A stretch of DNA of 64,000 bases from positions 310,001-374,000 of the forward strand of contig NZ_QRGD01000004.1 of the NCBI RefSeq assembly GCF_003449015.1, in the 5' to 3' direction. The stretch's first letter is position 1. Every line of letters begins with the position of its first letter. This stretch comes from Aureibaculum luteum (GTDB taxonomy: Bacteria > Bacteroidota > Bacteroidia > Flavobacteriales > Flavobacteriaceae). The position numbers were made by a program, and so were the translations under genes. Positions 1-64,000 of this stretch are shown here, one piece after another. The notes beneath the pieces were generated by a model, which worked only from the letters and a program-made list of their open reading frames with translations, searched no databases and was not told the origin of the DNA.

Positions 1-317
1 TTTTGCAATGAAGATTTTAAATAAACAGAAGTTGAAAATTCATTAACTAAATCTATATTTTTTCCATAACAAGGTGTTCCACCTCCTAAAGCGAGCACAA
101 AAGATTCTTCATTTTTCAATAATTCTTCCAAAAATTGCGTCTCTTTTTTACGAAAATAGATCTCTCCTTTCGTTTTAAAAAGCTCAACAATACTTAAATT
201 TTCCTTTTTTTCGATGAAATCATCCAAATCTATAAAGGGAATTTGCACTTTTTTGGCAATAATTCTTCCAATTGAGGACTTTCCACTTGCCATATATCCT
301 ATAAAAACTAACTTCAT
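1..317 (-). CDS. aroK: Shikimate kinase, 5' part only (runs off the window)
   Basis: About 105 N-terminal residues are visible; the C-terminus lies outside the window. The enzyme phosphorylates shikimate with ATP to give shikimate 3-phosphate, the fifth step of chorismate synthesis, in the cytoplasm. Seen: a Walker A loop GYMASGKS at residues 7-14, the DLDD stretch at 30-33 expected for Mg and shikimate binding, an FR pair near residue 56, and the shikimate-binding ALGGGTP at about 76-82. ATG start at 315-317. It is transcribed away from the tRNA genes. Family assignment is firm despite truncation. Confidence 0.93.
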   Translation of the reverse strand, partial: MKLVFIGYMASGKSSIGRIIAKKVQIPFIDLDDFIEKKENLSIVELFKTKGEIYFRKKETQFLEELLKNEESFVLALGGGTPCYGKNIDLVNEFSTSVYLKSSLQ

Positions 318-381
318 AAAAACTTATTTGTCTTATAATATGTAGGTTACAAATATCGTGTAAATTTTTTTTAAAAATAGC

Positions 382-411
382 TTGCAGAATAAATATTAGA
401 TATTATATTTG
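382..411 (+). promoter_or_regulatory. Promoter of the tRNA-Lys gene
   Basis: TTG at 382-384, exactly 19 bases, then TATATTTG at 404-411. This matches the Bacteroidota housekeeping consensus (TTG/TTTG, about 19 bases, TAnnTTTG). The tRNA begins 33 bases after the -7 box. Confidence 0.75.
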
Positions 412-443
412 CAACCGCAATCACAAAGATATGCAATTACAAT

Positions 444-519
444 GACCTGGTAGCTCAGTTGGTAGAGCATCTCCCTTTTAAGGAGAGGGTCCTGGGTTCG
501 AGCCCCAGCCCGGTCACCA
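444..519 (+). tRNA. tRNA-Lys (anticodon TTT), CCA encoded
   Basis: A complete cloverleaf can be drawn: acceptor GACCTGG, D arm, anticodon stem TCTCC/GGAGA enclosing CTTTTAA (anticodon TTT), T stem CTGGG/CCCAG with loop TTCGAGC, discriminator A and an encoded CCA at 517-519. The acceptor stem carries one U:C mismatch (base 5 against base 68), since the 3' side reads CCCGGTC. A terminator-like hairpin follows 10 bases after the gene. Confidence 0.97.
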
Positions 520-528
520 TTTATTATC

Positions 529-564
529 AAAAAAAGTTAAGCTATTTTAGCTTAACTTTTTTTT
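529..564 (+). terminator. Perfect hairpin with T-run between tRNA-Lys and tRNA-Leu
   Basis: Arms 529-544 and 548-563 pair perfectly around a 3-base loop, ending in eight T. It has the form of an intrinsic terminator but sits only 6 bases before tRNA-Leu. Confidence 0.75.
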
Positions 565-570
565 GTTTAG

Positions 571-654
571 GCACATGTGGCGGAATTGGTAGACGCGTTA
601 GCTTGAGGGGTTAATGTCCATTAGGACGTGCAGGTTCAACTCCTGTCATGTGCA
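571..654 (+). tRNA. tRNA-Leu (anticodon GAG), CCA not encoded
   Basis: Class II tRNA with a long variable arm. The acceptor GCACATG pairs perfectly with CATGTGC at 647-653, and the discriminator is A654. Anticodon stem TTAGC/GTTAA encloses loop TTGAGGG (anticodon GAG, reads CTC/CTT Leu codons). The T loop TTCAACT is present. The bases after the discriminator are CAA, so CCA must be added after transcription, unlike tRNA-Lys just upstream. Confidence 0.96.
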
Positions 655-830
655 CAATGTATTTTTTTGTATCTTATAGAAGTAAATTACCTTTATTTTA
701 CTGCTTATTTTAATCGAACTTTAGCAAGATCTAGTAAACAATTAAAATAAAATGTTAATTTATTACAAATGGAACCTTTTTTGTAATCCATTTACAAAAT
801 AATTTATTTAATTATTAGTATTATTGCCTT

Positions 831-1667
831 ATGCAAAAACTATTACCCACTTTACTTACTCTTTTTTTGTTTGTTAGCTTTTTAAATGCTCAAGATAAAG
901 ACGTTTCAGACACACAGAGCCCTGTTAAAATATTAAAAGGTAGAATTATTGATGTAAATGACAAAACGGCCTTACAAAGTGCCAATATCGTTAATTTAAA
1001 TACAGCAGTAGGTACAATTACAAATTCAAGCGGTAATTTTGAAATTCCTGCTCATGCAAATGACACTTTACACATTTCTTATCTGGGTTACCAATCCATA
1101 AAATTGAAAATTACCAATGATTTACTTAGAGGAAATGAGTTAGAAATTGCCATTCATGAAAAAACAATAGATATAGACGAAGTAACTGTTAAGGCTCATA
1201 ACTTAATAGGCGTATTAGAAATAGATGCGAAAAATGTGCCTATGGATAAATTTTCTAGAATCCATATTGAAGGTTTACCACAAACCTATGAAATAGGAAA
1301 ACCTCAAGGCAAAGAATATACTGGCGTTGGAGGAGCTTTGTTTAACCCTGTTGATTTTTGGTATACTAAGTTCGGTAAAAAGCCAAAAGAACTTAAAAAA
1401 CTAAGAAAACTAAAAGAGCAAGACAACTCTCGTGACATGATGGAAGGAAACTTCAGTAGAGAAATTCTTATGGACTATATGGATATGAGCAGGAAAGAGC
1501 TTGACGACTTATTAAAAGAATGTAATTACTCTTCTAGTTTCACTAAAAAAGCTAGCGATTTACAGATAATTGAAGCGGTGTTAGAATGCTACGAGAACTA
1601 TCGAGCTATTAAAGAAGGGACAGTATCTAAAGAAAAAGTAAGGGTTAATAATCAAGAGAAGAATTAA
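831..1667 (+). CDS. Exported protein with CarboxypepD-like regulatory domain
   Basis: 278 residues. A signal peptide covers about residues 1-20 (hydrophobic core, then NAQ). Residues ~32-118 form a CarboxypepD_reg-like beta-sandwich as found at the N-terminus of TonB-dependent transporters: KGRIIDVNDKTALQSANI, the GNFEI strand and a closing DEVTV. No TonB plug or barrel follows. The C-terminal 130 residues are charged and Lys-rich with an FGKKPKELKKLRKLKEQ stretch. Such short proteins are common in flavobacteria and have no firm role. Start is ATG 831; a strong bidirectional terminator follows the stop. Monocistronic by position. Confidence 0.8.
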   Translation: MQKLLPTLLTLFLFVSFLNAQDKDVSDTQSPVKILKGRIIDVNDKTALQSANIVNLNTAVGTITNSSGNFEIPAHANDTLHISYLGYQSIKLKITNDLLRGNELEIAIHEKTIDIDEVTVKAHNLIGVLEIDAKNVPMDKFSRIHIEGLPQTYEIGKPQGKEYTGVGGALFNPVDFWYTKFGKKPKELKKLRKLKEQDNSRDMMEGNFSREILMDYMDMSRKELDDLLKECNYSSSFTKKASDLQIIEAVLECYENYRAIKEGTVSKEKVRVNNQEKN

Positions 1668-1684
1668 TAACCGATGTTCCGTTA

Positions 1685-1740
1685 ATATATAAACAAAAAA
1701 AAAGGAGGTCAATTGACCTCCTTTTTTTTTGTTTATATAT
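1685..1740. terminator. Bidirectional terminator, perfect 28-bp palindrome
   Basis: Arms 1685-1712 and 1713-1740 are perfectly self-complementary: a GGAGGTCAA core flanked by nine A and, on the other side, nine T, extended by ATATATAAAC/GTTTATATAT. It lies between convergent genes and should stop transcription on both strands. Confidence 0.9.
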
Positions 1741-1746
1741 GTTTGT

Positions 1747-2574
1747 TTAATTATCTCCTAAAATTAGAGGCAACCCATCTTTGCTACTTCCTAAAATAAC
1801 AACCTTAGAATTTGGCGATTTAGCAAGATCCAGAGTGGCGTCGATACCCTTATCCTGTAGAATTTTATCAGTTAAAGAGGCACTTAAGATCTTATTTGCA
1901 TCTGCTTTACCTTGAGCTTCAATAATTTGACGTTGAGCTTCTTTATCAGCCGTAACTAATCTAAATTCATATTCTAAAGATTCTTGTTCCTGTTTTAATT
2001 TACGCTCAATGGCATCTTTAATTGTTTCTGGTAGCGTTACATCTCTTACCAAGATCTCATTAATTAAAATATGTTGGTCGGTTATTATTTTTTTACTTTC
2101 ATCAAAAATCTCTGTCTGTATCGCATCTCTTTTACTAGCATACAACTGCTCTGGAGTATAACGTCCAACTACACTTCTTGCAGCAGAGTAAATTGTAGGT
2201 AATAAAATCCTTTTAACATAATCAGTTCCAATTTGCTGATGAAGTTTACCCAGTTCTGGAACTTCTGGTTGATACCAAATTGATACTTCTAATTGAATAT
2301 CTAATCCATTAGAAGATAATACTTTCATTTTTTCAAAAGCTTCTTGTCTTCTTATTTCATAAACATATACTTTATTCCATGGTGCCACAACATGAAACCC
2401 CTCACCCATTGCAGGTTGGTCCGTTACCACACCTCCACCAAAGCGTTTCCAAAGCACTCCAGCTTCACCGGCATCTATTGTTACAGCAGATTTAGAAATA
2501 AATATTATGGCGATAATTACCAAAAATATAATTGGTAAAATTGCCTTGGGTAATTGTAATTGATTGCTACTCAT
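1747..2574 (-). CDS. SPFH-domain (prohibitin/HflK-like) membrane protein
   Basis: 275 residues. One N-terminal membrane helix (about 10-30) is followed by an SPFH/Band 7 domain (about 30-210; features include TIDAGEAGVLWKRFGGG and VVGRYTPEQLYASKRD) and a charged coiled-coil of about 160-230 with an AQGKADANKIL stretch typical of prohibitins. The family forms ring oligomers on the inner membrane and often modulates membrane proteases such as FtsH; no protease gene is adjacent here. The ATG start agrees with a TAAATTTG -7 box 41 bases upstream. Assignment to the superfamily is firm, the precise role is inference. Confidence 0.87.
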   Translation of the reverse strand: MSSNQLQLPKAILPIIFLVIIAIIFISKSAVTIDAGEAGVLWKRFGGGVVTDQPAMGEGFHVVAPWNKVYVYEIRRQEAFEKMKVLSSNGLDIQLEVSIWYQPEVPELGKLHQQIGTDYVKRILLPTIYSAARSVVGRYTPEQLYASKRDAIQTEIFDESKKIITDQHILINEILVRDVTLPETIKDAIERKLKQEQESLEYEFRLVTADKEAQRQIIEAQGKADANKILSASLTDKILQDKGIDATLDLAKSPNSKVVILGSSKDGLPLILGDN

Positions 2575-2614
2575 CGTATTTAGTTTTTTTTATTAAATAA
2601 TCGTCTATTTTCAT

Positions 2615-2622
2615 CAAATTTA
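2615..2622 (-). promoter_or_regulatory. -7 box upstream of the SPFH gene
   Basis: Minus-strand TAAATTTG, an exact TAnnTTTG match 41 bases before the SPFH ATG. No good -33 TTG was found at the usual spacing. Confidence 0.4.
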
Positions 2623-2648
2623 CGATTTTAAAACCATTTCAAAGAGCT

Positions 2649-3542
2649 TTAACACTTGTCTTTGTATTCACAATCCTCATCAGACGTTTCTAATTCAAGT
2701 GTGATATGTTCTAAATCAAATTCATCATACAGTAATTTCCTTACTTTCTTTTTAATAGCCCTTGTTTCTACTAAGGTCAGTAAATCGTTTTTCAATGAAA
2801 GATGAACCGTACATAAGTTGTATTCACCATCTAAACTCCATATATGACAATCGTGAATTTCAGTAATTTCGGGTAACATTTTTAATTTTTCACGAACAGC
2901 TTCTAATGACAAATCTCTCGGTGTTCCTTCCAAAATTACCCATAAAGCTTCTTTTATGTTCTTAAAAACATTAAAAAGAATAAAGAGAGCTATTAAAAGA
3001 GACAAGATAGGATCTAAAATTGGTACATCCCAAAACTGCATTACAATACTCGCTATTAATACAGCAACCCAACCCAACACATCTTCCAACAAATGAAGTG
3101 AAACTACGCGTTCGTTTAATGATTTACCTTGTTTCAGCTTAAATACTGCCGCTCCATTCACTATAATTCCTAAAATAGCCAACCACATCATTCCCTTAGC
3201 ATCTGCTTGCTGCGGATCTATTATTCCAGAAATTGCTTCTCTAATAATAAAGACTGAACCTACTACCAAAACTATGGAATTGATAATTGCCCCTAATAAG
3301 GAAAATCTTTTATACCCGTAAGAATACTTTTTAGTAGCCTTTTTATTCGATAATTTTTGAAAATACCAAGAAAGGCCTAAACTAAAACTATCGCCTAAAT
3401 CATGCAACGCGTCTGAAGTTATAGCCAAACTATTAGTATAGATACCGCCAATAAATTCTATAATGGTGAATATTAAATTTAAGAAAAAAGCAACTTTTAT
3501 ATTTCCTGTATTGTGATGATGATGTGAATGGTTGTGTGCCAT
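2649..3542 (-). CDS. Cation diffusion facilitator (zinc efflux) transporter
   Basis: 297 residues. A His-rich start (HNHSHHHH) precedes six predicted membrane helices and a cytoplasmic C-terminal domain, the layout of CzcD/ZitB-type CDF exporters that exchange Zn(II), Co(II) or Cd(II) for protons. The helix 2 metal site is visible as H47-xxx-D51 (ALHDLGDS), and a second HxxxD occurs in helix 5 (HLLEDVLGW), the Zn-selective arrangement. The C-terminal domain has DCHIWSLDGE and ends in acidic residues and two Cys (CEYKDKC). It sits alone between the SPFH gene and the 314-residue protein, same strand. No metal regulator gene is adjacent. Confidence 0.92.
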   Translation of the reverse strand: MAHNHSHHHHNTGNIKVAFFLNLIFTIIEFIGGIYTNSLAITSDALHDLGDSFSLGLSWYFQKLSNKKATKKYSYGYKRFSLLGAIINSIVLVVGSVFIIREAISGIIDPQQADAKGMMWLAILGIIVNGAAVFKLKQGKSLNERVVSLHLLEDVLGWVAVLIASIVMQFWDVPILDPILSLLIALFILFNVFKNIKEALWVILEGTPRDLSLEAVREKLKMLPEITEIHDCHIWSLDGEYNLCTVHLSLKNDLLTLVETRAIKKKVRKLLYDEFDLEHITLELETSDEDCEYKDKC

Positions 3543-3598
3543 AAGTACTTATTTTTATAATAAGACGTCAATTGTTTGTAAAAGATGCCTAATCGACC

Positions 3599-4543
3599 TT
3601 ATTGAGCCGCATAATAATATTCCGAATTTTCTAAAAATGTTTTGAATGTAACCGTTTTATGATCATTCTTTATGCGACTTTTTACGTAAAATCGAGATGT
3701 ATCACGATCCCATCCTAAAACGATGCTTTTACACATAACAACTGAATTTAATTGATAAACACTATTCAAGTATTTTAAAAGTGTACTTAAATCCTCAATT
3801 TTTTCAAACTGATTATCTTCTTTAAGAAATTGATCAATGATCTTTTTATCTTTTGACGAAATAGCCTCTATTTTTTCCTCTACTAAGGATGATAACGTAT
3901 TCTCTTCGTTTAGATTTTTAACCATTACATTGATGAAATTAAATAAAAACAAATTATCATCTTTATATTCTGAGAATCTATATGTTAATATATCTCCCTT
4001 ATTAACCAATCCGAAAGGGACTAATTTTAAGTTCAAGTGCGTATCTGTACTTTTTCGTGGAATTGCAGCTTCAATATAAAAACAAGTATACCCTATTGAT
4101 GAAGTATTAATGGTATCAGAAATAAAATCTGAAATCCCAAAATTGTTCGGCAATATATCTTCTAAAAATCTATTTGAAGATAAACTTCTATTGAAATAAT
4201 GATTTACCGTATTTTTTAAGAAGGTATATTCATTATTTTTATCTTTAAATGCTCCAACGGCAGTTTTCAAATAGAATCTATTAATTTCTAAATAGCCGTT
4301 CTTAGCATCATTAATCAAAACATTGGAATTCATAGTGTTTGACCATTCCTCCCACTCTTGCCAACCTTTATTATCTATAAAGTTTTGAACTTTGCCATTA
4401 TAGCCCTCAAGATCATACTTATCTAATACCTGTTGCCATAATTGTATTTCTAAAGATTCATTCTGCTGGGAATATCCAAAATTATATAAAAACGAAATAA
4501 GTAAAATACTAAACAAGAAGTGTAATTGATTAAATTTTTCCAT
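3599..4543 (-). CDS. Exported protein of unknown function, coupled to the VWA gene
   Basis: 314 residues with a signal peptide (about 1-25, ending GYSQ). I do not recognise a domain. The sequence is rich in Asn, Lys, Leu and Phe and contains a C-terminal stretch of alternating strands (VVMCKSIVLGWDRDTSRFYV). Its ATG lies inside the 3' end of the upstream VWA gene (14-base overlap), so translation is probably coupled and a shared function at the envelope is likely. No catalytic motif was seen. Confidence 0.7.
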   Translation of the reverse strand: MEKFNQLHFLFSILLISFLYNFGYSQQNESLEIQLWQQVLDKYDLEGYNGKVQNFIDNKGWQEWEEWSNTMNSNVLINDAKNGYLEINRFYLKTAVGAFKDKNNEYTFLKNTVNHYFNRSLSSNRFLEDILPNNFGISDFISDTINTSSIGYTCFYIEAAIPRKSTDTHLNLKLVPFGLVNKGDILTYRFSEYKDDNLFLFNFINVMVKNLNEENTLSSLVEEKIEAISSKDKKIIDQFLKEDNQFEKIEDLSTLLKYLNSVYQLNSVVMCKSIVLGWDRDTSRFYVKSRIKNDHKTVTFKTFLENSEYYYAAQ

Positions 4544-6557
4544 AATATTTCCTTATAAACCATTCTAAACTCAAACTCAATAGAGTTAATGCCAACAGCC
4601 ATTTCCAATCAATTAATGATTGTATTTTCTCTTTACTTTTCTGGATAATTTTATATCTATTGTCACTCGTCAATTTATTTAACAACTTTTCAAATTTATC
4701 AATATGTGTAAAATCACCACCAGTAGAAGTTGCTAAAAGTTTTAAATCTTTTGTGTTAGCGGATGATAACTGCTGTTCAATATCAAATGGCAAAACTGAG
4801 AAACTACCATATTTTATACTGCTTTCATCCTCTGTTTTTACAGAAAAGCTATAATCACCTGGCTTTAAATCTTTAAAAACCACCTCATAATGATTACTCT
4901 TTAACGTAAATGGTATTTTAGTTGTTTCTTTTGTAGCCTTATTGGTTGCTGTTAAAACTAAACTCCCCTCATTATCAAAAACATAGGTAGCATCAAAATA
5001 TTGAGCTTTAATAACTACATCTCTATTTGCATAATTAAATGGGGCATATTCAATCTCTAATCGATCATACTTTCTTGTTGATGATAAATATTGCACTAGC
5101 TTATTAAAGAAATTATCAAACTGCTTAAATGAATTATCCTCCACGTGCTTTTGCATTCTCCATTTCCAAATATCACTACCTAATAATATTGCCCCTCTTC
5201 TATCATCTAAAGAAAAAGTTGTCAATAAAGGATTTTTAGTTTCAAAATTTGAAATACGTTGAAAAAGAATTGTTTTATGTGGTACTTTAAATTTTATTTC
5301 TCCAAAATATCCTTTCAGCGGAGTAAGGTCTGAAAACTGAATATCTTCAGTAATAAACTCATCATAGTCTTCATTATAAACCGGCACATAACTTTCTATT
5401 TTTGACACATAATTTTTAGTGAAAAAAGGCTGAGCACTATTTAAAAAATTCCATTGAGTTGCCGCACCTGTTATTACAAAAATATTGGCTTTAACCGCTT
5501 CAATATCTTTAAATATTTTATTAAACTTATTATTTGGCTGGTACAATATAATTAACTGATAATCTTTATACTGAATATTTTTATTTAGATTATTTTCTAC
5601 AACTACCTTATGCTGTTTATTTGAAGATATAGATCCACTTATCATACCTATATCTGGATGATTAACAGCACTCAATACTAAAATTTTAGCTTGCTCATTT
5701 ACAACTTCTAAGCTAAAATTATTATTATTATTAATTGTGTTTTTTTCATTATTTAGGGGTGATATGGTACACGTATAATTTTGTATTCCTATACGGTTAG
5801 CTCCTAAATTAAATTGAACTTTCTGAGAAGAATCTTCGTTAGAAAAATTTAATATTTTTCTAAAAACTACTTTACCGTTTTGCGACACCGTAAAGTTTTG
5901 TTTTACATTTTTACCTCCATCATAATTAACAAAAATCTCTACAGGAAAATTATTATTAAGATTAGCGTAAGAGTTTACATTTACCTGAGTTATTTTTAAA
6001 TCATCATATTGTAAAGTATCACCAACAACTACCGGGTAAATAGGATATTTCGCCTTATAATAGGCATAATTTGACCCTTGCGTTTGATTACCATCTGTAA
6101 TTAAAATAGTTGGGGTAACAATTTCCTTATGCAGTGTTTGAAGGTCTTGCAACGGCTTTACTATATTAGTTTCCGAAACATTAAATGCAAAAGTATCTTG
6201 CTCCTTTAAAATATCTGAAATTGCATAAAATTTAAGATCAAACTTTTCGTTAAGGGCGTTATTCTCTTTTATTTCAGTAATAAATGATGTCACTTTTTCT
6301 TCTGCCTTAGCATATGCTATAGAAGTAGAATTATCTACCAACACATTTAACACAGGTTGAACATTTTCGATTACATTCGATTTAATCTTTGGATTTATCA
6401 AAAGAACCAACAAAGAAAAAATAGATAAGAACCGTAAAAAGGTTAATAAAATATTGGTCCTACTGCGATCTTTGTTCTTATAGTAATACTGAAAAAAAGC
6501 CATCATTAAAGCAATGATGGCGGCTAGAAGTATTAAAAAAATAGTGTTTGATGACAC
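4530..6557 (-). CDS. VWA-domain inner-membrane protein
   Basis: 675 residues. Two N-terminal helices (about 5-24 and 37-56) precede a von Willebrand A domain beginning near residue 69. The MIDAS motif DNSTS (75-79, DxSxS) and a TDG turn in ILITDGNQTQG are visible. A long beta-rich middle follows, and one helix near 648-665 (WKWLLALTLLSLSLEWFI) leaves a short tail ending YYGKI. The layout resembles BatA-related VWA/glutamine-amidotransferase-like membrane proteins of Bacteroidota, which have no settled function. The start codon is GTG at 6555-6557. It follows fabG by 62 bases on the same strand and overlaps the next gene by 14 bases. Confidence 0.75.
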   Translation of the reverse strand: MSSNTIFLILLAAIIALMMAFFQYYYKNKDRSRTNILLTFLRFLSIFSLLVLLINPKIKSNVIENVQPVLNVLVDNSTSIAYAKAEEKVTSFITEIKENNALNEKFDLKFYAISDILKEQDTFAFNVSETNIVKPLQDLQTLHKEIVTPTILITDGNQTQGSNYAYYKAKYPIYPVVVGDTLQYDDLKITQVNVNSYANLNNNFPVEIFVNYDGGKNVKQNFTVSQNGKVVFRKILNFSNEDSSQKVQFNLGANRIGIQNYTCTISPLNNEKNTINNNNNFSLEVVNEQAKILVLSAVNHPDIGMISGSISSNKQHKVVVENNLNKNIQYKDYQLIILYQPNNKFNKIFKDIEAVKANIFVITGAATQWNFLNSAQPFFTKNYVSKIESYVPVYNEDYDEFITEDIQFSDLTPLKGYFGEIKFKVPHKTILFQRISNFETKNPLLTTFSLDDRRGAILLGSDIWKWRMQKHVEDNSFKQFDNFFNKLVQYLSSTRKYDRLEIEYAPFNYANRDVVIKAQYFDATYVFDNEGSLVLTATNKATKETTKIPFTLKSNHYEVVFKDLKPGDYSFSVKTEDESSIKYGSFSVLPFDIEQQLSSANTKDLKLLATSTGGDFTHIDKFEKLLNKLTSDNRYKIIQKSKEKIQSLIDWKWLLALTLLSLSLEWFIRKYYGKI

Positions 6558-6619
6558 CGATTTTAATTATTAGTTATTTAAAAGTATTGAATATGCTATT
6601 AATGTAATTAAAACGCCAC

Positions 6620-7366
6620 TTATGTTAGCATTCCACCATCAACATTTAACGTTTGACCGGTGATGTAACTAGACATATCAGAAGCTAAAAAGACACATGC
6701 ATTAGCAATATCTTCTGGCGTTCCTCCACGTTTTAATGGAATACCTTGTCTCCACCCCTTTACAGTTTCCTCAGGTAACGCTGCTGTCATTTCTGTTTCA
6801 ATAAACCCTGGAGCTATAGCATTACAACGTATATTTCTAGAACCTAACTCAAGAGCAACGGACTTTGTAAAACCTAAAATTCCTGCTTTTGATGCTGCGT
6901 AATTTGATTGTCCCGCATTACCTTTTACTCCAACGACAGAACTCATGTTTATAATTGAACCCGAACGCTTCTTCATCATAGGCTTTATAACTGCCTTAGT
7001 CAAATTAAAAACTGACTTTAAGTTTACTTCAATTACTTTATCGAAATCTTCTTCAGAAATACGTAGCAAGAGATTATCTTTAGTAATACCTGCATTATTT
7101 ATTAAGACATCTATGGTACCAAACTCACTAATCACATCAGCGGCTAATTGTTGAGCGGCATCAAAGTTTGCAGCATTTGACTGAAAACCTTTCGCTTTTA
7201 CACCATAGGATTGCAATTCCTTCTCTAATGCATTGGCAGCTTCAACCGAAGCGTTGTATGTAAAAGCTATATTAGAACCTTGTTTTGCAAAAACTTCCGC
7301 GATACCTTTTCCTATACCTCGTGAGGCACCTGTAATTAATGTAGTTTTATTTTCTAGTAGTTTCAT
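6620..7366 (-). CDS. fabG: 3-oxoacyl-[acyl-carrier-protein] reductase
   Basis: 248 residues, full length for the SDR family. It reduces 3-oxoacyl-ACP to 3-hydroxyacyl-ACP with NADPH in fatty-acid elongation. Seen: the Rossmann TGASRGIG at 12-19, NNAG near 89-92, the catalytic Ser in INMSSVVG, the Tyr and Lys of YAASK, and the C-terminal ITGQTLNVDGGM. The other fab genes are not adjacent apart from the FabZ half of the LpxC fusion at 14503. The ATG start at 7364-7366 fits family length. Confidence 0.95.
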   Translation of the reverse strand: MKLLENKTTLITGASRGIGKGIAEVFAKQGSNIAFTYNASVEAANALEKELQSYGVKAKGFQSNAANFDAAQQLAADVISEFGTIDVLINNAGITKDNLLLRISEEDFDKVIEVNLKSVFNLTKAVIKPMMKKRSGSIINMSSVVGVKGNAGQSNYAASKAGILGFTKSVALELGSRNIRCNAIAPGFIETEMTAALPEETVKGWRQGIPLKRGGTPEDIANACVFLASDMSSYITGQTLNVDGGMLT

Positions 7367-7416
7367 TTAAATATTTTTATAACATTCAAATATAAGAAAA
7401 TACTTTAGCTTGAAAT

Positions 7417-7455
7417 AAAAAAACCATCATCTAAATAGATTAGACAATGGTTTTT
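7417..7455 (-). terminator. Terminator of the M16 peptidase gene
   Basis: On the minus strand AAAAACCAT pairs with ATGGTTTTT around a ~19-base loop, followed by a seven-T run. It lies 17 bases after the peptidase stop codon. Confidence 0.6.
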
Positions 7456-7471
7456 CTTAGAATAAATATTG

Positions 7472-10438
7472 TTATTGCTTAACGGGCGTTATTTTATAAT
7501 TAAATAAATAATCTACATCAAGCTCCGTAACTTTACCTAACTTCTTCAAGGCCTCAACATTTAAATCTTTTTTATTGCCAATTACCAATGTCGTATATTT
7601 CTTTCCTTTAATATTCGTGTTAAAGAAATTAGACAAATCCTTTAAAGTAATATTCTGTACTTCATTATAAATTTCCTCCCTATTATCATAATCTAATCCT
7701 CGGTTCTTTAACCTTTCATAACTCCAAAAAATATTAGATTTGGTAATACGTTCAGCTGCTATTTGTTTTAACACAGCTTCTTTGGCGGAATTAAACTGCT
7801 TATCTGCTTCTGGCATATTATTCATTAATTCTAACATAGCGTCAACTGCTTGAGGCAACTTATTAGCTTGTGTACCCACATAACCATAAATATAATTAGA
7901 ATCACCTTTTTTACTTGCATCTGAATAGGCTGCAAAAGCAGAATACGCTAATGATTTAGATTCTCTAATCTCTTGAAAAACAATAGATGACAAACCACTA
8001 CCAAAATAAGAATTAAAAACTCTGGATAAGGCCAATTCTTTTGGATCAAACTGTTTTCCTTTAGAAAGGAAAATCAATTCAGATTGCACCATATCATAAT
8101 CTGTGAAATAGACTTGCTCTCCTGTTTCTTTTTCAACGTACTCTATAGGTGTTGGGTAATCTTTCAAATTTTCAGGTACACTATGAGCGGTATTCATTGC
8201 ACCAACTGCAGCATCTACATCTTTACCATAATAAAATACACGTTGCTTATAACTTTTTAAGTCTTTTAATAAGTTTACCAAATCCGTTGGACTAATTGCA
8301 TATAATTCTTCAGCTGTAAAGATATTTCTTAAACGAGAATTTTCACCGTACTTAGCGTAACTGAACAATCCATTCCATAAGATGTTTCCTTTTTGAGTTT
8401 TACTATCTACCCTATCTTTTAAGATCTTTTCTACATACTTCTTGTATGTTTCTTCATTCGCTTCTGAATGATCCCACAAGTCTTCTAACAAATCTAAACC
8501 TTTATCTAGGTTTTCATTTAATCCTGATATATAAACATAAGATTTATCCCCTTGTGCTTGAACACCGTAAGACACTCCAAGTTTATAAAATTCTTTTTTA
8601 AGATTTTCTGGCGATAACTTCTCTGTTCCTAAAAAGTCTAAATAACCAACAGCTAATGACAATTGTTTATTACTATCACTTCCCATATCAAAAATAATAT
8701 TCAAATCAAAAAGGTCATTATTTTTATTCTCTACATAATCAACATTTATACCACTAGATAAGGTTGTCTGTTTTATTTCATTTTTGTAATCGACAAATCT
8801 TGGTTTTAAATCCTGCGACACTTCGGTATTAAATTGCTTTACGTAATCAGATTGCATATCTCTATTAACTTCTATTGGCGTAATACCAGGGTTTTCAACT
8901 TTTACGATAGACTTATCTTCACCTTTACGCTTATAAGTAAGTACATAATTATTCGTATAGAAATTATTAGCAAAATCAACCAATTGTTGTTTTGAAATCT
9001 TTTTAAGATCGTCTAAGAACTTTACTTTGTTAGCCCAATCTTCATGATGTATAAAAGCATCATAGTACATCGAAGCTAAAGCACTATTATTTTCGTATTG
9101 TCTTGTTCGACTCAATTTTAAATCATTTACCACAGCCTCAATCATCCAATCTTCGAATTCTCCTTTTTTTAATTTTTCAATTTGCTCTAAAAGTAAATCT
9201 TTCACCTCATCTAATGTCTGCCCTTCTTTTGGACTACCTGTAAATGAATGATACCCATAATCATTTAAAAAAGTTGGTGAACAACTTGCGTTTTGAACTG
9301 CCTGTTTTTGATTTAAGTTTAGGTCGATTAAACCAGCTTCTCCATTTGCCAAAATCATATCGGCAAGTGTCATTAATTTCTCTTCCTCGGTACCTACTCC
9401 TTGAGATCGAAATGCTACTGAAACACTTTCTGAAGTTGGTCCAAACACTTCATTAACAATAGGAGAAGTTATAGGCTCTTCTTTTGGTAAAGTTGGATGA
9501 GAAACCTCTTTATTTTCTAATTTTCCAAAAGTTTCATTAACTTTTTTAATAGTTTCTTCAAAATTGATATCACCAACCAATATCAATGCCATATTATTTG
9601 GAACATAATACTTATTAAAATAGTTATGGATTGCAATCATAGAAGGATTTTTCAAATGCTCTGCCGTACCGATAGTAGATTGTTGACCATAAGGATGATT
9701 TGGAAATAATCCCTTTAACATGGACGCATAAATTTTTCTATAATCATTATCTTGACCTCGATTAAACTCTTCGAAAACCGCTTCAAGTTCTGTATGAAAT
9801 AAACGCAATACCAATTGGCTAAATCGCTCTCCTTCTAAGCTTAACCATTTATTCAACTCATTAGAAGGAATTTTATTATGATAGACCGTTTCCTCAAACC
9901 AAGTATGTGCATTTGTACCTTGAGCACCAATAGAAGCTGTCATTTTATCATATTCATTGGCAATAGCAAATTTTGAGGCTTCTAAAGAAACACTATCAAT
10001 TTTCCTATAAACGTCCTTTTTCTTATCAGCATCCGCTTCAGCTTTATGCTCCTCATATAAATCTGAAATTTGAGATAAATATTCTTGTTCTGTTTCCCAA
10101 TCAGCGGTTCCAAACTCTTCAGTTCCTTTAAACAGCATATGCTCTAGATAATGAGCTAAACCAGTAGTTTCTTTAGGATCATAATTTGAACCTGCTCTAA
10201 CAGCAATGTATGTTTGAATTTTTGGTTCGTCCGTATTTTTACTTAAATAAACTTTTAATCCATTTTCTAAAGTATATAAGCGTAACCCAGTCGGATCGTT
10301 ATTAACTTTTTCGTAATTAAAATTGTTGGCATCCGTTTGTTTTTCAGCAGTATAATCGCCTTTTTCACTTGAATTACCTTTACAACCAATTAATACAGTT
10401 AAAAAAGCAAACATAAATAAAAGATGTATTCTTCTCAT
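7472..10438 (-). CDS. M16-family zinc metallopeptidase lipoprotein (pitrilysin-like)
   Basis: About 988 residues with the start placed at ATG 10436-10438. This gives a lipoprotein signal MRRIHLLFMFAFLTVLIGC with the lipobox Cys at 19. An in-frame ATG 45 bases upstream (10483) would spoil the signal and lies upstream of a -7 promoter box at 10471-10478. The first half carries the inverted zinc motif HYLEH (about 96-100) and a downstream Glu in ELEAVFEEFNRGQDN. The second half is a degenerate M16 domain without HxxEH, as usual for two-repeat members. The likely role is peptide degradation in the periplasm or at the outer membrane. The gene has its own terminator. Confidence 0.92.
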   Translation of the reverse strand: MRRIHLLFMFAFLTVLIGCKGNSSEKGDYTAEKQTDANNFNYEKVNNDPTGLRLYTLENGLKVYLSKNTDEPKIQTYIAVRAGSNYDPKETTGLAHYLEHMLFKGTEEFGTADWETEQEYLSQISDLYEEHKAEADADKKKDVYRKIDSVSLEASKFAIANEYDKMTASIGAQGTNAHTWFEETVYHNKIPSNELNKWLSLEGERFSQLVLRLFHTELEAVFEEFNRGQDNDYRKIYASMLKGLFPNHPYGQQSTIGTAEHLKNPSMIAIHNYFNKYYVPNNMALILVGDINFEETIKKVNETFGKLENKEVSHPTLPKEEPITSPIVNEVFGPTSESVSVAFRSQGVGTEEEKLMTLADMILANGEAGLIDLNLNQKQAVQNASCSPTFLNDYGYHSFTGSPKEGQTLDEVKDLLLEQIEKLKKGEFEDWMIEAVVNDLKLSRTRQYENNSALASMYYDAFIHHEDWANKVKFLDDLKKISKQQLVDFANNFYTNNYVLTYKRKGEDKSIVKVENPGITPIEVNRDMQSDYVKQFNTEVSQDLKPRFVDYKNEIKQTTLSSGINVDYVENKNNDLFDLNIIFDMGSDSNKQLSLAVGYLDFLGTEKLSPENLKKEFYKLGVSYGVQAQGDKSYVYISGLNENLDKGLDLLEDLWDHSEANEETYKKYVEKILKDRVDSKTQKGNILWNGLFSYAKYGENSRLRNIFTAEELYAISPTDLVNLLKDLKSYKQRVFYYGKDVDAAVGAMNTAHSVPENLKDYPTPIEYVEKETGEQVYFTDYDMVQSELIFLSKGKQFDPKELALSRVFNSYFGSGLSSIVFQEIRESKSLAYSAFAAYSDASKKGDSNYIYGYVGTQANKLPQAVDAMLELMNNMPEADKQFNSAKEAVLKQIAAERITKSNIFWSYERLKNRGLDYDNREEIYNEVQNITLKDLSNFFNTNIKGKKYTTLVIGNKKDLNVEALKKLGKVTELDVDYLFNYKITPVKQ

Positions 10439-10470
10439 TTTAAAAATTTTAGTTTGTTGAATGTGTTTCC

Positions 10471-10478
10471 CAAATATA
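10471..10478 (-). promoter_or_regulatory. -7 box of the M16 peptidase gene
   Basis: Minus-strand TATATTTG, an exact TAnnTTTG match 32 bases before the preferred start at 10438. It helps decide the start because the longer reading frame would begin upstream of the implied transcription start. Confidence 0.45.
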
Positions 10479-10557
10479 CCCAATAGTATTAATTAGAATT
10501 AAAAATTTAACATAAACAGCCTAATTTTAACAATTTACGTCTCATAATTAATAATAA

Positions 10558-10605
10558 ATCATAAAAAAAGCCTGTTTGAATATTCAAACAGGCTTTTTTT
10601 ATGAT
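10558..10605 (-). terminator. Terminator of sucD
   Basis: A near-perfect palindrome: arms 10558-10580 and 10583-10605 pair over 23 bases with a GCCTGTTTGAA core and A7/T7 flanks. It starts 15 bases after the sucD stop codon (minus-strand direction). Confidence 0.88.
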
Positions 10606-10620
10606 TTTACTGGTTTAATT

Positions 10621-11499
10621 TTAGATTACTCCTAAAACTTCAGCAACCTTTAAGCCAATTTCAGCTGGAGAATCAACTACGTGAATACCATTTTCTGCTA
10701 AAATTTTCATTTTAGCTTGAGCCGTATCATCACTTCCACCAACAATAGCACCAGCATGTCCCATAGTTCTTCCTTTAGGAGCTGTTTGACCTGCAATAAA
10801 TCCGATTACTGGTTTTCTATTACCATCTGCTTTAATCCATCTCGCTGCATCAGCTTCTAATTGACCTCCAATTTCACCAATCATAACTATACATTCAGTT
10901 TCATCATCATTCATCAATAACTCAACGGCCTCTTTAGTGGTTGTACCAATTATTGGGTCACCACCTATTCCTATTGCTGTAGTAATACCTAAACCTTGTT
11001 TTACAACCTGATCTGCTGCTTCATAAGTTAAAGTACCTGATTTAGATATAATACCTACTTTGCCTTTTTTAAATACAAAGCCTGGCATAATACCTACCTT
11101 GGCTTCACCAGGAGTAATAACACCTGGACAGTTAGGGCCAATTAATCTACAATCTCTATCTTGGATATAAGCTTTTACTTTTACCATATCTGCCACAGGA
11201 ATTCCTTCCGTAATACAAATAATTACTTTTATTCCCGCTTCGGCAGCTTCCATAATTGCATCTGCAGCGAAAGCTGGCGGTACAAAAATGATACTTGTAT
11301 CAGCGTTTGCTTTTGCAACTGCTTCTGATACTGTATTATAAACAGGTCTATCTAAATGTTTTTGGCCACCTTTACCTGGCGTTACACCACCAACTACATT
11401 GGTGCCATATTCTATCATTTGAGTAGCATGAAATGTACCCTCACTACCTGTAAATCCTTGGACAATTACTTTTGAATCTTTATTTACTAAAACGCTCAT
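10621..11499 (-). CDS. sucD: Succinate-CoA ligase, ADP-forming, alpha subunit
   Basis: 292 residues. The alpha subunit binds CoA and carries the phosphohistidine intermediate in succinyl-CoA to succinate conversion of the TCA cycle. Seen: [11 protein letters not shown] in the N-terminal CoA-binding Rossmann fold, [18 protein letters not shown], the GGDPIIGT loop and the active-site His in [10 protein letters not shown] near residue 245. Length is standard. The beta subunit gene sucC is not adjacent, so the subunits are made from separate loci. The ATG lies 93 bases downstream of the LpxD paralogue; a TACTTTTG box at 11552-11559 could serve as its promoter. Confidence 0.97.
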
Positions 11500-11551
11500 T
11501 TTTAGTTATTGGTTATTAATTATTATATCAATTGCTTCAAATTCTTTAACA

Positions 11552-11559
11552 CAAAAGTA
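11552..11559 (-). promoter_or_regulatory. -7 box upstream of sucD
   Basis: Minus-strand TACTTTTG (TAnnTTTG) 52 bases before the sucD ATG. No clear -33 TTG was found. Confidence 0.4.
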
Positions 11560-11592
11560 ATTCTTACAACTAACTTTAAAAAATTATTAGGA

Positions 11593-12528
11593 TTAAATAT
11601 TATTTACTTTACTAATTAGTTCAGGCAACAACCTTATTCCTGCCAACTCTCTGTATTTCTTTCTAGCTTCGTCACATGGTGATCCAAAATAAGATTTACC
11701 ACCTTCTAAATCTCCGCCCACACCAGATTGTGCATAAACAATTGCTTTTTTACCTATTGTAATTCCACTTATAACACCTACTTGGCCCCATAATGTAACT
11801 TCGTCTTCTAAAACAGTACATCCTGCAATACCAACATGTGAAGCTATCAAACACTTTTTACCAATTACAGTGTCGTGTGCAATTTGAACCTGATTATCAA
11901 TTTTTGTACCTTCCTTGATATGCGTATTACCTGTTACACCTCTGTCAATAGTACAAGAAGCCCCAATATCTACATTATCTTCTATGATTATACTTCCACA
12001 GGATATTAATTTATCAAATCCCGTTTCCCTATTTTTATAATAAAAAGCATCTGAACCCAAAATAGTACCCGCATGTATAGTAACATTATCGCCAATGGTA
12101 CATCCATCATAAATAACAACATTGGGATGGATAAGACAATTTTTACCAATTTTCACATTATTACCTAAAAACACATTAGGTTGAATAATTGTTCCTTCAC
12201 CAATTATAGCAGAATCTGAAATCGCTTTATCTGCTTTTTGAAAAGGATTGAAATATTTGGCAAGTTTACTGAAATCACGAAAAGGATCGTCCGATATTAA
12301 CAATGCTTTACCTTCTGGACAAGCCACATTTTTATTAATTAAAACTACTGATGCCGCAGAATTTAATGCCTTTTCATAATATTTAGGATGGTCTACAAAT
12401 ACAATATCACCTTCTTTAACAACATGAATTTCGTTCATTCCTAAAACAGGAAAATTTGAATCACCAACAAACTCACTATTAATGATTTGTGCTATTTTTT
12501 TTAAAGTATAAGTTTTAGAGAATTTCAT
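11593..12528 (-). CDS. LpxD-like UDP-3-O-acylglucosamine N-acyltransferase paralogue
   Basis: 311 residues: an N-terminal UDP-sugar-binding-like domain (about 1-100) and a left-handed beta-helix of hexapeptide repeats (about 105-280; repeats such as IGEGTI, IGKNCL, IGDNVT). The likely catalytic His lies in VQIAHDTVIGKKCLIASHVG, matching the His of LpxD. The bona fide lpxD lies at 15887 in the same block. This copy may act on another sugar or in lipid A variation; that is inference. It ends 93 bases before sucD and starts 9 bases downstream of the lipoprotein gene, on the minus strand. Confidence 0.85.
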   Translation of the reverse strand: MKFSKTYTLKKIAQIINSEFVGDSNFPVLGMNEIHVVKEGDIVFVDHPKYYEKALNSAASVVLINKNVACPEGKALLISDDPFRDFSKLAKYFNPFQKADKAISDSAIIGEGTIIQPNVFLGNNVKIGKNCLIHPNVVIYDGCTIGDNVTIHAGTILGSDAFYYKNRETGFDKLISCGSIIIEDNVDIGASCTIDRGVTGNTHIKEGTKIDNQVQIAHDTVIGKKCLIASHVGIAGCTVLEDEVTLWGQVGVISGITIGKKAIVYAQSGVGGDLEGGKSYFGSPCDEARKKYRELAGIRLLPELISKVNNI

Positions 12529-12537
12529 GTAAAAAAT

Positions 12538-13131
12538 TTAATTCATCAGTTTAAAAGAACCTATTATACCTTTAAAGGTTTCCTCGTATTTATTCAGTTT
12601 CTCTAATAAAGTCCACGTCATAATCATGTACACATTTTCTTTCCCTTCAACATATCCCATAACATAACCTATATCGTCACCATCCAAACTTCCCTTCATC
12701 ATAATTTGTCTTGCATCTAAACCTCCAATTTCTTTCAAATTATAAGGAATTACCTGCTTATTTGTCAAGCTCTCTGTAATAAAATTTGTTTGAGCTCTAC
12801 TATAATTATCTATAAAAGAAATAGCATCATCATACTCATTATACTCTTTAAAAGAATCAATAAACTCTTGCTTATTTTCGTAAATAACAACCGTATATGT
12901 TTCCTTATAAATATTGGCATATTGTAAAGAAGCATCATCGTTCAAATTACTTAACTTCTTCATGTAACTCGGTAAAGATAATTTGAATAAACTATCTGTC
13001 ACAACCTCATTGTAATCAGAAGGTTCTAATTTTTCTATTGTAGCATTTGAACCTGAATTGATAACTCCTTTAATTATCTCCTTACAAGAAAACAAGCTCA
13101 ATAATAAAAAAACAACAACTATTTTCTTCAT
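12538..13131 (-). CDS. Small lipoprotein of unknown function
   Basis: 197 residues. Lipoprotein signal MKKIVVVFLLLSLFSC with the Cys at 16. The remainder looks like a compact alpha/beta domain with TYTVVIYENKQEF and an aromatic C-terminus, similar in style to PsbP-like lipoproteins in Bacteroidota. It lies between efp (5 bases away) and the LpxD paralogue (9 bases away), so it is co-transcribed with the lipid A block. No catalytic motif was seen. Confidence 0.7.
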   Translation of the reverse strand: MKKIVVVFLLLSLFSCKEIIKGVINSGSNATIEKLEPSDYNEVVTDSLFKLSLPSYMKKLSNLNDDASLQYANIYKETYTVVIYENKQEFIDSFKEYNEYDDAISFIDNYSRAQTNFITESLTNKQVIPYNLKEIGGLDARQIMMKGSLDGDDIGYVMGYVEGKENVYMIMTWTLLEKLNKYEETFKGIIGSFKLMN

Positions 13132-13136
13132 GTTTC

Positions 13137-13706
13137 TTAATTCGTCACTCTTTCTTGATAGGTACCCTTTTCTGTTTCAATTTTTATTTTGTCACCTTCA
13201 TTAATAAATAACGGAACGTTTACACTTGCTCCAGTCTCAACTGTTGCTGGCTTTGTAGCATTGGTAGCCGTATTACCTTTTACACCTGGTTCTGTTTGTG
13301 TAACTTCTAATATGACACTAGCAGGCATTTCTACAGCAAGGGGTAATTCATCTTCTGCACGAACTACAATTGTTACAGTTTCACCTTCTTTCATCAAATC
13401 TGGACTGTCTAAAATATCTTTTTGAAGAGCAATTTGAGAATAGTCATCATTATTCATAAAATGATATGTAGCATCACCCTCTTTATATAAATATTGATAT
13501 TTACGTGTTTCAACACGTACTTCTTCTATTTTATGTCCGGCTGAAAAAGTATTATCTAATGTTTTACCATTGGTTAAACTTTTCATTTTAGTACGTACAA
13601 AAGCAGGACCTTTACCCGGTTTTACGTGTTGAAATTCTGTTATTTTAAAAGTATCATTATTATATACGATACATAATCCTTTTTTTATATCTGATGTAGT
13701 TGCCAT
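13137..13706 (-). CDS. efp: Elongation factor P
   Basis: 189 residues, standard length. EF-P enters the ribosomal E site to relieve stalling at polyproline. Three beta-barrel domains are recognisable: an N-terminal KOW-like domain with the tip loop KPGKGPAF (the Lys near residue 32 is the position modified in some phyla), a middle domain and a C-terminal OB domain ending GDKIKIETEKGTYQERV. No modification enzyme gene (epmA, epmB or earP) is nearby. Neighbours are lpxA 8 bases upstream and the lipoprotein downstream, a common Bacteroidota arrangement. Confidence 0.97.
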   Translation of the reverse strand: MATTSDIKKGLCIVYNNDTFKITEFQHVKPGKGPAFVRTKMKSLTNGKTLDNTFSAGHKIEEVRVETRKYQYLYKEGDATYHFMNNDDYSQIALQKDILDSPDLMKEGETVTIVVRAEDELPLAVEMPASVILEVTQTEPGVKGNTATNATKPATVETGASVNVPLFINEGDKIKIETEKGTYQERVTN

Positions 13707-13714
13707 AAATTTTA

Positions 13715-14500
13715 TTAATTATTACTAAAATATCCCTTCATAATTCCTCGTTGAGAATCTCTTATAAATTGAAGGATCTCATCTCTTTCTGGGGTTGCTT
13801 CCATTTCCGCCTCAATAATTTGAGCCCCTTGTGAATTATTATAATTTTTTTGATATAATATTCTATAAATATTCTGAATTTCTCTAATTTTTTCTGAACT
13901 AAAACCTCTTCTACGTAAACCTACAGAATTAATACCAACATAAGAAAGCGGCTCTCTAGCAGCCTTTACAAAAGGAGGTACGTCTTTACGAACTAAAGAA
14001 CCTCCGGTAACAAAAGCATGCTGACCTACAGAAACAAATTGATGCACTGCAACCAATCCTGCCAAGATCACATTATCACCAATAGTAACATGGCCTGCTA
14101 ATGTAGAATTATTAGAAAAGATACAGTTATCGCCGATCAAACAATCATGAGCAATATGGCAATATGCCATTATTAAACAATTTTCCCCTATAACCGTTTT
14201 CATTCTATCAGACGTTCCTTTATTAATCGTCGCACATTCTCTAATAGTGGTATTGTCACCAATAACAACGGTCGTTTCCTCACCTTGATATTTTAAATCT
14301 TGAGGAATTGCAGAGATTACTGAACCGGGAAAAATATTACAATTTTTTCCAATTCTGGCTCCTTCCATTATCGTAACATTTGACCCAATCCATGTTCCGG
14401 AACCAATAGTAACATTATTATGAATAGTTGTAAAAGGTTCTACAACAACATTTTTGGCAATTTTAGCCCCTGGATGAATATAAGCGAGTGGTTGGTTCAT
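13715..14500 (-). CDS. lpxA: Acyl-ACP:UDP-N-acetylglucosamine O-acyltransferase
   Basis: 261 residues. Catalyses the first step of lipid A synthesis, transferring a 3-hydroxyacyl chain to the 3-OH of UDP-GlcNAc. The N-terminal beta-helix contains the hexapeptide repeats, and the catalytic base His lies in MAYCHIAHDCLIGD. The C-terminal helical region has VGLRRRGFSSEKIREIQ, the usual LpxA tail. It starts 2 bases after the lpxC-fabZ stop codon, the canonical order for this phylum. Confidence 0.96.
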   Translation of the reverse strand: MNQPLAYIHPGAKIAKNVVVEPFTTIHNNVTIGSGTWIGSNVTIMEGARIGKNCNIFPGSVISAIPQDLKYQGEETTVVIGDNTTIRECATINKGTSDRMKTVIGENCLIMAYCHIAHDCLIGDNCIFSNNSTLAGHVTIGDNVILAGLVAVHQFVSVGQHAFVTGGSLVRKDVPPFVKAAREPLSYVGINSVGLRRRGFSSEKIREIQNIYRILYQKNYNNSQGAQIIEAEMEATPERDEILQFIRDSQRGIMKGYFSNN

Positions 14501-14502
14501 AA

Positions 14503-15897
14503 TTACTCCGTTCTTTTTACAATTTGTGCCATAAGTTGTGCTTCTACAACTAATTTATTATTAGCATATCCATAAGCTTGCATATGGCAAATACCTCTTC
14601 GTATTGGTGAAATTAGTTCTGCTTTAAATATAAGTGTATCTCCTGGTAAGACTTTTCGTTTAAATTTAACATTATCCATTTTCATGAAATATGTTAAATA
14701 GTTCTCAGGATCAGGCACAGTGCTTAACACTAAAATACCACCCGTTTGAGCCATAGCCTCAATTTGTAAAACTCCTGGCATTACTGGTGCTCCAGGAAAA
14801 TGCCCCACAAAAAAATGTTCATTCATTGTAACATTTTTTACACCAACTACTGTTTTATCAGTTAACTCTAAAATCCTATCTATTAATAAAAATGGAGGCC
14901 TATGTGGTAAAATATCCATTATTTGATGAATATCCATTAAAGGTGGTTCATTTAAATCAAACTTAGGAACGTTATTTCGTTTTTCAATTTTGATAATTTT
15001 TGATAATTTCTTAGCAAACTGTGTATTCACTCCATGCCCTGGTTTGTTCGCTATGACCTTACCTCTTATTTTTACACCAACCAAAGCTAAATCGCCAATA
15101 ACATCTAAAAGCTTATGTCTCGCAGCTTCATTTGGATAATGCAATGTCAAATTATCAAGAATCCCATTAGGTTTAACAGCTATTGCTTCTTTATTAAATG
15201 CCTTTCTTAATTTTTCCATTGTTTCAGGAGAAATTTCATTATCAACATAGACAATAGCATTATTTAAATCGCCTCCTTTAATTAAATTGTTATCCAATAA
15301 CATTTCAATTTCATGTAAGAAACTAAAAGTTCTTGCAGAAGATATCTCCTCTTTAAAATCAGTTATTTTCTTTAAAGTTGCATTTTGAGTTCCTAAAACC
15401 TTTGTCCCAAAATCCACCATTGCAGTAACCTCATAATGATCTGCAGGCATTAAGATAATCTCACTCCCTGTATTTTCATCCTTATATGAAACTATTTCTT
15501 TTACTATATATTCCTCAACTTCTGCATCTTGTTCTTGTAAGCCTGCTTTTTCTAACGCCTCAATAAAAAACCAAGAAGAACCATCCATTATAGGTGGCTC
15601 CGGAGAATCTAATTCTATACAAATATTATCTATTCCCAATCCTACAACTGCAGCTAAAACATGCTCACTCGTTTGGATTTTAACCCCATTTTTCTCAATG
15701 TTTGTACCACGTTGTGTGTCCACAACATATTCTGCTCTTGCTTCTATAACAGGACTTCCTTCTAGATCAACTCTAGTAAAAGCAAAACCATAATTTTCTG
15801 GAGCAGGTTTAAACGTTAAATTAACCTGTTTACCAGTATGAAGACCTACACCTGAAAGTGAAATCTCTTTTTTTATTGTTTTTTGTTTATTGCTCAT
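14503..15897 (-). CDS. lpxC/fabZ: Bifunctional UDP-3-O-acyl-GlcNAc deacetylase / 3-hydroxyacyl-ACP dehydratase
   Basis: About 464 residues from ATG 15897 (MSNKQKTIKKEISLSG). An in-frame ATG at 15915 adds six residues and would lengthen the overlap with lpxD from 11 to 29 bases. The N-terminal LpxC domain (about 1-300) has SGVGLHTG, the zinc His in TSEHVLAAV and the HDxxxD-type region. The C-terminal FabZ domain has ILPHRPPFLLIDRI and the catalytic His/Glu pair in GHFPGAPVMPGVLQIEAMAQ. Together they couple committed lipid A synthesis to unsaturation or elongation of 3-hydroxyacyl-ACP. The fusion is typical of Bacteroidota. Confidence 0.96.
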   Translation of the reverse strand: MSNKQKTIKKEISLSGVGLHTGKQVNLTFKPAPENYGFAFTRVDLEGSPVIEARAEYVVDTQRGTNIEKNGVKIQTSEHVLAAVVGLGIDNICIELDSPEPPIMDGSSWFFIEALEKAGLQEQDAEVEEYIVKEIVSYKDENTGSEIILMPADHYEVTAMVDFGTKVLGTQNATLKKITDFKEEISSARTFSFLHEIEMLLDNNLIKGGDLNNAIVYVDNEISPETMEKLRKAFNKEAIAVKPNGILDNLTLHYPNEAARHKLLDVIGDLALVGVKIRGKVIANKPGHGVNTQFAKKLSKIIKIEKRNNVPKFDLNEPPLMDIHQIMDILPHRPPFLLIDRILELTDKTVVGVKNVTMNEHFFVGHFPGAPVMPGVLQIEAMAQTGGILVLSTVPDPENYLTYFMKMDNVKFKRKVLPGDTLIFKAELISPIRRGICHMQAYGYANNKLVVEAQLMAQIVKRTE

Positions 15898-16930
15898 TAA
15901 TTTCTTTTTGTGCATTTAACATTTTTTCTAACTCATCTATTCTATCCATTAATTTGGATAGATTTTTAAAATGTACATAAGATTTATTATAGTCTGCATA
16001 AGGTAATGCGGGACTTCCTTGTACAACTTCGTTATCTTTCAAGTTTCTACCAATGCCTGATTGAGCTTGTATACTCACGTTATCACCTATTTTAAGATGC
16101 CCAACGATACCTACTTGCCCTCCTATTTTACAGTTTTTTCCAATTTTGCTAGAACCGGCAATTCCTGTTTGAGCTGCAATTACGGTATTTTCATCAATTT
16201 CAACATTATGAGCAATCTGAATTTGATTGTCTAACTTCACACCCTTTCTAATAATTGTCGAACCTAGAGTAGCTCTATCAATAGTACTGCCCGAGCCTAT
16301 TTCAACGTTATCTTCAAGAATAACATTACCCGTTTGCGGTATTTTACTATACACACCCTTTGAATCTGGAGTAAAACCAAAACCATCACACCCTACGATT
16401 ACTCCAGGGTGAATTACACAATGTTTACCAATTACAGTTTCAGAGTTAATCTTTGAACCAGCGAATAGCATACTCCCCTCTCCTATGGTAACATTATCAC
16501 CTATAAATACATTGGGATAGATTTTGACATAGTCTTCTATAATCACATTATTTCCTATATAAGCAAACGCACCTATGTAAACCTCTTTACCTAGTTTGGC
16601 AGAATCACTAATAAAATTTGGTCTTTCAATACCTGTTTTATTCAATTTCACCTGATTGTAAAACTCTAATAATTTCGAAAAAGCTTTATAAGAATCTTCA
16701 ACCATAATTAAAGTTGCATTTATATCCTTTTCAGGTATAAAACTCTTATTTACTATGGCTATCGATGCATTTGTTGAATATAAAAATGAAGTATATTTAG
16801 GATTTGACAAAAAAGTCAACGACCCTTTACCTCCCTCTTCTATTTTTGAAAGTTTATAAACTTCAACTAAAGGATTACCTTTTATCTCCCCATGAAGTAT
16901 TTCTGAGATTTGCTGTGCTGTAAATTTCAT
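15887..16930 (-). CDS. lpxD: UDP-3-O-(3-hydroxyacyl)glucosamine N-acyltransferase
   Basis: 347 residues. Adds the second 3-hydroxyacyl chain in lipid A synthesis (third step). An N-terminal LpxD domain (about 1-100), a long hexapeptide beta-helix (about 100-310) and a C-terminal helix (LSKLMDRIDELEKML) are visible. The catalytic His lies in IQIAHNVEIDENTVIAAQ. It heads the lipid A cluster and overlaps lpxC by at least 11 bases. A TATTTTTG box lies only 6 bases before the ATG, so a transcript from it would be almost leaderless. Confidence 0.95.
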   Translation of the reverse strand: MKFTAQQISEILHGEIKGNPLVEVYKLSKIEEGGKGSLTFLSNPKYTSFLYSTNASIAIVNKSFIPEKDINATLIMVEDSYKAFSKLLEFYNQVKLNKTGIERPNFISDSAKLGKEVYIGAFAYIGNNVIIEDYVKIYPNVFIGDNVTIGEGSMLFAGSKINSETVIGKHCVIHPGVIVGCDGFGFTPDSKGVYSKIPQTGNVILEDNVEIGSGSTIDRATLGSTIIRKGVKLDNQIQIAHNVEIDENTVIAAQTGIAGSSKIGKNCKIGGQVGIVGHLKIGDNVSIQAQSGIGRNLKDNEVVQGSPALPYADYNKSYVHFKNLSKLMDRIDELEKMLNAQKEINEQ

Positions 16931-16935
16931 TGTTG

Positions 16936-16943
16936 CAAAAATA
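16936..16943 (-). promoter_or_regulatory. Possible -7 box just before lpxD
   Basis: Minus-strand TATTTTTG (TAnnTTTG) 6 bases from the lpxD ATG. No -33 element was seen at the usual distance; it may be coincidental. Confidence 0.3.
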
Positions 16944-16999
16944 TAAAAAAAGATTAACGATATGCTAAATATAAATTATGTTTTCAGTTTAATATAAAA

Positions 17000-18211
17000 C
17001 TATGATTTGGGGTAATAGACAAAATGTTTAATTACAGGTTTAGTTAAAGCCAATAAATTCATATGGTCAGAAGCATCTGTCAAATCTTTAATTTGTCCAT
17101 TTTTATACAAAATACTTATGGAGTCATGATGTAAATAATAAGCTTGGTTTTTAATAATACCCGTATCTGTAAAATAATGTTTTTCACACTTATCAGATGT
17201 ACTCACTAATGTGACTTTTTCTTTTATTAGTTGAAGTTGTTCATCAGAAAACTCATCATCTTGTATAATAATTTTGGGTAATTTTCTATCTAATATTGAA
17301 GTACATAATGATGACAAAATGAAATCATCATTATGTCTCCATTCCTTTAAAGCCATAATTATATCATAATCATCAATCTGTGAAAAGTAGTTGAGTTTAC
17401 TTTCATCAAACTTCATATTTTCATCAGCCTCCAAAAAAAACCTTAATGGTTTACTGCATGGTAAACTGGAACCGCTCAAAATTAGGCTCTTAGCTCTTTT
17501 TAAAATTTTAACCAACAAGTAATCAGCAACTAAACTAGTCTTATGTAAATAAACCATCCAATACATCAAACGCCTTGCGACTATAAATTTTTCTACAGAA
17601 TAAATACCTTTTTCTTCTACAACCAAGTTATCATCTACGACCGTTAACATGGAGATTATTCGTTCAGCATTAATATTACCTTCTGTTACTCCTGTGTAAA
17701 AACTATCGCGTTTTAAATAGTCTAATCTATCTACATCAAGCTGACTAGAAATTAACTGATGTAAAAATTTTCTATGATAATTTCCTTTAAATATTTCAAT
17801 AGCCAAACTTAACTTTCCTTGAAACTCATTATTGAGTTTCTCCATAAAAATAATAGAAATGTCTTCGTGCTTAATGCTTGTCACCAAACTATGTTCTAAG
17901 GTATGAGAAAAAGGACCATGACCAATATCGTGCAATAAAATGGCAATAAGAAGTGCCTGTTCTTCCTCTTTAGAAATTGCAATAGATTTATTTTTTAATA
18001 TAGTTATCGTTTTATCCATCAGGTGCATCGCTCCTATTGCATGTTCAAAACGCGTATGATGTGCCCCTGGATAAACAAAAGATGACAAACCCATTTGAGA
18101 AATCCGCCTTAACCTCTGAAAATAAGGGTGTTCAATAATATCAAAAATTAATTCACTCGGAATGTTTATAAATCCGTAAATTGGGTCGTTAAAAATTTTA
18201 AATTTGTTCAA
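17000..18211 (-). CDS. HD-domain phosphohydrolase (dGTPase-like)
   Basis: About 403 residues. No in-frame ATG exists near the start: the frame opens with TTG at 18238, and a second TTG at 18211 gives MNKFKIFNDPIYGFI, which fits how homologues begin, so I prefer it. The HD metal motif is visible as HHTRFEHAIGAMHLM followed by LLHDIGHGPFSH, with a later Asp in SSQLDVDRLDYLKRDSFYTG. These are hallmarks of the dNTP triphosphohydrolase/SAMHD1-like branch. The gene lies at the distal side of lpxD on the same strand and is divergent from porX. Confidence 0.85.
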   Translation of the reverse strand: MNKFKIFNDPIYGFINIPSELIFDIIEHPYFQRLRRISQMGLSSFVYPGAHHTRFEHAIGAMHLMDKTITILKNKSIAISKEEEQALLIAILLHDIGHGPFSHTLEHSLVTSIKHEDISIIFMEKLNNEFQGKLSLAIEIFKGNYHRKFLHQLISSQLDVDRLDYLKRDSFYTGVTEGNINAERIISMLTVVDDNLVVEEKGIYSVEKFIVARRLMYWMVYLHKTSLVADYLLVKILKRAKSLILSGSSLPCSKPLRFFLEADENMKFDESKLNYFSQIDDYDIIMALKEWRHNDDFILSSLCTSILDRKLPKIIIQDDEFSDEQLQLIKEKVTLVSTSDKCEKHYFTDTGIIKNQAYYLHHDSISILYKNGQIKDLTDASDHMNLLALTKPVIKHFVYYPKS

Positions 18212-18275
18212 TTGAATTTTTTTAAAATTACAACACAAAAATAGACGTTTAATTTTTAATCATTATATAAAAGGA

Positions 18276-19820
18276 ATGAATGCAATCAAAATACTTTGGG
18301 TAGACGATGAAATTGAATTATTAAAACCACACTTATTATTTTTAGAGAAGAAAAATTATGACGTAAGTACATGTAATAATGGTGCTGAAGCGATTGAATG
18401 TGTAGACGATGGCAATTTTGATGTTGTTTTTTTAGATGAAAACATGCCCGGTTTATCTGGAATTGAAACACTAACTAAGATAAAAGCAAAATTACCAAAT
18501 CTTCCAATTGTAATGATTACAAAAAGTGAAGAAGAATATATTATGGAAGAGGCTATTGGTTCTAAGATAGCTGATTACTTGATAAAGCCCGTAAATCCTA
18601 ATCAAATTTTATTGAGTTTGAAGAAAAACTTGGACCATTCGAGATTGGTTTCAGAAAAGACCACTTCTACTTACCAACAAGAATTTAGACAAATATCTTT
18701 AGATCTTGCAATGGTAAACACTTATGATGAATGGATTGATCTTTATAAAAAATTAGTTCATTGGGAAATTCAATTGGAGTCAATTGATGATCCTGGAATG
18801 ATTGAAATTCTTGAAAGTCAAAAAGAAGAAGCAAATTCTCAATTCTTTAAATTTATACAGAAAAATTACCAAGGATGGTTTGAAGGTGAAGAAAAACCAT
18901 TACTTTCACATAATTTATTTGAGGAAATTATTGTTCCTCAAATAAAAAAAGAAAAAACATTACTTATTGTTATTGATAATTTACGTTTCGATCAATTACG
19001 CGTATTAGAACCAATCATTAACAATTATTATAAGAAAGAAGAAGAAATTTCTTTTTTCAGCATCTTGCCTACTGCGACGCAGTATGCTAGAAACGCAATA
19101 TTCTCAGGATTAACACCTTTAGAAATGTCTAAAAAGCATCCTGACTACTGGAAAAATGATACTGATGAAGGCGGAAAAAATCTATTTGAAAATGAATTTT
19201 TAGAAGCTCAACTGAAACGTTTAAAATTAGATATTAAGCATGAGTACTTTAAAATTACAAGCATGCCAAAAGGACGTGACTTGGCAGCAAATTTCAAATC
19301 TATAAAAGACAATGATTTAACTGTTATTGTTTACAATTTTGTGGATATGCTATCGCACTCTAGGACTGAAATGGAAATGATAAAAGAGTTAGCCAGTGAC
19401 GATAAAGCATATCGTTCTTTAACTTTAAGTTGGTTTAAAAACTCTCCATTATTAGAAATGATTCAAAAAGCCCAAGAGTACGGACTTAAATTAATAATTA
19501 CTACAGATCACGGAACGATAAATACTAAAAAACCATCAAAAATTGTCGGAGAAAAAAGTATCAGCTCAAATTTGCGTTACAAAACTGGAAGAAGCTTAAC
19601 GTATACTGATAAGGAAGTTTATGCGGTTAAAAACCCAGAAGACATTCAATTACCTTCAATTCACATGAGTAGCTCTTTTGTTTTTGCCAAAGAAGATTAC
19701 TTTTTTGCTTATCCTAATAATTATAATCATTTTGTAAAATACTATAAAAACACATACCAACATGGTGGTGTTAGTTTAGAAGAAATGATTATACCTTGTG
19801 TTATAATGGACCCAAAGTAA
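18276..19820 (+). CDS. porX: PorX-type response regulator with PglZ domain (type IX secretion control)
   Basis: 514 residues. Receiver domain 1-120 with the acidic pair D10/D11, phosphoacceptor D54 in VVFLDENMPG, a Thr in VMITKSEE and Lys in YLIKPVNP. After a helical linker, a PglZ domain of the alkaline-phosphatase fold (about 215-514) shows DNLRFDQLR, the nucleophile Thr region TATQYARNAIFSG, ITTDHGT and QHGGVSLEEMI, that is, an apparently complete two-zinc site. In Porphyromonas gingivalis and Flavobacterium, PorX with the kinase PorY regulates the type IX secretion system. No porY or sigP is in the window. Divergent from the HD gene. Confidence 0.95.
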   Translation: MNAIKILWVDDEIELLKPHLLFLEKKNYDVSTCNNGAEAIECVDDGNFDVVFLDENMPGLSGIETLTKIKAKLPNLPIVMITKSEEEYIMEEAIGSKIADYLIKPVNPNQILLSLKKNLDHSRLVSEKTTSTYQQEFRQISLDLAMVNTYDEWIDLYKKLVHWEIQLESIDDPGMIEILESQKEEANSQFFKFIQKNYQGWFEGEEKPLLSHNLFEEIIVPQIKKEKTLLIVIDNLRFDQLRVLEPIINNYYKKEEEISFFSILPTATQYARNAIFSGLTPLEMSKKHPDYWKNDTDEGGKNLFENEFLEAQLKRLKLDIKHEYFKITSMPKGRDLAANFKSIKDNDLTVIVYNFVDMLSHSRTEMEMIKELASDDKAYRSLTLSWFKNSPLLEMIQKAQEYGLKLIITTDHGTINTKKPSKIVGEKSISSNLRYKTGRSLTYTDKEVYAVKNPEDIQLPSIHMSSSFVFAKEDYFFAYPNNYNHFVKYYKNTYQHGGVSLEEMIIPCVIMDPK

Positions 19821-19841
19821 TTATTGACCGAAATCAGTAAG

Positions 19842-19886
19842 ATAAACCCTATAATATTATTTTTTAAATAATATTATAGGGTTTAT
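19842..19886. terminator. Terminator after porX
   Basis: Perfect 19-bp arms (19842-19860 and 19868-19886) with an AAACCCTATAATATTAT core and a 7-base loop, 21 bases after the porX stop. The T-run is modest. Confidence 0.7.
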
Positions 19887-20023
19887 CATTATTAATTCTT
19901 TTATAAACCTGATAAAAATCAGTAATTATTAACAAATTTTCTGTCTTTGTTATCAAATTTTGAATAATTCTTAACAATTATTCATTATAAAATCCTCAAA
20001 TTTGTGCTCTAATTTTACAATAA

Positions 20024-21088
20024 ATGAAAAAGCATAATTTTAGTGCAGGACCTTCTATTTTACCACAAGAAGTTTTGCAAAAAGCCTCAGAAGCAATATT
20101 AAATTTTAATGATGAAAATTTATCATTAATAGAAATCTCGCATAGAAGTCCAGCCTTTGTTGCGGTAATGGAAAAAGCCAGCAATCTAGTTTTGGAGTTA
20201 CTAAACCTTAAAAACAAAGGTTATTCTGCATTATTTTTACAAGGTGGTGCCAGTTTAGAATTTTTAATGACTCCTTATAATCTAATGAAAGAGGGGGGGA
20301 AAGCCGCTTATTTAGATACTGGAGCTTGGAGTTCAAAAGCTATCAAAGAAGCAAAATTGTTTGGTGATGTAGAAATAGTTGCATCTTCTAAAGATAAAAA
20401 TTACAATTACATACCCAAAGGATTTGAAATACCAGTTGATGCTGATTACTTTCATTGTACAAGTAATAACACTATATATGGTACCCAAATGAAATCATTT
20501 CCGAAAAACGATAGTTTACTCGTATGTGATATGAGTTCGGATATATTTTCTCGTTCTTTAGATTTTTCTCAATTCGATTTAATCTATGCCGGAGCTCAAA
20601 AAAACATGGGACCAGCTGGAGCAACTTTAGTTGTAGTAAAAGATGACGTTTTAGGAAAAACCGGACGTAAAATACCTTCAATGTTAGATTATCAAATACA
20701 TATTTCTAAAGACAGTATGTTTAATACACCTCCTGTTTTTGCTGTTTATGTATCTATGCTAACATTACAATGGTTAAAAGATTTAGGTGGTGTTGCTGGA
20801 ATTGAAAAAATAAACAATACCAAAGCTGCATTATTATATAATGAAATTGATAGTAACCCTCTATTTAAAGGGGTTGCCGAAAAAGAAGATAGATCTAACA
20901 TGAATGCTACTTTTGTTTTAACGGATGAAACCTTAAAAGACAAATTTAATGCAATGTGCAAAGCTGCTGGTCTAAGTGGTATTAATGGTCACAGATCAGT
21001 TGGTGGTTATAGAGCGAGTATGTATAATGCCCTACCATTGGAAAGTGTACAAGCCTTAGTAAATGTAATGAAAGAATTAAATAAATAA
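20024..21088 (+). CDS. serC: Phosphoserine aminotransferase
   Basis: 354 residues, class V PLP aminotransferase. Converts 3-phosphohydroxypyruvate and glutamate to phosphoserine; the family also acts in PLP synthesis in some bacteria. Seen: NFSAGPSILPQEVL at the start, SHRSPAF, the QGGAS phosphate loop, DMSSDIFS and the PLP Lys in YAGAQKNMGPAG near residue 195, with a closing GHRSVGGYRASMYNALP. It lies 10 bases upstream of serA; the two form a serine operon. serB is not adjacent. Confidence 0.97.
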   Translation: MKKHNFSAGPSILPQEVLQKASEAILNFNDENLSLIEISHRSPAFVAVMEKASNLVLELLNLKNKGYSALFLQGGASLEFLMTPYNLMKEGGKAAYLDTGAWSSKAIKEAKLFGDVEIVASSKDKNYNYIPKGFEIPVDADYFHCTSNNTIYGTQMKSFPKNDSLLVCDMSSDIFSRSLDFSQFDLIYAGAQKNMGPAGATLVVVKDDVLGKTGRKIPSMLDYQIHISKDSMFNTPPVFAVYVSMLTLQWLKDLGGVAGIEKINNTKAALLYNEIDSNPLFKGVAEKEDRSNMNATFVLTDETLKDKFNAMCKAAGLSGINGHRSVGGYRASMYNALPLESVQALVNVMKELNK

Positions 21089-21098
21089 AAACAAGTAG

Positions 21099-22049
21099 AT
21101 GATAGTATTAGCAAATGATGGCATCGCACAGAGTGGTGTTACAGCATTAGAAAATGCAGGTTATAAAGTAGATTTAACCACAGTAGCACAAGATCAATTA
21201 ATTGATTATATAAACGAAAATAAAGTTGCCGTATTATTGGTTAGAAGTGCAACTACTGTTCGTAAAAACCTTATAGATGCGTGTCCTTCTTTAAAAATAA
21301 TAGGCCGTGGCGGTGTTGGTATGGATAATATTGATGTAGAATATGCTAGAGAAAAAGGACTCAAAGTCATTAATACACCAGCAGCATCTTCTCATTCGGT
21401 AGCAGAGCTAGTTTTTGCTCACCTATTTGGTATGGTTCGTTTCTTACATGACTCTAACAGAAATATGCCATTAGAAGGAGATTCAAAATTTAAAGATTTA
21501 AAAAAGGCATATGCAAAGGGTGTAGAGTTAAAAGGAAAAACTTTAGGTGTTTTAGGTTTTGGTCGTATTGGACAAGCTACTGCAAAAATTGCTTTAGGAG
21601 TTGGAATGAAAGTTGTGGCATTTGACCCTTTTCTAGAATCAGCTGATTTAGAATTAGATTTTTATGATGGGCAAAGTCTAAATTTCAAAATAGATACGAT
21701 ATCAAAAGAAGAAGTATTAAAGCAATCAGATTTTATTACATTACATGTTCCGGCCCAAGATGAGTATGTTATTTCTACTAAGGAATTTGAACTAATGAAA
21801 GACAAGGCTTGTATTGTTAATGCTGCACGTGGTGGAGTTATTGATGAAATTGCGTTGGTTGAGGCTATTGATAATGGTAAAATTGCACAAGCGGCATTAG
21901 ATGTTTTTGAAAAAGAACCTATGCCAGAAATTCAATTATTAATGAATCCAAACATTTCATTAACACCACATATTGGTGCTGCTACGAATGAAGCTCAAGA
22001 AAGAATTGGTAGTGAATTGGCAGAACAGATTATTGCTATTTTAGGGTAA
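21099..22049 (+). CDS. serA: D-3-phosphoglycerate dehydrogenase, short form
   Basis: 316 residues. Oxidises 3-phosphoglycerate with NAD, the first step of serine synthesis. Seen: GRGGVGMDNIDV, the NAD loop LGFGRIGQAT, the catalytic Arg of VNAARGGVIDE, a Glu in FEKEP and the His of HIGAATNEAQ. The protein stops after the dehydrogenase fold, so there is no C-terminal ACT domain for serine feedback, unlike the E. coli enzyme. The preceding serC and the perfect terminator after it define a two-gene unit. Confidence 0.95.
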   Translation: MIVLANDGIAQSGVTALENAGYKVDLTTVAQDQLIDYINENKVAVLLVRSATTVRKNLIDACPSLKIIGRGGVGMDNIDVEYAREKGLKVINTPAASSHSVAELVFAHLFGMVRFLHDSNRNMPLEGDSKFKDLKKAYAKGVELKGKTLGVLGFGRIGQATAKIALGVGMKVVAFDPFLESADLELDFYDGQSLNFKIDTISKEEVLKQSDFITLHVPAQDEYVISTKEFELMKDKACIVNAARGGVIDEIALVEAIDNGKIAQAALDVFEKEPMPEIQLLMNPNISLTPHIGAATNEAQERIGSELAEQIIAILG

Positions 22050-22076
22050 TCATATCTTTTTTATTTAAAATTTTTC

Positions 22077-22118
22077 ATAATTAAATTACTCCTTATTTTT
22101 AAGGAGTAATTTAATTAT
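22077..22118 (+). terminator. Terminator of the serC-serA operon
   Basis: Perfect 19-bp arms (22077-22095 and 22100-22118) with a 4-base loop and core TTACTCCTTA. It lies 28 bases after the serA stop and just before yggS. Confidence 0.78.
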
Positions 22119-22138
22119 AGTTATTTAATAATATTAAT

Positions 22139-22792
22139 ATGAGCATATCTGAAAATCTAAAAAAAATTAAACTAAGCCTACCTTCTAATGTTGAATTGGT
22201 TGCTGTTTCTAAAACGAAACCAAATTCAGCTATTTTAGAAGCCTACAGTACTGGACAACGTATTTTTGGAGAGAATAGAATTCAAGAAATGGTTGATAAA
22301 TATGATGCTCTACCAAAAGATATTGAATGGCATATGATTGGTCATTTGCAGCGAAACAAGGTAAAATATATGGCCCATTTTGTAAACCTTATTCACGGTG
22401 TTGATAGTCTTAAAACCCTTCAAGAAATTAATAAACAAGCAAAAAAACATAATAGGGTAATTCATTGCTTATTGCAAGCCAGAATAGCAGAAGAAGATAC
22501 TAAGTTTGGACTTCCGTTTACCGAAATTGAAGAAATATTATCTTCAAAAGAGCTAGAAACATTAGAAAACATATCGATTACCGGTTTAATGGGTATGGCA
22601 ACCTTTACCGATAACATAGAACAAGTGAAAGGAGAGTTTACAAAAATAAATACCCTCTTTAAAAAATTAAAAACCGATCACAAAGCATTTACTTCTTTAT
22701 CTATTGGTATGAGTGGTGATTACAAACTCGCCATTGAATGTGGAAGCACTATGGTTAGGGTTGGCAGTGCAATATTTGGCACTAGAAATTAA
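22139..22792 (+). CDS. yggS: YggS/PLPBP-family PLP-binding protein
   Basis: 217 residues. These proteins carry PLP on a single alanine-racemase-like TIM barrel without racemase activity and help PLP and amino-acid homeostasis. Seen: the PLP Lys in AVSKTKPN (K25), FGENRIQEM, WHMIGHLQRNKVKY, and the phosphate site LSIGMSGDYKLAIECGSTMVRVGSAIFG. The gene starts 20 bases after the ser operon terminator and ends 6 bases from the convergent LytTR gene, with no terminator between the two. Confidence 0.95.
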   Translation: MSISENLKKIKLSLPSNVELVAVSKTKPNSAILEAYSTGQRIFGENRIQEMVDKYDALPKDIEWHMIGHLQRNKVKYMAHFVNLIHGVDSLKTLQEINKQAKKHNRVIHCLLQARIAEEDTKFGLPFTEIEEILSSKELETLENISITGLMGMATFTDNIEQVKGEFTKINTLFKKLKTDHKAFTSLSIGMSGDYKLAIECGSTMVRVGSAIFGTRN

Positions 22793-22798
22793 AAAAAA

Positions 22799-23515
22799 TC
22801 AACCATCAATGCGTTTTATAAATGCATCTTTATAGTTTAATCCAATAGGTATTCTTTTATCGTCGATTACAATTCTATTTCGTTGTACTGATTTAATATG
22901 CTTTAATGACACTATAAATGACCTATGAACTCTTATAAAATTAGCGGTTGATAATTTTTCTTCAAAAATTTTCAAACTGTTTAAGGTTAAAATAGGTTTA
23001 GGATTTAAGTTTGTATAAATTTTTACATAATCCTTTAAACCTTCAATATAAAGAATACTCTTTAGATTTACCTTAACATTTTCATAATCAGATTTTACAA
23101 AAATAAATTCTGGCGGTGCCGATTTTGCAATTGCTATGTCCTTTTTTGAATCATTTTTTAAGCTAAAAAGGTCTTGAGCTCTGTTTACCGCTTTAATGAA
23201 TCTATGAAAAGGTATCGGTTTTACTAAATAATCAACTGCATTTAAATTAAAACCCTCCAACGCATAATGTGAATAAGCTGTGGTAAATATAAATAGTGGT
23301 TTTACTTCCAATGATTTGATAAACTCAACACCAGAAAAATCAGGCATTTCAATATCTGTAAATATTAAATCTATTTGGCTAGATTTTATTGTTTCAGTTG
23401 CTTCCATTGCATTTGAACAACTTTTTTCTAATTGTAAAAAAGGAACCTTTGAAACAAAATCTTCTAATAACTCTATAGCTAGTGGCTCATCATCAATAAT
23501 TAAACATCGCATCAT
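22799..23515 (-). CDS. LytTR-family response regulator
   Basis: 238 residues. Receiver domain about 1-125 with acidic IIDDEP, phosphoacceptor in LIFTDIEMPDFSG (about D55) and Lys in YLVKPIP. A LytTR DNA-binding domain follows (about 140-238; FVKSDYENVKVNLKSILYIEG and FIRVHRSFIVSLKHI). It partners with the kinase whose stop codon it overlaps by 4 bases. The target genes are unknown; the neighbouring 111-residue protein and the kelch lipoprotein are candidates by position only. Confidence 0.94.
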   Translation of the reverse strand: MMRCLIIDDEPLAIELLEDFVSKVPFLQLEKSCSNAMEATETIKSSQIDLIFTDIEMPDFSGVEFIKSLEVKPLFIFTTAYSHYALEGFNLNAVDYLVKPIPFHRFIKAVNRAQDLFSLKNDSKKDIAIAKSAPPEFIFVKSDYENVKVNLKSILYIEGLKDYVKIYTNLNPKPILTLNSLKIFEEKLSTANFIRVHRSFIVSLKHIKSVQRNRIVIDDKRIPIGLNYKDAFIKRIDG

Positions 23516-24558
23516 TTTCTTTTTAATTTTAAAGTTAAAAAAACACGAAAGTGATCATTTTCATCTGTTATAATTAACTCATGATTATTGGGATATAATA
23601 AATTCAATCTGTTTTTTATATTGTGTAAACCAACTCCAGAATTATGCTCATTCTTTTTACGCAATGATGAAATATGATTGATAACTTCAAAAATTAAATG
23701 TTCATCTTCAACGGTCATCTTAATTCTAATATCAGTTTTACCCGTAAAATCAGTGCCATACTTAAAGGCATTTTCAATAAATGAAATCAATAATAATGGC
23801 TCTATCTTATGGTCTAAACTACCATGCATATTAAAACGCACTCCAATAGAATCTTTTATCCTTAATGTCTGTAAGGATATATAGTTTTTGATATAATTTA
23901 ATTCGTCTTCTAAAGGTACTAACGCTCTATCCGTTTCATAAATCATGTATCTCATTAATTCAGATAATGTTATAATTGCCTCACTAGTATCATCAGATTT
24001 TTTATTAGCTAATGCATAAATGCTATTTAACGAATTAAATAAAAAATGAGGATTTAACTGTGCTTTTAAAAATGACAATTCAGTATTAACCTTTTCCGAT
24101 TGCATAAGTACCTTTTGCTTTTCATTTTTATACCACTCTAATGCCAATCTAAGACTGGTGCTTATTGCAAAAAACAATAAAACGGTTATTAATTTTGAAT
24201 ATTTAACAAAAAATGGAGGTGCTTTTCTCTCTCCTTCTAACCTATTTAAAAGTAGATTGGGCCTAAACTGATTTAACATTGTATCTGGCCTGAATTCGTG
24301 TCCCATTACATAGACGGTAGTGGCAATTATCAATACAATAATTACATAAAATAAAATCTTATGTTTTAAAAGTAGTTTGGGAACTAAAATAAAATAATTG
24401 ATATAAAAGATTAAGACTAGAACTAACCAAAATATATAAACATTAGTAGGAATATACTCCAACTTGTAATATAGCTGAATTATACCAATTGCAAACATGA
24501 GCACCCATGCTAAAACGTGGATTATTATGACGTTTATATATTTATGATTTTTTATCAA
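23512..24558 (-). CDS. LytS/YehU-type sensor histidine kinase
   Basis: 348 residues. Four predicted membrane helices fill the first 130 residues with short loops and no obvious sensor domain. A His_kinase domain follows with the phospho-His in LNPHFLFNSLNSIYAL, then the ATPase part with IENAFKYG (N box) and GVGLHNIKNRL (G box). The start codon is TTG at 24558; no usable ATG precedes the first helix. It overlaps the regulator by 4 bases and lies 32 bases after the small 111-residue gene, suggesting one transcript. Confidence 0.92.
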   Translation of the reverse strand: MIKNHKYINVIIIHVLAWVLMFAIGIIQLYYKLEYIPTNVYIFWLVLVLIFYINYFILVPKLLLKHKILFYVIIVLIIATTVYVMGHEFRPDTMLNQFRPNLLLNRLEGERKAPPFFVKYSKLITVLLFFAISTSLRLALEWYKNEKQKVLMQSEKVNTELSFLKAQLNPHFLFNSLNSIYALANKKSDDTSEAIITLSELMRYMIYETDRALVPLEDELNYIKNYISLQTLRIKDSIGVRFNMHGSLDHKIEPLLLISFIENAFKYGTDFTGKTDIRIKMTVEDEHLIFEVINHISSLRKKNEHNSGVGLHNIKNRLNLLYPNNHELIITDENDHFRVFLTLKLKRK

Positions 24559-24590
24559 AATAACAGTTAGTATGGTTCAAAATCTGTAAG

Positions 24591-24926
24591 TTAATTTAGT
24601 AGTGTGACATCAATACTATTTAAATCTGCAATAGTAATTGTTGGTAATTTGTTTTGATCTAATCTTATTATTACCAAATTAGCAGTATTATACGCCTCCA
24701 TTTCTGAGACAAAAGGTCGATTGCCTTTTACTGCTGGTATAAAATTTTGCTTAATAAAAATTTTATTATCTTTCAATACCTTATACCCCCACCCCTTATC
24801 AACTTTAAAAGTTTCAATTGAATATATTTTCAAAACGGGGTCTAAATTATTGTTTTTCTTAAAAAGAAATACAGTTAAGGCTGTTAATATTATAACAATA
24901 CTTATTATTAGGAATCTATTTTTCAT
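24591..24926 (-). CDS. Small membrane-anchored protein of unknown function
   Basis: 111 residues with one N-terminal helix (about 5-20, IISIVIILTALTVFLF) and a short soluble domain (TFKVDKGWGYKVLKDNKIFI, then KGNRPFVSEMEAYNTANLVI). The soluble part fits a DUF4907-like small domain, but I am not sure of that. It is the first gene ahead of the kinase-regulator pair, so it may be a sensor accessory; this is inference from position. Confidence 0.7.
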   Translation of the reverse strand: MKNRFLIISIVIILTALTVFLFKKNNNLDPVLKIYSIETFKVDKGWGYKVLKDNKIFIKQNFIPAVKGNRPFVSEMEAYNTANLVIIRLDQNKLPTITIADLNSIDVTLLN

Positions 24927-24940
24927 CTTTACAAAATAAC

Positions 24941-24979
24941 AAAAGGCAGTAGATTATAATTTCAAACCTACTCCCTTTT
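24941..24979 (-). terminator. Terminator of the kelch lipoprotein gene
   Basis: Arms AAAAGGCAGTAG (24941-24952) and CTACTCCCTTTT (24968-24979) pair over 11 of 12 positions. The T-rich end on the minus strand is short. Confidence 0.45.
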
Positions 24980-25016
24980 AAATAATTAATCTATATTAAC
25001 ATGAACTATAAAATTT

Positions 25017-26000
25017 TTAGTCGTCTTCATCAACTTCATCTAAAGGTTTAAACTCCCAAATATCGTCAAAGTAGTAACTACCACTATTACCCATGGTTAA
25101 AAAAGCTCTATCACCAAAATTAAAACCTGAAGCGTCTTGACGTCCACTTCCTTCAAAACTTGACAACTCCTCCCAAGTATCATCAGATGGGTCATATTCC
25201 CAAACATCAGAAGTGTAATTACCAGATACAAAATATCCTTTTCCGTCTAATGTAAACCCTACAGAACTACTTCTAGTAATTGAGTATTCATCCTCCTCAT
25301 CTAAATCTGTCAATTTAGTCCACACTTCTGTATCACCATCAAATACATAAAAATCTTCCTCATAAATACCATTATGAATACCTGTTCCTAAATAAACATT
25401 ATTTCCAATGGTAAAAGTAGCTGCATCTTTTCTTTTTGAACCACTGTATCCAACAGATTGTTCCCAAGAATCAGATACGTCATCATATTTGTAAAAATCT
25501 TTCAATTCACTGCCGTCATAACCAGTTCCTATATAACCTTTATCTGAAACTGAAAATCCTACTGCACCATATCGTTCGGACCCTATAAAATCGGCTCTAG
25601 GCTCCCATGTATTCGTTGTTGCATCATAGGCCCAAAAATCGTTTAGTTTATCGTCTCCATCATAACCAGTACCTAAATAACCAACTCCATTTAACTCAAA
25701 GCCAACAGCTCCACTACGAGCCGTACCCGGAAAATCAGCTTTCTGAACCCAATAATTACCCTCAACGGAGTACTCCCAAACATCGACTAAATAATCATCC
25801 CCATCATAACCAGTTGCTAAATATCCTTTATCACCAATTACAAACGAAACTGCATTTGCTCGAGCATCTCCATCAAAATCAGAGCTTTCAATCCAGTTGC
25901 CAAAATCATCATCATCATCGTCTGTACAACCGATAGTTATCATAAAAAGCATAAAGAACATGCTTTTAAAAATCATTTTTGTTAATTTCATATTTATCAT
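25017..26000 (-). CDS. Kelch-repeat beta-propeller lipoprotein with surface-export tag
   Basis: 327 residues. Lipoprotein signal ends in TIGC; the Cys is followed at once by TDDDDDDF, which matches the acidic lipoprotein export signal (S-D-D-D-D type) defined in Flavobacterium johnsoniae and Capnocytophaga for display on the cell surface. About six kelch units of ~48 residues follow (repeated pattern GYLGTGYDGDD then WEY/YD), enough for a six-bladed propeller. The C-terminus is again acidic (DEVDEDD). The start is ATG at 26000 or 25991. It is divergent from the DUF4270/OMP pair and probably binds surface ligands or proteins; no catalytic residues were seen. Confidence 0.88.
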   Translation of the reverse strand: MINMKLTKMIFKSMFFMLFMITIGCTDDDDDDFGNWIESSDFDGDARANAVSFVIGDKGYLATGYDGDDYLVDVWEYSVEGNYWVQKADFPGTARSGAVGFELNGVGYLGTGYDGDDKLNDFWAYDATTNTWEPRADFIGSERYGAVGFSVSDKGYIGTGYDGSELKDFYKYDDVSDSWEQSVGYSGSKRKDAATFTIGNNVYLGTGIHNGIYEEDFYVFDGDTEVWTKLTDLDEEDEYSITRSSSVGFTLDGKGYFVSGNYTSDVWEYDPSDDTWEELSSFEGSGRQDASGFNFGDRAFLTMGNSGSYYFDDIWEFKPLDEVDEDD

Positions 26001-26050
26001 ATTTATAATTATATTAATGCATAAGTACCTTCTAGCATTACTTTATGAAG

Positions 26051-26058
26051 CAAAAGTA
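26051..26058 (-). promoter_or_regulatory. -7 box upstream of the kelch gene
   Basis: Minus-strand TACTTTTG (TAnnTTTG) 50 bases before the kelch ATG. No -33 TTG was found at 17-21 bases. Confidence 0.35.
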
Positions 26059-26243
26059 TAACCAAAGGTTTTAATTAAAATTATAAAATAGATGAACCAT
26101 CACTTTTTGTCTACTAACTGACAATACTTACATACAAATCATTAAAATTACTGATTTACAGTGTTTTAACAAAATTTTAGCTTTTTAGTCGATACAAATA
26201 CGTGCTTAATCTATTTTGTAGAACTTATACATTATGATTGAGA

Positions 26244-26251
26244 TACTTTTG
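26244..26251 (+). promoter_or_regulatory. -7 box upstream of the DUF4270 gene
   Basis: TACTTTTG (TAnnTTTG) 18 bases before the ATG of the DUF4270 lipoprotein. The nearest TTTG upstream is 25 bases away, longer than usual. Confidence 0.4.
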
Positions 26252-26269
26252 CTCAAAATTCAAAGCTAA

Positions 26270-27610
26270 ATGAGATATTATACGATTGGTTTACTGTGTT
26301 TATTACTACTTTCTATGTCATGTGAAAGTGATAGTGCAACCTATGAAATAGGTGAAGATTTTGTTGATAATAACCTAAAGGTTAAGTTGGTTGATACATT
26401 GACAATAAATAGTTCAACTATAGTTTTTGATTCAATTGTTACTTCGGGTACAGAAAGAATTTTATTAGGTACTATTAATGATGATGATTTGGGAAGTATC
26501 ACTTCAAAAAGCTTTTTCCAAGTAGGAAACAGTAGTCTAACTATTGATGAAAATGCTGAATATGACTCTATTGCCTTAGTTCTATATTATGATACTTATT
26601 ATTATGGAGACACAACCAAAGTACAAACATTTAATGTACATAGAATTAATGAAACTTTTGAACCAAACAATGATGATGACGACGAAGATGATGATAATTT
26701 TTACAACTCTTCTTCATTAACTTATGATGATGCAGCTTTGGGAACTTTAAATTTTTATCCTAAACCTATAGATGCAGAACATGATTCATTATATATTAAA
26801 CTTAGTTACGAGTTTGGATTAGATTTATTTGATAAAATACAGAATGATGAAATTGAAGATAATAATGATTTTACAGATTATTTAAAAGGAATAGCTGTAA
26901 TTCCAGACAAAAATAATAGCTCATTTTTAGGTTTTAGTTTTTCAGCAGAGGCTACTTTTAATAATTCTGCTTTAAGGCTGTATTACACAATAAAGGATGA
27001 CGATGATGAAAACAATGATTACTATAAAGAATTTTATATTACAAGTTCAGCCAATCAGTTTAACAATATATCCTATGATAAAGAAAACTCCATTTTAAAT
27101 GGTATTGTAGACAGCGAAAGCTCCTTGTCAAGTTGTGAAACCAATAATTCAACTTTTATACAATCAGGTACTGGTATTTGTACCAAAATTGAAATTTCAA
27201 ATTTAAAAGAATTATTAAGGCTTGAAGAAAACAGTACGCTATTAGAAGCCATATTAAAAATAGTACCCAACAAAAGTAGTTACAACAGCAAAACCAAATT
27301 GAGTGAATCTATAATTGCCTATGTTATAGATAGTAAAAACAGATATGTTAGTCAACTTTTAGATTCAGACTCAAGCACTTTATATGCTACACTTCAAAAT
27401 GAAGATGATGAGTTTAATAATAATACCTATTACACGTTAAATTTAACTTCGTTCGTCGAGAGTATAGTAACTACAGACTATGATAATAACTATTCCATAA
27501 TGCTACTATTACCAGATTCTGACAAAACAATAGATAAATTAAAATTAGACGATTTCTCAAGTTCTGAAAACAACAAAATTGAATTAGCTATAACATATCT
27601 AACTTATTAA
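26270..27610 (+). CDS. DUF4270-family lipoprotein
   Basis: 446 residues. Lipoprotein signal ending MSC (Cys 18), followed by the DUF4270 pattern: YEIGEDFVDNN, then a long beta-rich region with LLGTINDDDLGSITSKSFFQV and an acidic low-complexity insert near residues 130-145. The family is restricted to Bacteroidota and its function is unknown; members are outer-membrane lipoproteins. No SDDDD-type surface tag follows the Cys (ESDSATY), unlike the divergent kelch protein. It lies 1 base upstream of the outer-membrane protein, so the two are a unit. Confidence 0.85.
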   Translation: MRYYTIGLLCLLLLSMSCESDSATYEIGEDFVDNNLKVKLVDTLTINSSTIVFDSIVTSGTERILLGTINDDDLGSITSKSFFQVGNSSLTIDENAEYDSIALVLYYDTYYYGDTTKVQTFNVHRINETFEPNNDDDDEDDDNFYNSSSLTYDDAALGTLNFYPKPIDAEHDSLYIKLSYEFGLDLFDKIQNDEIEDNNDFTDYLKGIAVIPDKNNSSFLGFSFSAEATFNNSALRLYYTIKDDDDENNDYYKEFYITSSANQFNNISYDKENSILNGIVDSESSLSSCETNNSTFIQSGTGICTKIEISNLKELLRLEENSTLLEAILKIVPNKSSYNSKTKLSESIIAYVIDSKNRYVSQLLDSDSSTLYATLQNEDDEFNNNTYYTLNLTSFVESIVTTDYDNNYSIMLLLPDSDKTIDKLKLDDFSSSENNKIELAITYLTY

Positions 27611-27611
27611 A

Positions 27612-28862
27612 ATGATCATGATAAAAAAATTTATAATTTTAATAACGATCGGTTTATCAAGTATCGTTAGTGGACAAAACGACACGAGTTCTCCATATTC
27701 ACTATTCGGACTAGGAGTTGAAAACACCACTTACTTTAATCGTTTTACTTCTTTAGGAAACTCTGGTATTGCTTATAGAGATGCTTTTTCATTAAATAAT
27801 ACAAACCCAGCGTCACTTGCAGATATAGGTATTAATACTTTTTTATATGAGTTAGGTTTAAATGCCACAATTTCAAACAATCAAACAAGTTCAATTCATG
27901 AAAACACTTATGACTTTAATTTTTCCCACTTAGCATTAGCATTTCCTATTAAAAAAGGTTGGGGACTAAGCTTTGGACTATTACCCTACACAAAAGTTGG
28001 TTATGAAGTAGATATATCAGAAAACATTATAGGGTCTTCGAGTAGTTACCTAACAAATATTATCGGATCTGGTGGCTTAAATAAGGTTTTTTTAGGTAAT
28101 GGTTTTAAACTTAATAAGAATATAAATGTTGGGGCAGATATGTCTTTTCTCTTTGGAGAAATTAGTCAAGAAAAATGGGTTTATACAACAAATTCAAGTG
28201 CATATATTGAAAACTCAAGCTTTTATAATGGTTTTAATGCTAAATTTGGTATACATTATACTAATTATAAATTATTGAAAGGAACTACTTTTGGGGCAAC
28301 TTTTGATGTACCTTCCAATTTGAGTGGAAAAAATACTCTGGATGGCTATAAAACACTTTCAAATTCGAGCGAAGTTACATTCGAAACTGGAGAAGAAACA
28401 GATTTAGATAATTTTCAAATGCCAATGAAGGTTGGCTTCGGAATAAGTAGTAGAATTAATCAAAATTTAATCTTAAACTTTGATTATAAGAAAAACTTTT
28501 GGTCAAATACGAGCCAAAAGGATGATACCGGATCATACATAAATCAAGATATTTATGCTTTTGGAATAGAATATCGTAAAATTGGTGACGAGTTTTATTT
28601 TTGGAATAGGGTAAAATATAGATTAGGATTTAATTATGATTCAGGTTTCTTAAATTTATCAAACAATGATATAGATAGCTATTTTGGATCAATAGGTTTA
28701 GGTATACCTTTAACCCCTTCAAATAATTCAACATTAAATTTATCCTATAGCTATGGGAAACAAGGTACTACAGACAATAGTTTAATTCTTGAAAATTTCC
28801 ATAAATTCACATTAAATATCAGCTTAAAAGGAGATTGGTTTAAAAAGAAAAAAATATTTTAA
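27612..28862 (+). CDS. Outer-membrane beta-barrel protein (FadL/OmpP1-like style)
   Basis: 416 residues. Signal peptide 1-22 ending VSGQ. The sequence starts SSPYSLFGLGVE, then NTNPASLAD, and continues with alternating beta strands ending NISLKGDWFKKKKIF; this is the pattern of FadL-like barrels in flavobacteria. The ligand is unknown. It follows the DUF4270 lipoprotein almost without gap and probably works with it. A 42-base inverted repeat 47 bases after the stop has no clear T-run. Confidence 0.75.
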   Translation: MIMIKKFIILITIGLSSIVSGQNDTSSPYSLFGLGVENTTYFNRFTSLGNSGIAYRDAFSLNNTNPASLADIGINTFLYELGLNATISNNQTSSIHENTYDFNFSHLALAFPIKKGWGLSFGLLPYTKVGYEVDISENIIGSSSSYLTNIIGSGGLNKVFLGNGFKLNKNINVGADMSFLFGEISQEKWVYTTNSSAYIENSSFYNGFNAKFGIHYTNYKLLKGTTFGATFDVPSNLSGKNTLDGYKTLSNSSEVTFETGEETDLDNFQMPMKVGFGISSRINQNLILNFDYKKNFWSNTSQKDDTGSYINQDIYAFGIEYRKIGDEFYFWNRVKYRLGFNYDSGFLNLSNNDIDSYFGSIGLGIPLTPSNNSTLNLSYSYGKQGTTDNSLILENFHKFTLNISLKGDWFKKKKIF

Positions 28863-29042
28863 ATACAATTTAGTAATTTTTTTTAAACAATTTAATTCAC
28901 CTTATACATTTAATTGATAGTATTTACCCTAATAAATATTATCAATTAAACTGTCACTGCACCTGTCTAATTTTCGGATTTGATTTGTTTTGAAATTCTT
29001 GTATAAAAGCTATATCTTCACACCTTATTTTTTAATTTTTAA

Positions 29043-29606
29043 ATGAGAGAGAAGAGACAAAACCAAGCTAAAATTTTACGAATTTTCAGAAAAATACACC
29101 GAACTATGGGTGCTTTCTTATTTATATTTTTTTTTATCATATCAATTACAGGCTTTCTATTAGGATTGAAAAAAAATAGTAATGAACTTCTCTTACCTAA
29201 CACTTATGTTGGTACCTCAATTAATCTAACGGAATGGATTGCTATTGACCAACTTCATGAAATAGCAAATCAGGTTATACACGATTCTATAGATAACAAT
29301 TTATCACTAGAACTTGATCGAATTGATATTAGAAAAGAAAAAGGTATTGTTAAATTTGTTTACTTAAATCATGCTAACGAAGTTCAGTTAGACGGAGCTA
29401 CTGGCAATGTATTAAATATTGGAAAAAGACATTCAGATACGATAGAAAACATACATGATGGTTCTATATTAGATAATTATTTTGACACTTCATACAGCCA
29501 AATAAAAATTATTTACACTACAACAATGAGTTTCGCTTTACTCCTCTTTACAATAACAGGTTTTTGGCTTTGGTACGGACCTAAAAGAATGAAAAAGACG
29601 AGGTAA
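29043..29606 (+). CDS. PepSY-associated membrane protein
   Basis: 187 residues with two membrane helices (about 22-42 and 157-175). The N-terminus has the basic stretch LRIFRKIHRTMG and then TGFLLGLKKN, the start of a PepSY_TM fold; the soluble middle (about 45-150) has IDIRKEKGIVKF and VQLDGATGNVL like a PepSY unit; it closes TITGFWLWYGPKRMKK. Such proteins are small relatives of iron-uptake reductases. No TonB receptor or siderophore gene is adjacent. Monocistronic. Confidence 0.82.
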   Translation: MREKRQNQAKILRIFRKIHRTMGAFLFIFFFIISITGFLLGLKKNSNELLLPNTYVGTSINLTEWIAIDQLHEIANQVIHDSIDNNLSLELDRIDIRKEKGIVKFVYLNHANEVQLDGATGNVLNIGKRHSDTIENIHDGSILDNYFDTSYSQIKIIYTTTMSFALLLFTITGFWLWYGPKRMKKTR

Positions 29607-29885
29607 CACCAAAAAGAAAATTGTTAATAAAAAAACTTGCTATTTGAACAACTTTGTGAATAACAGCAATTTACATCTTTTCTTAGTAAATCTTTTGTTT
29701 TGATATTAATATACTGAAATACAGCATTTTAAAAGATATTACCTTAATTAAATTAGTAAAATTACAAGTTTTTAATACGCTTATTATACTAAAATGATAT
29801 TTTAAGAGTTATTAACAAAAACAAACACCCATTATTATATGTAGCATAAATTACTTCTTATAACCCTAATGTTTTTATCTCAAAA

Positions 29886-30935
29886 ATGAAGAAGTTTAAT
29901 TTATGCATTTTAAGTTGCGTTTTTACGTTACAACTTATTTTTTCTCAGTCAATTTCAGATAATCCTGAATTAATTTCCGCAATGTTAGCACCCGATAATT
30001 TGGTTACTCATACCAGTTGTAATCAGAATGGTTTTGGAGGACATTATAATGAAATTCATGACGATGAATTAAATATTACAATTGGTCAATTTCAAATACA
30101 TAAATCTGATGATACTGAAGCTTGTGAAAATTTCGGTACTAAGTTTAATGAATTTGAAACTGTATCAGATGCACCAAAAAATTTATTAGGAGAAGCTGGT
30201 GAAACCATAACTTATACATGGAAATTTAAATTTGATGATCATTTTGTTGTTCGTAATAACAATATGGATATTCATCAATTAAAAGCTATTGGCGGTTCTG
30301 AAGCTGATGTTCCCTTATTCACATTAACAACAACTAGAAAAGGTAGATTTGAAAGTTTAGAATTACGATATGCGGAAATGGATACTCAAATTATTTTAAA
30401 ATATATTGACATTACCAATTTAAAAGGACAATGGATTGAAGTTTCTGAGACAATTACCTACAATGAAATAGGTGCTTATGATATTAGTATAAAAACATTG
30501 AATGATGAAAAAACAGTATTAGAATATAATGATGATGCCATTAGAACATGGAAAACAGATGCTGAATTTATCAGACCAAAATGGGGTATTTTTAAAGCAT
30601 CTATTGATATAGATACTACGACAGAAAAAAAGATATATTTCTCTGATTTTAACATTGAAGAAAACGTTAATATTTCTAAATTTCAATCATCCTTAGATAG
30701 TAAGGCTATTTCAATTTACCCTAATCCTGCTACTGATAAAGTAACCATGAAAGGAAACGACTTAGATGGCTATGATGCTATTGAACTTCATGACAGTTTT
30801 GGTAGAGAAGTGCGATTAAAAAGACCTATGGATAATAATTCATTTAATGTTTCTAACTTAAAGAATGGTATTTATTTTGTTGTATTTAAAAAAGATAATG
30901 AAATAAGTGTAGTAAAGAAATTACTGAAATTTTAA
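29886..30935 (+). CDS. Secreted lyase-like protein with type A sorting domain (T9SS cargo)
   Basis: 349 residues. Signal peptide 1-20 (LIFSQ). The central ~250 residues look like a concanavalin-type beta-sandwich: ETITYTWKFKFDD, GQWIEVSETITYN, RPKWGIFKASID and KKIYFSDFNIEE resemble the heparinase I/PF14099-like polysaccharide lyases. I could not identify catalytic residues, so the enzyme role is tentative. Residues ~275-349 are a Por secretion tail: SIYPNPATDKVTM, then LKNGIYFVVF and a closing basic KKLLKF, the type A sorting signal cleaved after export by the type IX system. PorX is encoded in the same window. Confidence 0.72.
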   Translation: MKKFNLCILSCVFTLQLIFSQSISDNPELISAMLAPDNLVTHTSCNQNGFGGHYNEIHDDELNITIGQFQIHKSDDTEACENFGTKFNEFETVSDAPKNLLGEAGETITYTWKFKFDDHFVVRNNNMDIHQLKAIGGSEADVPLFTLTTTRKGRFESLELRYAEMDTQIILKYIDITNLKGQWIEVSETITYNEIGAYDISIKTLNDEKTVLEYNDDAIRTWKTDAEFIRPKWGIFKASIDIDTTTEKKIYFSDFNIEENVNISKFQSSLDSKAISIYPNPATDKVTMKGNDLDGYDAIELHDSFGREVRLKRPMDNNSFNVSNLKNGIYFVVFKKDNEISVVKKLLKF

Positions 30936-30987
30936 AATGTTTTATTTGGTTTCAAATGAAAACACCAATTAATTGTTGAATCGAAGA

Positions 30988-31992
30988 TTAATGCATTACC
31001 TTAAATAACAACTCTTTTAGAATGTCTCCGTTAGGCATATTTTGAGCTCCAACCCCCTTACTTTTCAAATCTGCTTCTCGTAAATAGGCAATAACTTGTG
31101 ACACTTTTCGCATGGGATAATTCCGTGCAGCATTTACATAATCACCCACAAAATAAGGATTAACTCGTAAGGCTCTGGCAACATTTCCTTTTGATTTATC
31201 TGATAAACCATGATAAATTAATAGCTGTGTAAAGAAACTATTGAGTAAAGAGATCGTAACCACTAAGGGATTACTTTTGGGGTTTTCAGCAAAATAATTT
31301 ATAATCTGATTCGCTTTTACCAGTTCCCTTTCCCCTACTGCTTTACGTAATTCAAAATTATTAAAATCTTTACTGATTCCTATATTCTCTTCAATATGAA
31401 TGGGCCTAATCAAACTTTCTTTAGGTAAAACAACCATCAACTTTTCCAATTCATTTGCAATTTTGGAAAGATCAGTTCCTAAGAATTCAACAAGCATCAA
31501 CGCTGCTTTAGGTTCAATTTGATACCCTTTACCGGCCAATACTCTACGAATCCAATCACCTACTTGATTTTCATATAATTTCTTACTTTCAAAAAGCAGT
31601 CCGTTTTTCCCGATAACCTTACTTAGTTTTTTACGTTTGTCTAAGGTTTTATATTTATAACATATAACCAAAACTGTGGAAGGCTGTGGGTTTTCAACAT
31701 AAGAAACCAAATTCTCTATTGTTCTTGATAGGTCTTGGGCTTCTTTTACAATTACCACCTGCCTTTCAGCCATCATTGGGTATCGTTTTGCATTAGAAAC
31801 AATATCATCAATGCTAACATCTCTACCATACAATACCATTTGGTTAAACCCTTTTTCTTCTTCGGTAAGCACCTTACGTTCAATGTAATCTGAAATTTTA
31901 TCAATATAATACGACTCTTCACCCATTAAAAAATAAATGGGTTTGATATTTCCGTTTTTGATGTCAGAAACTATTTGATTGATACGTTCCAT
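30988..31992 (-). CDS. holA: DNA polymerase III, delta subunit
   Basis: 334 residues. Loads the beta clamp as part of the clamp loader. Seen: FLMGEESYYIDKI (the HolA equivalent of the P-loop start), VVIVKEAQDL, a Sensor-2-like LEKLMVV and the C-terminal collar domain ending NGDILKELLFKVM. Length is close to the family norm. The 29-base gap to the divergent HsdR-N gene leaves little room, so their promoters must overlap. Confidence 0.92.
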   Translation of the reverse strand: MERINQIVSDIKNGNIKPIYFLMGEESYYIDKISDYIERKVLTEEEKGFNQMVLYGRDVSIDDIVSNAKRYPMMAERQVVIVKEAQDLSRTIENLVSYVENPQPSTVLVICYKYKTLDKRKKLSKVIGKNGLLFESKKLYENQVGDWIRRVLAGKGYQIEPKAALMLVEFLGTDLSKIANELEKLMVVLPKESLIRPIHIEENIGISKDFNNFELRKAVGERELVKANQIINYFAENPKSNPLVVTISLLNSFFTQLLIYHGLSDKSKGNVARALRVNPYFVGDYVNAARNYPMRKVSQVIAYLREADLKSKGVGAQNMPNGDILKELLFKVMH

Positions 31993-32021
31993 TTCTAAGA
32001 AAAAATATTCATTTTTGTAGT

Positions 32022-32468
32022 ATGGTTATATTGAATTTACCTAAAGCCGAACTAAGCATCAAAAGTAAAGAAAATAAGCAGTTTATTTTTGATATTATCA
32101 GAAAAAAAAATATGGTGCTTACACCCGAAGAATGGGTAAGGCAACATGTGGTTCATTATTTAATTAACCATCTAAATTATCCAAAATCTATAATTGCCGT
32201 TGAAAAGCAATTGACCATTAACACCTTAATAAAACGTTTTGATATCTTGGTGTTCAATACAAAAGGAAACCCAGAAATAATTATTGAATGCAAAGCTCCT
32301 AAAGTAAAAATAACCCAAGATACATTTGACCAAATTGCACGATACAACTTAAATTTAAATGCAAAATACTTAATGGTTACAAATGGTCTTAATCATTATT
32401 TTTGCCAAATGGATTCAGAGAATGAAAAATATGTGTTTTTGGAAGCGTTGCCTAATTATAGTCGTTAA
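32022..32468 (+). CDS. HsdR N-terminal-like nuclease-fold protein
   Basis: 148 residues. Resembles the N-terminal domain of type I restriction R subunits alone (HSDR_N_2). The PD-(D/E)xK core is visible: Asp in FDILVFN, then EIIIECKAPKV, and Gln in QIARYN. There is no helicase part and no hsdM or hsdS next to it, so it is not a restriction system by itself. Flavobacterial genomes commonly have this stand-alone gene beside holA. The ATG is 22022+10000, i.e. 32022, 29 bases from divergent holA. DNA cleavage is possible but unproven. Confidence 0.87.
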   Translation: MVILNLPKAELSIKSKENKQFIFDIIRKKNMVLTPEEWVRQHVVHYLINHLNYPKSIIAVEKQLTINTLIKRFDILVFNTKGNPEIIIECKAPKVKITQDTFDQIARYNLNLNAKYLMVTNGLNHYFCQMDSENEKYVFLEALPNYSR

Positions 32469-32499
32469 TCAATTACGCATTCTCATATAAATAATAAAT

Positions 32500-32527
32500 A
32501 GATTCCTAGTACCTCGGAATGACAAGA
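32500..32527. repeat. REP-like short palindrome
   Basis: The sequence around GATTCCTAGTACCTCGGAAT has ATTCC and GGAAT arms flanking a GTAC centre, followed by GACAAG. It looks like the short dispersed palindromes seen in many bacterial intergenic regions, in a spacer of 97 bases. Only one copy is in this window. Confidence 0.35.
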
Positions 32528-32540
32528 ATAATAAAAACCT

Positions 32541-32548
32541 TAAGTTTG
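32541..32548 (+). promoter_or_regulatory. -7 box of the glycosyltransferase gene
   Basis: TAAGTTTG (TAnnTTTG) 18 bases before the TTG start at 32566; it supports that start. Confidence 0.4.
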
Positions 32549-32565
32549 CAACCTAAAATTACCCA

Positions 32566-33567
32566 TTGAAAATAGCCGTAGTCATATTAAATTGGAATGG
32601 AAAAAAACTCTTAGAGCAGTTTTTACCTGCAATGCTAAAATATAGTAAAGGTGACGCTGATATTTATGTAGCTGACAATAACTCACCAGACGACTCTGTT
32701 GCATTTGTGCAGCAACTTTTCCCTACGGTTAAAATTATTCAGAATAGCGAAAATGGTGGTTATGCCAAAGGATATAATGACGCTCTAAAACATATCGACG
32801 CTGATATCTACGCATTAGTAAATTCAGATATAGAGGTAACAGAAAACTGGTTAAAGCCAATTATTGCTGAATTTGAGTCCTCTAAAGATACCGTGGCTAT
32901 TCAGCCAAAAATTTTAGACTTCAAGGATAAATCTAAATTTGAATACGCGGGTGCTGGCGGAGGATTTATAGATTTTTATGGGTATCCATATTGTAGAGGT
33001 AGATTATTCTCTGATGTAGAAGAAGACAAAGGTCAATACGATGATAATATGGGCATATTCTGGGCTTCAGGTGCCTGTTTTTTTATTCGTAAAGAAATCT
33101 ATCATCAGTTAAATGGCTTTGATGAAGATTTTTTTGCACATTATGAAGAAATAGACTTGTGTTGGAGAATAAAAAATGAAGGCTATACAATAAAATATAT
33201 AGGAACCTCAACGGTATATCATGTTGGTGGTGCTACTTTAAACCAAGCCAATCCTAAAAAAACCTATTTAAATTTTAGAAATAGTTTACTTTCAATTCTA
33301 AAAAATGTACCAAACAAATATTTGATTGTAGTACTATTATCAAGATTTATACTTGATGGTTTTGCTGGAGTTAAATTTTTGACAGAATTACGTCCAGGAC
33401 ATACTTGGGCAATTGTCAGAGCCCATTTTAACTTTTATTGGAATATTCCAAAATTCTTAAAAAAACGTAGAAAAACAAACACTAAAAGTATCAATTATTA
33501 TCAAAGTAAAAGTATTGTTTGGCAACATTTTGTATTGAAACGGAAGACATTTGACGAGATAGATTGA
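32566..33567 (+). CDS. Family 2 glycosyltransferase
   Basis: 333 residues, starting with TTG (KIAVVILNWNGKKL is the conserved family beginning, so this start is right). GT-A fold: VADNNSPDDS, SENGGYAKGYND, the DxD-like VNSDIEV, and a later acceptor-side ASGACFFIRKEI, FDEDFFAHYEEIDLCWR with a probable catalytic ED. The C-terminal part has hydrophobic helices. Such enzymes add sugars to cell-envelope glycans; the substrate cannot be told. Monocistronic. Confidence 0.92.
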   Translation: MKIAVVILNWNGKKLLEQFLPAMLKYSKGDADIYVADNNSPDDSVAFVQQLFPTVKIIQNSENGGYAKGYNDALKHIDADIYALVNSDIEVTENWLKPIIAEFESSKDTVAIQPKILDFKDKSKFEYAGAGGGFIDFYGYPYCRGRLFSDVEEDKGQYDDNMGIFWASGACFFIRKEIYHQLNGFDEDFFAHYEEIDLCWRIKNEGYTIKYIGTSTVYHVGGATLNQANPKKTYLNFRNSLLSILKNVPNKYLIVVLLSRFILDGFAGVKFLTELRPGHTWAIVRAHFNFYWNIPKFLKKRRKTNTKSINYYQSKSIVWQHFVLKRKTFDEID

Positions 33568-33676
33568 AAATTTACCTCCACCAAAATAAGTGTTCTAAAT
33601 TACATAAAACCTCTAAAATCAACATCCTCCTAAAGTCCCCTCTACAGGACAACCTAATTTATAAATTTCTTTTGAA

Positions 33677-35011
33677 TTAAATAAGCCCTTTAGCCTTAAA
33701 CTCTAGATACTTATTAATTACATTAACACTTAAGTTCTGAGGCCTTGTAAGAATAGCATGAATTCCTCTATTTTCTAATTCTTTTACGATTAAACGTTTT
33801 TCGTAAGCAAATTTTTCTGCTATTGTTTTATGGTATATACTTTGTAAATCTTCTACATTTTCAGAAATTAGATCATCCAATTCTGTATTTTCAAAAAATA
33901 CCGTCACTAATAAATGTTGTCTCGAAATTGCTTTTAAAAATGGTAATTGTCTATGTAATGAAGAAATATGTTCAAAATTAGTATATAAAATTAAGAGACT
34001 ACGCTGATTTATTTTTCTTTTAATAGTAGCATATAAATAACCAAAGTCAGAATCTGTAAATTGAGTGTCAACATTATAAAGAGCTTTATTTATTACGTTA
34101 ATATGAGTCCGTTTATTACTAGCCGGAATAAGTTTCTCTAATTTTTTTGAAAACATAAGCAGACCTGCTTTGTCATTCTTTAGCAACGCAATATTTGATA
34201 ATGCCAACGTTGAATTTATGGCATAATCTAATAATTTCAATTCTTCAAAAGGCATTTTCATAACCCGTCCCGTATCCACAATCGAATAAATAGGTTGCGA
34301 CTTTTCATCTTGATATTGATTCACCATCAATTGAGCTCGCTTCGCTGTTGCTTTCCAGTTTATGGTTCTTACATCATCACCAGCAACATAATTTTTAATC
34401 TGTTCAAACTCCATCGTATGCCCTATTCGACGTATTTTTTTAAGTCCAAATTCAGTTAATTTATTACTCAATGCTAAAAATTCATATTTACGCATTTGAA
34501 TATACGACGGATATACAGCCACCATTTGTTCAGCATCAAATCGGTAACGCCTGGCTACCATTTGCAAAGAAGAGGAAACAAATAAATTTAAGTTCCCAAA
34601 ATTATATTCACCTCGTTCTACTGGTCGCACTTGATATTCAAAATTATGAGATTGTTGTGCAGCAATCTCGGTATTAAGTTCAAAATCTCTTTTTTGAAAT
34701 TGCTTGGGCAACTCATCTATAACTTTTAAAACTATTTTTATAGGATATTTATTTTCGATAGTAACTGGGACTGGGTTTTCATCAGAATTAGAAAATTTTT
34801 CTGGTAAAATACGTCTTGCTTTTATTCCGTTTTTAAAACGAAATAGAACAAAAGCATCAAATAAGAATAACACTGCTAAGCCTAACACAAATAACCAAGC
34901 TACTTGATATAATAAGTCCACCCAATAAGAAACCAGAAAAAGGGCTGCTATGATGCTTATATACACAAAAAAGCGTTGATGGATGTACAAGTTTTTGAAA
35001 AGATTGATCAT
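33677..35011 (-). CDS. DUF58-domain membrane protein
   Basis: 444 residues. Two N-terminal helices (about 12-55) then a beta domain and the DUF58 core (RRIGHTMEFEQIKNYVAGDDVRTINWKATAKR), followed by a degenerate VWA-like domain (YSIVDTGRVMKMPFEEL). In Bacteroidota this protein is usually part of the moxR/batABCDE aerotolerance operon. Here no MoxR ATPase or Bat gene is adjacent; only a small RDD protein lies downstream at a distance of 66 bases. Function in envelope assembly or stress is inferred from the family. Confidence 0.87.
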   Translation of the reverse strand: MINLFKNLYIHQRFFVYISIIAALFLVSYWVDLLYQVAWLFVLGLAVLFLFDAFVLFRFKNGIKARRILPEKFSNSDENPVPVTIENKYPIKIVLKVIDELPKQFQKRDFELNTEIAAQQSHNFEYQVRPVERGEYNFGNLNLFVSSSLQMVARRYRFDAEQMVAVYPSYIQMRKYEFLALSNKLTEFGLKKIRRIGHTMEFEQIKNYVAGDDVRTINWKATAKRAQLMVNQYQDEKSQPIYSIVDTGRVMKMPFEELKLLDYAINSTLALSNIALLKNDKAGLLMFSKKLEKLIPASNKRTHINVINKALYNVDTQFTDSDFGYLYATIKRKINQRSLLILYTNFEHISSLHRQLPFLKAISRQHLLVTVFFENTELDDLISENVEDLQSIYHKTIAEKFAYEKRLIVKELENRGIHAILTRPQNLSVNVINKYLEFKAKGLI

Positions 35012-35077
35012 AGAATACTATGCTATACTAATTTTTAGCTAAAATAAGAGATTCTGATAACTAATTTTAACGGAAAA

Positions 35078-35476
35078 CTATTTTTCATCTTCTATTACGA
35101 TAGAATTACCTATTAAATCATGTATGGCTTGTTTTTTTTTGTTCCCCGAAATGGTAAGAAATGAGATCCAACCTAGTGCTACTTTAAAAACGAATCGAAA
35201 TAATGCACGGATAAAGTTAATTTTATTTTTAGGATTTTGAGCATCCCGGACTGTTATACCCATTTTAGAATGTCCGATTGTTCCACCATAAATACTTACA
35301 AATAATGGGTCGTACAAATGAAAAAATAAGATAAAAATAATTATTCTAACATAATTAGGTACATATTCAAACTGAGCTAGGATTTCAGAAGCCAAAAAGA
35401 TTAAGGCTACTATTATAATCGTATCAATAAACAATGCTTTAACTCGACTAGGTAAAATTGCGTATTCTATTTTCAT
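35078..35476 (-). CDS. RDD-family membrane protein
   Basis: 132 residues with three predicted helices (about 12-30, 40-58, 92-112). The RDD pattern is visible: ALFIDTIIIV, then FVSIYGGTIGHSKMGITVRD and a closing basic NKKKQAIHDLIGNSIVI. Transport or osmotic roles have been proposed for the family; none can be assigned. It lies 2 bases after the sulfatase gene on the same strand. Confidence 0.9.
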   Translation of the reverse strand: MKIEYAILPSRVKALFIDTIIIVALIFLASEILAQFEYVPNYVRIIIFILFFHLYDPLFVSIYGGTIGHSKMGITVRDAQNPKNKINFIRALFRFVFKVALGWISFLTISGNKKKQAIHDLIGNSIVIEDEK

Positions 35477-35478
35477 AA

Positions 35479-36912
35479 TTATGGATATTTAAAACCTAAA
35501 TCATTATGCCTTACTTTTTTTAATTTCTTCTTTAATTTCTTTTGAAAAGAGGATACTATCTTTTTGTAGTTAAGGTCATTTGCCAAGTTTGTAAATTGCT
35601 GAGGGTCTTTGACCATATCAAATAATTCAATACCTGCAGAAGCATCTTCGTTGTATTGAATATAAGCCCATTTTTCTGTTCTTAACAAAAAAGACTTACC
35701 ACCTTGTGATACACTAAAAGCTTCTTGTCTAACTTGAAACTCAGCATTATCAATTGTTTTAACCAAACTCTTACCCTGTAAGTGTATTGAAGATTTTATA
35801 CCCGCCAATTCAGAAATTGTAGGATATAAATCCAACAACTCTACAAATGAATTACAAACTTTCGGCTCTTTACCTGGAACTTTAATAATTAAAGGAACCT
35901 GGACAGATTCTTCATGTAAACTCACTTTCATCCAAAAATTATGTTCTCCTAAATGAAAACCATGATCTGAAGTAAAAATAACGATAGTGTTATCCTCTAA
36001 TCCCTCATTTTTTAAAGTTTCTAGCACTTTACCCACTTGAGTATCCATATATGATACCGAGGCATAATATGCAGCCACCGCTTTTTTCTCTTGCTCTAAA
36101 GACATTTGTCCATTAACACTTGTAACATAATTGATCCCTCTCTTAGGAATATCATCCCAATCGCCTTTTACTTTTTGAGGCATTATGATTTCTTCGTGTG
36201 GATAGGGTTCAAAATATGCTTTTGGAGCTACAAAAGGAACATGAGGACGTACAAAACCTACGGCTATAAAGAAGGGTTCGTTTTTATGTTTCTTTATTAA
36301 TTGTATGGCTTTTTGAGCTGTTTTCCCATCAGAATGCACTAAGTCATCACCTTCCGCCTTAACAATGGTCATCACATTACCTCCCTTTCTTTCTATTTTA
36401 CCATCAGGATTCCCTTGAACTAGTTCTGCTTCTCCGATGGCTTTCCATTCAGGACCTTGACTATTAAAACGCTCCGTCCAAGACGCTTCATCATCTTGTC
36501 CATTAGATCCTGTTTCAATATCAATAGGAACTCCCATATGAAAAATCTTACTTACTCTTGCCGTATAGTATCCATTATCCTTGAACAATTGTGTCATTGT
36601 TTTTCTGTCGGGACCAATATTTTCTCGTCCACTAACATAGCCGAAAGTCTTAGTAGCATTAGGATAATAACCAGACATAAACGAAGCTCTAGAGGGCCCA
36701 CATACAGGATATTGAGAATATGCTTTTGTATATCGCACACCTTCTGAAGCTAATTTATCTATATTTGGCGTTTTACAGGCGTTATTTTCATAAGATGAAA
36801 CCGCAGTTGCTGTTAAATCATCAGATATAATAAATAAGATGTTTGGTTTTTTCTGTTGAGAAATGGAATTAAAACTCCAAAAAAAAATGAATATAAAAAT
36901 AAATTGCTTCAT
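35479..36912 (-). CDS. Type I sulfatase, iduronate-2-sulfatase-like
   Basis: 477 residues. Signal peptide 1-18. Hydrolyses sulfate esters using formylglycine made from the Cys of CGPSRASFMSGYY (CxPSR motif). Metal ligands are visible in LFIISDDLT near the N-terminus and FTSDHGFHLGEHNFW later. The overall order matches iduronate-2-sulfatase-type enzymes (family S1_7-like) acting on sulfated polysaccharides in the periplasm. An anaerobic or oxygen-type formylglycine maturase is not in the window. It is followed by the RDD gene in the same direction and separated from hisH by 64 bases. Confidence 0.93.
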   Translation of the reverse strand: MKQFIFIFIFFWSFNSISQQKKPNILFIISDDLTATAVSSYENNACKTPNIDKLASEGVRYTKAYSQYPVCGPSRASFMSGYYPNATKTFGYVSGRENIGPDRKTMTQLFKDNGYYTARVSKIFHMGVPIDIETGSNGQDDEASWTERFNSQGPEWKAIGEAELVQGNPDGKIERKGGNVMTIVKAEGDDLVHSDGKTAQKAIQLIKKHKNEPFFIAVGFVRPHVPFVAPKAYFEPYPHEEIIMPQKVKGDWDDIPKRGINYVTSVNGQMSLEQEKKAVAAYYASVSYMDTQVGKVLETLKNEGLEDNTIVIFTSDHGFHLGEHNFWMKVSLHEESVQVPLIIKVPGKEPKVCNSFVELLDLYPTISELAGIKSSIHLQGKSLVKTIDNAEFQVRQEAFSVSQGGKSFLLRTEKWAYIQYNEDASAGIELFDMVKDPQQFTNLANDLNYKKIVSSFQKKLKKKLKKVRHNDLGFKYP

Positions 36913-36976
36913 AGTTAGTTATTTATAATTACAAGTTAAAATATATATTTAAAGTCCTATTCTACTAATTTATGAC

Positions 36977-37561
36977 TTATTTCAACTCCAAAAAATTCTC
37001 CAATAACAACTCCCCAGCATTGCTACTTTTTTCCGGATGAAACTGAACACCATAAAAATTACCTTTTTTTAAAGCTGAAGAATAGTCCATTTCATAATTA
37101 GTGACTGCAATAGTTTCAGCACAAATGGGTGCATAAAAACTATGTACCAAGTACATATATTCCTGCTCTCTTATCCCCTTAAACAAAGTAGATTTTAAAT
37201 CCGTAAGTGTATTCCATCCAATTTGGGGTACTTTTACTTTGTTACTAAATTTGACAACGTCTACATCAAAAATACCTAACCCCTTTGTATTGCCTTCTTC
37301 ACTATAGTTACACATCAATTGCATTCCTAAGCAAATACCCAAAACGGGTTGTTTTAATTGTGGAATAAGAGTATCCAACCCAGTGGATCTTAACTTTTCC
37401 ATAGCACTACTCGCCTCTCCTACACCAGGAAAAATAACTTTATCGGCGGATTGAATCGTCACTGCATCATGACTGAGAATGGCTTCATACCCCAATCTTT
37501 GAATAGCAAATTTGATGCTTTGAATGTTTCCGGCTCCGTAGTCGATGATGACTATCTTCAT
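36977..37561 (-). CDS. hisH: Imidazole glycerol phosphate synthase, glutamine amidotransferase subunit
   Basis: 194 residues. Supplies ammonia from glutamine to HisF for imidazole glycerol phosphate. Seen: MKIVIIDYGAGNIQSIK, PGVGEASSAM, the nucleophile Cys in LGICLGMQLM and the His/Glu pair in GVQFHPEKS. It is the last gene of the his operon in this window: hisA, hisF and hisIE, which usually follow in Bacteroidota, are replaced by a sulfatase gene. A 116-base spacer with a hairpin separates it from hisB. Confidence 0.96.
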   Translation of the reverse strand: MKIVIIDYGAGNIQSIKFAIQRLGYEAILSHDAVTIQSADKVIFPGVGEASSAMEKLRSTGLDTLIPQLKQPVLGICLGMQLMCNYSEEGNTKGLGIFDVDVVKFSNKVKVPQIGWNTLTDLKSTLFKGIREQEYMYLVHSFYAPICAETIAVTNYEMDYSSALKKGNFYGVQFHPEKSSNAGELLLENFLELK

Positions 37562-37602
37562 AGTATAAATATTATTATAAGATTTAAATAAATAATCCCT
37601 CC

Positions 37603-37667
37603 CTCCTTTTTTTACAAACCTTAAATTAATTGCTTAACAAATATAAGCTTACAGGTTAAAAAGGGAG
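37603..37667 (-). repeat. Imperfect hairpin in the hisB-hisH spacer
   Basis: On the minus strand CTCCCTTTTTAACC pairs with GGTTTGTAAAAAAAGGAG apart from bulges, enclosing a ~33-base loop. No T-run follows, so it is not a canonical terminator. It may affect stability or readthrough into hisH. Confidence 0.35.
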
Positions 37668-37677
37668 CTCTCTCTAT

Positions 37678-38811
37678 TTACAACATTCCTTTTGTGCTTG
37701 GTAGTATCATTTTATCGGCATCACGTTTTACAGAAGCTTTAATAGCTTTAGCAAAAGCTTTAAAAATTGCCTCAATTTTATGATGTTCATTTTCGCCTTC
37801 AACTTTTACATTTAAGTTCGCTTTGGCACCATCTGTAAAAGATTTAAAGAAATGATAAAACATCTCTGTAGGCATTTTTCCAATCATTTCGCGTTTAAAA
37901 TCAGCATCCCAAACCAACCAATTTCTGCCTCCAAAATCAATACTAACTTGAGCTAAACAATCGTCCATAGGTAATGAAAAACCGTAACGTTCTATGCCTA
38001 GTTTATTACCTAATGCCTCACTAAAAACTTCTCCTAGAGCTATGGCTGTATCTTCAATAGTATGATGTTCGTCAACTTCCAAATCGCCTTTAACACTAAT
38101 TTCTAAGTCCATTTGTCCGTGACGTGAAATTTGGTCTAACATATGGTCAAAAAAAGCAATTCCAGTATCAATTTTACTTTTTCCGGTACCATCAAGATTT
38201 AATTTGATGCTAATATCCGTTTCATTCGTTTTTCTTTGAATCTCTGCAGTCCTATTATCTAATTTCAAAAACTCATAAATGCGTTGCCAATTATTGGTTT
38301 CCAATGCTATGTACTCATCTAATTCATCACGCTTAACGGTAATCTCATCTGTTCCTAAATGAGTATTATCATTTATAAAAAAACCTTTTGACCCTAGATT
38401 TTTAGCCAACTCAATATCAGTTAAACGATCTCCAATAACAAATGAATTTTTTAAATCATAGTCCTCTGAAAAATACTTTGTCAATAAGCCTGTATTTGGC
38501 TTTCTTGTCGGTGCGTTATCTTTAGCATACGTTTTATCAATTACTATTTCGTTAAATACAACACCTTCATTTTTAAAAACATCGACAATAAAATTATGAA
38601 CGGGCCAAAATGTATCTTCTGGAAAACTCTCTGTTCCCAATCCATCTTGGTTGGTTATCATAACCAATTCATAGTCTAATTCATTTGCTATTTTAGGTAA
38701 ATAGGCCAATGCTTTTGGATAAAATGTTAATTTTTCAAAACTATCAATTTGCTCATCAGTAGTCTCTCTAATAATTGTTCCGTCTCTATCAATGAAAAGG
38801 ACTTTCTTCAT
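37678..38811 (-). CDS. hisB: Bifunctional histidinol-phosphatase / imidazoleglycerol-phosphate dehydratase
   Basis: 377 residues. The N-terminal HAD phosphatase domain (about 1-170) shows DRDGTI near residue 8 and [12 protein letters not shown]; the C-terminal IGPD domain (about 185-377) shows [27 protein letters not shown] and later [14 protein letters not shown], the two Mn-binding His clusters. It performs steps 6 and 8 of histidine synthesis. The gap to hisC is 2 bases. The fusion, as in enterobacteria, is common in Bacteroidota. Confidence 0.97.
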
Positions 38812-38813
38812 AA

Positions 38814-39857
38814 TTATATTTCTTTTAATGCTTTTATCAATTTTTTATTTTCTTGTTCTGTACCAATAGTAAATCGTAAACAATTTTCACATAATGGTTG
38901 ACTTGATCTATTTCTAACTACAATTCCCTTTTCTAATAATTGTGCATACCTTTTATCCGCATTGTCTACTTTCACTAACACAAAATTACTATCTGTGGGA
39001 TAAATAGTATCTACAAAACCCACCTCAAGTAATTCTTTAAGTAACTTACTCTTTCCAGTTGTAATTATGCTGATTTCATTTTTAACGTTTTCAGTATCAT
39101 CCAACCTTTTAATTGCTCGCTGTTGCGTTAATTCATTAACATTATATGGTGGTTTAATTTTGTTTACTACTGCAATAATTTCTGAAGAAGCATAACAAAT
39201 TCCCAGTCGTATTCCTGCCATACCATACGCCTTAGATAGTGTTTGTGTAACTATTAAATTTGGATAATTCTGAAGTTTATTCAACCAACTTTCTTCTGAT
39301 GAAAAATCGACATATGCTTCATCAATGACTACCAAACCATTAAATGATTTTAGTAAATTTTCAATAATTACAGCATCAAAAGTATTACCCGAAGGGTTAT
39401 TTGGTGAACATATAAACAACAACTTTGTGTGCTTGTCAACTGCCTCCAAAATTGCATCAACATCCGGCTGAAAGTCATTTACTAGCAACACTTCCTTATT
39501 CTCAACATTATTAATATTAGCCAAAACTCCGTACATGCCATATGTTGGTGGTAATGTAATTACATTATCTTCTTTGGGCTCACAAAAAGCTCGATAAATG
39601 AGATCTAAAACTTCATCACTCCCATTACCTAACAAAATATTCTCTAGTTGAACACCTTTTTGTTCTGCTAATATTTTTTTCACAGTCCTTTGTTGCGGAT
39701 CCGGATAACGATTTACACCATTTTCAAAAGGATTTTCATTCGCATCTAAAAAGACCATATCCTGATCAAAATTCTTAAATTCATCACGTGCTGATGAATA
39801 CGGTTTTAACGCCTTAACATTTGGACGAATTAAACTATTTAGATTAAAATTATTCAT
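38814..39857 (-). CDS. hisC: Histidinol-phosphate aminotransferase
   Basis: 347 residues, class I/II PLP aminotransferase. Seen: [30 protein letters not shown], the NPSG turn in [19 protein letters not shown] and the PLP Lys in [14 protein letters not shown]. Converts imidazole acetol phosphate and glutamate to histidinol phosphate. Overlaps hisD by 8 bases. Confidence 0.97.
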
Positions 39858-41139
39858 CTTTTAAACTATTTAACCGCAATGTAACTGCATTTTTATGAGC
39901 TTGTAAACCTTCGGCACTAGCCATTATTTCTATGGCATTGCCTATATTCTTAATTCCTATTTTCGTCACTTTTTGAAAAGTCATACTCTTTAAAAAGCTA
40001 TCTAAATTTACACCACTATATTGCTTAGCATAACCATTAGTAGGTAAGGTATGATTAGTACCCGAAGCATAATCTCCAGCACTCTCAGGTGTATAGTTCC
40101 CTATAAAAACAGAACCTGCATTTTGTATACCATCTATATAAAAATCTTCATTTTTAGTACAAATAATAAAATGTTCCGGTCCATATTGATTGATTAAATT
40201 TAAGGCAATAGCATCATTATCAACATAAATTAATTTGGAATTATCTATCGCTTTCTGAGCCATAGTTTTTCTAGGCAGATCATTTATTTGTAATTCTATT
40301 TCTGTTTCCACTTTATCTATCAAAGATTTAGAGGTAGAAACTAGAATTACTTGACTATCGGAACCATGTTCAGCCTGACTCAATAAATCTGAAGCCACAA
40401 AACTTGCATTTGCTGTATCATCAGCTACTATTAACAATTCAGATGGTCCTGCTGGCATATCAATAGCTACACCATATTTTGTTGCTAATTGCTTAGCAAC
40501 GGTTACGAATTGATTACCAGGGCCAAAAATTTTAAACACTTGCGGTATCGTTTCGGTACCAAAAGTCATTCCGGCAATAGCCTGAATCCCACCAACTTTA
40601 TAAACCTTAGTAACCCCACAAAGTTCAGCGGCATATAAAATTGCTGGATTTATATTTCCTTCCTTATCAGGAGGAGAACACAAAACAATTTCTGAGCAAC
40701 CAGCCAATTTAGCAGGAATAGCCAACATTAATACCGTTGAAAACAACGGAGCAGTACCTCCTGGAATGTAAATTCCTACTTTTTGAATAGGGCGTTTTTC
40801 TTGCCAACAATTGACACCAACAGCAGTCTCAACTTCAATTTTTGATGTTTTTTGTGCTTTATGGAATTTTTCTATGTTCTTCTTAGCCAAAAGAATGGCT
40901 TGTTTTAAACTCTCGTCAATGGGTTTCCCTTTTTCAGAAATTTCAGTTGCAGAAACTTGTATATTCTTTAACTCTATACCATCAAAAAGATTGGTGTATT
41001 TTTCAATGGCAACATCACCTTTCTGTTTTACCTCATTGAAAATTTCTAACACCGTTGCTTCAATATCTTCCACAGTCTGTGTAGGTCTCGATAATATCGT
41101 TGACCAACTGTCTTTTTCCGGGTTGTATATTTTATTCAT
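39850..41139 (-). CDS. hisD: Histidinol dehydrogenase
   Basis: 429 residues, full length. Oxidises histidinol to histidine with two NAD and one Zn. Seen: the NAD loop YIPGGTAPLFSTVLM, MPAGPSELLIVADD, QAEHGSDSQVILV (Zn and catalytic residues), GPEHFIICT and GDYASGTNHTLPT. It overlaps the GNAT gene by 8 bases upstream and hisC by 8 bases downstream, so translation is coupled along the operon. Confidence 0.97.
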   Translation of the reverse strand: MNKIYNPEKDSWSTILSRPTQTVEDIEATVLEIFNEVKQKGDVAIEKYTNLFDGIELKNIQVSATEISEKGKPIDESLKQAILLAKKNIEKFHKAQKTSKIEVETAVGVNCWQEKRPIQKVGIYIPGGTAPLFSTVLMLAIPAKLAGCSEIVLCSPPDKEGNINPAILYAAELCGVTKVYKVGGIQAIAGMTFGTETIPQVFKIFGPGNQFVTVAKQLATKYGVAIDMPAGPSELLIVADDTANASFVASDLLSQAEHGSDSQVILVSTSKSLIDKVETEIELQINDLPRKTMAQKAIDNSKLIYVDNDAIALNLINQYGPEHFIICTKNEDFYIDGIQNAGSVFIGNYTPESAGDYASGTNHTLPTNGYAKQYSGVNLDSFLKSMTFQKVTKIGIKNIGNAIEIMASAEGLQAHKNAVTLRLNSLKDE

Positions 41140-41569
41140 TTGTATATGTCTTTCTAAAATGGAAACCTAGCTTTTGACAACCATAGTTTTCCCAAAATTT
41201 ATTTCCTCTATTGTTACCAATATAACTATTTAATTCTGTGGCAACACAACCAATTGATTTGCCATAATCATTAACCCAATCTAAAAGTAATGGGCCAATT
41301 TCTTTTCCTCTATAATCTGGATGAATCATAACATTATCAGCTTCTAAATGTTTACCAATATAATACTTGAACAACACCCATACACCACAAATTCCAATCA
41401 ATCTATCTTCTTCATAGACTCCAGCACATTTATAATGATGCTTTAGCATTTCTGGGAGCCTTTCTTTTAAAACCTCAACACTTATTCTATCATCTAGCCG
41501 TCTTAAATAAGGAATAATTGTAAAAATATCCTCATCAGCTATAAATTTGATTTGATAAGGTGAATCCAT
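41132..41569 (-). CDS. GNAT-family N-acetyltransferase within the his operon
   Basis: 145 residues. The acetyl-CoA-binding motif A is visible in DNVMIHPDYRGKEIGPLLLDWV, with a closing NRGNKFWENYGCQKLGFHF typical of GNAT proteins. The gene abuts hisG (no gap) and overlaps hisD by 8 bases, so it is translated as part of the his operon and subject to the same attenuator. Substrate unknown; an amino group of a pathway intermediate or histidine itself is conceivable but not supported by sequence. Confidence 0.88.
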   Translation of the reverse strand: MDSPYQIKFIADEDIFTIIPYLRRLDDRISVEVLKERLPEMLKHHYKCAGVYEEDRLIGICGVWVLFKYYIGKHLEADNVMIHPDYRGKEIGPLLLDWVNDYGKSIGCVATELNSYIGNNRGNKFWENYGCQKLGFHFRKTYTNE

Positions 41570-42427
41570 TTATAAAACCATTTTTTCAATTGGGCACACT
41601 AAAATCCCTTCTGCTCCATTCAACTTTAATTCATCAATTACATCCCAAAATCTATCTTTATTAATTACGGTATGTATTGAACTCCAACCTGCTTCTGCCA
41701 AAGGCAAAACTGTTGGGCTTTTCATTCCTGGCAGTATTTTTATAATGTCGGCTACCTTATCGTTTGGAGCATTTAACAACACATATTTACTATTTCTCGC
41801 TTTAAGAACCGATTGAATTCTAAATTGAAGTTTATTTAATATACTTTGCTTTTCATCAGATAATGAAGGTGAAACCGTTAAAACAGCCTCACTTTTTAAT
41901 AAGACTTCAACTTCTTTTAAGTTATTTTTAAATAAGGTACTTCCACTTGAAACAATATCGACAATGGCATCAGCCAACCCAATATTTGGAGCAATCTCTA
42001 CAGAACCATTAATAACATGTAGCTCTGATTTTACGCCTTTTTTATCTAAAAACTGATTGACCGTATTTGGATATGAGGTTGCAATTCTCTTACCTTCTAA
42101 ATCCTTAATTGAACCGTATTCAACTGATTTAGGCACAGCAATAGAAACTTTACATTTCGAAAAACCTAATTTTTCAACTATGGGTAAGTCGTTTCCTTTT
42201 TCAATTAACGTGTTTTCTCCTATTATGGCAGCATCTACAACACCATCTCTAAGATACTGAGGTATATCTCCATTTCTTAGATACAAAACTTCAATAGGAA
42301 AATTTCTTGCAAAAGCTTTTAACTGATCTTTTCCATTATCTATGGAAATACCACAATTTTTAAGCAATTCTAATGACTCTTCATTTAATCTGCCTGATTT
42401 TTGAATGGCAATTTTTAATTTATTCAT
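41570..42427 (-). CDS. hisG: ATP phosphoribosyltransferase, long form
   Basis: 285 residues, the long form with a C-terminal ACT-like regulatory domain (about 210-285) for histidine feedback, so no HisZ is needed. First committed step of histidine synthesis: condenses ATP with PRPP. Seen: LKIAIQKSGRLNEESLELL, DAAIIGENTLIEKG, the PRPP loop DAIVDIVSSGSTLFKNN and the tail GAEGILVCPIEKMVL. First structural gene after the attenuator, directly followed by the GNAT gene. Confidence 0.97.
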   Translation of the reverse strand: MNKLKIAIQKSGRLNEESLELLKNCGISIDNGKDQLKAFARNFPIEVLYLRNGDIPQYLRDGVVDAAIIGENTLIEKGNDLPIVEKLGFSKCKVSIAVPKSVEYGSIKDLEGKRIATSYPNTVNQFLDKKGVKSELHVINGSVEIAPNIGLADAIVDIVSSGSTLFKNNLKEVEVLLKSEAVLTVSPSLSDEKQSILNKLQFRIQSVLKARNSKYVLLNAPNDKVADIIKILPGMKSPTVLPLAEAGWSSIHTVINKDRFWDVIDELKLNGAEGILVCPIEKMVL

Positions 42428-42455
42428 TTATTTAAAATTAGGTTCGATAGTGCAA

Positions 42456-42493
42456 ACAAATAAAAAACCCGCTTGAACTATTCAAACGGGTTT
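42456..42493 (-). terminator. Intrinsic terminator of the his attenuator
   Basis: On the minus strand AAACCCGTTTGAA pairs with TTCAAGCGGGTTT (13 bp including one G:U) around a TAG loop, followed by TTTTTTATTTG. It lies between the His-rich leader peptide and hisG, 34 bases before the hisG ATG. Confidence 0.85.
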
Positions 42494-42536
42494 ATATGAT
42501 TTTAGATTTAAAACACAACAACTCACCTCGCCTGAA
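42481..42536 (-). promoter_or_regulatory. Antiterminator of the his attenuator
   Basis: The segment TTCAGGCGAGGT (42525-42536), which is the end of the leader peptide gene, is complementary to ACCCGTTTGAA (42481-42491), the 5' arm of the terminator: 11 pairs with one bulged A and two G:U. Only one of the two structures can form. A ribosome stalled on the upstream His codons leaves the segment free (antitermination), while a ribosome that reaches the stop covers it (termination). Confidence 0.75.
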
Positions 42537-42576
42537 AGCCAGTATGGAAATGATGATGGATGTGATTTAAAGTCAT
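42523..42576 (-). CDS. hisL: Histidine operon leader peptide
   Basis: 17-codon gene reading MTLNHIHHHFHTGFQAR, ATG at 42576 and TGA at 42523-42525. Five of the residues at positions 5-11 are His (HIHHHFH), in a mix of one CAC and four CAT codons. It starts about 15-20 bases after the predicted transcription start, and is followed by an antiterminator arm and terminator, exactly the layout of ribosome-mediated attenuation known from enterobacterial his operons. It is too short for normal gene callers. Confidence 0.88.
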   Translation of the reverse strand: MTLNHIHHHFHTGFQAR

Positions 42577-42595
42577 TTTTTATATTATTGAAGCA

Positions 42596-42628
42596 CAAAT
42601 TTAATGGATAAATTTTTTATAATGCAAA
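42596..42628 (-). promoter_or_regulatory. Promoter of the his operon
   Basis: Minus-strand TTTG (42625-42628), 21 bases, then TAAATTTG (42596-42603), an exact TAnnTTTG box. The implied start is near 42590, about 15 bases before the leader peptide ATG. Confidence 0.7.
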
Positions 42629-42686
42629 TTTTTTAAGATTTTTTTTTCTGGTTTCTGAAATACTTATATAACGATTGTTCAATAAC

Positions 42687-43595
42687 TTATCCTTCCTTTA
42701 ACTTATTCATTTCTACCTGATGTTGTTTTTTAGCATAAGTATAACCGTAGTGCCACCATTTGGCCATTAACTTTTTATTGAACACTAATGAATTTGTAGT
42801 TAAAACGGTTGGCGTATAATATAAATTAAGCTTCACATTATCATGTGCAGCCTGTAATTTACCTATAGTTACATTATGTCTTTCTACTTGATCCATCATA
42901 AATTGAACCACATGAGTAATTAATGAAAAGGGATTTTTTGAAGGAATTCTATTGAGTTGGCTTACTTCGGTTTCTAAAATAATTACATCAATTTCAGTTG
43001 CTCCTCTCAAAATAGCTTCTCTGATAGGAACTAAAGAACCAAAGCCTCCATCGGCATATTCGCTTCCATTTTTACGCAATAAACTCATAAATGGCACATA
43101 GTTACAAGATGCCCAAATCCAATCACAAAAATCGAGGTAGCTACAATCTTGAATAGCTTTATATTCAACTACATTTTTGGTTAAGTTTGATACAGTTACT
43201 ACCACATCCTTTTCTGATGCTTTTATGCGATCAAAATAAGATTCAGTTACATACTTTTTTATTAATTTTCTTAAGTTTTTACTTTCACCAAAAGTCCGCC
43301 GTCCATTAATAAAATTCCACACTGTATTTAAATGATTAATGGAAACCACTTTTTCTCCATCAACAGTTTTTACGACAAAAGGATTATTGCTGAAAATTTT
43401 TCGTTGATTAATAGTCGTATAAATCGCTTTAAGCTCATATAGTTTTCCTAATGCTAAGTGCGATACCATTAAGCTACCGGTTGATGTACCTAAAAATAAA
43501 TCGTATTTATTGTTTTTTTCATCTATAAGATATTCAGCAACGCCACCTGCAAATGCCCCTTTACTCCCTCCTCCTGAAATTACTAATGCTCTCAT
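42687..43595 (-). CDS. Patatin-like phospholipase
   Basis: 302 residues. Patatin fold with the oxyanion loop SGGGSKGAFAGG (7-18), nucleophile Ser 38 in GTSTGSLMV and the catalytic Asp in YADGGFGSLVP, a complete Ser-Asp dyad. No signal peptide or C-terminal barrel, so it is a cytoplasmic acyl hydrolase rather than the PlpD type with an outer-membrane domain. The C-terminal region has LVFNKKLMAKWWHYGYTYA. Monocistronic, divergent from the BNR lipoprotein gene. Confidence 0.92.
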   Translation of the reverse strand: MRALVISGGGSKGAFAGGVAEYLIDEKNNKYDLFLGTSTGSLMVSHLALGKLYELKAIYTTINQRKIFSNNPFVVKTVDGEKVVSINHLNTVWNFINGRRTFGESKNLRKLIKKYVTESYFDRIKASEKDVVVTVSNLTKNVVEYKAIQDCSYLDFCDWIWASCNYVPFMSLLRKNGSEYADGGFGSLVPIREAILRGATEIDVIILETEVSQLNRIPSKNPFSLITHVVQFMMDQVERHNVTIGKLQAAHDNVKLNLYYTPTVLTTNSLVFNKKLMAKWWHYGYTYAKKQHQVEMNKLKEG

Positions 43596-43634
43596 ATTTA
43601 TACTATAATTCTTAGCTGTTTTAATTTAAAATTT

Positions 43635-43642
43635 TACTTTTG
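43635..43642 (+). promoter_or_regulatory. -7 box upstream of the BNR-repeat lipoprotein gene
   Basis: TACTTTTG (TAnnTTTG) 19 bases before the ATG at 43662. Confidence 0.4.
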
Positions 43643-43661
43643 ATAAAACTAACACATTTAT

Positions 43662-44708
43662 ATGAAATTGAAATTATTTATTTTTCTATTTATTACTACC
43701 TTTTTAATATTTTCCTGTAAAAAAACAATTATCCCTAGAGCTATTGAAAAGATCACTATCGAAGAAATAACTATTGATAGTTCAAGTATAAGAGCAATTT
43801 ATCCAATGAAAGATTCTAGTCTCTTTTACGCTACTTCTGATGGTTATTTGGGTTTAATGTTACCTACAAATCAAAATATTAAAGATAAAAAGGTTTTTTA
43901 TGATACTATTGTTCCTCATTTCAGAGCTATAGCCTCTAATTCAGAACATATTTTTATGCTAAGCGTAGGTAACCCTGCTCTTTTGTACAAATATGACGAA
44001 GGTGATTTAGAAATTGTTTATTCAGAAAATCATCCGAAAGTTTTTTATGATGCCATGGCCTTTTTTGATGAAAATAATGGTATTGCTATGGGTGACCCAA
44101 CGGAAGATTGCTTATCTGTTATTCTAACTAATAATGGGGGTAAATCTTGGCAAAAACTACCATGTGATGTCTTACCAAAAATTAATGAAGGCGAAGCTGC
44201 TTTTGCCGCAAGTAATAGCAACATCGCAATCCAAGGAAAAAATGTATGGTTAGTTACTGGAGGAAAATCAGCCAGAGTCTTTCATTCTCCTGATATGGGA
44301 AAAAATTGGAAAGCTTACGAAACACCAATTATTCAAGGAGATGACATGACAGGAATTTATAGTATCGATTTTTATGATACGAAAAACGGAATTATATTTG
44401 GAGGCGATTGGAATAATAAAGATAATAATAAAGGTAATAAAGCCGTTACAAAGGATGGCGGTAAATCTTGGCAATTAGTGGCCGAAGGTTTGGAACCTGG
44501 TTATAAAAGCTGTGTGCAATATGTTCCAGACACAAATGGACAAGAAATATTTGCTGTAGGCACCACTGGTATTTCCTTTTCTAATGATAGTGGAGCCACT
44601 TGGAAAAAAGTAAGTGACGATGCTTATTATACGATCCGATTTGTAAATAAGAATTTCGCATGGTTGGCTGGAAATAATAAGATAGGAAAGCTCATTTTAA
44701 ATAAATAG
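43662..44708 (+). CDS. YCF48/BNR-repeat beta-propeller lipoprotein
   Basis: 348 residues. Lipoprotein signal ending FSC (Cys 19). Repeats with the Asp-box/BNR pattern are visible: SVILTNNGGKSWQKL, SPDMGKNWKAYE, VTKDGGKSWQLV and SNDSGATWKKV, spaced as in YCF48/sialidase-like propellers. Often annotated as an oxidoreductase, but no cofactor or catalytic motif is present. It is followed 21 bases later by another small lipoprotein gene and by pepT. Confidence 0.85.
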   Translation: MKLKLFIFLFITTFLIFSCKKTIIPRAIEKITIEEITIDSSSIRAIYPMKDSSLFYATSDGYLGLMLPTNQNIKDKKVFYDTIVPHFRAIASNSEHIFMLSVGNPALLYKYDEGDLEIVYSENHPKVFYDAMAFFDENNGIAMGDPTEDCLSVILTNNGGKSWQKLPCDVLPKINEGEAAFAASNSNIAIQGKNVWLVTGGKSARVFHSPDMGKNWKAYETPIIQGDDMTGIYSIDFYDTKNGIIFGGDWNNKDNNKGNKAVTKDGGKSWQLVAEGLEPGYKSCVQYVPDTNGQEIFAVGTTGISFSNDSGATWKKVSDDAYYTIRFVNKNFAWLAGNNKIGKLILNK

Positions 44709-44729
44709 TAAATCAACTCAATAATAAAA

Positions 44730-45287
44730 ATGAAAAAATTAATAATTATAGTTTTGGCCATAGGTTTGGTTAGTTGCCAAAGTAATTCCTTAAAGAAGCA
44801 ATTTAATTGCGATACTGGTATTGAAAATTTAGAAATGAAAGAGTATCGCGATTTTTTAAAACATTTTAAAATTGAGATTCCTAAAAGCTGGAAAACGACC
44901 CTTTATTATGATGAATATTCTTCAGATATTTATTCAGCCGATACTTCAAAACAATTTACAGATTCTTTTGTCGTAGAAATTTCTTGGAAACAAGGAGAAC
45001 TGACTTTAGATGAGTCTTTTGCAAAAAAAATAAATGATACGTTACAATTCAAAGAGAAACTAAAAATGGTCAAATCTGGTTTTGGAGAATTCAAGGAGAA
45101 ACCAATGTACTTTAACCTATCGGAAGGATCTCGTTCGGGAATTAATCACAAATTATTACAGGTATATTTAAAAACAAATATTGATGAATATATTACCTTA
45201 ACTTCAAAAGTTTATGGCGACAGTTTAGTTGATGAAAGAATATGTAAATCAATAGATCTTTTTGACAACCTTAAACTTATTGAATAG
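44730..45287 (+). CDS. Small lipoprotein of unknown function
   Basis: 185 residues. Signal ends VSC (Cys 16). The domain contains [20 protein letters not shown], reminiscent of PsbP-like lipoproteins with an N-terminal beta-hairpin after a proline-rich turn, and ends [16 protein letters not shown]. It is in a string of plus-strand genes between the BNR lipoprotein and pepT; a shared transcript is likely. No function assigned. Confidence 0.72.
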
Positions 45288-45328
45288 TCTTTTTAAGTAC
45301 TCGTTTCTTAATAATAAACAATAATAGC

Positions 45329-46567
45329 ATGCAACACATTATAGATAGATTTATAAAATACGTTACCATTGACACACAATCTGATCCTGAAAACGAAGCC
45401 TTTCCAAGTACAGAAAAACAATGGGACTTGGCCAACGTTTTGGTGGATGATTTAAAGAAGATTGGCTTACAAGATGTTACTTTAGATGATCATTGCTATA
45501 TCATGGCAACGCTGCCAAGTAATGTTGATCATGAGGTGCCAACTATAGGTTTTATTTCTCATATAGATACGAGTCCAGATTATAGTGGAACGAATGTTAA
45601 TCCACAAATTCATAAGAATTATGATGGAAAAGACATTGTTTTAAACCAAGAAGAAAAAATCATTTTATCTCCAGATTATTTTGATGATTTATTACAATAC
45701 AAAGGACAGACACTAATTACAACTGATGGTTCTACCCTATTAGGTGCTGATGATAAAGCTGGTATTACAGAAATTATAACCGCAATGGAATACCTCATTC
45801 AACATCCTGAAATAAAACATGGCGAAATTAGAATTGGCTTTACTCCTGATGAAGAAGTTGGCAAAGGAGCACATCTTTTTGATGTAGATAAATTTGGAGC
45901 CGAATGGGCTTATACCCTAGATGGTAGCCAAATTGGAGAACTTGAATATGAAAATTTTAACGCTGCTGGTGCGAAGGTTATTATAACTGGAAAGATTGTT
46001 CATCCCGGTTATGCTAAGGGAAAAATGATTAATTCAATGCTCATTGCAAATGAGTTTATTGCCGCTCTACCTAAAGATGAAGTGCCAGAAAGAACAGAAG
46101 GTTATGAAGGATTCTATCATTTACATACCTTGAATGGTGAAGTTGAAAAAACAGAATTAGGCTATATTATACGTGACCATGATATGGAATTATTCAACAA
46201 AAGGAAAGCTATTTTTCAAAAAGTAGCAGATGATCTTAATGCCAAACTAGGCAAAGATTTAGTTCATGTTGAAATTACAGATCAGTATTATAATATGAAG
46301 GAAAAAGTAGTACCTGTAATGCATATTGTTGATATTGCCGAAGAAGCTATGAAGGCTGTTGGTGTAATACCATTAATTAAGGCCATCCGTGGAGGTACCG
46401 ATGGTTCTCAATTATCGTATAAAGGACTACCCTGCCCTAATATATTTGCAGGTGGACATAATTTTCATGGACGTTATGAGTATGTTCCTGCAGAATCTAT
46501 GGAAAAAGCAGTTGAAGTAATTGTGAAAATTGCTGAGATTACAGCAACGAGAGAACTGAACAAATAA
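45329..46567 (+). CDS. pepT: Tripeptide aminopeptidase (peptidase T)
   Basis: 412 residues, M20B metallopeptidase. Removes N-terminal residues from tripeptides in the cytoplasm. Seen: first Zn ligand His in [14 protein letters not shown], the bridging Asp in [10 protein letters not shown], Glu pair in [11 protein letters not shown] and the final His in [15 protein letters not shown]. Length and motifs are canonical. Followed by lysA after 78 bases. Confidence 0.96.
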
Positions 46568-46569
46568 GT

Positions 46570-46577
46570 TAATTTTG
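46570..46577 (+). promoter_or_regulatory. -7 box upstream of lysA
   Basis: TAATTTTG (TAnnTTTG) directly after the pepT stop and 68 bases before the lysA ATG. No TTG at the right distance. Confidence 0.3.
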
Positions 46578-46645
46578 TATTTATTCAAACAAAAGTTAAA
46601 TCCTTTTAATTAGTTCCTTATTTTTACCGCTTCTAAATTTCAATC

Positions 46646-47854
46646 ATGGATAGAAAATTATTATTATCGCTTGCTAAAAAATACGATACACCTTTATATG
46701 TTTACGATGCTGACAAAATCATCTCGCAATATGAGCGTATGACTAAAGCCTTTTCAGGAGTTAAAAATCTGAAAATAAATTATGCAGTTAAAGCACTTTC
46801 TAACATTAATGTATTAAAAGTTTTTAAGCAATTAGATTCTGGAATTGACACCGTTTCTGTTCAAGAAGTCCAATTAGGGTTGAAAGCTGGTTTTGCACCA
46901 GAAGATATTATTTTTACACCCAATGGTGTTTCTTTAGAAGAAATTGAACAAGCTAAAGATTTAGGAGTTCATATTAACATCGATAATATTTCTATTTTAG
47001 AGCAATTTGGACAAAAATATCCAGAGACACCTGTTTGTATCCGTATCAACCCGCACGTTATGGCAGGTGGAAATTCAAAAATTTCTGTAGGTCACATCGA
47101 TTCTAAATTTGGTATTTCTGTACATCAATTACCGTTAATTCTACGTGTGGTAGAAAATACGGGTATGCGAATTAATGGAATACATATGCACACCGGCTCT
47201 GACATTTATGATGTAGATGCCTTTTTAAGAGCAACTGAAATTCTTTTTACTGCGGCTGAATCATTTAAAGACTTAGAATCTATTGATTTCGGAAGTGGTT
47301 TTAAAGTTCCTTATAAAGAAAACGACATCTCTACAGATATTGAAGAGTTAGGTAAAAAACTCAGTAAACGTTTTAATGAGTTTTGTAAAAGTTATGGTAG
47401 AGAGCTAACGATTATGTTTGAACCTGGTAAATTTTTAGTAAGTGAAGCAGGTAAACTATTAGTTCATGTAAATGTTGTAAAACAAACTACTTCAACTGTT
47501 TTTGCAGGTGTAGATAGCGGATTGAATCACTTGATAAGACCGATGTTTTATGATTCTTATCATCATATAGAAAACATTTCTAACCCAAAAGGAAAAGAAC
47601 GTTTTTATACGGTTGTTGGTTACATCTGTGAGACCGACACCTTGGGTGCCAACCGAAGAATTACTGAAATAACTGAAGGTGACATTTTGAGTTTTAGTAA
47701 TGCAGGAGCGTATTGTTTTTCAATGGCTTCCAATTACAATTCTCGTTATAGACCTGCAGAAGTTTTAGTGAAAGATGGTAAAGATTATCTAATACGTGAA
47801 CGAGAAACAATTGAAGATTTACTGAAAGGACAAAATTTAGATTTGAATTTTTAG
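46646..47854 (+). CDS. lysA: Diaminopimelate decarboxylase
   Basis: 402 residues, fold type III PLP enzyme. Last step of lysine synthesis: meso-diaminopimelate to lysine. Seen: the PLP Lys in NYAVKALSN near residue 47, HVGHIDSKFGIS-type phosphate region, GIHMHTGSDI, FEPGKFLVSEAG (the EPGR-like loop) and CETDTLGANR with the active-site Cys. The ATG at 46646 fits family start. A good terminator follows. thrA at 50741, encoding aspartokinase, feeds the same pathway. Confidence 0.95.
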   Translation: MDRKLLLSLAKKYDTPLYVYDADKIISQYERMTKAFSGVKNLKINYAVKALSNINVLKVFKQLDSGIDTVSVQEVQLGLKAGFAPEDIIFTPNGVSLEEIEQAKDLGVHINIDNISILEQFGQKYPETPVCIRINPHVMAGGNSKISVGHIDSKFGISVHQLPLILRVVENTGMRINGIHMHTGSDIYDVDAFLRATEILFTAAESFKDLESIDFGSGFKVPYKENDISTDIEELGKKLSKRFNEFCKSYGRELTIMFEPGKFLVSEAGKLLVHVNVVKQTTSTVFAGVDSGLNHLIRPMFYDSYHHIENISNPKGKERFYTVVGYICETDTLGANRRITEITEGDILSFSNAGAYCFSMASNYNSRYRPAEVLVKDGKDYLIRERETIEDLLKGQNLDLNF

Positions 47855-47880
47855 ATTCAAAATATTTACTTAATACTACA

Positions 47881-47923
47881 TAAATAACCCTGAAATGAAT
47901 TCAAGTCCTTTCAGGGTTATTTA
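47881..47923 (+). terminator. Terminator of lysA
   Basis: Arms 47881-47895 and 47909-47923 pair perfectly over 15 bases with an AACCCTGAAA core and a 13-base loop, 27 bases after the lysA stop. Confidence 0.75.
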
Positions 47924-47998
47924 ATTTAGAACCATTCTAAGATATTAGGTATTATTGTTGTTACCTATTTCGTTTACAAACTCAACACAAATTCATCT

Positions 47999-48556
47999 AT
48001 GAAAAAAATTATAGTTGCCACGGTCTTGGTTTTACTTTCTTTTAGTGTTAAATCTCAAAATGCTTCAGTTGAAAACAAAGTATTTGGTGTACAAACAGGG
48101 TTTTTAGGTCTCTATTTTCATGGGGAAACTAAATTGTCAGATAAATTTGCTCTCAGAGGTGAACTAGGACTAGATTTTGGATTTTGGCAAAGTAATGTGT
48201 ATTACAATTTCGTTTTAGTCCCTGTTATTGTTATAGAACCTAGATTTTACTATAACTTAGAAAAGCGTGTTAAAAAGTCAAAAAGAATTGACGGTAATAG
48301 TGGTAATTTCATCTCCATAAAAACAAGTTTTAATCCTGATTTATTTATAATTTCAAATCATGAAAATGTATCTATTATTCCAACGCTACAAATAGTCCCA
48401 ACATGGGGAATTCGAAGAAATTTAGGAAAACATTTTAACTATGAAACTGGGCTTGGAATTGGATATTACAAAGAATTTTATAAACAAAATGGATATTCTA
48501 GTAATGAAAGTGGTACTGCCATTAATTTACATTTACGAATTGGGTATCGCTTTTAA
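47999..48556 (+). CDS. Small outer-membrane beta-barrel protein
   Basis: 185 residues. Signal peptide 1-19 (SVKSQ). Alternating strands with aromatic residues at the ends (KVFGVQTGFLGLYFHGE, LRGELGLDFGFW) and a closing Phe (INLHLRIGYRF) are typical of eight-strand barrels of the OmpW/OmpA size class. The ligand is unknown. Monocistronic: the lysA terminator precedes it and a decayed gene follows on the opposite strand. Confidence 0.78.
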   Translation: MKKIIVATVLVLLSFSVKSQNASVENKVFGVQTGFLGLYFHGETKLSDKFALRGELGLDFGFWQSNVYYNFVLVPVIVIEPRFYYNLEKRVKKSKRIDGNSGNFISIKTSFNPDLFIISNHENVSIIPTLQIVPTWGIRRNLGKHFNYETGLGIGYYKEFYKQNGYSSNESGTAINLHLRIGYRF

Positions 48557-48608
48557 GAATACTTAGATTTCAACCTTGAGAGGGTTTAAAACATTTTAGA
48601 GTTATGTA

Positions 48609-48740
48609 TCAAACATGTTGGTCTATAAGAATGTGATTACCATCAGGGTCAGTTAACATCATACTGGTAGGTCCAGTTGTTGTTTCATCTGCTTCCCTAT
48701 CCAATTTAACTTTATTATTCTTTAGGCTTCTTTTATTGTT
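48609..48740 (-). pseudogene. C-terminal remnant of a VOC/glyoxalase-type protein
   Basis: A frame open between stop codons (no ATG at its start) encodes about 43 residues ending LTDPDGNHILIDQHV, the characteristic last strand of VOC (glyoxalase/bleomycin-resistance) proteins including the metal-ligand region. The preceding residues keep the ETTTGPTSMM stretch. Upstream the frame is closed and no start codon or ribosome site was seen. Most likely a gene deleted at its 5' end. Confidence 0.65.
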
Positions 48741-48760
48741 CTATTTACAAGTTAAAAAAG

Positions 48761-50398
48761 TTATTCATCTAACTTTGGTAAGTTAAAACTGTTTAATACA
48801 CTCGTTTCTTTCATTAACATTTCAATTTCATCTGCTTTTCTTGGTGCAGCGGCTGATAAATTTACAGGCCCCTTTTCAGTCACTAAAATATCATCTTCGA
48901 TGCGGACGGCAATACCCCACCATTTTTTATCACATGGACTATTTTCAGGAATATAGATTCCCGGTTCAACGGTCACTACCATATCTAATTTAAATTCACC
49001 TTGACTACCCGCATCGTGTACGTCTAAACCAATATGATGCGATGAGCCATGTGGATAATAATTATGTTTCTCATCGATGGTTTTAATAATGCCTAATTTC
49101 AACAAACCTGCATTCACTATTTTTCGTGTAGCTTCATGAGATGTTGCAAAAGTACTTCCTGTTTTTACCAAAGCGATACCCGCTTCTTGGGCATCATAAA
49201 CAATATCATAAATGGCTCTTTGTTCCGTTGAAAACTTACCATTTGCTGGAATTGTTCTAGTTACATCGGCTGTATAGCCTCTATATTCTGCTCCCAAATC
49301 CATCAATACCAAATCATTACCTACTTTTGTTTTACTATTCTCTATATAATGTAGAATACAGCCATTATGACCACCTCCAACAATAGATGGATACCCTTCG
49401 TATTCTGCACCATACTTTTTATATACAAATTCATGCACTCCTTGAATTTCAGCTTCCGACATATTAGGGTGCATTGCCTTCATAATTTCTCTTTGTCCTA
49501 TAGCTGATATTTCAACCGCTTTTTTTAACAACTTCATTTCTTCGGGTTGCTTTTTTTCTCGTAAGGCTCCCATAAAATCATTTAAACTACTGATATCAAT
49601 ATTCGTTTTAGGTGGAGCTTCTAATTTTAAGCTTATTTTTTGTTTAAATTCATTTCTGAGCTCATCATTCGCCGCATTATGATATCCATTGATCAATTCA
49701 TCTTCCTTTAATTCTGGATAATAATCCATATACCGACCTAAATCTTGAGCCACATTTGCACTGTTTTCTATTCCCGTTGCTTTTATTACTTCATATATTC
49801 TGTCGGTTGTAGGATTTGACAATAAACTTTTATCATATTTTGCCTTTTCTTTAAACTGTTGTACTAAATCATATAAGTCGGCCTTATTTTTACCTGAATC
49901 TCTATAATCATCATTAAAATCAACAATTAATACTTTACTGAATTTTTCAAAATCATAGGTTGCAGTACTAAACTCACTTCCGTTAAACACTTTATTAAAC
50001 CCTAACTGTTCTTTAACACCAGTTACGCCCAACCTTTTACCTGTCCACTGTTCTGCTCTAGGATCTTTTTCTTGTACATAAATTGCTTCGTTATATGTAG
50101 TATCTCCATCCGTCTGATTTTCTGAAAAAATCAATAAAACAGCATGAGGTTCTTTATAACCAGTTAAATAATAGAAATTGGGATCTTGATGATATATATA
50201 CTCTACATCATTTGCTCTATTCCGAACAGGGTTAGCAAATAATACGGCAACACTGTTTTTTGGCATTTTTTGTCGTAATGCAGCTCTTCTTTCTTTATGA
50301 AATTCTTTAGACAAGTAATCAGTTGGTAATTGATCATCTTGTCCAAAACTGAATTGAAAAAGAAGTAAAGCAAACAAACAAGTTAGTAGGGATTTCAT
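48761..50398 (-). CDS. Xaa-Pro aminopeptidase (M24, creatinase fold)
   Basis: 545 residues from ATG 50396-50398, which gives a clean signal peptide MKSLLTCLFALLLFQFSFGQ. A 20-residue upstream extension to 50458 is possible, but a -7 box at 50423-50430 lies inside it. An AMP_N domain (about 25-200) is followed by the pita-bread fold with GYPSIVGGGHNGCILHY, DLGAEYRGYTADVTRTIP (Asp ligands), GSSHHIGLDVHD (His), VEPGIYIPE and VRIEDDILV (Glu ligands). Removes N-terminal residues before Pro; probably periplasmic. Confidence 0.94.
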   Translation of the reverse strand: MKSLLTCLFALLLFQFSFGQDDQLPTDYLSKEFHKERRAALRQKMPKNSVAVLFANPVRNRANDVEYIYHQDPNFYYLTGYKEPHAVLLIFSENQTDGDTTYNEAIYVQEKDPRAEQWTGKRLGVTGVKEQLGFNKVFNGSEFSTATYDFEKFSKVLIVDFNDDYRDSGKNKADLYDLVQQFKEKAKYDKSLLSNPTTDRIYEVIKATGIENSANVAQDLGRYMDYYPELKEDELINGYHNAANDELRNEFKQKISLKLEAPPKTNIDISSLNDFMGALREKKQPEEMKLLKKAVEISAIGQREIMKAMHPNMSEAEIQGVHEFVYKKYGAEYEGYPSIVGGGHNGCILHYIENSKTKVGNDLVLMDLGAEYRGYTADVTRTIPANGKFSTEQRAIYDIVYDAQEAGIALVKTGSTFATSHEATRKIVNAGLLKLGIIKTIDEKHNYYPHGSSHHIGLDVHDAGSQGEFKLDMVVTVEPGIYIPENSPCDKKWWGIAVRIEDDILVTEKGPVNLSAAAPRKADEIEMLMKETSVLNSFNLPKLDE

Positions 50399-50422
50399 TA
50401 TATGTAATAATTGGTTATAAAT

Positions 50423-50430
50423 CAAAAGTA
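50423..50430 (-). promoter_or_regulatory. -7 box of the aminopeptidase P gene
   Basis: Minus-strand TACTTTTG (TAnnTTTG) 24 bases before the preferred ATG at 50398. It supports the shorter reading frame. Confidence 0.45.
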
Positions 50431-50536
50431 CAATTATATTCCTTTCAATGAAAGTCATAAATTATAATTATTTGCAAAAAAAAATTACGGATTCATCAAT
50501 AATTAATAAAAAACACAATAAAACATTAAACATAGA

Positions 50537-50566
50537 TTGTTATTAAAACAATATCTAGTACATTTG
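50537..50566 (+). promoter_or_regulatory. Promoter of the thrA-thrB operon
   Basis: TTG (50537-50539), 19 bases, then TACATTTG (50559-50566): a full match to the Bacteroidota consensus. The implied start is at about 50571, leaving a 5' leader of about 170 bases. Confidence 0.72.
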
Positions 50567-50570
50567 AAGT

Positions 50571-50663
50571 GTGCAATTAAGAACATTACATACCAACACA
50601 ACTACACGCATAAAAAGTACGATTTTTAATGCATTTACTTCAGTTTTCACCCTTTGGGGTTAA
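50571..50663 (+). CDS. Candidate threonine leader peptide (GTG start, uncertain)
   Basis: An open frame of 30 codons from GTG 50571 to TAA 50661-50663. Eight residues are Thr, including the cluster TNTTTR at 8-13, and two are Ile (IKSTI). Position and composition recall thrL leaders of thr operons. Against it: GTG falls at the predicted transcription start, no other start exists in frame, and no terminator with a T-run follows; only an imperfect hairpin (50658-50707) is present. An overlapping ATG frame (50629-50730) is not Thr-rich. Confidence 0.35.
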   Translation: MQLRTLHTNTTTRIKSTIFNAFTSVFTLWG

Positions 50664-50740
50664 TCATTCTTACACATCCGTATTATTTGGTCTATTAAAG
50701 AATAACCATAAAATAATTATTTATCAGTAATCCACTATTT

Positions 50741-53185
50741 ATGAAAGTTTTAAAATTTGGAGGAACATCAGTAGGTTCATCAAAAAATATTAATAAAATA
50801 ATTGAAATTGTAAAAGCTAACCAAGAAGAAAAACAAATTATTGTTGTTTCTGCATTTGCAAAAGTCACCAATTTATTGCTAGAAGCTGCTCAGCTTGCAT
50901 CTATCAAAAAAACAGCATACACTTCTGTTATTGAAGATATTAAAACAATACACAATCAGATAATTTTAGATTTATTTACAGAGAAGGATAAAAATGAAGT
51001 TTTAAAATTTGTAAATCAAAAACTTACGGATCTTAAATCTATATTAGATAGTATTTCATTAATAAGCGAACTTTCAGCAAAAAGCGAAGCTAATATTGTT
51101 AGTCATGGTGAACTATTATCCTCATTTGTAATTGCAAAAGTATTACAAGTGAATCATATTGATGCGGAACGAAAAGATACTAGAGAACTGATTTTAACCA
51201 ATACAAATTATACAAATGCTTCAGTAAATTTTGAAGTTTCGAATCGTCAAATTCAAGATTATTTTAAATCAAATAAAGCGAAAGTTACTGTTTTACCTGG
51301 CTTTATTTCTTCTGCAGAAAATGGAGACACCACAGTACTAGGTCGTGGTGGTTCTGATTACACTGCCGCTATTGTAGCTTCAGCACTTGATGTAGATGTA
51401 TTAGAAATATGGACTGATGTAAGTGGAATGTTTACAGCAAATCCTAATGTTGTTGCTCAGGCCATGCCTATAGAGCAAATTTCTTATGAAGAAGCAATGG
51501 AATTATCGCACTTTGGAGCCAAAGTTATATACCCTCCAACGATTCACCCGGTTTTAAAAAAGGAAATACCTATTCTTATAAAAAACACATTAAAACCAGA
51601 AGACGCAGGTACACTTATTACAAAAACCAGTAAAGACAAAAAAAATCCTGTAAAAGGAATTAGTCATATTGATGATGTAACATTAATTACTTTAGAAGGA
51701 TCTGGAATGGTAGGTATTCCGGGATTTTCAAAACGATTATTTGAAACATTAGCTACTGAAAAAATTAACGTGAAGTTAATTACGCAAGCATCATCTGAGC
51801 ATTCTATTTGTATAGGTATTGATGATAGTAATGCTAATTTGGCCAAAATTGCTATTGATAGCACTTTTGAATTCGAAATTTTAAAAAATAAAATCAAACC
51901 CTTACAGATAGAAAAAAACTTATCTATTATAGCTATTGTTGGCGATCATATGAAAAGTCACCAAGGTATTAGCGGAAGAATGTTTGGTACTTTAGGTAAG
52001 AATAATGTGAACATAAGAGCCATTGCACAAGGTGCTTCTGAAAAGAACATTTCGGCAGTAATTGCGGCTAAAGATGTCAAAAAAGCATTAAATAGTCTAC
52101 ATGAAAGTTTCTTTAAAAACAATAACAAGCAACTTAATTTATTTATTACAGGTGTTGGTAATGTGGGTGCTAAACTGATTGAGCAAATAGAACAACAGCA
52201 TGAATTTTTGTTAAATAATTTAAACATTAATATCAGAATTGTTGGTTTGTCAAATTCAAGACAAATGATTTTTGATGAAGAAGGCATAAACCTATCTTCA
52301 TGGAAAGAACAGATAAATAAGGGCTTACCAGCTTCGTTAGATAGTTTTCTTGAACAAGTAAAAGCATTAAACCTTAGAAATAGCGTTTTTGTAGATATTA
52401 CAGCGAATGCAAAAGTGGCTGATATGTATGCTAAGTATTTAAAAAACAGTACAGCTGTTGTTGCCTGCAATAAAATTGCGAGCTCTGCTACTTATAAAAA
52501 GTACAAAGAGCTTAAAGAATTATCACGATCATATGACGTGCCTTATTTATTTGAAACGAATGTTGGTGCAGGTTTACCTATTATAGATACCTTAAATAAT
52601 TTAATTACTTCAGGAGATCAAGTACATAAAATTCAAGCGGTTTTATCTGGAAGTTTAAATTTCATCTTTAACAACTTTAACACTAAAACTGAATTTTATG
52701 ATGTGGTTAAACAAGCACAATTAGAAGGCTATACAGAACCAGACCCTAGAATTGATTTAAGTGGTGTTGATGTTGCTCGAAAAATACTGATTTTAGCAAG
52801 AGAAAGTGGTATAAAAATCAACTTAGAAGATATTGAAAATGATTCATTCCTTACGGAGAATAATCACAAAGCTGATAGTGTTGATGACTTTTACAATTCA
52901 TTAAAAACCGATGCTGATCACTTTAAAGCGTTATTAAAATCAGCGAACAGTAACAAATGTCAGTTAAAGTATGTAGCTGAGCTTATTAACGGTAAGGCTA
53001 AAGTAGGTTTAAAGGAAATACCAGTAGGACATCCTTTTTACAATTTAGAAGGCAAGGATAATATCGTAATGTTTTATACAAAAAGATATCCAGAACAACC
53101 CATGATTATTAAAGGTGCTGGTGCTGGTGCAGACGTTACAGCTTCAGGACTTTTTGCAGATATTATTAAAATTGCAAATAATTAA
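50741..53185 (+). CDS. thrA: Bifunctional aspartokinase / homoserine dehydrogenase I
   Basis: 814 residues. N-terminal aspartokinase (about 1-290; KFGGTSVGSSKNI, GRGGSDYTAA, ELSHFGAKV), ACT regulatory pair (about 310-450; LEGSGMVGIPGF, GISGRMFGTL), and homoserine dehydrogenase (about 465-814; GVGNVGAKLIEQI Rossmann loop, ETNVGAGLPIIDTL, GYTEPDPRIDLSGVDVARK). Carries the first and third steps of the aspartate family pathway; threonine feedback through the ACT domains is typical of the family. Starts 170 bases after the promoter; 2 bases before thrB. Confidence 0.97.
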   Translation: MKVLKFGGTSVGSSKNINKIIEIVKANQEEKQIIVVSAFAKVTNLLLEAAQLASIKKTAYTSVIEDIKTIHNQIILDLFTEKDKNEVLKFVNQKLTDLKSILDSISLISELSAKSEANIVSHGELLSSFVIAKVLQVNHIDAERKDTRELILTNTNYTNASVNFEVSNRQIQDYFKSNKAKVTVLPGFISSAENGDTTVLGRGGSDYTAAIVASALDVDVLEIWTDVSGMFTANPNVVAQAMPIEQISYEEAMELSHFGAKVIYPPTIHPVLKKEIPILIKNTLKPEDAGTLITKTSKDKKNPVKGISHIDDVTLITLEGSGMVGIPGFSKRLFETLATEKINVKLITQASSEHSICIGIDDSNANLAKIAIDSTFEFEILKNKIKPLQIEKNLSIIAIVGDHMKSHQGISGRMFGTLGKNNVNIRAIAQGASEKNISAVIAAKDVKKALNSLHESFFKNNNKQLNLFITGVGNVGAKLIEQIEQQHEFLLNNLNINIRIVGLSNSRQMIFDEEGINLSSWKEQINKGLPASLDSFLEQVKALNLRNSVFVDITANAKVADMYAKYLKNSTAVVACNKIASSATYKKYKELKELSRSYDVPYLFETNVGAGLPIIDTLNNLITSGDQVHKIQAVLSGSLNFIFNNFNTKTEFYDVVKQAQLEGYTEPDPRIDLSGVDVARKILILARESGIKINLEDIENDSFLTENNHKADSVDDFYNSLKTDADHFKALLKSANSNKCQLKYVAELINGKAKVGLKEIPVGHPFYNLEGKDNIVMFYTKRYPEQPMIIKGAGAGADVTASGLFADIIKIANN

Positions 53186-53187
53186 TT

Positions 53188-54111
53188 ATGAACTCAATCA
53201 AAATATTTGCTCCCGCAACCGTTGCTAATGTGTCCTGTGGATTTGATGCCTTAGGATTTGCAATAAATGCTGTTGGTGATGAAATGATCTTTACAAAAAC
53301 GGTCGAAAAAGGGGTTACCATAAGTAAAATTGAAGGAGCTGAATTAACTTATGATAGTCGTAAAAATGCGGCTAGTGTTGTGGCTTGGGCAATGATAGAT
53401 GAAGCCAAACCTGATTTCGGAATAGACATACAACTTTTCAAAAAAGTAAAACCAGGTAGCGGATTGGGCAGCAGTGCATCAAGCTCAGCAGGTGCTGCTT
53501 TTGGCGTGAACGAATTATTAGGAAAACCATTTACCAATTTAGAACTTACAGAATTTGCTCGCTTAGGAGAAAAAGCAGCCTGTGGATCTCCGATAGCCGA
53601 CAATGTTGCCGCGGCTATTTATGGTGGCTTTATATTGGTAAAAAGCTATGAACCGTTAGAGATTGTAAAATTACCTGTACCAAAAGAATTATGGGCCACC
53701 GTTATTCATCCACAAATAGAAATCAAAACAGAAGATGCTCGTAATGCAATACACTCAACGGTAACCGTTGCCAATGCTGTAAAGCAAAGTGCCAACTTAG
53801 CGGGTTTAATTAGCGGATTGTACACAGATGATTATGAGTTGATTAGTCGCTCATTAGAAGATGTAATTGCGGAACCTTTTCGCAAAAAATTAATCCCTCA
53901 TTTTGATGCTATTAAAACAGAAGGCTTAAAAGCCGGAGCTTTAGGTGTTGGAATTTCAGGGTCTGGTCCAACAATTTTTGCGTTATCTAAAGGAGAACAA
54001 ATTGCTAAAAAAGTAGCCGAATCTATGCGGAACATATATCAAAACACAACTATTGATTTTAATATTCACGTTTCAAAAGTAAATTTAAGCGGCGTTACTA
54101 TTATCAACTAA
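53188..54111 (+). CDS. thrB: Homoserine kinase
   Basis: 307 residues, GHMP kinase. Phosphorylates homoserine for threonine synthesis. Seen: the ATP loop PGSGLGSSASSSAGAAFG near residue 90, PATVANVSCGFDALGFA at the start and the third motif ALGVGISGSGPTIFAL. Downstream the strand switches to a LytTR regulator, so thrC, usually third in the operon, is absent here. Confidence 0.97.
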   Translation: MNSIKIFAPATVANVSCGFDALGFAINAVGDEMIFTKTVEKGVTISKIEGAELTYDSRKNAASVVAWAMIDEAKPDFGIDIQLFKKVKPGSGLGSSASSSAGAAFGVNELLGKPFTNLELTEFARLGEKAACGSPIADNVAAAIYGGFILVKSYEPLEIVKLPVPKELWATVIHPQIEIKTEDARNAIHSTVTVANAVKQSANLAGLISGLYTDDYELISRSLEDVIAEPFRKKLIPHFDAIKTEGLKAGALGVGISGSGPTIFALSKGEQIAKKVAESMRNIYQNTTIDFNIHVSKVNLSGVTIIN

Positions 54112-54119
54112 TTGATATT

Positions 54120-54875
54120 TTATTCCAACCAATCTTTAAAATCTCTTACACGTTCTCTACTTACAATAATATCTTGTTGTTTGTACGTGTTTAGTTTGAT
54201 TTGAAGGCGTGAATTTGTATATGATATTATGTCTTTAATCGCATTTACATTCACATAGAACTTACGACTGGTTCTAAAAAAGGTTTGCGGTTCTAGTTCT
54301 TGTTCTAATTGATCTAAGGTTAAATCTATTAAATAATCTCTACCTTCTTTGGTATGGATATATGTTCCTTTATTCTCACTATAAAAACATTCAATAGTAT
54401 CAATAGAAACCATTTTTAAATGTTGTCCGACCTTGATGGTAAAACGTTTTTTGTATTCACGTTCTAACGGATTAACCAATAACTTTTTTATATCATCAAA
54501 GTCAATGGCCACTTTTTGTTTTGTGGGGATTCGTTCTTTAAATTTTGTGTATGCATTTTCCAAATCATCCGTATCAATTGGCTTTAATAAATAGTCAATA
54601 CTATTCAATTTAAAAGCTTGTAATGCATATTCATCATAGGCTGTGGTAAAAATAATAGCACTATTAATATCTATGTTTTCAAAAATTTCAAACGACAAAC
54701 CATCAGACAATTGAATATCTAAGAAAATAAGATCAGGATGTTCATTTTCATTAAACCACGTTAAAGATTCTTCTACAGAATGTAACATAGCCATGGCTGT
54801 GACACCAATTTTTTGCAACATTCTATCTAATCTTCTTGCCGCTGGTTTTTCGTCTTCTATTATAATTACGTTCAT
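54120..54875 (-). CDS. LytTR-family response regulator of the 2TM cluster
   Basis: 251 residues. Receiver 1-120 with VIIIEDEKPAARRL, phosphoacceptor in LIFLDIQLSDG and Lys in YLLKPID; LytTR DNA-binding domain about 140-251 with FTIKVGQHLKMVSIDTIECFY and FFRTSRKFYVNVNAIKDI. It is the last gene of a same-strand cluster that starts with a histidine kinase and contains three 2TM proteins in between; 78 bases separate it from the nearest one. Probably the cognate regulator of that kinase. Confidence 0.92.
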   Translation of the reverse strand: MNVIIIEDEKPAARRLDRMLQKIGVTAMAMLHSVEESLTWFNENEHPDLIFLDIQLSDGLSFEIFENIDINSAIIFTTAYDEYALQAFKLNSIDYLLKPIDTDDLENAYTKFKERIPTKQKVAIDFDDIKKLLVNPLEREYKKRFTIKVGQHLKMVSIDTIECFYSENKGTYIHTKEGRDYLIDLTLDQLEQELEPQTFFRTSRKFYVNVNAIKDIISYTNSRLQIKLNTYKQQDIIVSRERVRDFKDWLE

Positions 54876-54953
54876 GAAATTTTTTAAAATAATTAAATTA
54901 GTTAATGCTTAATAAAAGTATAGTATATAACTTTAGATATTTAATATGTTTTT

Positions 54954-55289
54954 TTATTTATACCGTTTTGATCGATTCTCTTCTTCTTCCATAATTTTTT
55001 TGATCTTCTGTTCTTCCCAATTTTTACCTAAAATTAGTGGATAACCAAAAACATGCATTCCATGAAAAAAGATTCCTATTCCCCAAAAAAACCAAACTGA
55101 GAATGTGTCAAAATTCCAAATAGCTTCATTTAAAGATTCTCCATTATAGTAGTTTCTAATCACTTTATTAACTGTTATAAATAAATTTACCAACATATAA
55201 ATTGCAAAATGCCAATAAAAACCTTTCAATTCTTTAACGCGTTGTTTTGCCTGTCTATATTTTCTATTGTTTCTGTGTTCTGATTCCAT
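54954..55289 (-). CDS. 2TM-domain protein, third separate copy
   Basis: 111 residues: two predicted helices (about 30-47 and 63-85) in the 2TM pattern KQRVKELKGFYWHFAIYMLVN, WGIGIFFHGMHVFG and GKNWEEQKIKKIMEEEE. This is a paralogue of the two genes upstream and of the C-terminus of the kinase at 56003. It lies 12 bases after the previous 2TM gene. Confidence 0.88.
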   Translation of the reverse strand: MESEHRNNRKYRQAKQRVKELKGFYWHFAIYMLVNLFITVNKVIRNYYNGESLNEAIWNFDTFSVWFFWGIGIFFHGMHVFGYPLILGKNWEEQKIKKIMEEEENRSKRYK

Positions 55290-55301
55290 GCTTATATATT
55301 T

Positions 55302-55649
55302 TTAATGAAAACCACTTATGGTTTGTTCATCCATAAATTTTTTTAACTTTTTCTCTTCCCATTTTTTGAGAAGTGACGGTTTAAATTTACTGAGGTACAG
55401 CCCATAAACAAGTATTGCTATGCCCCATAAAACGGGTACCAATATTATGTTTATGTTTAACCAACTTAAAAAATTATTATCCACATTATCAGTATGTGTT
55501 CGTACAAACACTATAATATTATTTTTAAAATTAAGACAAACAATAACAAAAATAATGTAAACAAAAACCTGCTGATAAAACTCTCTCAACCTAGTTACAT
55601 GCTCCAGTGCATCTTCATATTTTGTTGAATTTATATATTTTTTCATCAT
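55302..55649 (-). CDS. 2TM-domain protein, second separate copy (diverged)
   Basis: 115 residues from ATG 55647-55649; a longer frame from TTG 55667 would overlap the upstream gene. The 2TM pattern is present but diverged: YEDALEHVTRLREFYQQVFV, WGIAILVYGLYLSKF and KKWEEKKLKKFMDEQ. It lacks the Gly-Lys-Asp-Trp box of its siblings, reading LLKKWEEKK. The start lies 8 bases after the upstream stop. Confidence 0.85.
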   Translation of the reverse strand: MMKKYINSTKYEDALEHVTRLREFYQQVFVYIIFVIVCLNFKNNIIVFVRTHTDNVDNNFLSWLNINIILVPVLWGIAILVYGLYLSKFKPSLLKKWEEKKLKKFMDEQTISGFH

Positions 55650-55657
55650 AATAAATT

Positions 55658-55972
55658 TTACTCCCAATGTTGGGTCTTTTTGTACTCTTTATTATCCCTA
55701 TCCATATATTCTTTAATTTTTCGTTCTTCCCAATCTTTCCCCATAAATGGGTTCCAATCAAGAGCTTTGAGAGCATGAAAGAATAAACCAATACCCCAAC
55801 CAAAGGCAGCCCATAAAAACCAAGGATATCTCCAACCATCGGTATAATAATTTAACCCTGCTAAAAACCCTATAAATATTAAATAGGAAAGTAAATGCCC
55901 ATAAAATTTTTTAATTCTTTCTACTCGTTCTTTCGCTTTTATATATTTATTTTCGTTATCTAAATTTTCCAT
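55658..55972 (-). CDS. 2TM-domain protein, first separate copy
   Basis: 104 residues with helices at about 26-44 and 53-73, and the conserved blocks IKAKERVERIKKFYGHLLSY, WGIGLFFHALKALDWNPFMG and GKDWEERKIKEYMDRD. This is the closest relative of the module at the C-terminus of the kinase immediately upstream (30 bases away). Confidence 0.88.
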   Translation of the reverse strand: MENLDNENKYIKAKERVERIKKFYGHLLSYLIFIGFLAGLNYYTDGWRYPWFLWAAFGWGIGLFFHALKALDWNPFMGKDWEERKIKEYMDRDNKEYKKTQHWE

Positions 55973-56002
55973 ACTAGTTAATTTTTATTTATGTAATTTA
56001 TA

Positions 56003-57331
56003 TTAATCTTTATTCATAAATTCTCTAATCTTGCGATCTTCCCAATCTTTACCTAAAAGCGGATTATAACCATAAGCTTCCATACCGTGCATTACAAGTC
56101 CAAACCCCCAACCAAGCGTTGGAAAAACAACCCATGGAAAACTTGTAGTTCTATAATTAAGATACGCTAAACAAGGAATTATGATAACATAAGAAATTAC
56201 ATTACTATAAAATCCCTTAATTTTTTCTACCTTTTCTTTTGCTTTTAAATAGCGTTTATCTTCTATATAATTTTCTTGTGTTTGCATAACTGAAATTTGT
56301 TTTGTTAACATGGGTAATTTTACAATAAAAACATCCTCTGTTTTATTTATACTCACTTTACGATCTGATATCAATTGATACCGCTGTTGAATATTTGTTA
56401 ACCCTACTCCACTACTCTTTTTTAATACTTCTTTAATCTGTAAATTATTTTCAACTACCAATTGCCCACCTTCTTCGTAAATTTTTATAGTTAACGGATT
56501 CTTAGAATTTACAACATTGTGTTTTACTGCATTTTCTAGTAACAATTGCAATGCTAATGGTACTACTTTAGCTTCAGGATTACTCGCCTTCTCCGGAACG
56601 CTAAACACAATACTATCTTCAAATCGCATTTTTAATAAGCTCACATAGGTTTTAGCAAATTTTAATTCTTCATCTACACTTATAAGCTCTTTATTCTTTT
56701 GTTCTAACACATAGCGATACACCTTTGACAATGCCGTTGTAAAGTCTTGAGCGGCATCAGGGTTTTCATCAATTAAACTCGTTAATACATTTAAACTATT
56801 GAATAAAAAATGCGGATCCAATTGGTTTTTTAAGGCATCGAATTGAGCTGAAGCGGTACCTGCAATAATTTTCTGTTCTGTTACTTTTTCCTTTTGTGAT
56901 TTTTGATAAAAATAAACCGCATGAAAAAAAATGCTTGCTACAACAGTAATGATAATACAAGTAAAATAAAACTTACCATTACTTAACTCTTCCGTATAAA
57001 ATTCTGTAAACCCCTCTCCTTTTACAGCCATTTCTTGAAACATTCTCAAAAAAACAATGGCAATCATTGTCAACACAACACCTCCTAGACTGCCAATTAG
57101 CATCCTATATCGGCCATATTTTTTCCACTCAATCTTATTCAAATACCCAAAGAAACTTGAATTTACAAAAGTTAATATTATAGAATACATTTGATAATAT
57201 CCGAAGGCAATTAATAGTTGATTATTAAAAGTAATTGAATACCCTGATAATACTCTAAAGATCATATCAATAACCATTATCAGAACACCAATTATAAACC
57301 CAATAAATATTACTTTTCTATATTCAGACAT
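56003..57331 (-). CDS. LytS-type sensor histidine kinase fused to a C-terminal 2TM module
   Basis: 442 residues. Four membrane helices fill about 1-155, then the His_kinase domain with QLDPHFLFNSLNVLTSL and ATPase boxes LLLENAVKHNVVN and GVGLTNIQQRY, ending near residue 345. Residues 349-442 are a complete 2TM domain with KAKEKVEKIKGFYSNVISY, WGFGLVMHGMEAYG and GKDWEDRKIREFM. An internal ATG (56285-56287) exactly at the module boundary could start a separate protein. The three separate 2TM genes and a LytTR regulator follow on the same strand. Confidence 0.9.
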   Translation of the reverse strand: MSEYRKVIFIGFIIGVLIMVIDMIFRVLSGYSITFNNQLLIAFGYYQMYSIILTFVNSSFFGYLNKIEWKKYGRYRMLIGSLGGVVLTMIAIVFLRMFQEMAVKGEGFTEFYTEELSNGKFYFTCIIITVVASIFFHAVYFYQKSQKEKVTEQKIIAGTASAQFDALKNQLDPHFLFNSLNVLTSLIDENPDAAQDFTTALSKVYRYVLEQKNKELISVDEELKFAKTYVSLLKMRFEDSIVFSVPEKASNPEAKVVPLALQLLLENAVKHNVVNSKNPLTIKIYEEGGQLVVENNLQIKEVLKKSSGVGLTNIQQRYQLISDRKVSINKTEDVFIVKLPMLTKQISVMQTQENYIEDKRYLKAKEKVEKIKGFYSNVISYVIIIPCLAYLNYRTTSFPWVVFPTLGWGFGLVMHGMEAYGYNPLLGKDWEDRKIREFMNKD

Positions 57332-57411
57332 TTTTTATCTTTCTAATTAATCCCTGTTTTTACTGTTGCCAAGTCACTTTTATAAGAATACTGTTCGTAG
57401 TTGGCACCTTC

Positions 57412-58410
57412 TTAAAATTTAATAGTTAAATCTAATGATTTATTTTCAACTGTAAATTTAGCAATATCAAAAGTGGGAGGTCCCATTAAAACAGGATTAT
57501 TAGACATACCCCAATCTTCTTTTGGCATTCCGTTTTCATCATAATCAAGTGTATCGTTATTATTACTATCGTGATAACAAATAATAGCATATTCGCCTGG
57601 AGCTACATTTTTTAACTCAATTGAGGCTACACCTTCTTTTATGGAACTTATTTGCCCATCTAATGGAGCTTTCATAAAAGTAGCTTTGTTATATAATGCA
57701 AAACGTAATACACCTTTATCACTAGTAACATTTGGCACTTTTACAGTAAGGGTTATCCCTTCAACTTCATTAGTACTTTCTTCGGTACTTCCACATGTTT
57801 TTAGTACTTCTAACACTCTATCTTTACCCCAGTTTGGATGAAATTTAGATTTAGGTTTAAAATTATCATACATAGCAACCGTTGCTTTTAATCGTTTACA
57901 GTACGGACTTAAATCTTGATTAAAGAACTGAGCTCCGCCCATTTCAAATTCTACCAAACCACTTTGTGCTCTTGGGTTAATTTTATCTAATGCAATGGCT
58001 TTTTGATAGAAACCAGTTGTTTCTGGTGTTAAACTTGCACCATATGTCATAGGGTCCATTACAATTTTAGCCACATTAATAAATGCTTTTAACACATAAA
58101 TTTCTGAATTATCTGGTGAAATAGCAGCTGCTTTATCAGCAAATTCTGCAGCAGCCTTTAAATGGGTAGCTACCTTTTTTTTGTCTTTCATTTCAAAAGT
58201 AGTTCTGGCTTTTAATAAGGCTAAATTATAATAGGGTAACCAATTTTCGGTTTCTACTTGAGCGATCCGTTCAAAAGTATTGGCGGCTTCATCATTTTTA
58301 TTTTCTGACATTAGCATGTACGCTTTTTGCATGCCTTGTTCAAATTTTGTTTGTGATGTTATTACTTGACTTACTAAGAAAATTACGAGTACTGTTACGA
58401 GTCTGATCAT
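57412..58410 (-). CDS. Periplasmic TPR protein with C-terminal DUF2141 domain
   Basis: 332 residues. Signal peptide 1-19 (VITSQ). Residues about 22-190 form TPR-like helical pairs (KAYMLMSENKNDEAANTFER, YNLALLKARTTFEM); residues about 220-332 form the DUF2141 beta domain (GVLRFALYNKATFMKAPL, GEYAIICYHDSNNNDTLDY, GMPKEDWGMSNN). The combination with the acidic turn DSNNNDTLDY suggests calcium binding, as inferred from the DxNxNxxxD pattern. Single gene on the minus strand; function unknown. Confidence 0.85.
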   Translation of the reverse strand: MIRLVTVLVIFLVSQVITSQTKFEQGMQKAYMLMSENKNDEAANTFERIAQVETENWLPYYNLALLKARTTFEMKDKKKVATHLKAAAEFADKAAAISPDNSEIYVLKAFINVAKIVMDPMTYGASLTPETTGFYQKAIALDKINPRAQSGLVEFEMGGAQFFNQDLSPYCKRLKATVAMYDNFKPKSKFHPNWGKDRVLEVLKTCGSTEESTNEVEGITLTVKVPNVTSDKGVLRFALYNKATFMKAPLDGQISSIKEGVASIELKNVAPGEYAIICYHDSNNNDTLDYDENGMPKEDWGMSNNPVLMGPPTFDIAKFTVENKSLDLTIKF

Positions 58411-58579
58411 GATTATTTGTTTTTAGTTATTAATTACCCTTCAAAAGTCCATAAAAAGAAAGGTGTTTAAAAAAAGTAATGACCCAATTGTATTTTTTTA
58501 AGGATGAATTGTTAAATTAGTTGAATTAATAAAAAGAAGGTATTAACTCAAATCCTAAAGCAAATCAAAATCATTAATT

Positions 58580-59905
58580 ATGAATAAGCGGTCATTAATA
58601 ATTGTAATTGCCTTAAGTATTACTCTATTTTCTTGCAGTGTGACAAATAATGTAAAGAAAAAACCTAACATTATTCTTATTATGGCGGATGACATGGGTT
58701 ACGAATCTTTAAGCACCTACGGTAATTCGGAATATAACACGCCTGTTCTTGATAAAATGGCTTCAGAAGGTATTCGATTTGATAATTGTGTCTCTCAACC
58801 TTTATGTACACCATCAAGAGTTAAAATAATGACTGGGCTCTATAATTATCGTAATTATGATTTTTTCGGACATTTGGCTTCGGACCAATATACCTTTGGT
58901 AATTTGATGCAAGATGCGGGATACTCAACCTGCATAGCTGGAAAATGGCAATTAAACGGATTGAATTATAAAGACAAAATTACGGATTGGAATGACAATA
59001 CCAAACCTAATAAATTTGGCTTTGAAGAATATTGTTTGTGGCAATTGACAAAAAAAGGAAATGAAGGTGGTAGGTATGCCAACCCCTTAATTGAACAAAA
59101 TGGAAAAATTCTTACAACAGAAGAGGTAAATTACGGTCCTGACCTATTTTCTAATTATATATTAGATTTTATAGAAAGAAAAAAAGACAAGCCCTTCTTC
59201 ATATATTATCCTATGGTATTGGTTCATGATCCGTTTGTGCCCACACCTGATTCTGAAGCGTGGAATGATAAAGATAAACGGTACAAAAACGACACTACTT
59301 ATTTCAAAGATATGGTTGTATATACAGATAAAATAGTAGGAAATATAGTAGATAAGCTCAAAGAACTGGACATAGATGATAACACGATTGTTATTTTTAC
59401 AGGTGATAATGGCAACCATCCTACAATTTTTACCAAGACAAAGAATACAATTATACAAGGTGCAAAAGGCAATACCATAGATGCCGGTACACATGTACCG
59501 CTAATTATATCTTGGCCTAAAGAGATTAAAAAAGGACAGGTATCCAAAGAACTCATTGAGTTTAGCGACTTTTTTGCCACATTCTCAGACATTGTTGCAA
59601 AAAAAGTAACAGCTGATGGAAAAAGTTTCTACCCTTTATTGACAGGAAAGGAATATAATGGAAGAAAAACCGCTTTTGTTCATTATGACCCTAAATGGGG
59701 TCAAAATGTAAATCGATATAGAAATCAATTTGTAAGAACTGTTGACTATAAATTATACCCAGATGGAAAGTTTTTTAATTTAAATAATGATAAGTTAGAA
59801 AAGATGCCATTGGCAATTGATTCATTGACGGTGAATGAAAATACAATAAAAACAACGCTAGAAAGTGAGTTAAAAAAGCATCCAATTTGGCTTAAAAACG
59901 AATGA
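58580..59905 (+). CDS. Type I sulfatase lipoprotein
   Basis: 441 residues. Lipoprotein-like signal ending LFSC. The formylglycine motif is CTPSRVKIMTG; metal ligands are in IILIMADDMGYESL and IFTGDNGNHPTIFTK. The DNGNH sequence differs from the DHG of the sulfatase at 35479, so the two belong to different subfamilies and probably act on different sulfated glycans. It lies next to the TPR/DUF2141 gene on the opposite strand and upstream of a decayed gene. No carbohydrate-lyase or SusCD genes were seen nearby. Confidence 0.92.
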   Translation: MNKRSLIIVIALSITLFSCSVTNNVKKKPNIILIMADDMGYESLSTYGNSEYNTPVLDKMASEGIRFDNCVSQPLCTPSRVKIMTGLYNYRNYDFFGHLASDQYTFGNLMQDAGYSTCIAGKWQLNGLNYKDKITDWNDNTKPNKFGFEEYCLWQLTKKGNEGGRYANPLIEQNGKILTTEEVNYGPDLFSNYILDFIERKKDKPFFIYYPMVLVHDPFVPTPDSEAWNDKDKRYKNDTTYFKDMVVYTDKIVGNIVDKLKELDIDDNTIVIFTGDNGNHPTIFTKTKNTIIQGAKGNTIDAGTHVPLIISWPKEIKKGQVSKELIEFSDFFATFSDIVAKKVTADGKSFYPLLTGKEYNGRKTAFVHYDPKWGQNVNRYRNQFVRTVDYKLYPDGKFFNLNNDKLEKMPLAIDSLTVNENTIKTTLESELKKHPIWLKNE

Positions 59906-60047
59906 TATTAAAATTTTGTTTTTTTAAGAATTAATTCTTGGCATAACTTTCTCCATAAAAAACGACCTTCGTTTAATATTAGATATAAAAAATTAAAACG
60001 ATTTCATATCCACTTGTTGGGTGTAATTACGAGAAAAACTGAATTTA

Positions 60048-60998
60048 ATGAATTCAAATCGTAAATTTATTTCTAAAATAACTGAAGATGAAAATAAAAA
60101 AATAAGGATTTGAATCGTCGATGAGTGTATTGATTCTGATATAAATTCACACCTACTTCAGAGAAATGGAATTTTAAAGAACATTTCTAATCAAGGGCAT
60201 TTAATTGAGCGAAAATTAAAAGATCCATATAAATGGACTGATAGTGGTGAAATAGCGGAGTTTGTAAAAATTGGTCTCAAAAAAGCATTTTCAATACCAT
60301 TATTTTGCAGTAAACACGATAGTGAGATTTTCAAATCAATTGAAACATCTCCTTTAGAGTTTAATGATTATAAAGCACAATTACTTCTGAGTTGTAGAGT
60401 TACTTTAGCATAAAGTAGAAAAAAGGAAATTTTAATTGATATTTTTACAAAGATTTTAAATTCAAAAGAAATAAAATTTCACAAAAGAGAAAATCAAGAA
60501 GCATTTGTAACTGGAACTCAATATGGAATTAATGATTTAAATATTTTTAAAAAATTAATTGAATCTGAAATTGAAAATCCAAAAGACAATTTTCATTTTG
60601 AGTATTTTGAGTTACCTAAATTTGAAGTTTATGCTTCTGCAATATTTAGTCCTCCTAAAACCTTTTCTTTTGGTTCTACCAATCCTAATAAACCTTACGA
60701 ACAGGGTTTTATACATATAATTCCATTAGAAGATGGATTGAAAGTAATAGCAGGTTATCACAAGAATTATGTAAATCGCTATATTAAAAGGTTTGTGAAA
60801 GATTGGAGAAAAGCTAATAAAGAAAATTTCAGTGAGAGATTAATAGGAGTGTTTTGTAGAAATATAGAAAATTGGGGAACTTCTCCAAATATGTATAAAT
60901 CGATGACATCAGAAAATATTAAGCTATTCAATAAGTATTTTTATTTGAGTGAAATTTTACCGAATTTTATGGTTCCAAAAATTGATTTATTCAAATGA
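60048..60998 (+). pseudogene. Decayed gene with two in-frame stop codons
   Basis: One frame reads through 951 bases from ATG 60048 to TGA 60998 with only two interruptions: TGA at 60111-60113 and TAA at 60411-60413. The intact product would have about 316 residues. The first part carries DECIDSDINSHLLQ and later PLFCSKHDSEIF, a Cys...His...Cys..His arrangement suggestive of a treble-clef or HNH-like zinc site. The last 86 residues remain open from an internal ATG (60738). Since all parts stay in frame, decay is recent, or the stops are point mutations in the sequenced strain. I do not recognise the family. Confidence 0.75.
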
Positions 60999-61085
60999 AA
61001 AACATGACCATTGCGTGAAATACATGCATAAAATAGATTTCAATATGGATGTAACTATAAAACCAGAGCATTAAATACTTATCTC

Positions 61086-61802
61086 TTAGTTACGGAGTTT
61101 TTCTACTTCAGCAAAGGTGGCTCTATACTTCCGTAAATTTTGTTTTACAATATGTTTAGACTCTGATGACAACTCGTTTAAAATATCCATTCCTTTAGCT
61201 TGTTTTCCATTATCAAGTAATAATTTGGCATAAGCCAAACGCTCTTCATAATTGGCAAAACTACTATTAATTTGTTCTAACTCTGGTTCTGCTTCATAAA
61301 ACCGACCTGCTTTTACCAAAGCCTTTCCATATAAAAATTGTGTATTCGACTTTTTAAATTCACCATGACTTTCAATATTTTCTGCATACATTATCACTTT
61401 TTTATAATTGTCCACCTTATCATATGCTTTAACCAATTGCTTTTGCGTATAAAAGTCATTTTGAAATCTACCTTCCAATGCTGATTCATACTGTATAATA
61501 GCATTTTCAAAGTCGTTTATTTCAAAATAGGCGTCTGCTAAATCTATTTTATTTTGAAAAGTATCAGAAAATTCCAGTTTTGCTTGTAAGTCTTTTACTT
61601 TTTTGGTGGGATTGATAATTGCAGTTATTCCATCAGTAATTAATTCAGCATCACGTTTGTTATATACCTGCGTTATTAAGTAAACGATGCTACCTAATAT
61701 AGGAACAAAAAGAATAATAAAAATCCAATAATATTGGTTTTTATTTTTAAGTAAATGATAAATACAAAAAATTTGTAAAGCGACAATAATGTAATAATAC
61801 AT
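61086..61802 (-). CDS. PLDc_N membrane protein with TPR-like repeats
   Basis: 238 residues. Two N-terminal helices (about 2-18 and 27-45) with the sequence YYWIFIILFVPILGSIVYLITQ form the PLDc_N (phospholipase D nuclease N-terminal) region found alone in many proteins. Residues about 85-235 are helical pairs with TPR character (DAYFEINDFENAIIQYESAL, KALVKAGRFYEAEPELEQI). Function unknown; a scaffolding role at the inner membrane is inferred. Monocistronic, with a 205-base spacer to the divergent YceI gene. Confidence 0.82.
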   Translation of the reverse strand: MYYYIIVALQIFCIYHLLKNKNQYYWIFIILFVPILGSIVYLITQVYNKRDAELITDGITAIINPTKKVKDLQAKLEFSDTFQNKIDLADAYFEINDFENAIIQYESALEGRFQNDFYTQKQLVKAYDKVDNYKKVIMYAENIESHGEFKKSNTQFLYGKALVKAGRFYEAEPELEQINSSFANYEERLAYAKLLLDNGKQAKGMDILNELSSESKHIVKQNLRKYRATFAEVEKLRN

Positions 61803-62007
61803 AAAGAAGAATTATAGATGCAAATTAATAAAACAAACAGTATAAACCATTAAATAATTAAGTCCATTTTATATTCTTAGTCGCATTCTGAAAGAATTGG
61901 CTTAAAAATATTTTAAAGCATAATTTCTTACCATACATCAATGCACAGATTTTTTTTTCTAAGTTATTTTGTATTAAATAAATTATTAACATATAAAATA
62001 TAATAAA

Positions 62008-62517
62008 ATGAATTGGAAAATAGATAACACACATTCAGAAATTACATTCAAAGTAAAACATATGATGATTTCAACAGTAACAGGTTATTTTGAAAATTTT
62101 GATGCAACTATTAATACAAATGATGAAAGCTTCGAAAACGCATCTGTAGAATTTAATGCTAAAATAAATTCTATAAACACAAAAAATAAAGATAGAGATA
62201 CACATCTTAAATCTGATGATTTTTTCAATTCGGAAAAATTTCCAGAAATGAAATTTATTTCTAAATCATTTGACGGACAACAATTAATTGGGGATTTAAC
62301 TATAAAAGATGTTACTAAAGTAGTTCAATTAGATGTTGATTTTAATGGTATAGCGGTTGACCCTTATGGACAAACAAAAGCAGGTTTTGAAATAAGTGGA
62401 GACATCAATAGAAAGGATTATAATCTAACTTGGAATGCAGTTACGGAGGCAGGGAATATAGTCGTTTCTGATAAGGTGAAAATAGTAATTGATGCACAAT
62501 TCATAAAACAAGTCTAA
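62008..62517 (+). CDS. YceI-family protein
   Basis: 169 residues, one lipocalin-like barrel. Pattern: WKIDNTHSEITFKVKHMMISTV at the start, GYFENFDATI, DRDTHLKSDDFFNSEKFPEM and a closing NLTWNAV. The family binds isoprenoid or fatty-acyl ligands; periplasmic members have a signal peptide, but this one starts directly with the domain, so it is cytoplasmic. Followed by a terminator. The Crp-type regulator at 63436 may control nearby genes, but no link is visible. Confidence 0.93.
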   Translation: MNWKIDNTHSEITFKVKHMMISTVTGYFENFDATINTNDESFENASVEFNAKINSINTKNKDRDTHLKSDDFFNSEKFPEMKFISKSFDGQQLIGDLTIKDVTKVVQLDVDFNGIAVDPYGQTKAGFEISGDINRKDYNLTWNAVTEAGNIVVSDKVKIVIDAQFIKQV

Positions 62518-62574
62518 GATTTAGAATATAAACTTTGTGGTTATTAATTTACTGTAATAAGCTATAAAAGCAAT

Positions 62575-62604
62575 AACGGTTTGAGTCTCTACTCAAACCG
62601 TTTT
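62575..62604 (+). terminator. Terminator of the YceI gene
   Basis: Arms 62575-62586 and 62591-62602 (AACGGTTTGAGT/ACTCAAACCGTT) are perfect with a 4-base loop and a short T-run, 57 bases after the yceI-type stop. Confidence 0.72.
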
Positions 62605-62692
62605 GTATTTAATTAAGTATATTGTTATCCGAAAATTAGAGTGTTATAATCAACTACTGTTTTATACAAAAATGTTGGGACTAAATTCCAAA

Positions 62693-63304
62693 ATGAAAAA
62701 AATAACCTACATCTTAATTGCTTTTTTCTTAACAAGTTGCTTTTCTGAAAGTAACAGTACTTTAAGTACTGATAATTTAATTAATGAAACATTTAATAAA
62801 TCAGAAATTAAAGACTTACAACATATTTTGGACTTTTTTAATAATGAAATTTGTAATTCAAATTATGGGAACATAAATGAATGTTATCTTAATTATTGCT
62901 TAGAAATTATTACACAATTTGAAAAAACTGGCACTTTCAATTCTAATCTAAACTTTGAAAAACAGCGAAAATTATATAGCAAAATTGATAATAATACTTT
63001 CAACGAAATATGGGTTTTTCAAAAAAATTTACCACTTAATGAAAGAAAAGATACTTTGAAAAATCTTGAATTAAATTACGAAGGAAAATATAGAAATTTT
63101 TTAAACGAATATGGAAAAGAAAATATAGAAATTAAAAAATATGATGAAAGTTATAATGTCTCTGCAGGCTTATCACCTTCTATGTTTGCTGAAATGGCTG
63201 AAAATTATGAATTATTTAAAATTACTAAACTAAAAACTAAATTGGTAATAGCAATACATTATATGACATTGAATGATCAAAATTGGAGGAATGAAAAATA
63301 TTAA
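62693..63304 (+). CDS. Lipoprotein of unknown function
   Basis: 203 residues from ATG 62693, which gives a proper lipoprotein signal MKKITYILIAFFLTSC. A longer frame reaching back into the preceding terminator is not credible. The mature part is helical and Asn/Lys-rich (INETFNKSEIKDLQHIL; YEGKYRNFLNEYGKENIEI) and contains a pair of Cys (CNSNYGNINECYLNYC) that may form disulfides. Contains no domain I recognise. The AT-rich composition and lack of operon partners suggest an accessory gene. Confidence 0.7.
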   Translation: MKKITYILIAFFLTSCFSESNSTLSTDNLINETFNKSEIKDLQHILDFFNNEICNSNYGNINECYLNYCLEIITQFEKTGTFNSNLNFEKQRKLYSKIDNNTFNEIWVFQKNLPLNERKDTLKNLELNYEGKYRNFLNEYGKENIEIKKYDESYNVSAGLSPSMFAEMAENYELFKITKLKTKLVIAIHYMTLNDQNWRNEKY

Positions 63305-63362
63305 CACTAACGCCTAACACATAACTGAGATAAAATATAAATAAACAATTAACTATATTTCT

Positions 63363-63370
63363 TATATTTG
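63363..63370 (+). promoter_or_regulatory. -7 box upstream of the Crp/Fnr gene
   Basis: TATATTTG (TAnnTTTG) 66 bases before the TTG start of the regulator; no -33 TTG was seen. Confidence 0.35.
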
Positions 63371-63435
63371 AGATGTATGGTTCATAGTAATTATACACTG
63401 ACGTTGTAAGTAATTAGACAAACCATTAAAATAAA

Positions 63436-64000
63436 TTGGAACATTTTATCAATAAAATAAAAAGCAGTCTAGATCTAACTTCGGAAGCGGAAGAATTTCT
63501 TTATTCCATATCGAAAGAAAAAACTATTTCAAAAGGAGAAGTTTTAATCCGACAAGGACAAACTGTAAAGAAAACATATTTTGTTTCAGATGGATGTTTA
63601 AGGTCTTTTTGCACCGATAAAAGTGGTAAAGAACACACCTTACAGTTTGCAATTAAAGACTGGTGGATAAGCGATTTTATTGCCATCTATAACAATGAAC
63701 TTGCAAAACTAACAGTAGAGTGTATTAAAGAATCTAAAGTGATTGAATTTAACGCATCTAAATTAAACAATATATATGCTCAATTTCCTGAATTTGAAGC
63801 TTTTCAAAGAAAAAATTTAGAACAGCATGTGGTGAGTCTCCATAAAAGAATTTTAAATCAATTACAATTAACTGCTAGAGAGAGATACGACTTATTCGTA
63901 GAGCAATACAAGGACATTGAGCAGTACACGCCAAACTATCACATTGCATCTTATTTAGGTATTACACAACAAAGCTTAAGCCGTATAAGAGTTGAGAGAG
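63436..64000 (+). CDS. Crp/Fnr-family transcriptional regulator, partial
   Basis: About 188 residues are visible; the C-terminus runs off the window. The start is TTG at 63436 (EHFINKIKSSLDL), with no ATG in frame nearby. A cyclic-nucleotide-binding jelly roll (about 5-115; ISKGEVLIRQGQTVKKTYFVSDGCLRSF is its core, read here as two parts) is followed by a helix-turn-helix starting at ITQQSLSRIR, near residue 178. The cNMP phosphate-binding Arg-Glu pair is not clear, so the ligand may differ. Such flavobacterial regulators are numerous and mostly uncharacterised. Confidence 0.9.
   Translation, partial: MEHFINKIKSSLDLTSEAEEFLYSISKEKTISKGEVLIRQGQTVKKTYFVSDGCLRSFCTDKSGKEHTLQFAIKDWWISDFIAIYNNELAKLTVECIKESKVIEFNASKLNNIYAQFPEFEAFQRKNLEQHVVSLHKRILNQLQLTARERYDLFVEQYKDIEQYTPNYHIASYLGITQQSLSRIRVER

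Follow-up and report, generated by a model that had tools for sequence, protein, structure and literature searches.

The window, i.e. the entire 64-kb stretch of Aureibaculum luteum DNA that was analyzed, carries a his operon on the minus strand, and the region upstream of hisG holds a short His-rich ORF followed by an intrinsic terminator. In the direction of transcription, the features of this locus and the evidence on which each was assigned are as follows:

TTTG at 42625-42628 and TAAATTTG at 42596-42603, minus strand: Bacteroidota-type promoter-like site (TTTG-N21-TAAATTTG); sequence
42523-42576, minus strand: leader ORF of 17 codons, MTLNHIHHHFHTGFQAR followed by the stop (ATG at 42574-42576, TGA at 42523-42525); sequence
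42544-42564, minus strand: putative regulatory His codons 5, 7, 8, 9 and 11 (CAC, CAT, CAT, CAT and CAT); sequence
42505-42574, minus strand: 1:2 hairpin, in which the leader start and the His codons pair with sequence surrounding and following the stop codon; minimum free energy (MFE) and covariation
42525-42536, minus strand: segment 2, the upstream arm of the antiterminator, spanning leader codon 14 through base 1 of the stop; pairing, covariation and codon bias
42481-42491, minus strand: segment 3, common to antiterminator and terminator; pairing and covariation
42462-42493, minus strand: intrinsic terminator with a 13-bp stem and a 3-nt loop (42465-42493) and six T; sequence, fold and covariation
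41570-42427, minus strand: hisG (start at 42427), ATP phosphoribosyltransferase with a HisG_C domain; Pfam HisG and HisG_C
41132-41569, minus strand: GNAT acetyltransferase gene between hisG and hisD; Pfam Acetyltransf_1
39850-41139, minus strand: hisD; Pfam
38814-39857, minus strand: hisC-like aminotransferase gene; Aminotran_1_2 and position, the name being our reading
37678-38811, minus strand: hisB; Pfam
36977-37561, minus strand: hisH-like class-I glutamine amidotransferase gene; GATase and position, the name being our reading

A sulfatase gene follows the hisH-like gene (region 35479-37561, minus strand). The GNAT gene, which the original prediction had described as embedded in the operon, indeed occupies this position in the window, but elsewhere it was found between hisG and hisD at only 16 of the 79 loci with both genes, hisD following hisG by less than 250 nt at the other 63.

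The predicted leader peptide contains five His among its 17 codons. When the 400 nt preceding hisG were dinucleotide-shuffled 3000 times, no shuffle contained five His within eight codons (the highest number was four, observed twice), and among all ORFs of 8-45 codons on both strands of the 64 kb the leader was the sole one with at least five His in seven codons. The 17-codon gene with His at positions 5, 7, 8, 9 and 11 agrees with the original prediction, and the shuffles together with the ORF scan speak against chance. The terminator between the leader and hisG is formed by the arms AAACCCGTTTGAA and TTCAAGCGGGTTT, of which the 3' arm runs into the six T, while segments 2 and 3 can form 11 pairs with two G-U and one bulged A. 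This complementarity of 11 pairs and the 13-bp terminator with its T-run, both part of the original prediction, are real in the sequence. The prediction of a two-structure version that dispenses with the extra pause hairpin, on the other hand, proved wrong, since the MFE structure of the window's leader is the long 1:2 hairpin, the inner and outer stems of which covary in relatives. This hairpin may act as a pause site. The 126-nt fold of the window's leader region had a z of -4.63, with none of 200 shuffles equally stable. Taken singly, the z values in the window were modest (-1.67 for the leader hairpin and -2.29 for the antiterminator duplex, 50 shuffles each); over the 110 related loci described below, z was less than -2 for the leader alone at 86 and for the antiterminator duplex at 100 (50 shuffles each).

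These 110 loci comprise the best 80 named hisG among at least 553 confirmed relatives and the best 30 from a sample of family genomes, 123 of 149 of which had hisG. Neither set was selected by leader, and the window's own locus (L001) is included. Some genomes are present twice, and 106 of the 110 leader sequences differ, corresponding to 92 distinct peptides. The closest named relative among the matches listed was Aureibaculum flavum with a 98% identical hisG. Aligning the regions upstream of hisG, which had been proposed as a check of the original prediction, supported its core: a His-rich leader was present at all 110 loci, 103 of them recognized by a strict HHH pattern plus terminator motif and seven variants by eye (e.g. 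HRHH, YHH), its length was 17 or 18 codons in 104, and both stems exhibited compensatory changes. The longest His run was three in 60 loci, four in 47 and two in three, and of the 440 His codons in the leaders, 358 are located 9-12 codons ahead of the stop. A strong hairpin with T-run lies about 23-43 nt past the leader stop in the window and the aligned loci. The leader was likewise present at five of the six loci whose hisG scored lowest in the family sample (L191-L194 and L178). In the four loci with 14-codon leaders (L023, L041, L079 and L109), the stop lies within segment 2 at the place of a Gln codon found in most others, and the terminator is placed as usual. GCG accounted for 100 of 141 Ala codons in the leaders versus 234 of 2023 in the corresponding hisG genes, a codon bias that reflects constraint on segment 2 at the nucleotide (RNA) level.

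Covariation was assessed in alignment A2, which contains 76 of the 110 loci (69 left after removal of near-identical ones plus the seven variants). The inner 1:2 stem and the terminator together were paired in 91.3% of cells, with both-side changes at 11 of 26 pairs; because the alignment contains many closely related sequences, its covarying cells do not represent independent events, a dependence for which the shuffles make no correction. Only three of 500 shuffles reached 11 such pairs and none of the 500 matched the percentage paired or the covariation score, while versions slid along the alignment were paired in 34-51%. Considered alone, the terminator helix was paired in 97.4% of cells with both-side changes at five of 12 pairs. 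The antiterminator was paired in 92.7% of cells in the 76 sequences, and both sides had changed at four of 11 pairs (nine cells); five of 500 shuffles reached four pairs, and the number of pair types was not unusual (48 of 500). The outer 1:2 stem exists in two registers, both of which covary, with 93.3% pairing in 35 rows and 94.2% in 26, percentages that are inflated because the 61 of 76 rows in these two groups were assigned by which register pairs (15 rows fell into neither). Owing to these two registers, there was no single outer-stem consensus over all rows, and RNAalifold returned no pairs for the leader part of alignment A1. In one pair of the inner stem, the partners are the first position of leader codon 11 or 12 and the middle position of the stop codon; this pair was C-G (His or Gln with TGA) in 33 sequences, U-A (Tyr with TAA or TAG) in 33, unpaired in nine and U-G in one. 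The U-A form was observed in 22 of 26 rows of one outer-stem group and in five of 35 of the other, in which 25 of 35 had C-G.

The effect of a ribosome on these structures was modeled by folding each leader through segment 3 while 29 nt were kept unpaired, on the assumption of a footprint that reaches 15 nt upstream and 11 nt downstream of the A-site codon. In this model, a ribosome with its A site at the run's first, second or last His gave the antiterminator at all 110 loci and one at the last His of the leader at 74, while a ribosome on the stop codon gave it at only five, with 28 loci keeping at least six 1:2 pairs outside the footprint. With no ribosome, the antiterminator was predicted at 41 loci and the 1:2 hairpin at 69, and the modeled default in this state is therefore not uniform across loci. 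For the window itself, the model predicted the 1:2 hairpin with no ribosome, the antiterminator for a stall in the His run and neither for the stop position. In the full transcript, the terminator was the MFE structure at 105-110 of the 110 loci in every ribosome state. Antitermination would hence have to be kinetic, as it is in known attenuators. What these loci demonstrate is the leader together with its competing folds, the conservation and covariation of both and, under the assumed footprint, the geometry just described.

From these data we infer transcription from the promoter-like box, translation of the leader, stalling and a regulatory output that would proceed as follows. A ribosome would load on the leader, which has no Shine-Dalgarno sequence, and read the His codons. 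With charged histidinyl-tRNA plentiful, it would reach the stop codon and cover segment 2, allowing the terminator (3:4) to form and stopping transcription before hisG. When histidinyl-tRNA is short, the ribosome would stall in the His run and block the 5' side of the 1:2 hairpin, so that segments 2 and 3 could pair as the antiterminator and RNA polymerase would enter the operon. If no ribosome is present, the 1:2 hairpin would compete with the antiterminator and favor termination. Conservation, covariation and modeled footprint geometry strongly support the core of such a ribosome-mediated his attenuator, and we consider it highly probable that a classic transcription attenuator of the hisL kind controls hisG-GNAT-hisD-hisC-hisB(-hisH).

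Other explanations for the arrangement upstream of hisG were considered. A patatin-like gene (42687-43595) immediately precedes this region on the minus strand of the window, and the terminator could merely end its transcript, with the short ORF being incidental. The His codons would not persist in an incidental ORF, however, and the synteny contradicts this reading: among the 80 best named loci, a patatin homologue was found just upstream of hisG in only three, including A. flavum, and at 14 the first ORF of at least 100 aa upstream was on the opposite strand, yet all 80 keep leader and terminator despite their differing upstream genes, making this explanation extremely improbable. It is similarly hard to credit that the short ORF is translated constitutively and sets the fold regardless of histidine, without any amino acid sensing. 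Even though in the model the antiterminator can form with the A site almost anywhere between about codon 3 and the codon 8 positions ahead of the stop, so that geometry alone is not histidine-specific, all 110 loci have a His run at the stall positions (longest run of three or four in 107, two in three), and they have it before his genes. Positions -12 to -9, where most of the leader His codons lie, were permissive in 109-110 of the 110 loci, and as a stall almost anywhere in the permissive range would suffice, it is the codons that would confer histidine sensing.

The leader might also act on hisG translation or via Rho instead of through an intrinsic terminator. Some distant families have a His-rich ORF before hisG with no T-run in the stretch searched (L195 and L204, with L230 borderline), and for this reason other outputs may exist in the phylum. 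For the window and the aligned loci this alternative is very unlikely, although slightly less so than the previous two, as the T-run hairpin after the leader stop covaries and competes with the antiterminator there. A ribosome-mediated attenuator acting on the intrinsic terminator is accordingly the reading we retain for this locus.

The promoter is the weakest part of the observation. The TTTG/TAAATTTG site, which we take to conform to the Bacteroidota-type promoter consensus, includes the TAnnTTTG box that the original prediction had named and that is present in the window, but a strict box within 90 nt of the leader start was found at only 36 of the 110 loci (window included) versus 7.7% of base-shuffled controls, and was missing in the other 74. 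At 18 loci, TTG occurred 15-28 nt further up from the strict box. None of six tetramers resembling a Shine-Dalgarno motif was present upstream of the leader in 109 of the 110 loci, as is expected for Bacteroidota (PMC6847099, available in part). According to the available parts of PMC6847099 and PMC9976891, Bacteroidota lack Shine-Dalgarno sequences and their ribosomes fail to recognize them.

An RNA model (R1) was built from A2, with the window leader in the training set, and its distribution was examined within and beyond the family. In its own genome, the window leader was the one strong match (E 1.4e-14); the next match (0.006) overlapped it on the opposite strand. The 36 matches inspected because they lay outside the family or had a weak score included 22 His leaders before hisG, other families among them, one leader before an ilvD-like gene and 13 other sequences, the gene names being our reading of the proteins. 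The leader found by the his model before an ilvD-like gene belongs to an order-level relative (L182) and reads MNNIVNIILINTLLLVVPQAGERGM plus stop, followed by a terminator. As R1 also matches plain terminators, its tallies (104 of 296 and 54 of 395 genomes) are not leader counts, and stricter filters lose true leaders; a hisG-anchored sample was used instead. This sample contains 40 genomes from 22 other families, hand-picked from the best listed of the 252 of 296 genomes with hisG, and families with weaker hisG scores are therefore missing. A short ORF with at least four His in eight codons, reached by at most four of 200 shuffles, preceded hisG in 25 of the 40 genomes and 13 of the 22 families of this hand-picked sample. 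The other 15 genomes failed the shuffle test, with L197, L206 and L230 borderline by eye; families f29, f32, f33, f34, f40, f43, f44 and f62 had none in this sample, and f57 was borderline (11 His codons, six of 200 shuffles). In several rows (e.g. L217, L220 and L222) the hisG start was called crudely, and features may be hidden or shifted; in L220, a hairpin with T-run is visible by eye, although the automated table gives none. Five loci from distant families (L195, L204, L230, L233 and L234) have a His-rich ORF with 5 to 11 His codons before hisG. No hairpin with T-run was obvious at these five, a T-run without hairpin being flagged in L233 and L234, and judging from their sequences the output there may differ.

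Candidate leaders followed by a hairpin with T-run were also identified by eye before other amino acid genes of the same genome. These precede a trpE-like gene (L267; MNTILNHTWWWNSRNTNS plus stop, with three Trp in a row), a pheA-like gene (L269; a Phe/Tyr-rich ORF with AYFYFFYFY) and an ilvD-like gene (L265; the Ile/Leu/Val-rich MKTRNLINNTILNVVIIQWQ plus stop). By eye, two further chorismate-binding genes of this genome had no such leader. In the window, the region before the aspartokinase-homoserine dehydrogenase gene (50741-53185) contains, at 50558-50740 on the plus strand, a TACATTTG box and a Thr-rich ORF (MQLRTLHTNTTTRIKSTIFNAFTSVFTLWG plus stop) that overlaps a CCCTTTGGGG hairpin, with no clear terminator by eye. 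In a raw count, made without shuffles, 24 of the 30 family loci (the window's among them) showed a short ORF with at least three Thr in 14 residues; at least two of the 24 look unrelated and some rows may be mis-framed. Endings like TTLWG, ITPLG and TTPLG recur with the same hairpin.

Attenuation by his leader peptides may be old and general in Bacteroidota, predating most family splits and independent of Shine-Dalgarno sequences, and may together with trp, phe, ilv and thr leaders form a main mode of amino acid control; we give this broader proposal an even chance of being correct. If true, the leading ribosome must pace RNA polymerase closely in Bacteroidota; the literature searched, available in part, yielded no direct study of ribosome-RNA polymerase coupling in this phylum. 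The findings describe the anatomy of a control element hitherto just indicated by a transcriptome study, supply a model with which it can be searched for, and suggest that textbook attenuation extends widely through a major phylum without Shine-Dalgarno sequences. If the attenuator works, a single reporter would suffice to test transcription-translation coupling in Bacteroidota, and the leader would constitute a natural histidine-responsive switch for these organisms.

Transcription attenuation by leader peptides is a textbook mechanism. A survey of attenuation in bacteria by Lopatovskaya et al. (2010) may already list Bacteroidetes his operons. In the literature searched, which included neither this survey nor the supplements of PMC9723704, we found no his leader peptide, alternative structures or spread in Bacteroidota. 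In the part of PMC8305728 available, which deals with his genes of Bacteroidota and relatives, attenuation comes up a single time, in connection with Salmonella and E. coli. For hisZ and a hisS paralogue of bacilli, short ORFs containing a series of His codons have been proposed as leader peptides (PMC2965389, available in part); these likewise resemble the leader described here, but belong to another phylum and other genes. In the same partial source, the atypical ermC is the sole leader peptide system beyond Proteobacteria and Actinobacteria of which the authors were aware. Bacteroid-trp RNA (RF01692), a candidate structured RNA of Bacteroidetes (PMC2864571, available in part), is linked by its name to trp, a different operon, and had no match at gathering level in the window. 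A T-box riboswitch or other Rfam family was rejected, as only two tRNAs match in the window at the gathering threshold.

One of the closest counterparts among known systems is enterobacterial hisL (RF00514, His_leader), which likewise has a His-rich leader peptide, a 1:2 hairpin and a terminator with T-run before hisG, whereas the leader described here has no Shine-Dalgarno-like motif. RF00514 aligns to 42460-42559 over the full model with an E of 0.0023 in a 281-nt search, its 30.6 bits being under the gathering score of 49. At the gathering threshold, Rfam gave no leader match in the window or in 20 related loci, in agreement with the available part of PMC9723704 (2021), where a structured 5' element without Rfam hits is reported upstream of hisG in F. 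psychrophilum and across Flavobacteriaceae genera. The original prediction, which had described the mechanism as established for enterobacteria, was right in this but incomplete, given that a hisG element had already been reported in this family. That element has the same position as the window leader, and the same partial source gives clues for leader-peptide attenuation at amino acid operons of F. psychrophilum and names a 5' element at pheA. With textbook attenuation and this earlier hisG element and these clues at hand, the leader would represent an instance of a known mechanism. The part of PMC9723704 available contains no hisG peptide, structure or model, and it is the anatomy, the covariation and the wider distribution that are added here.
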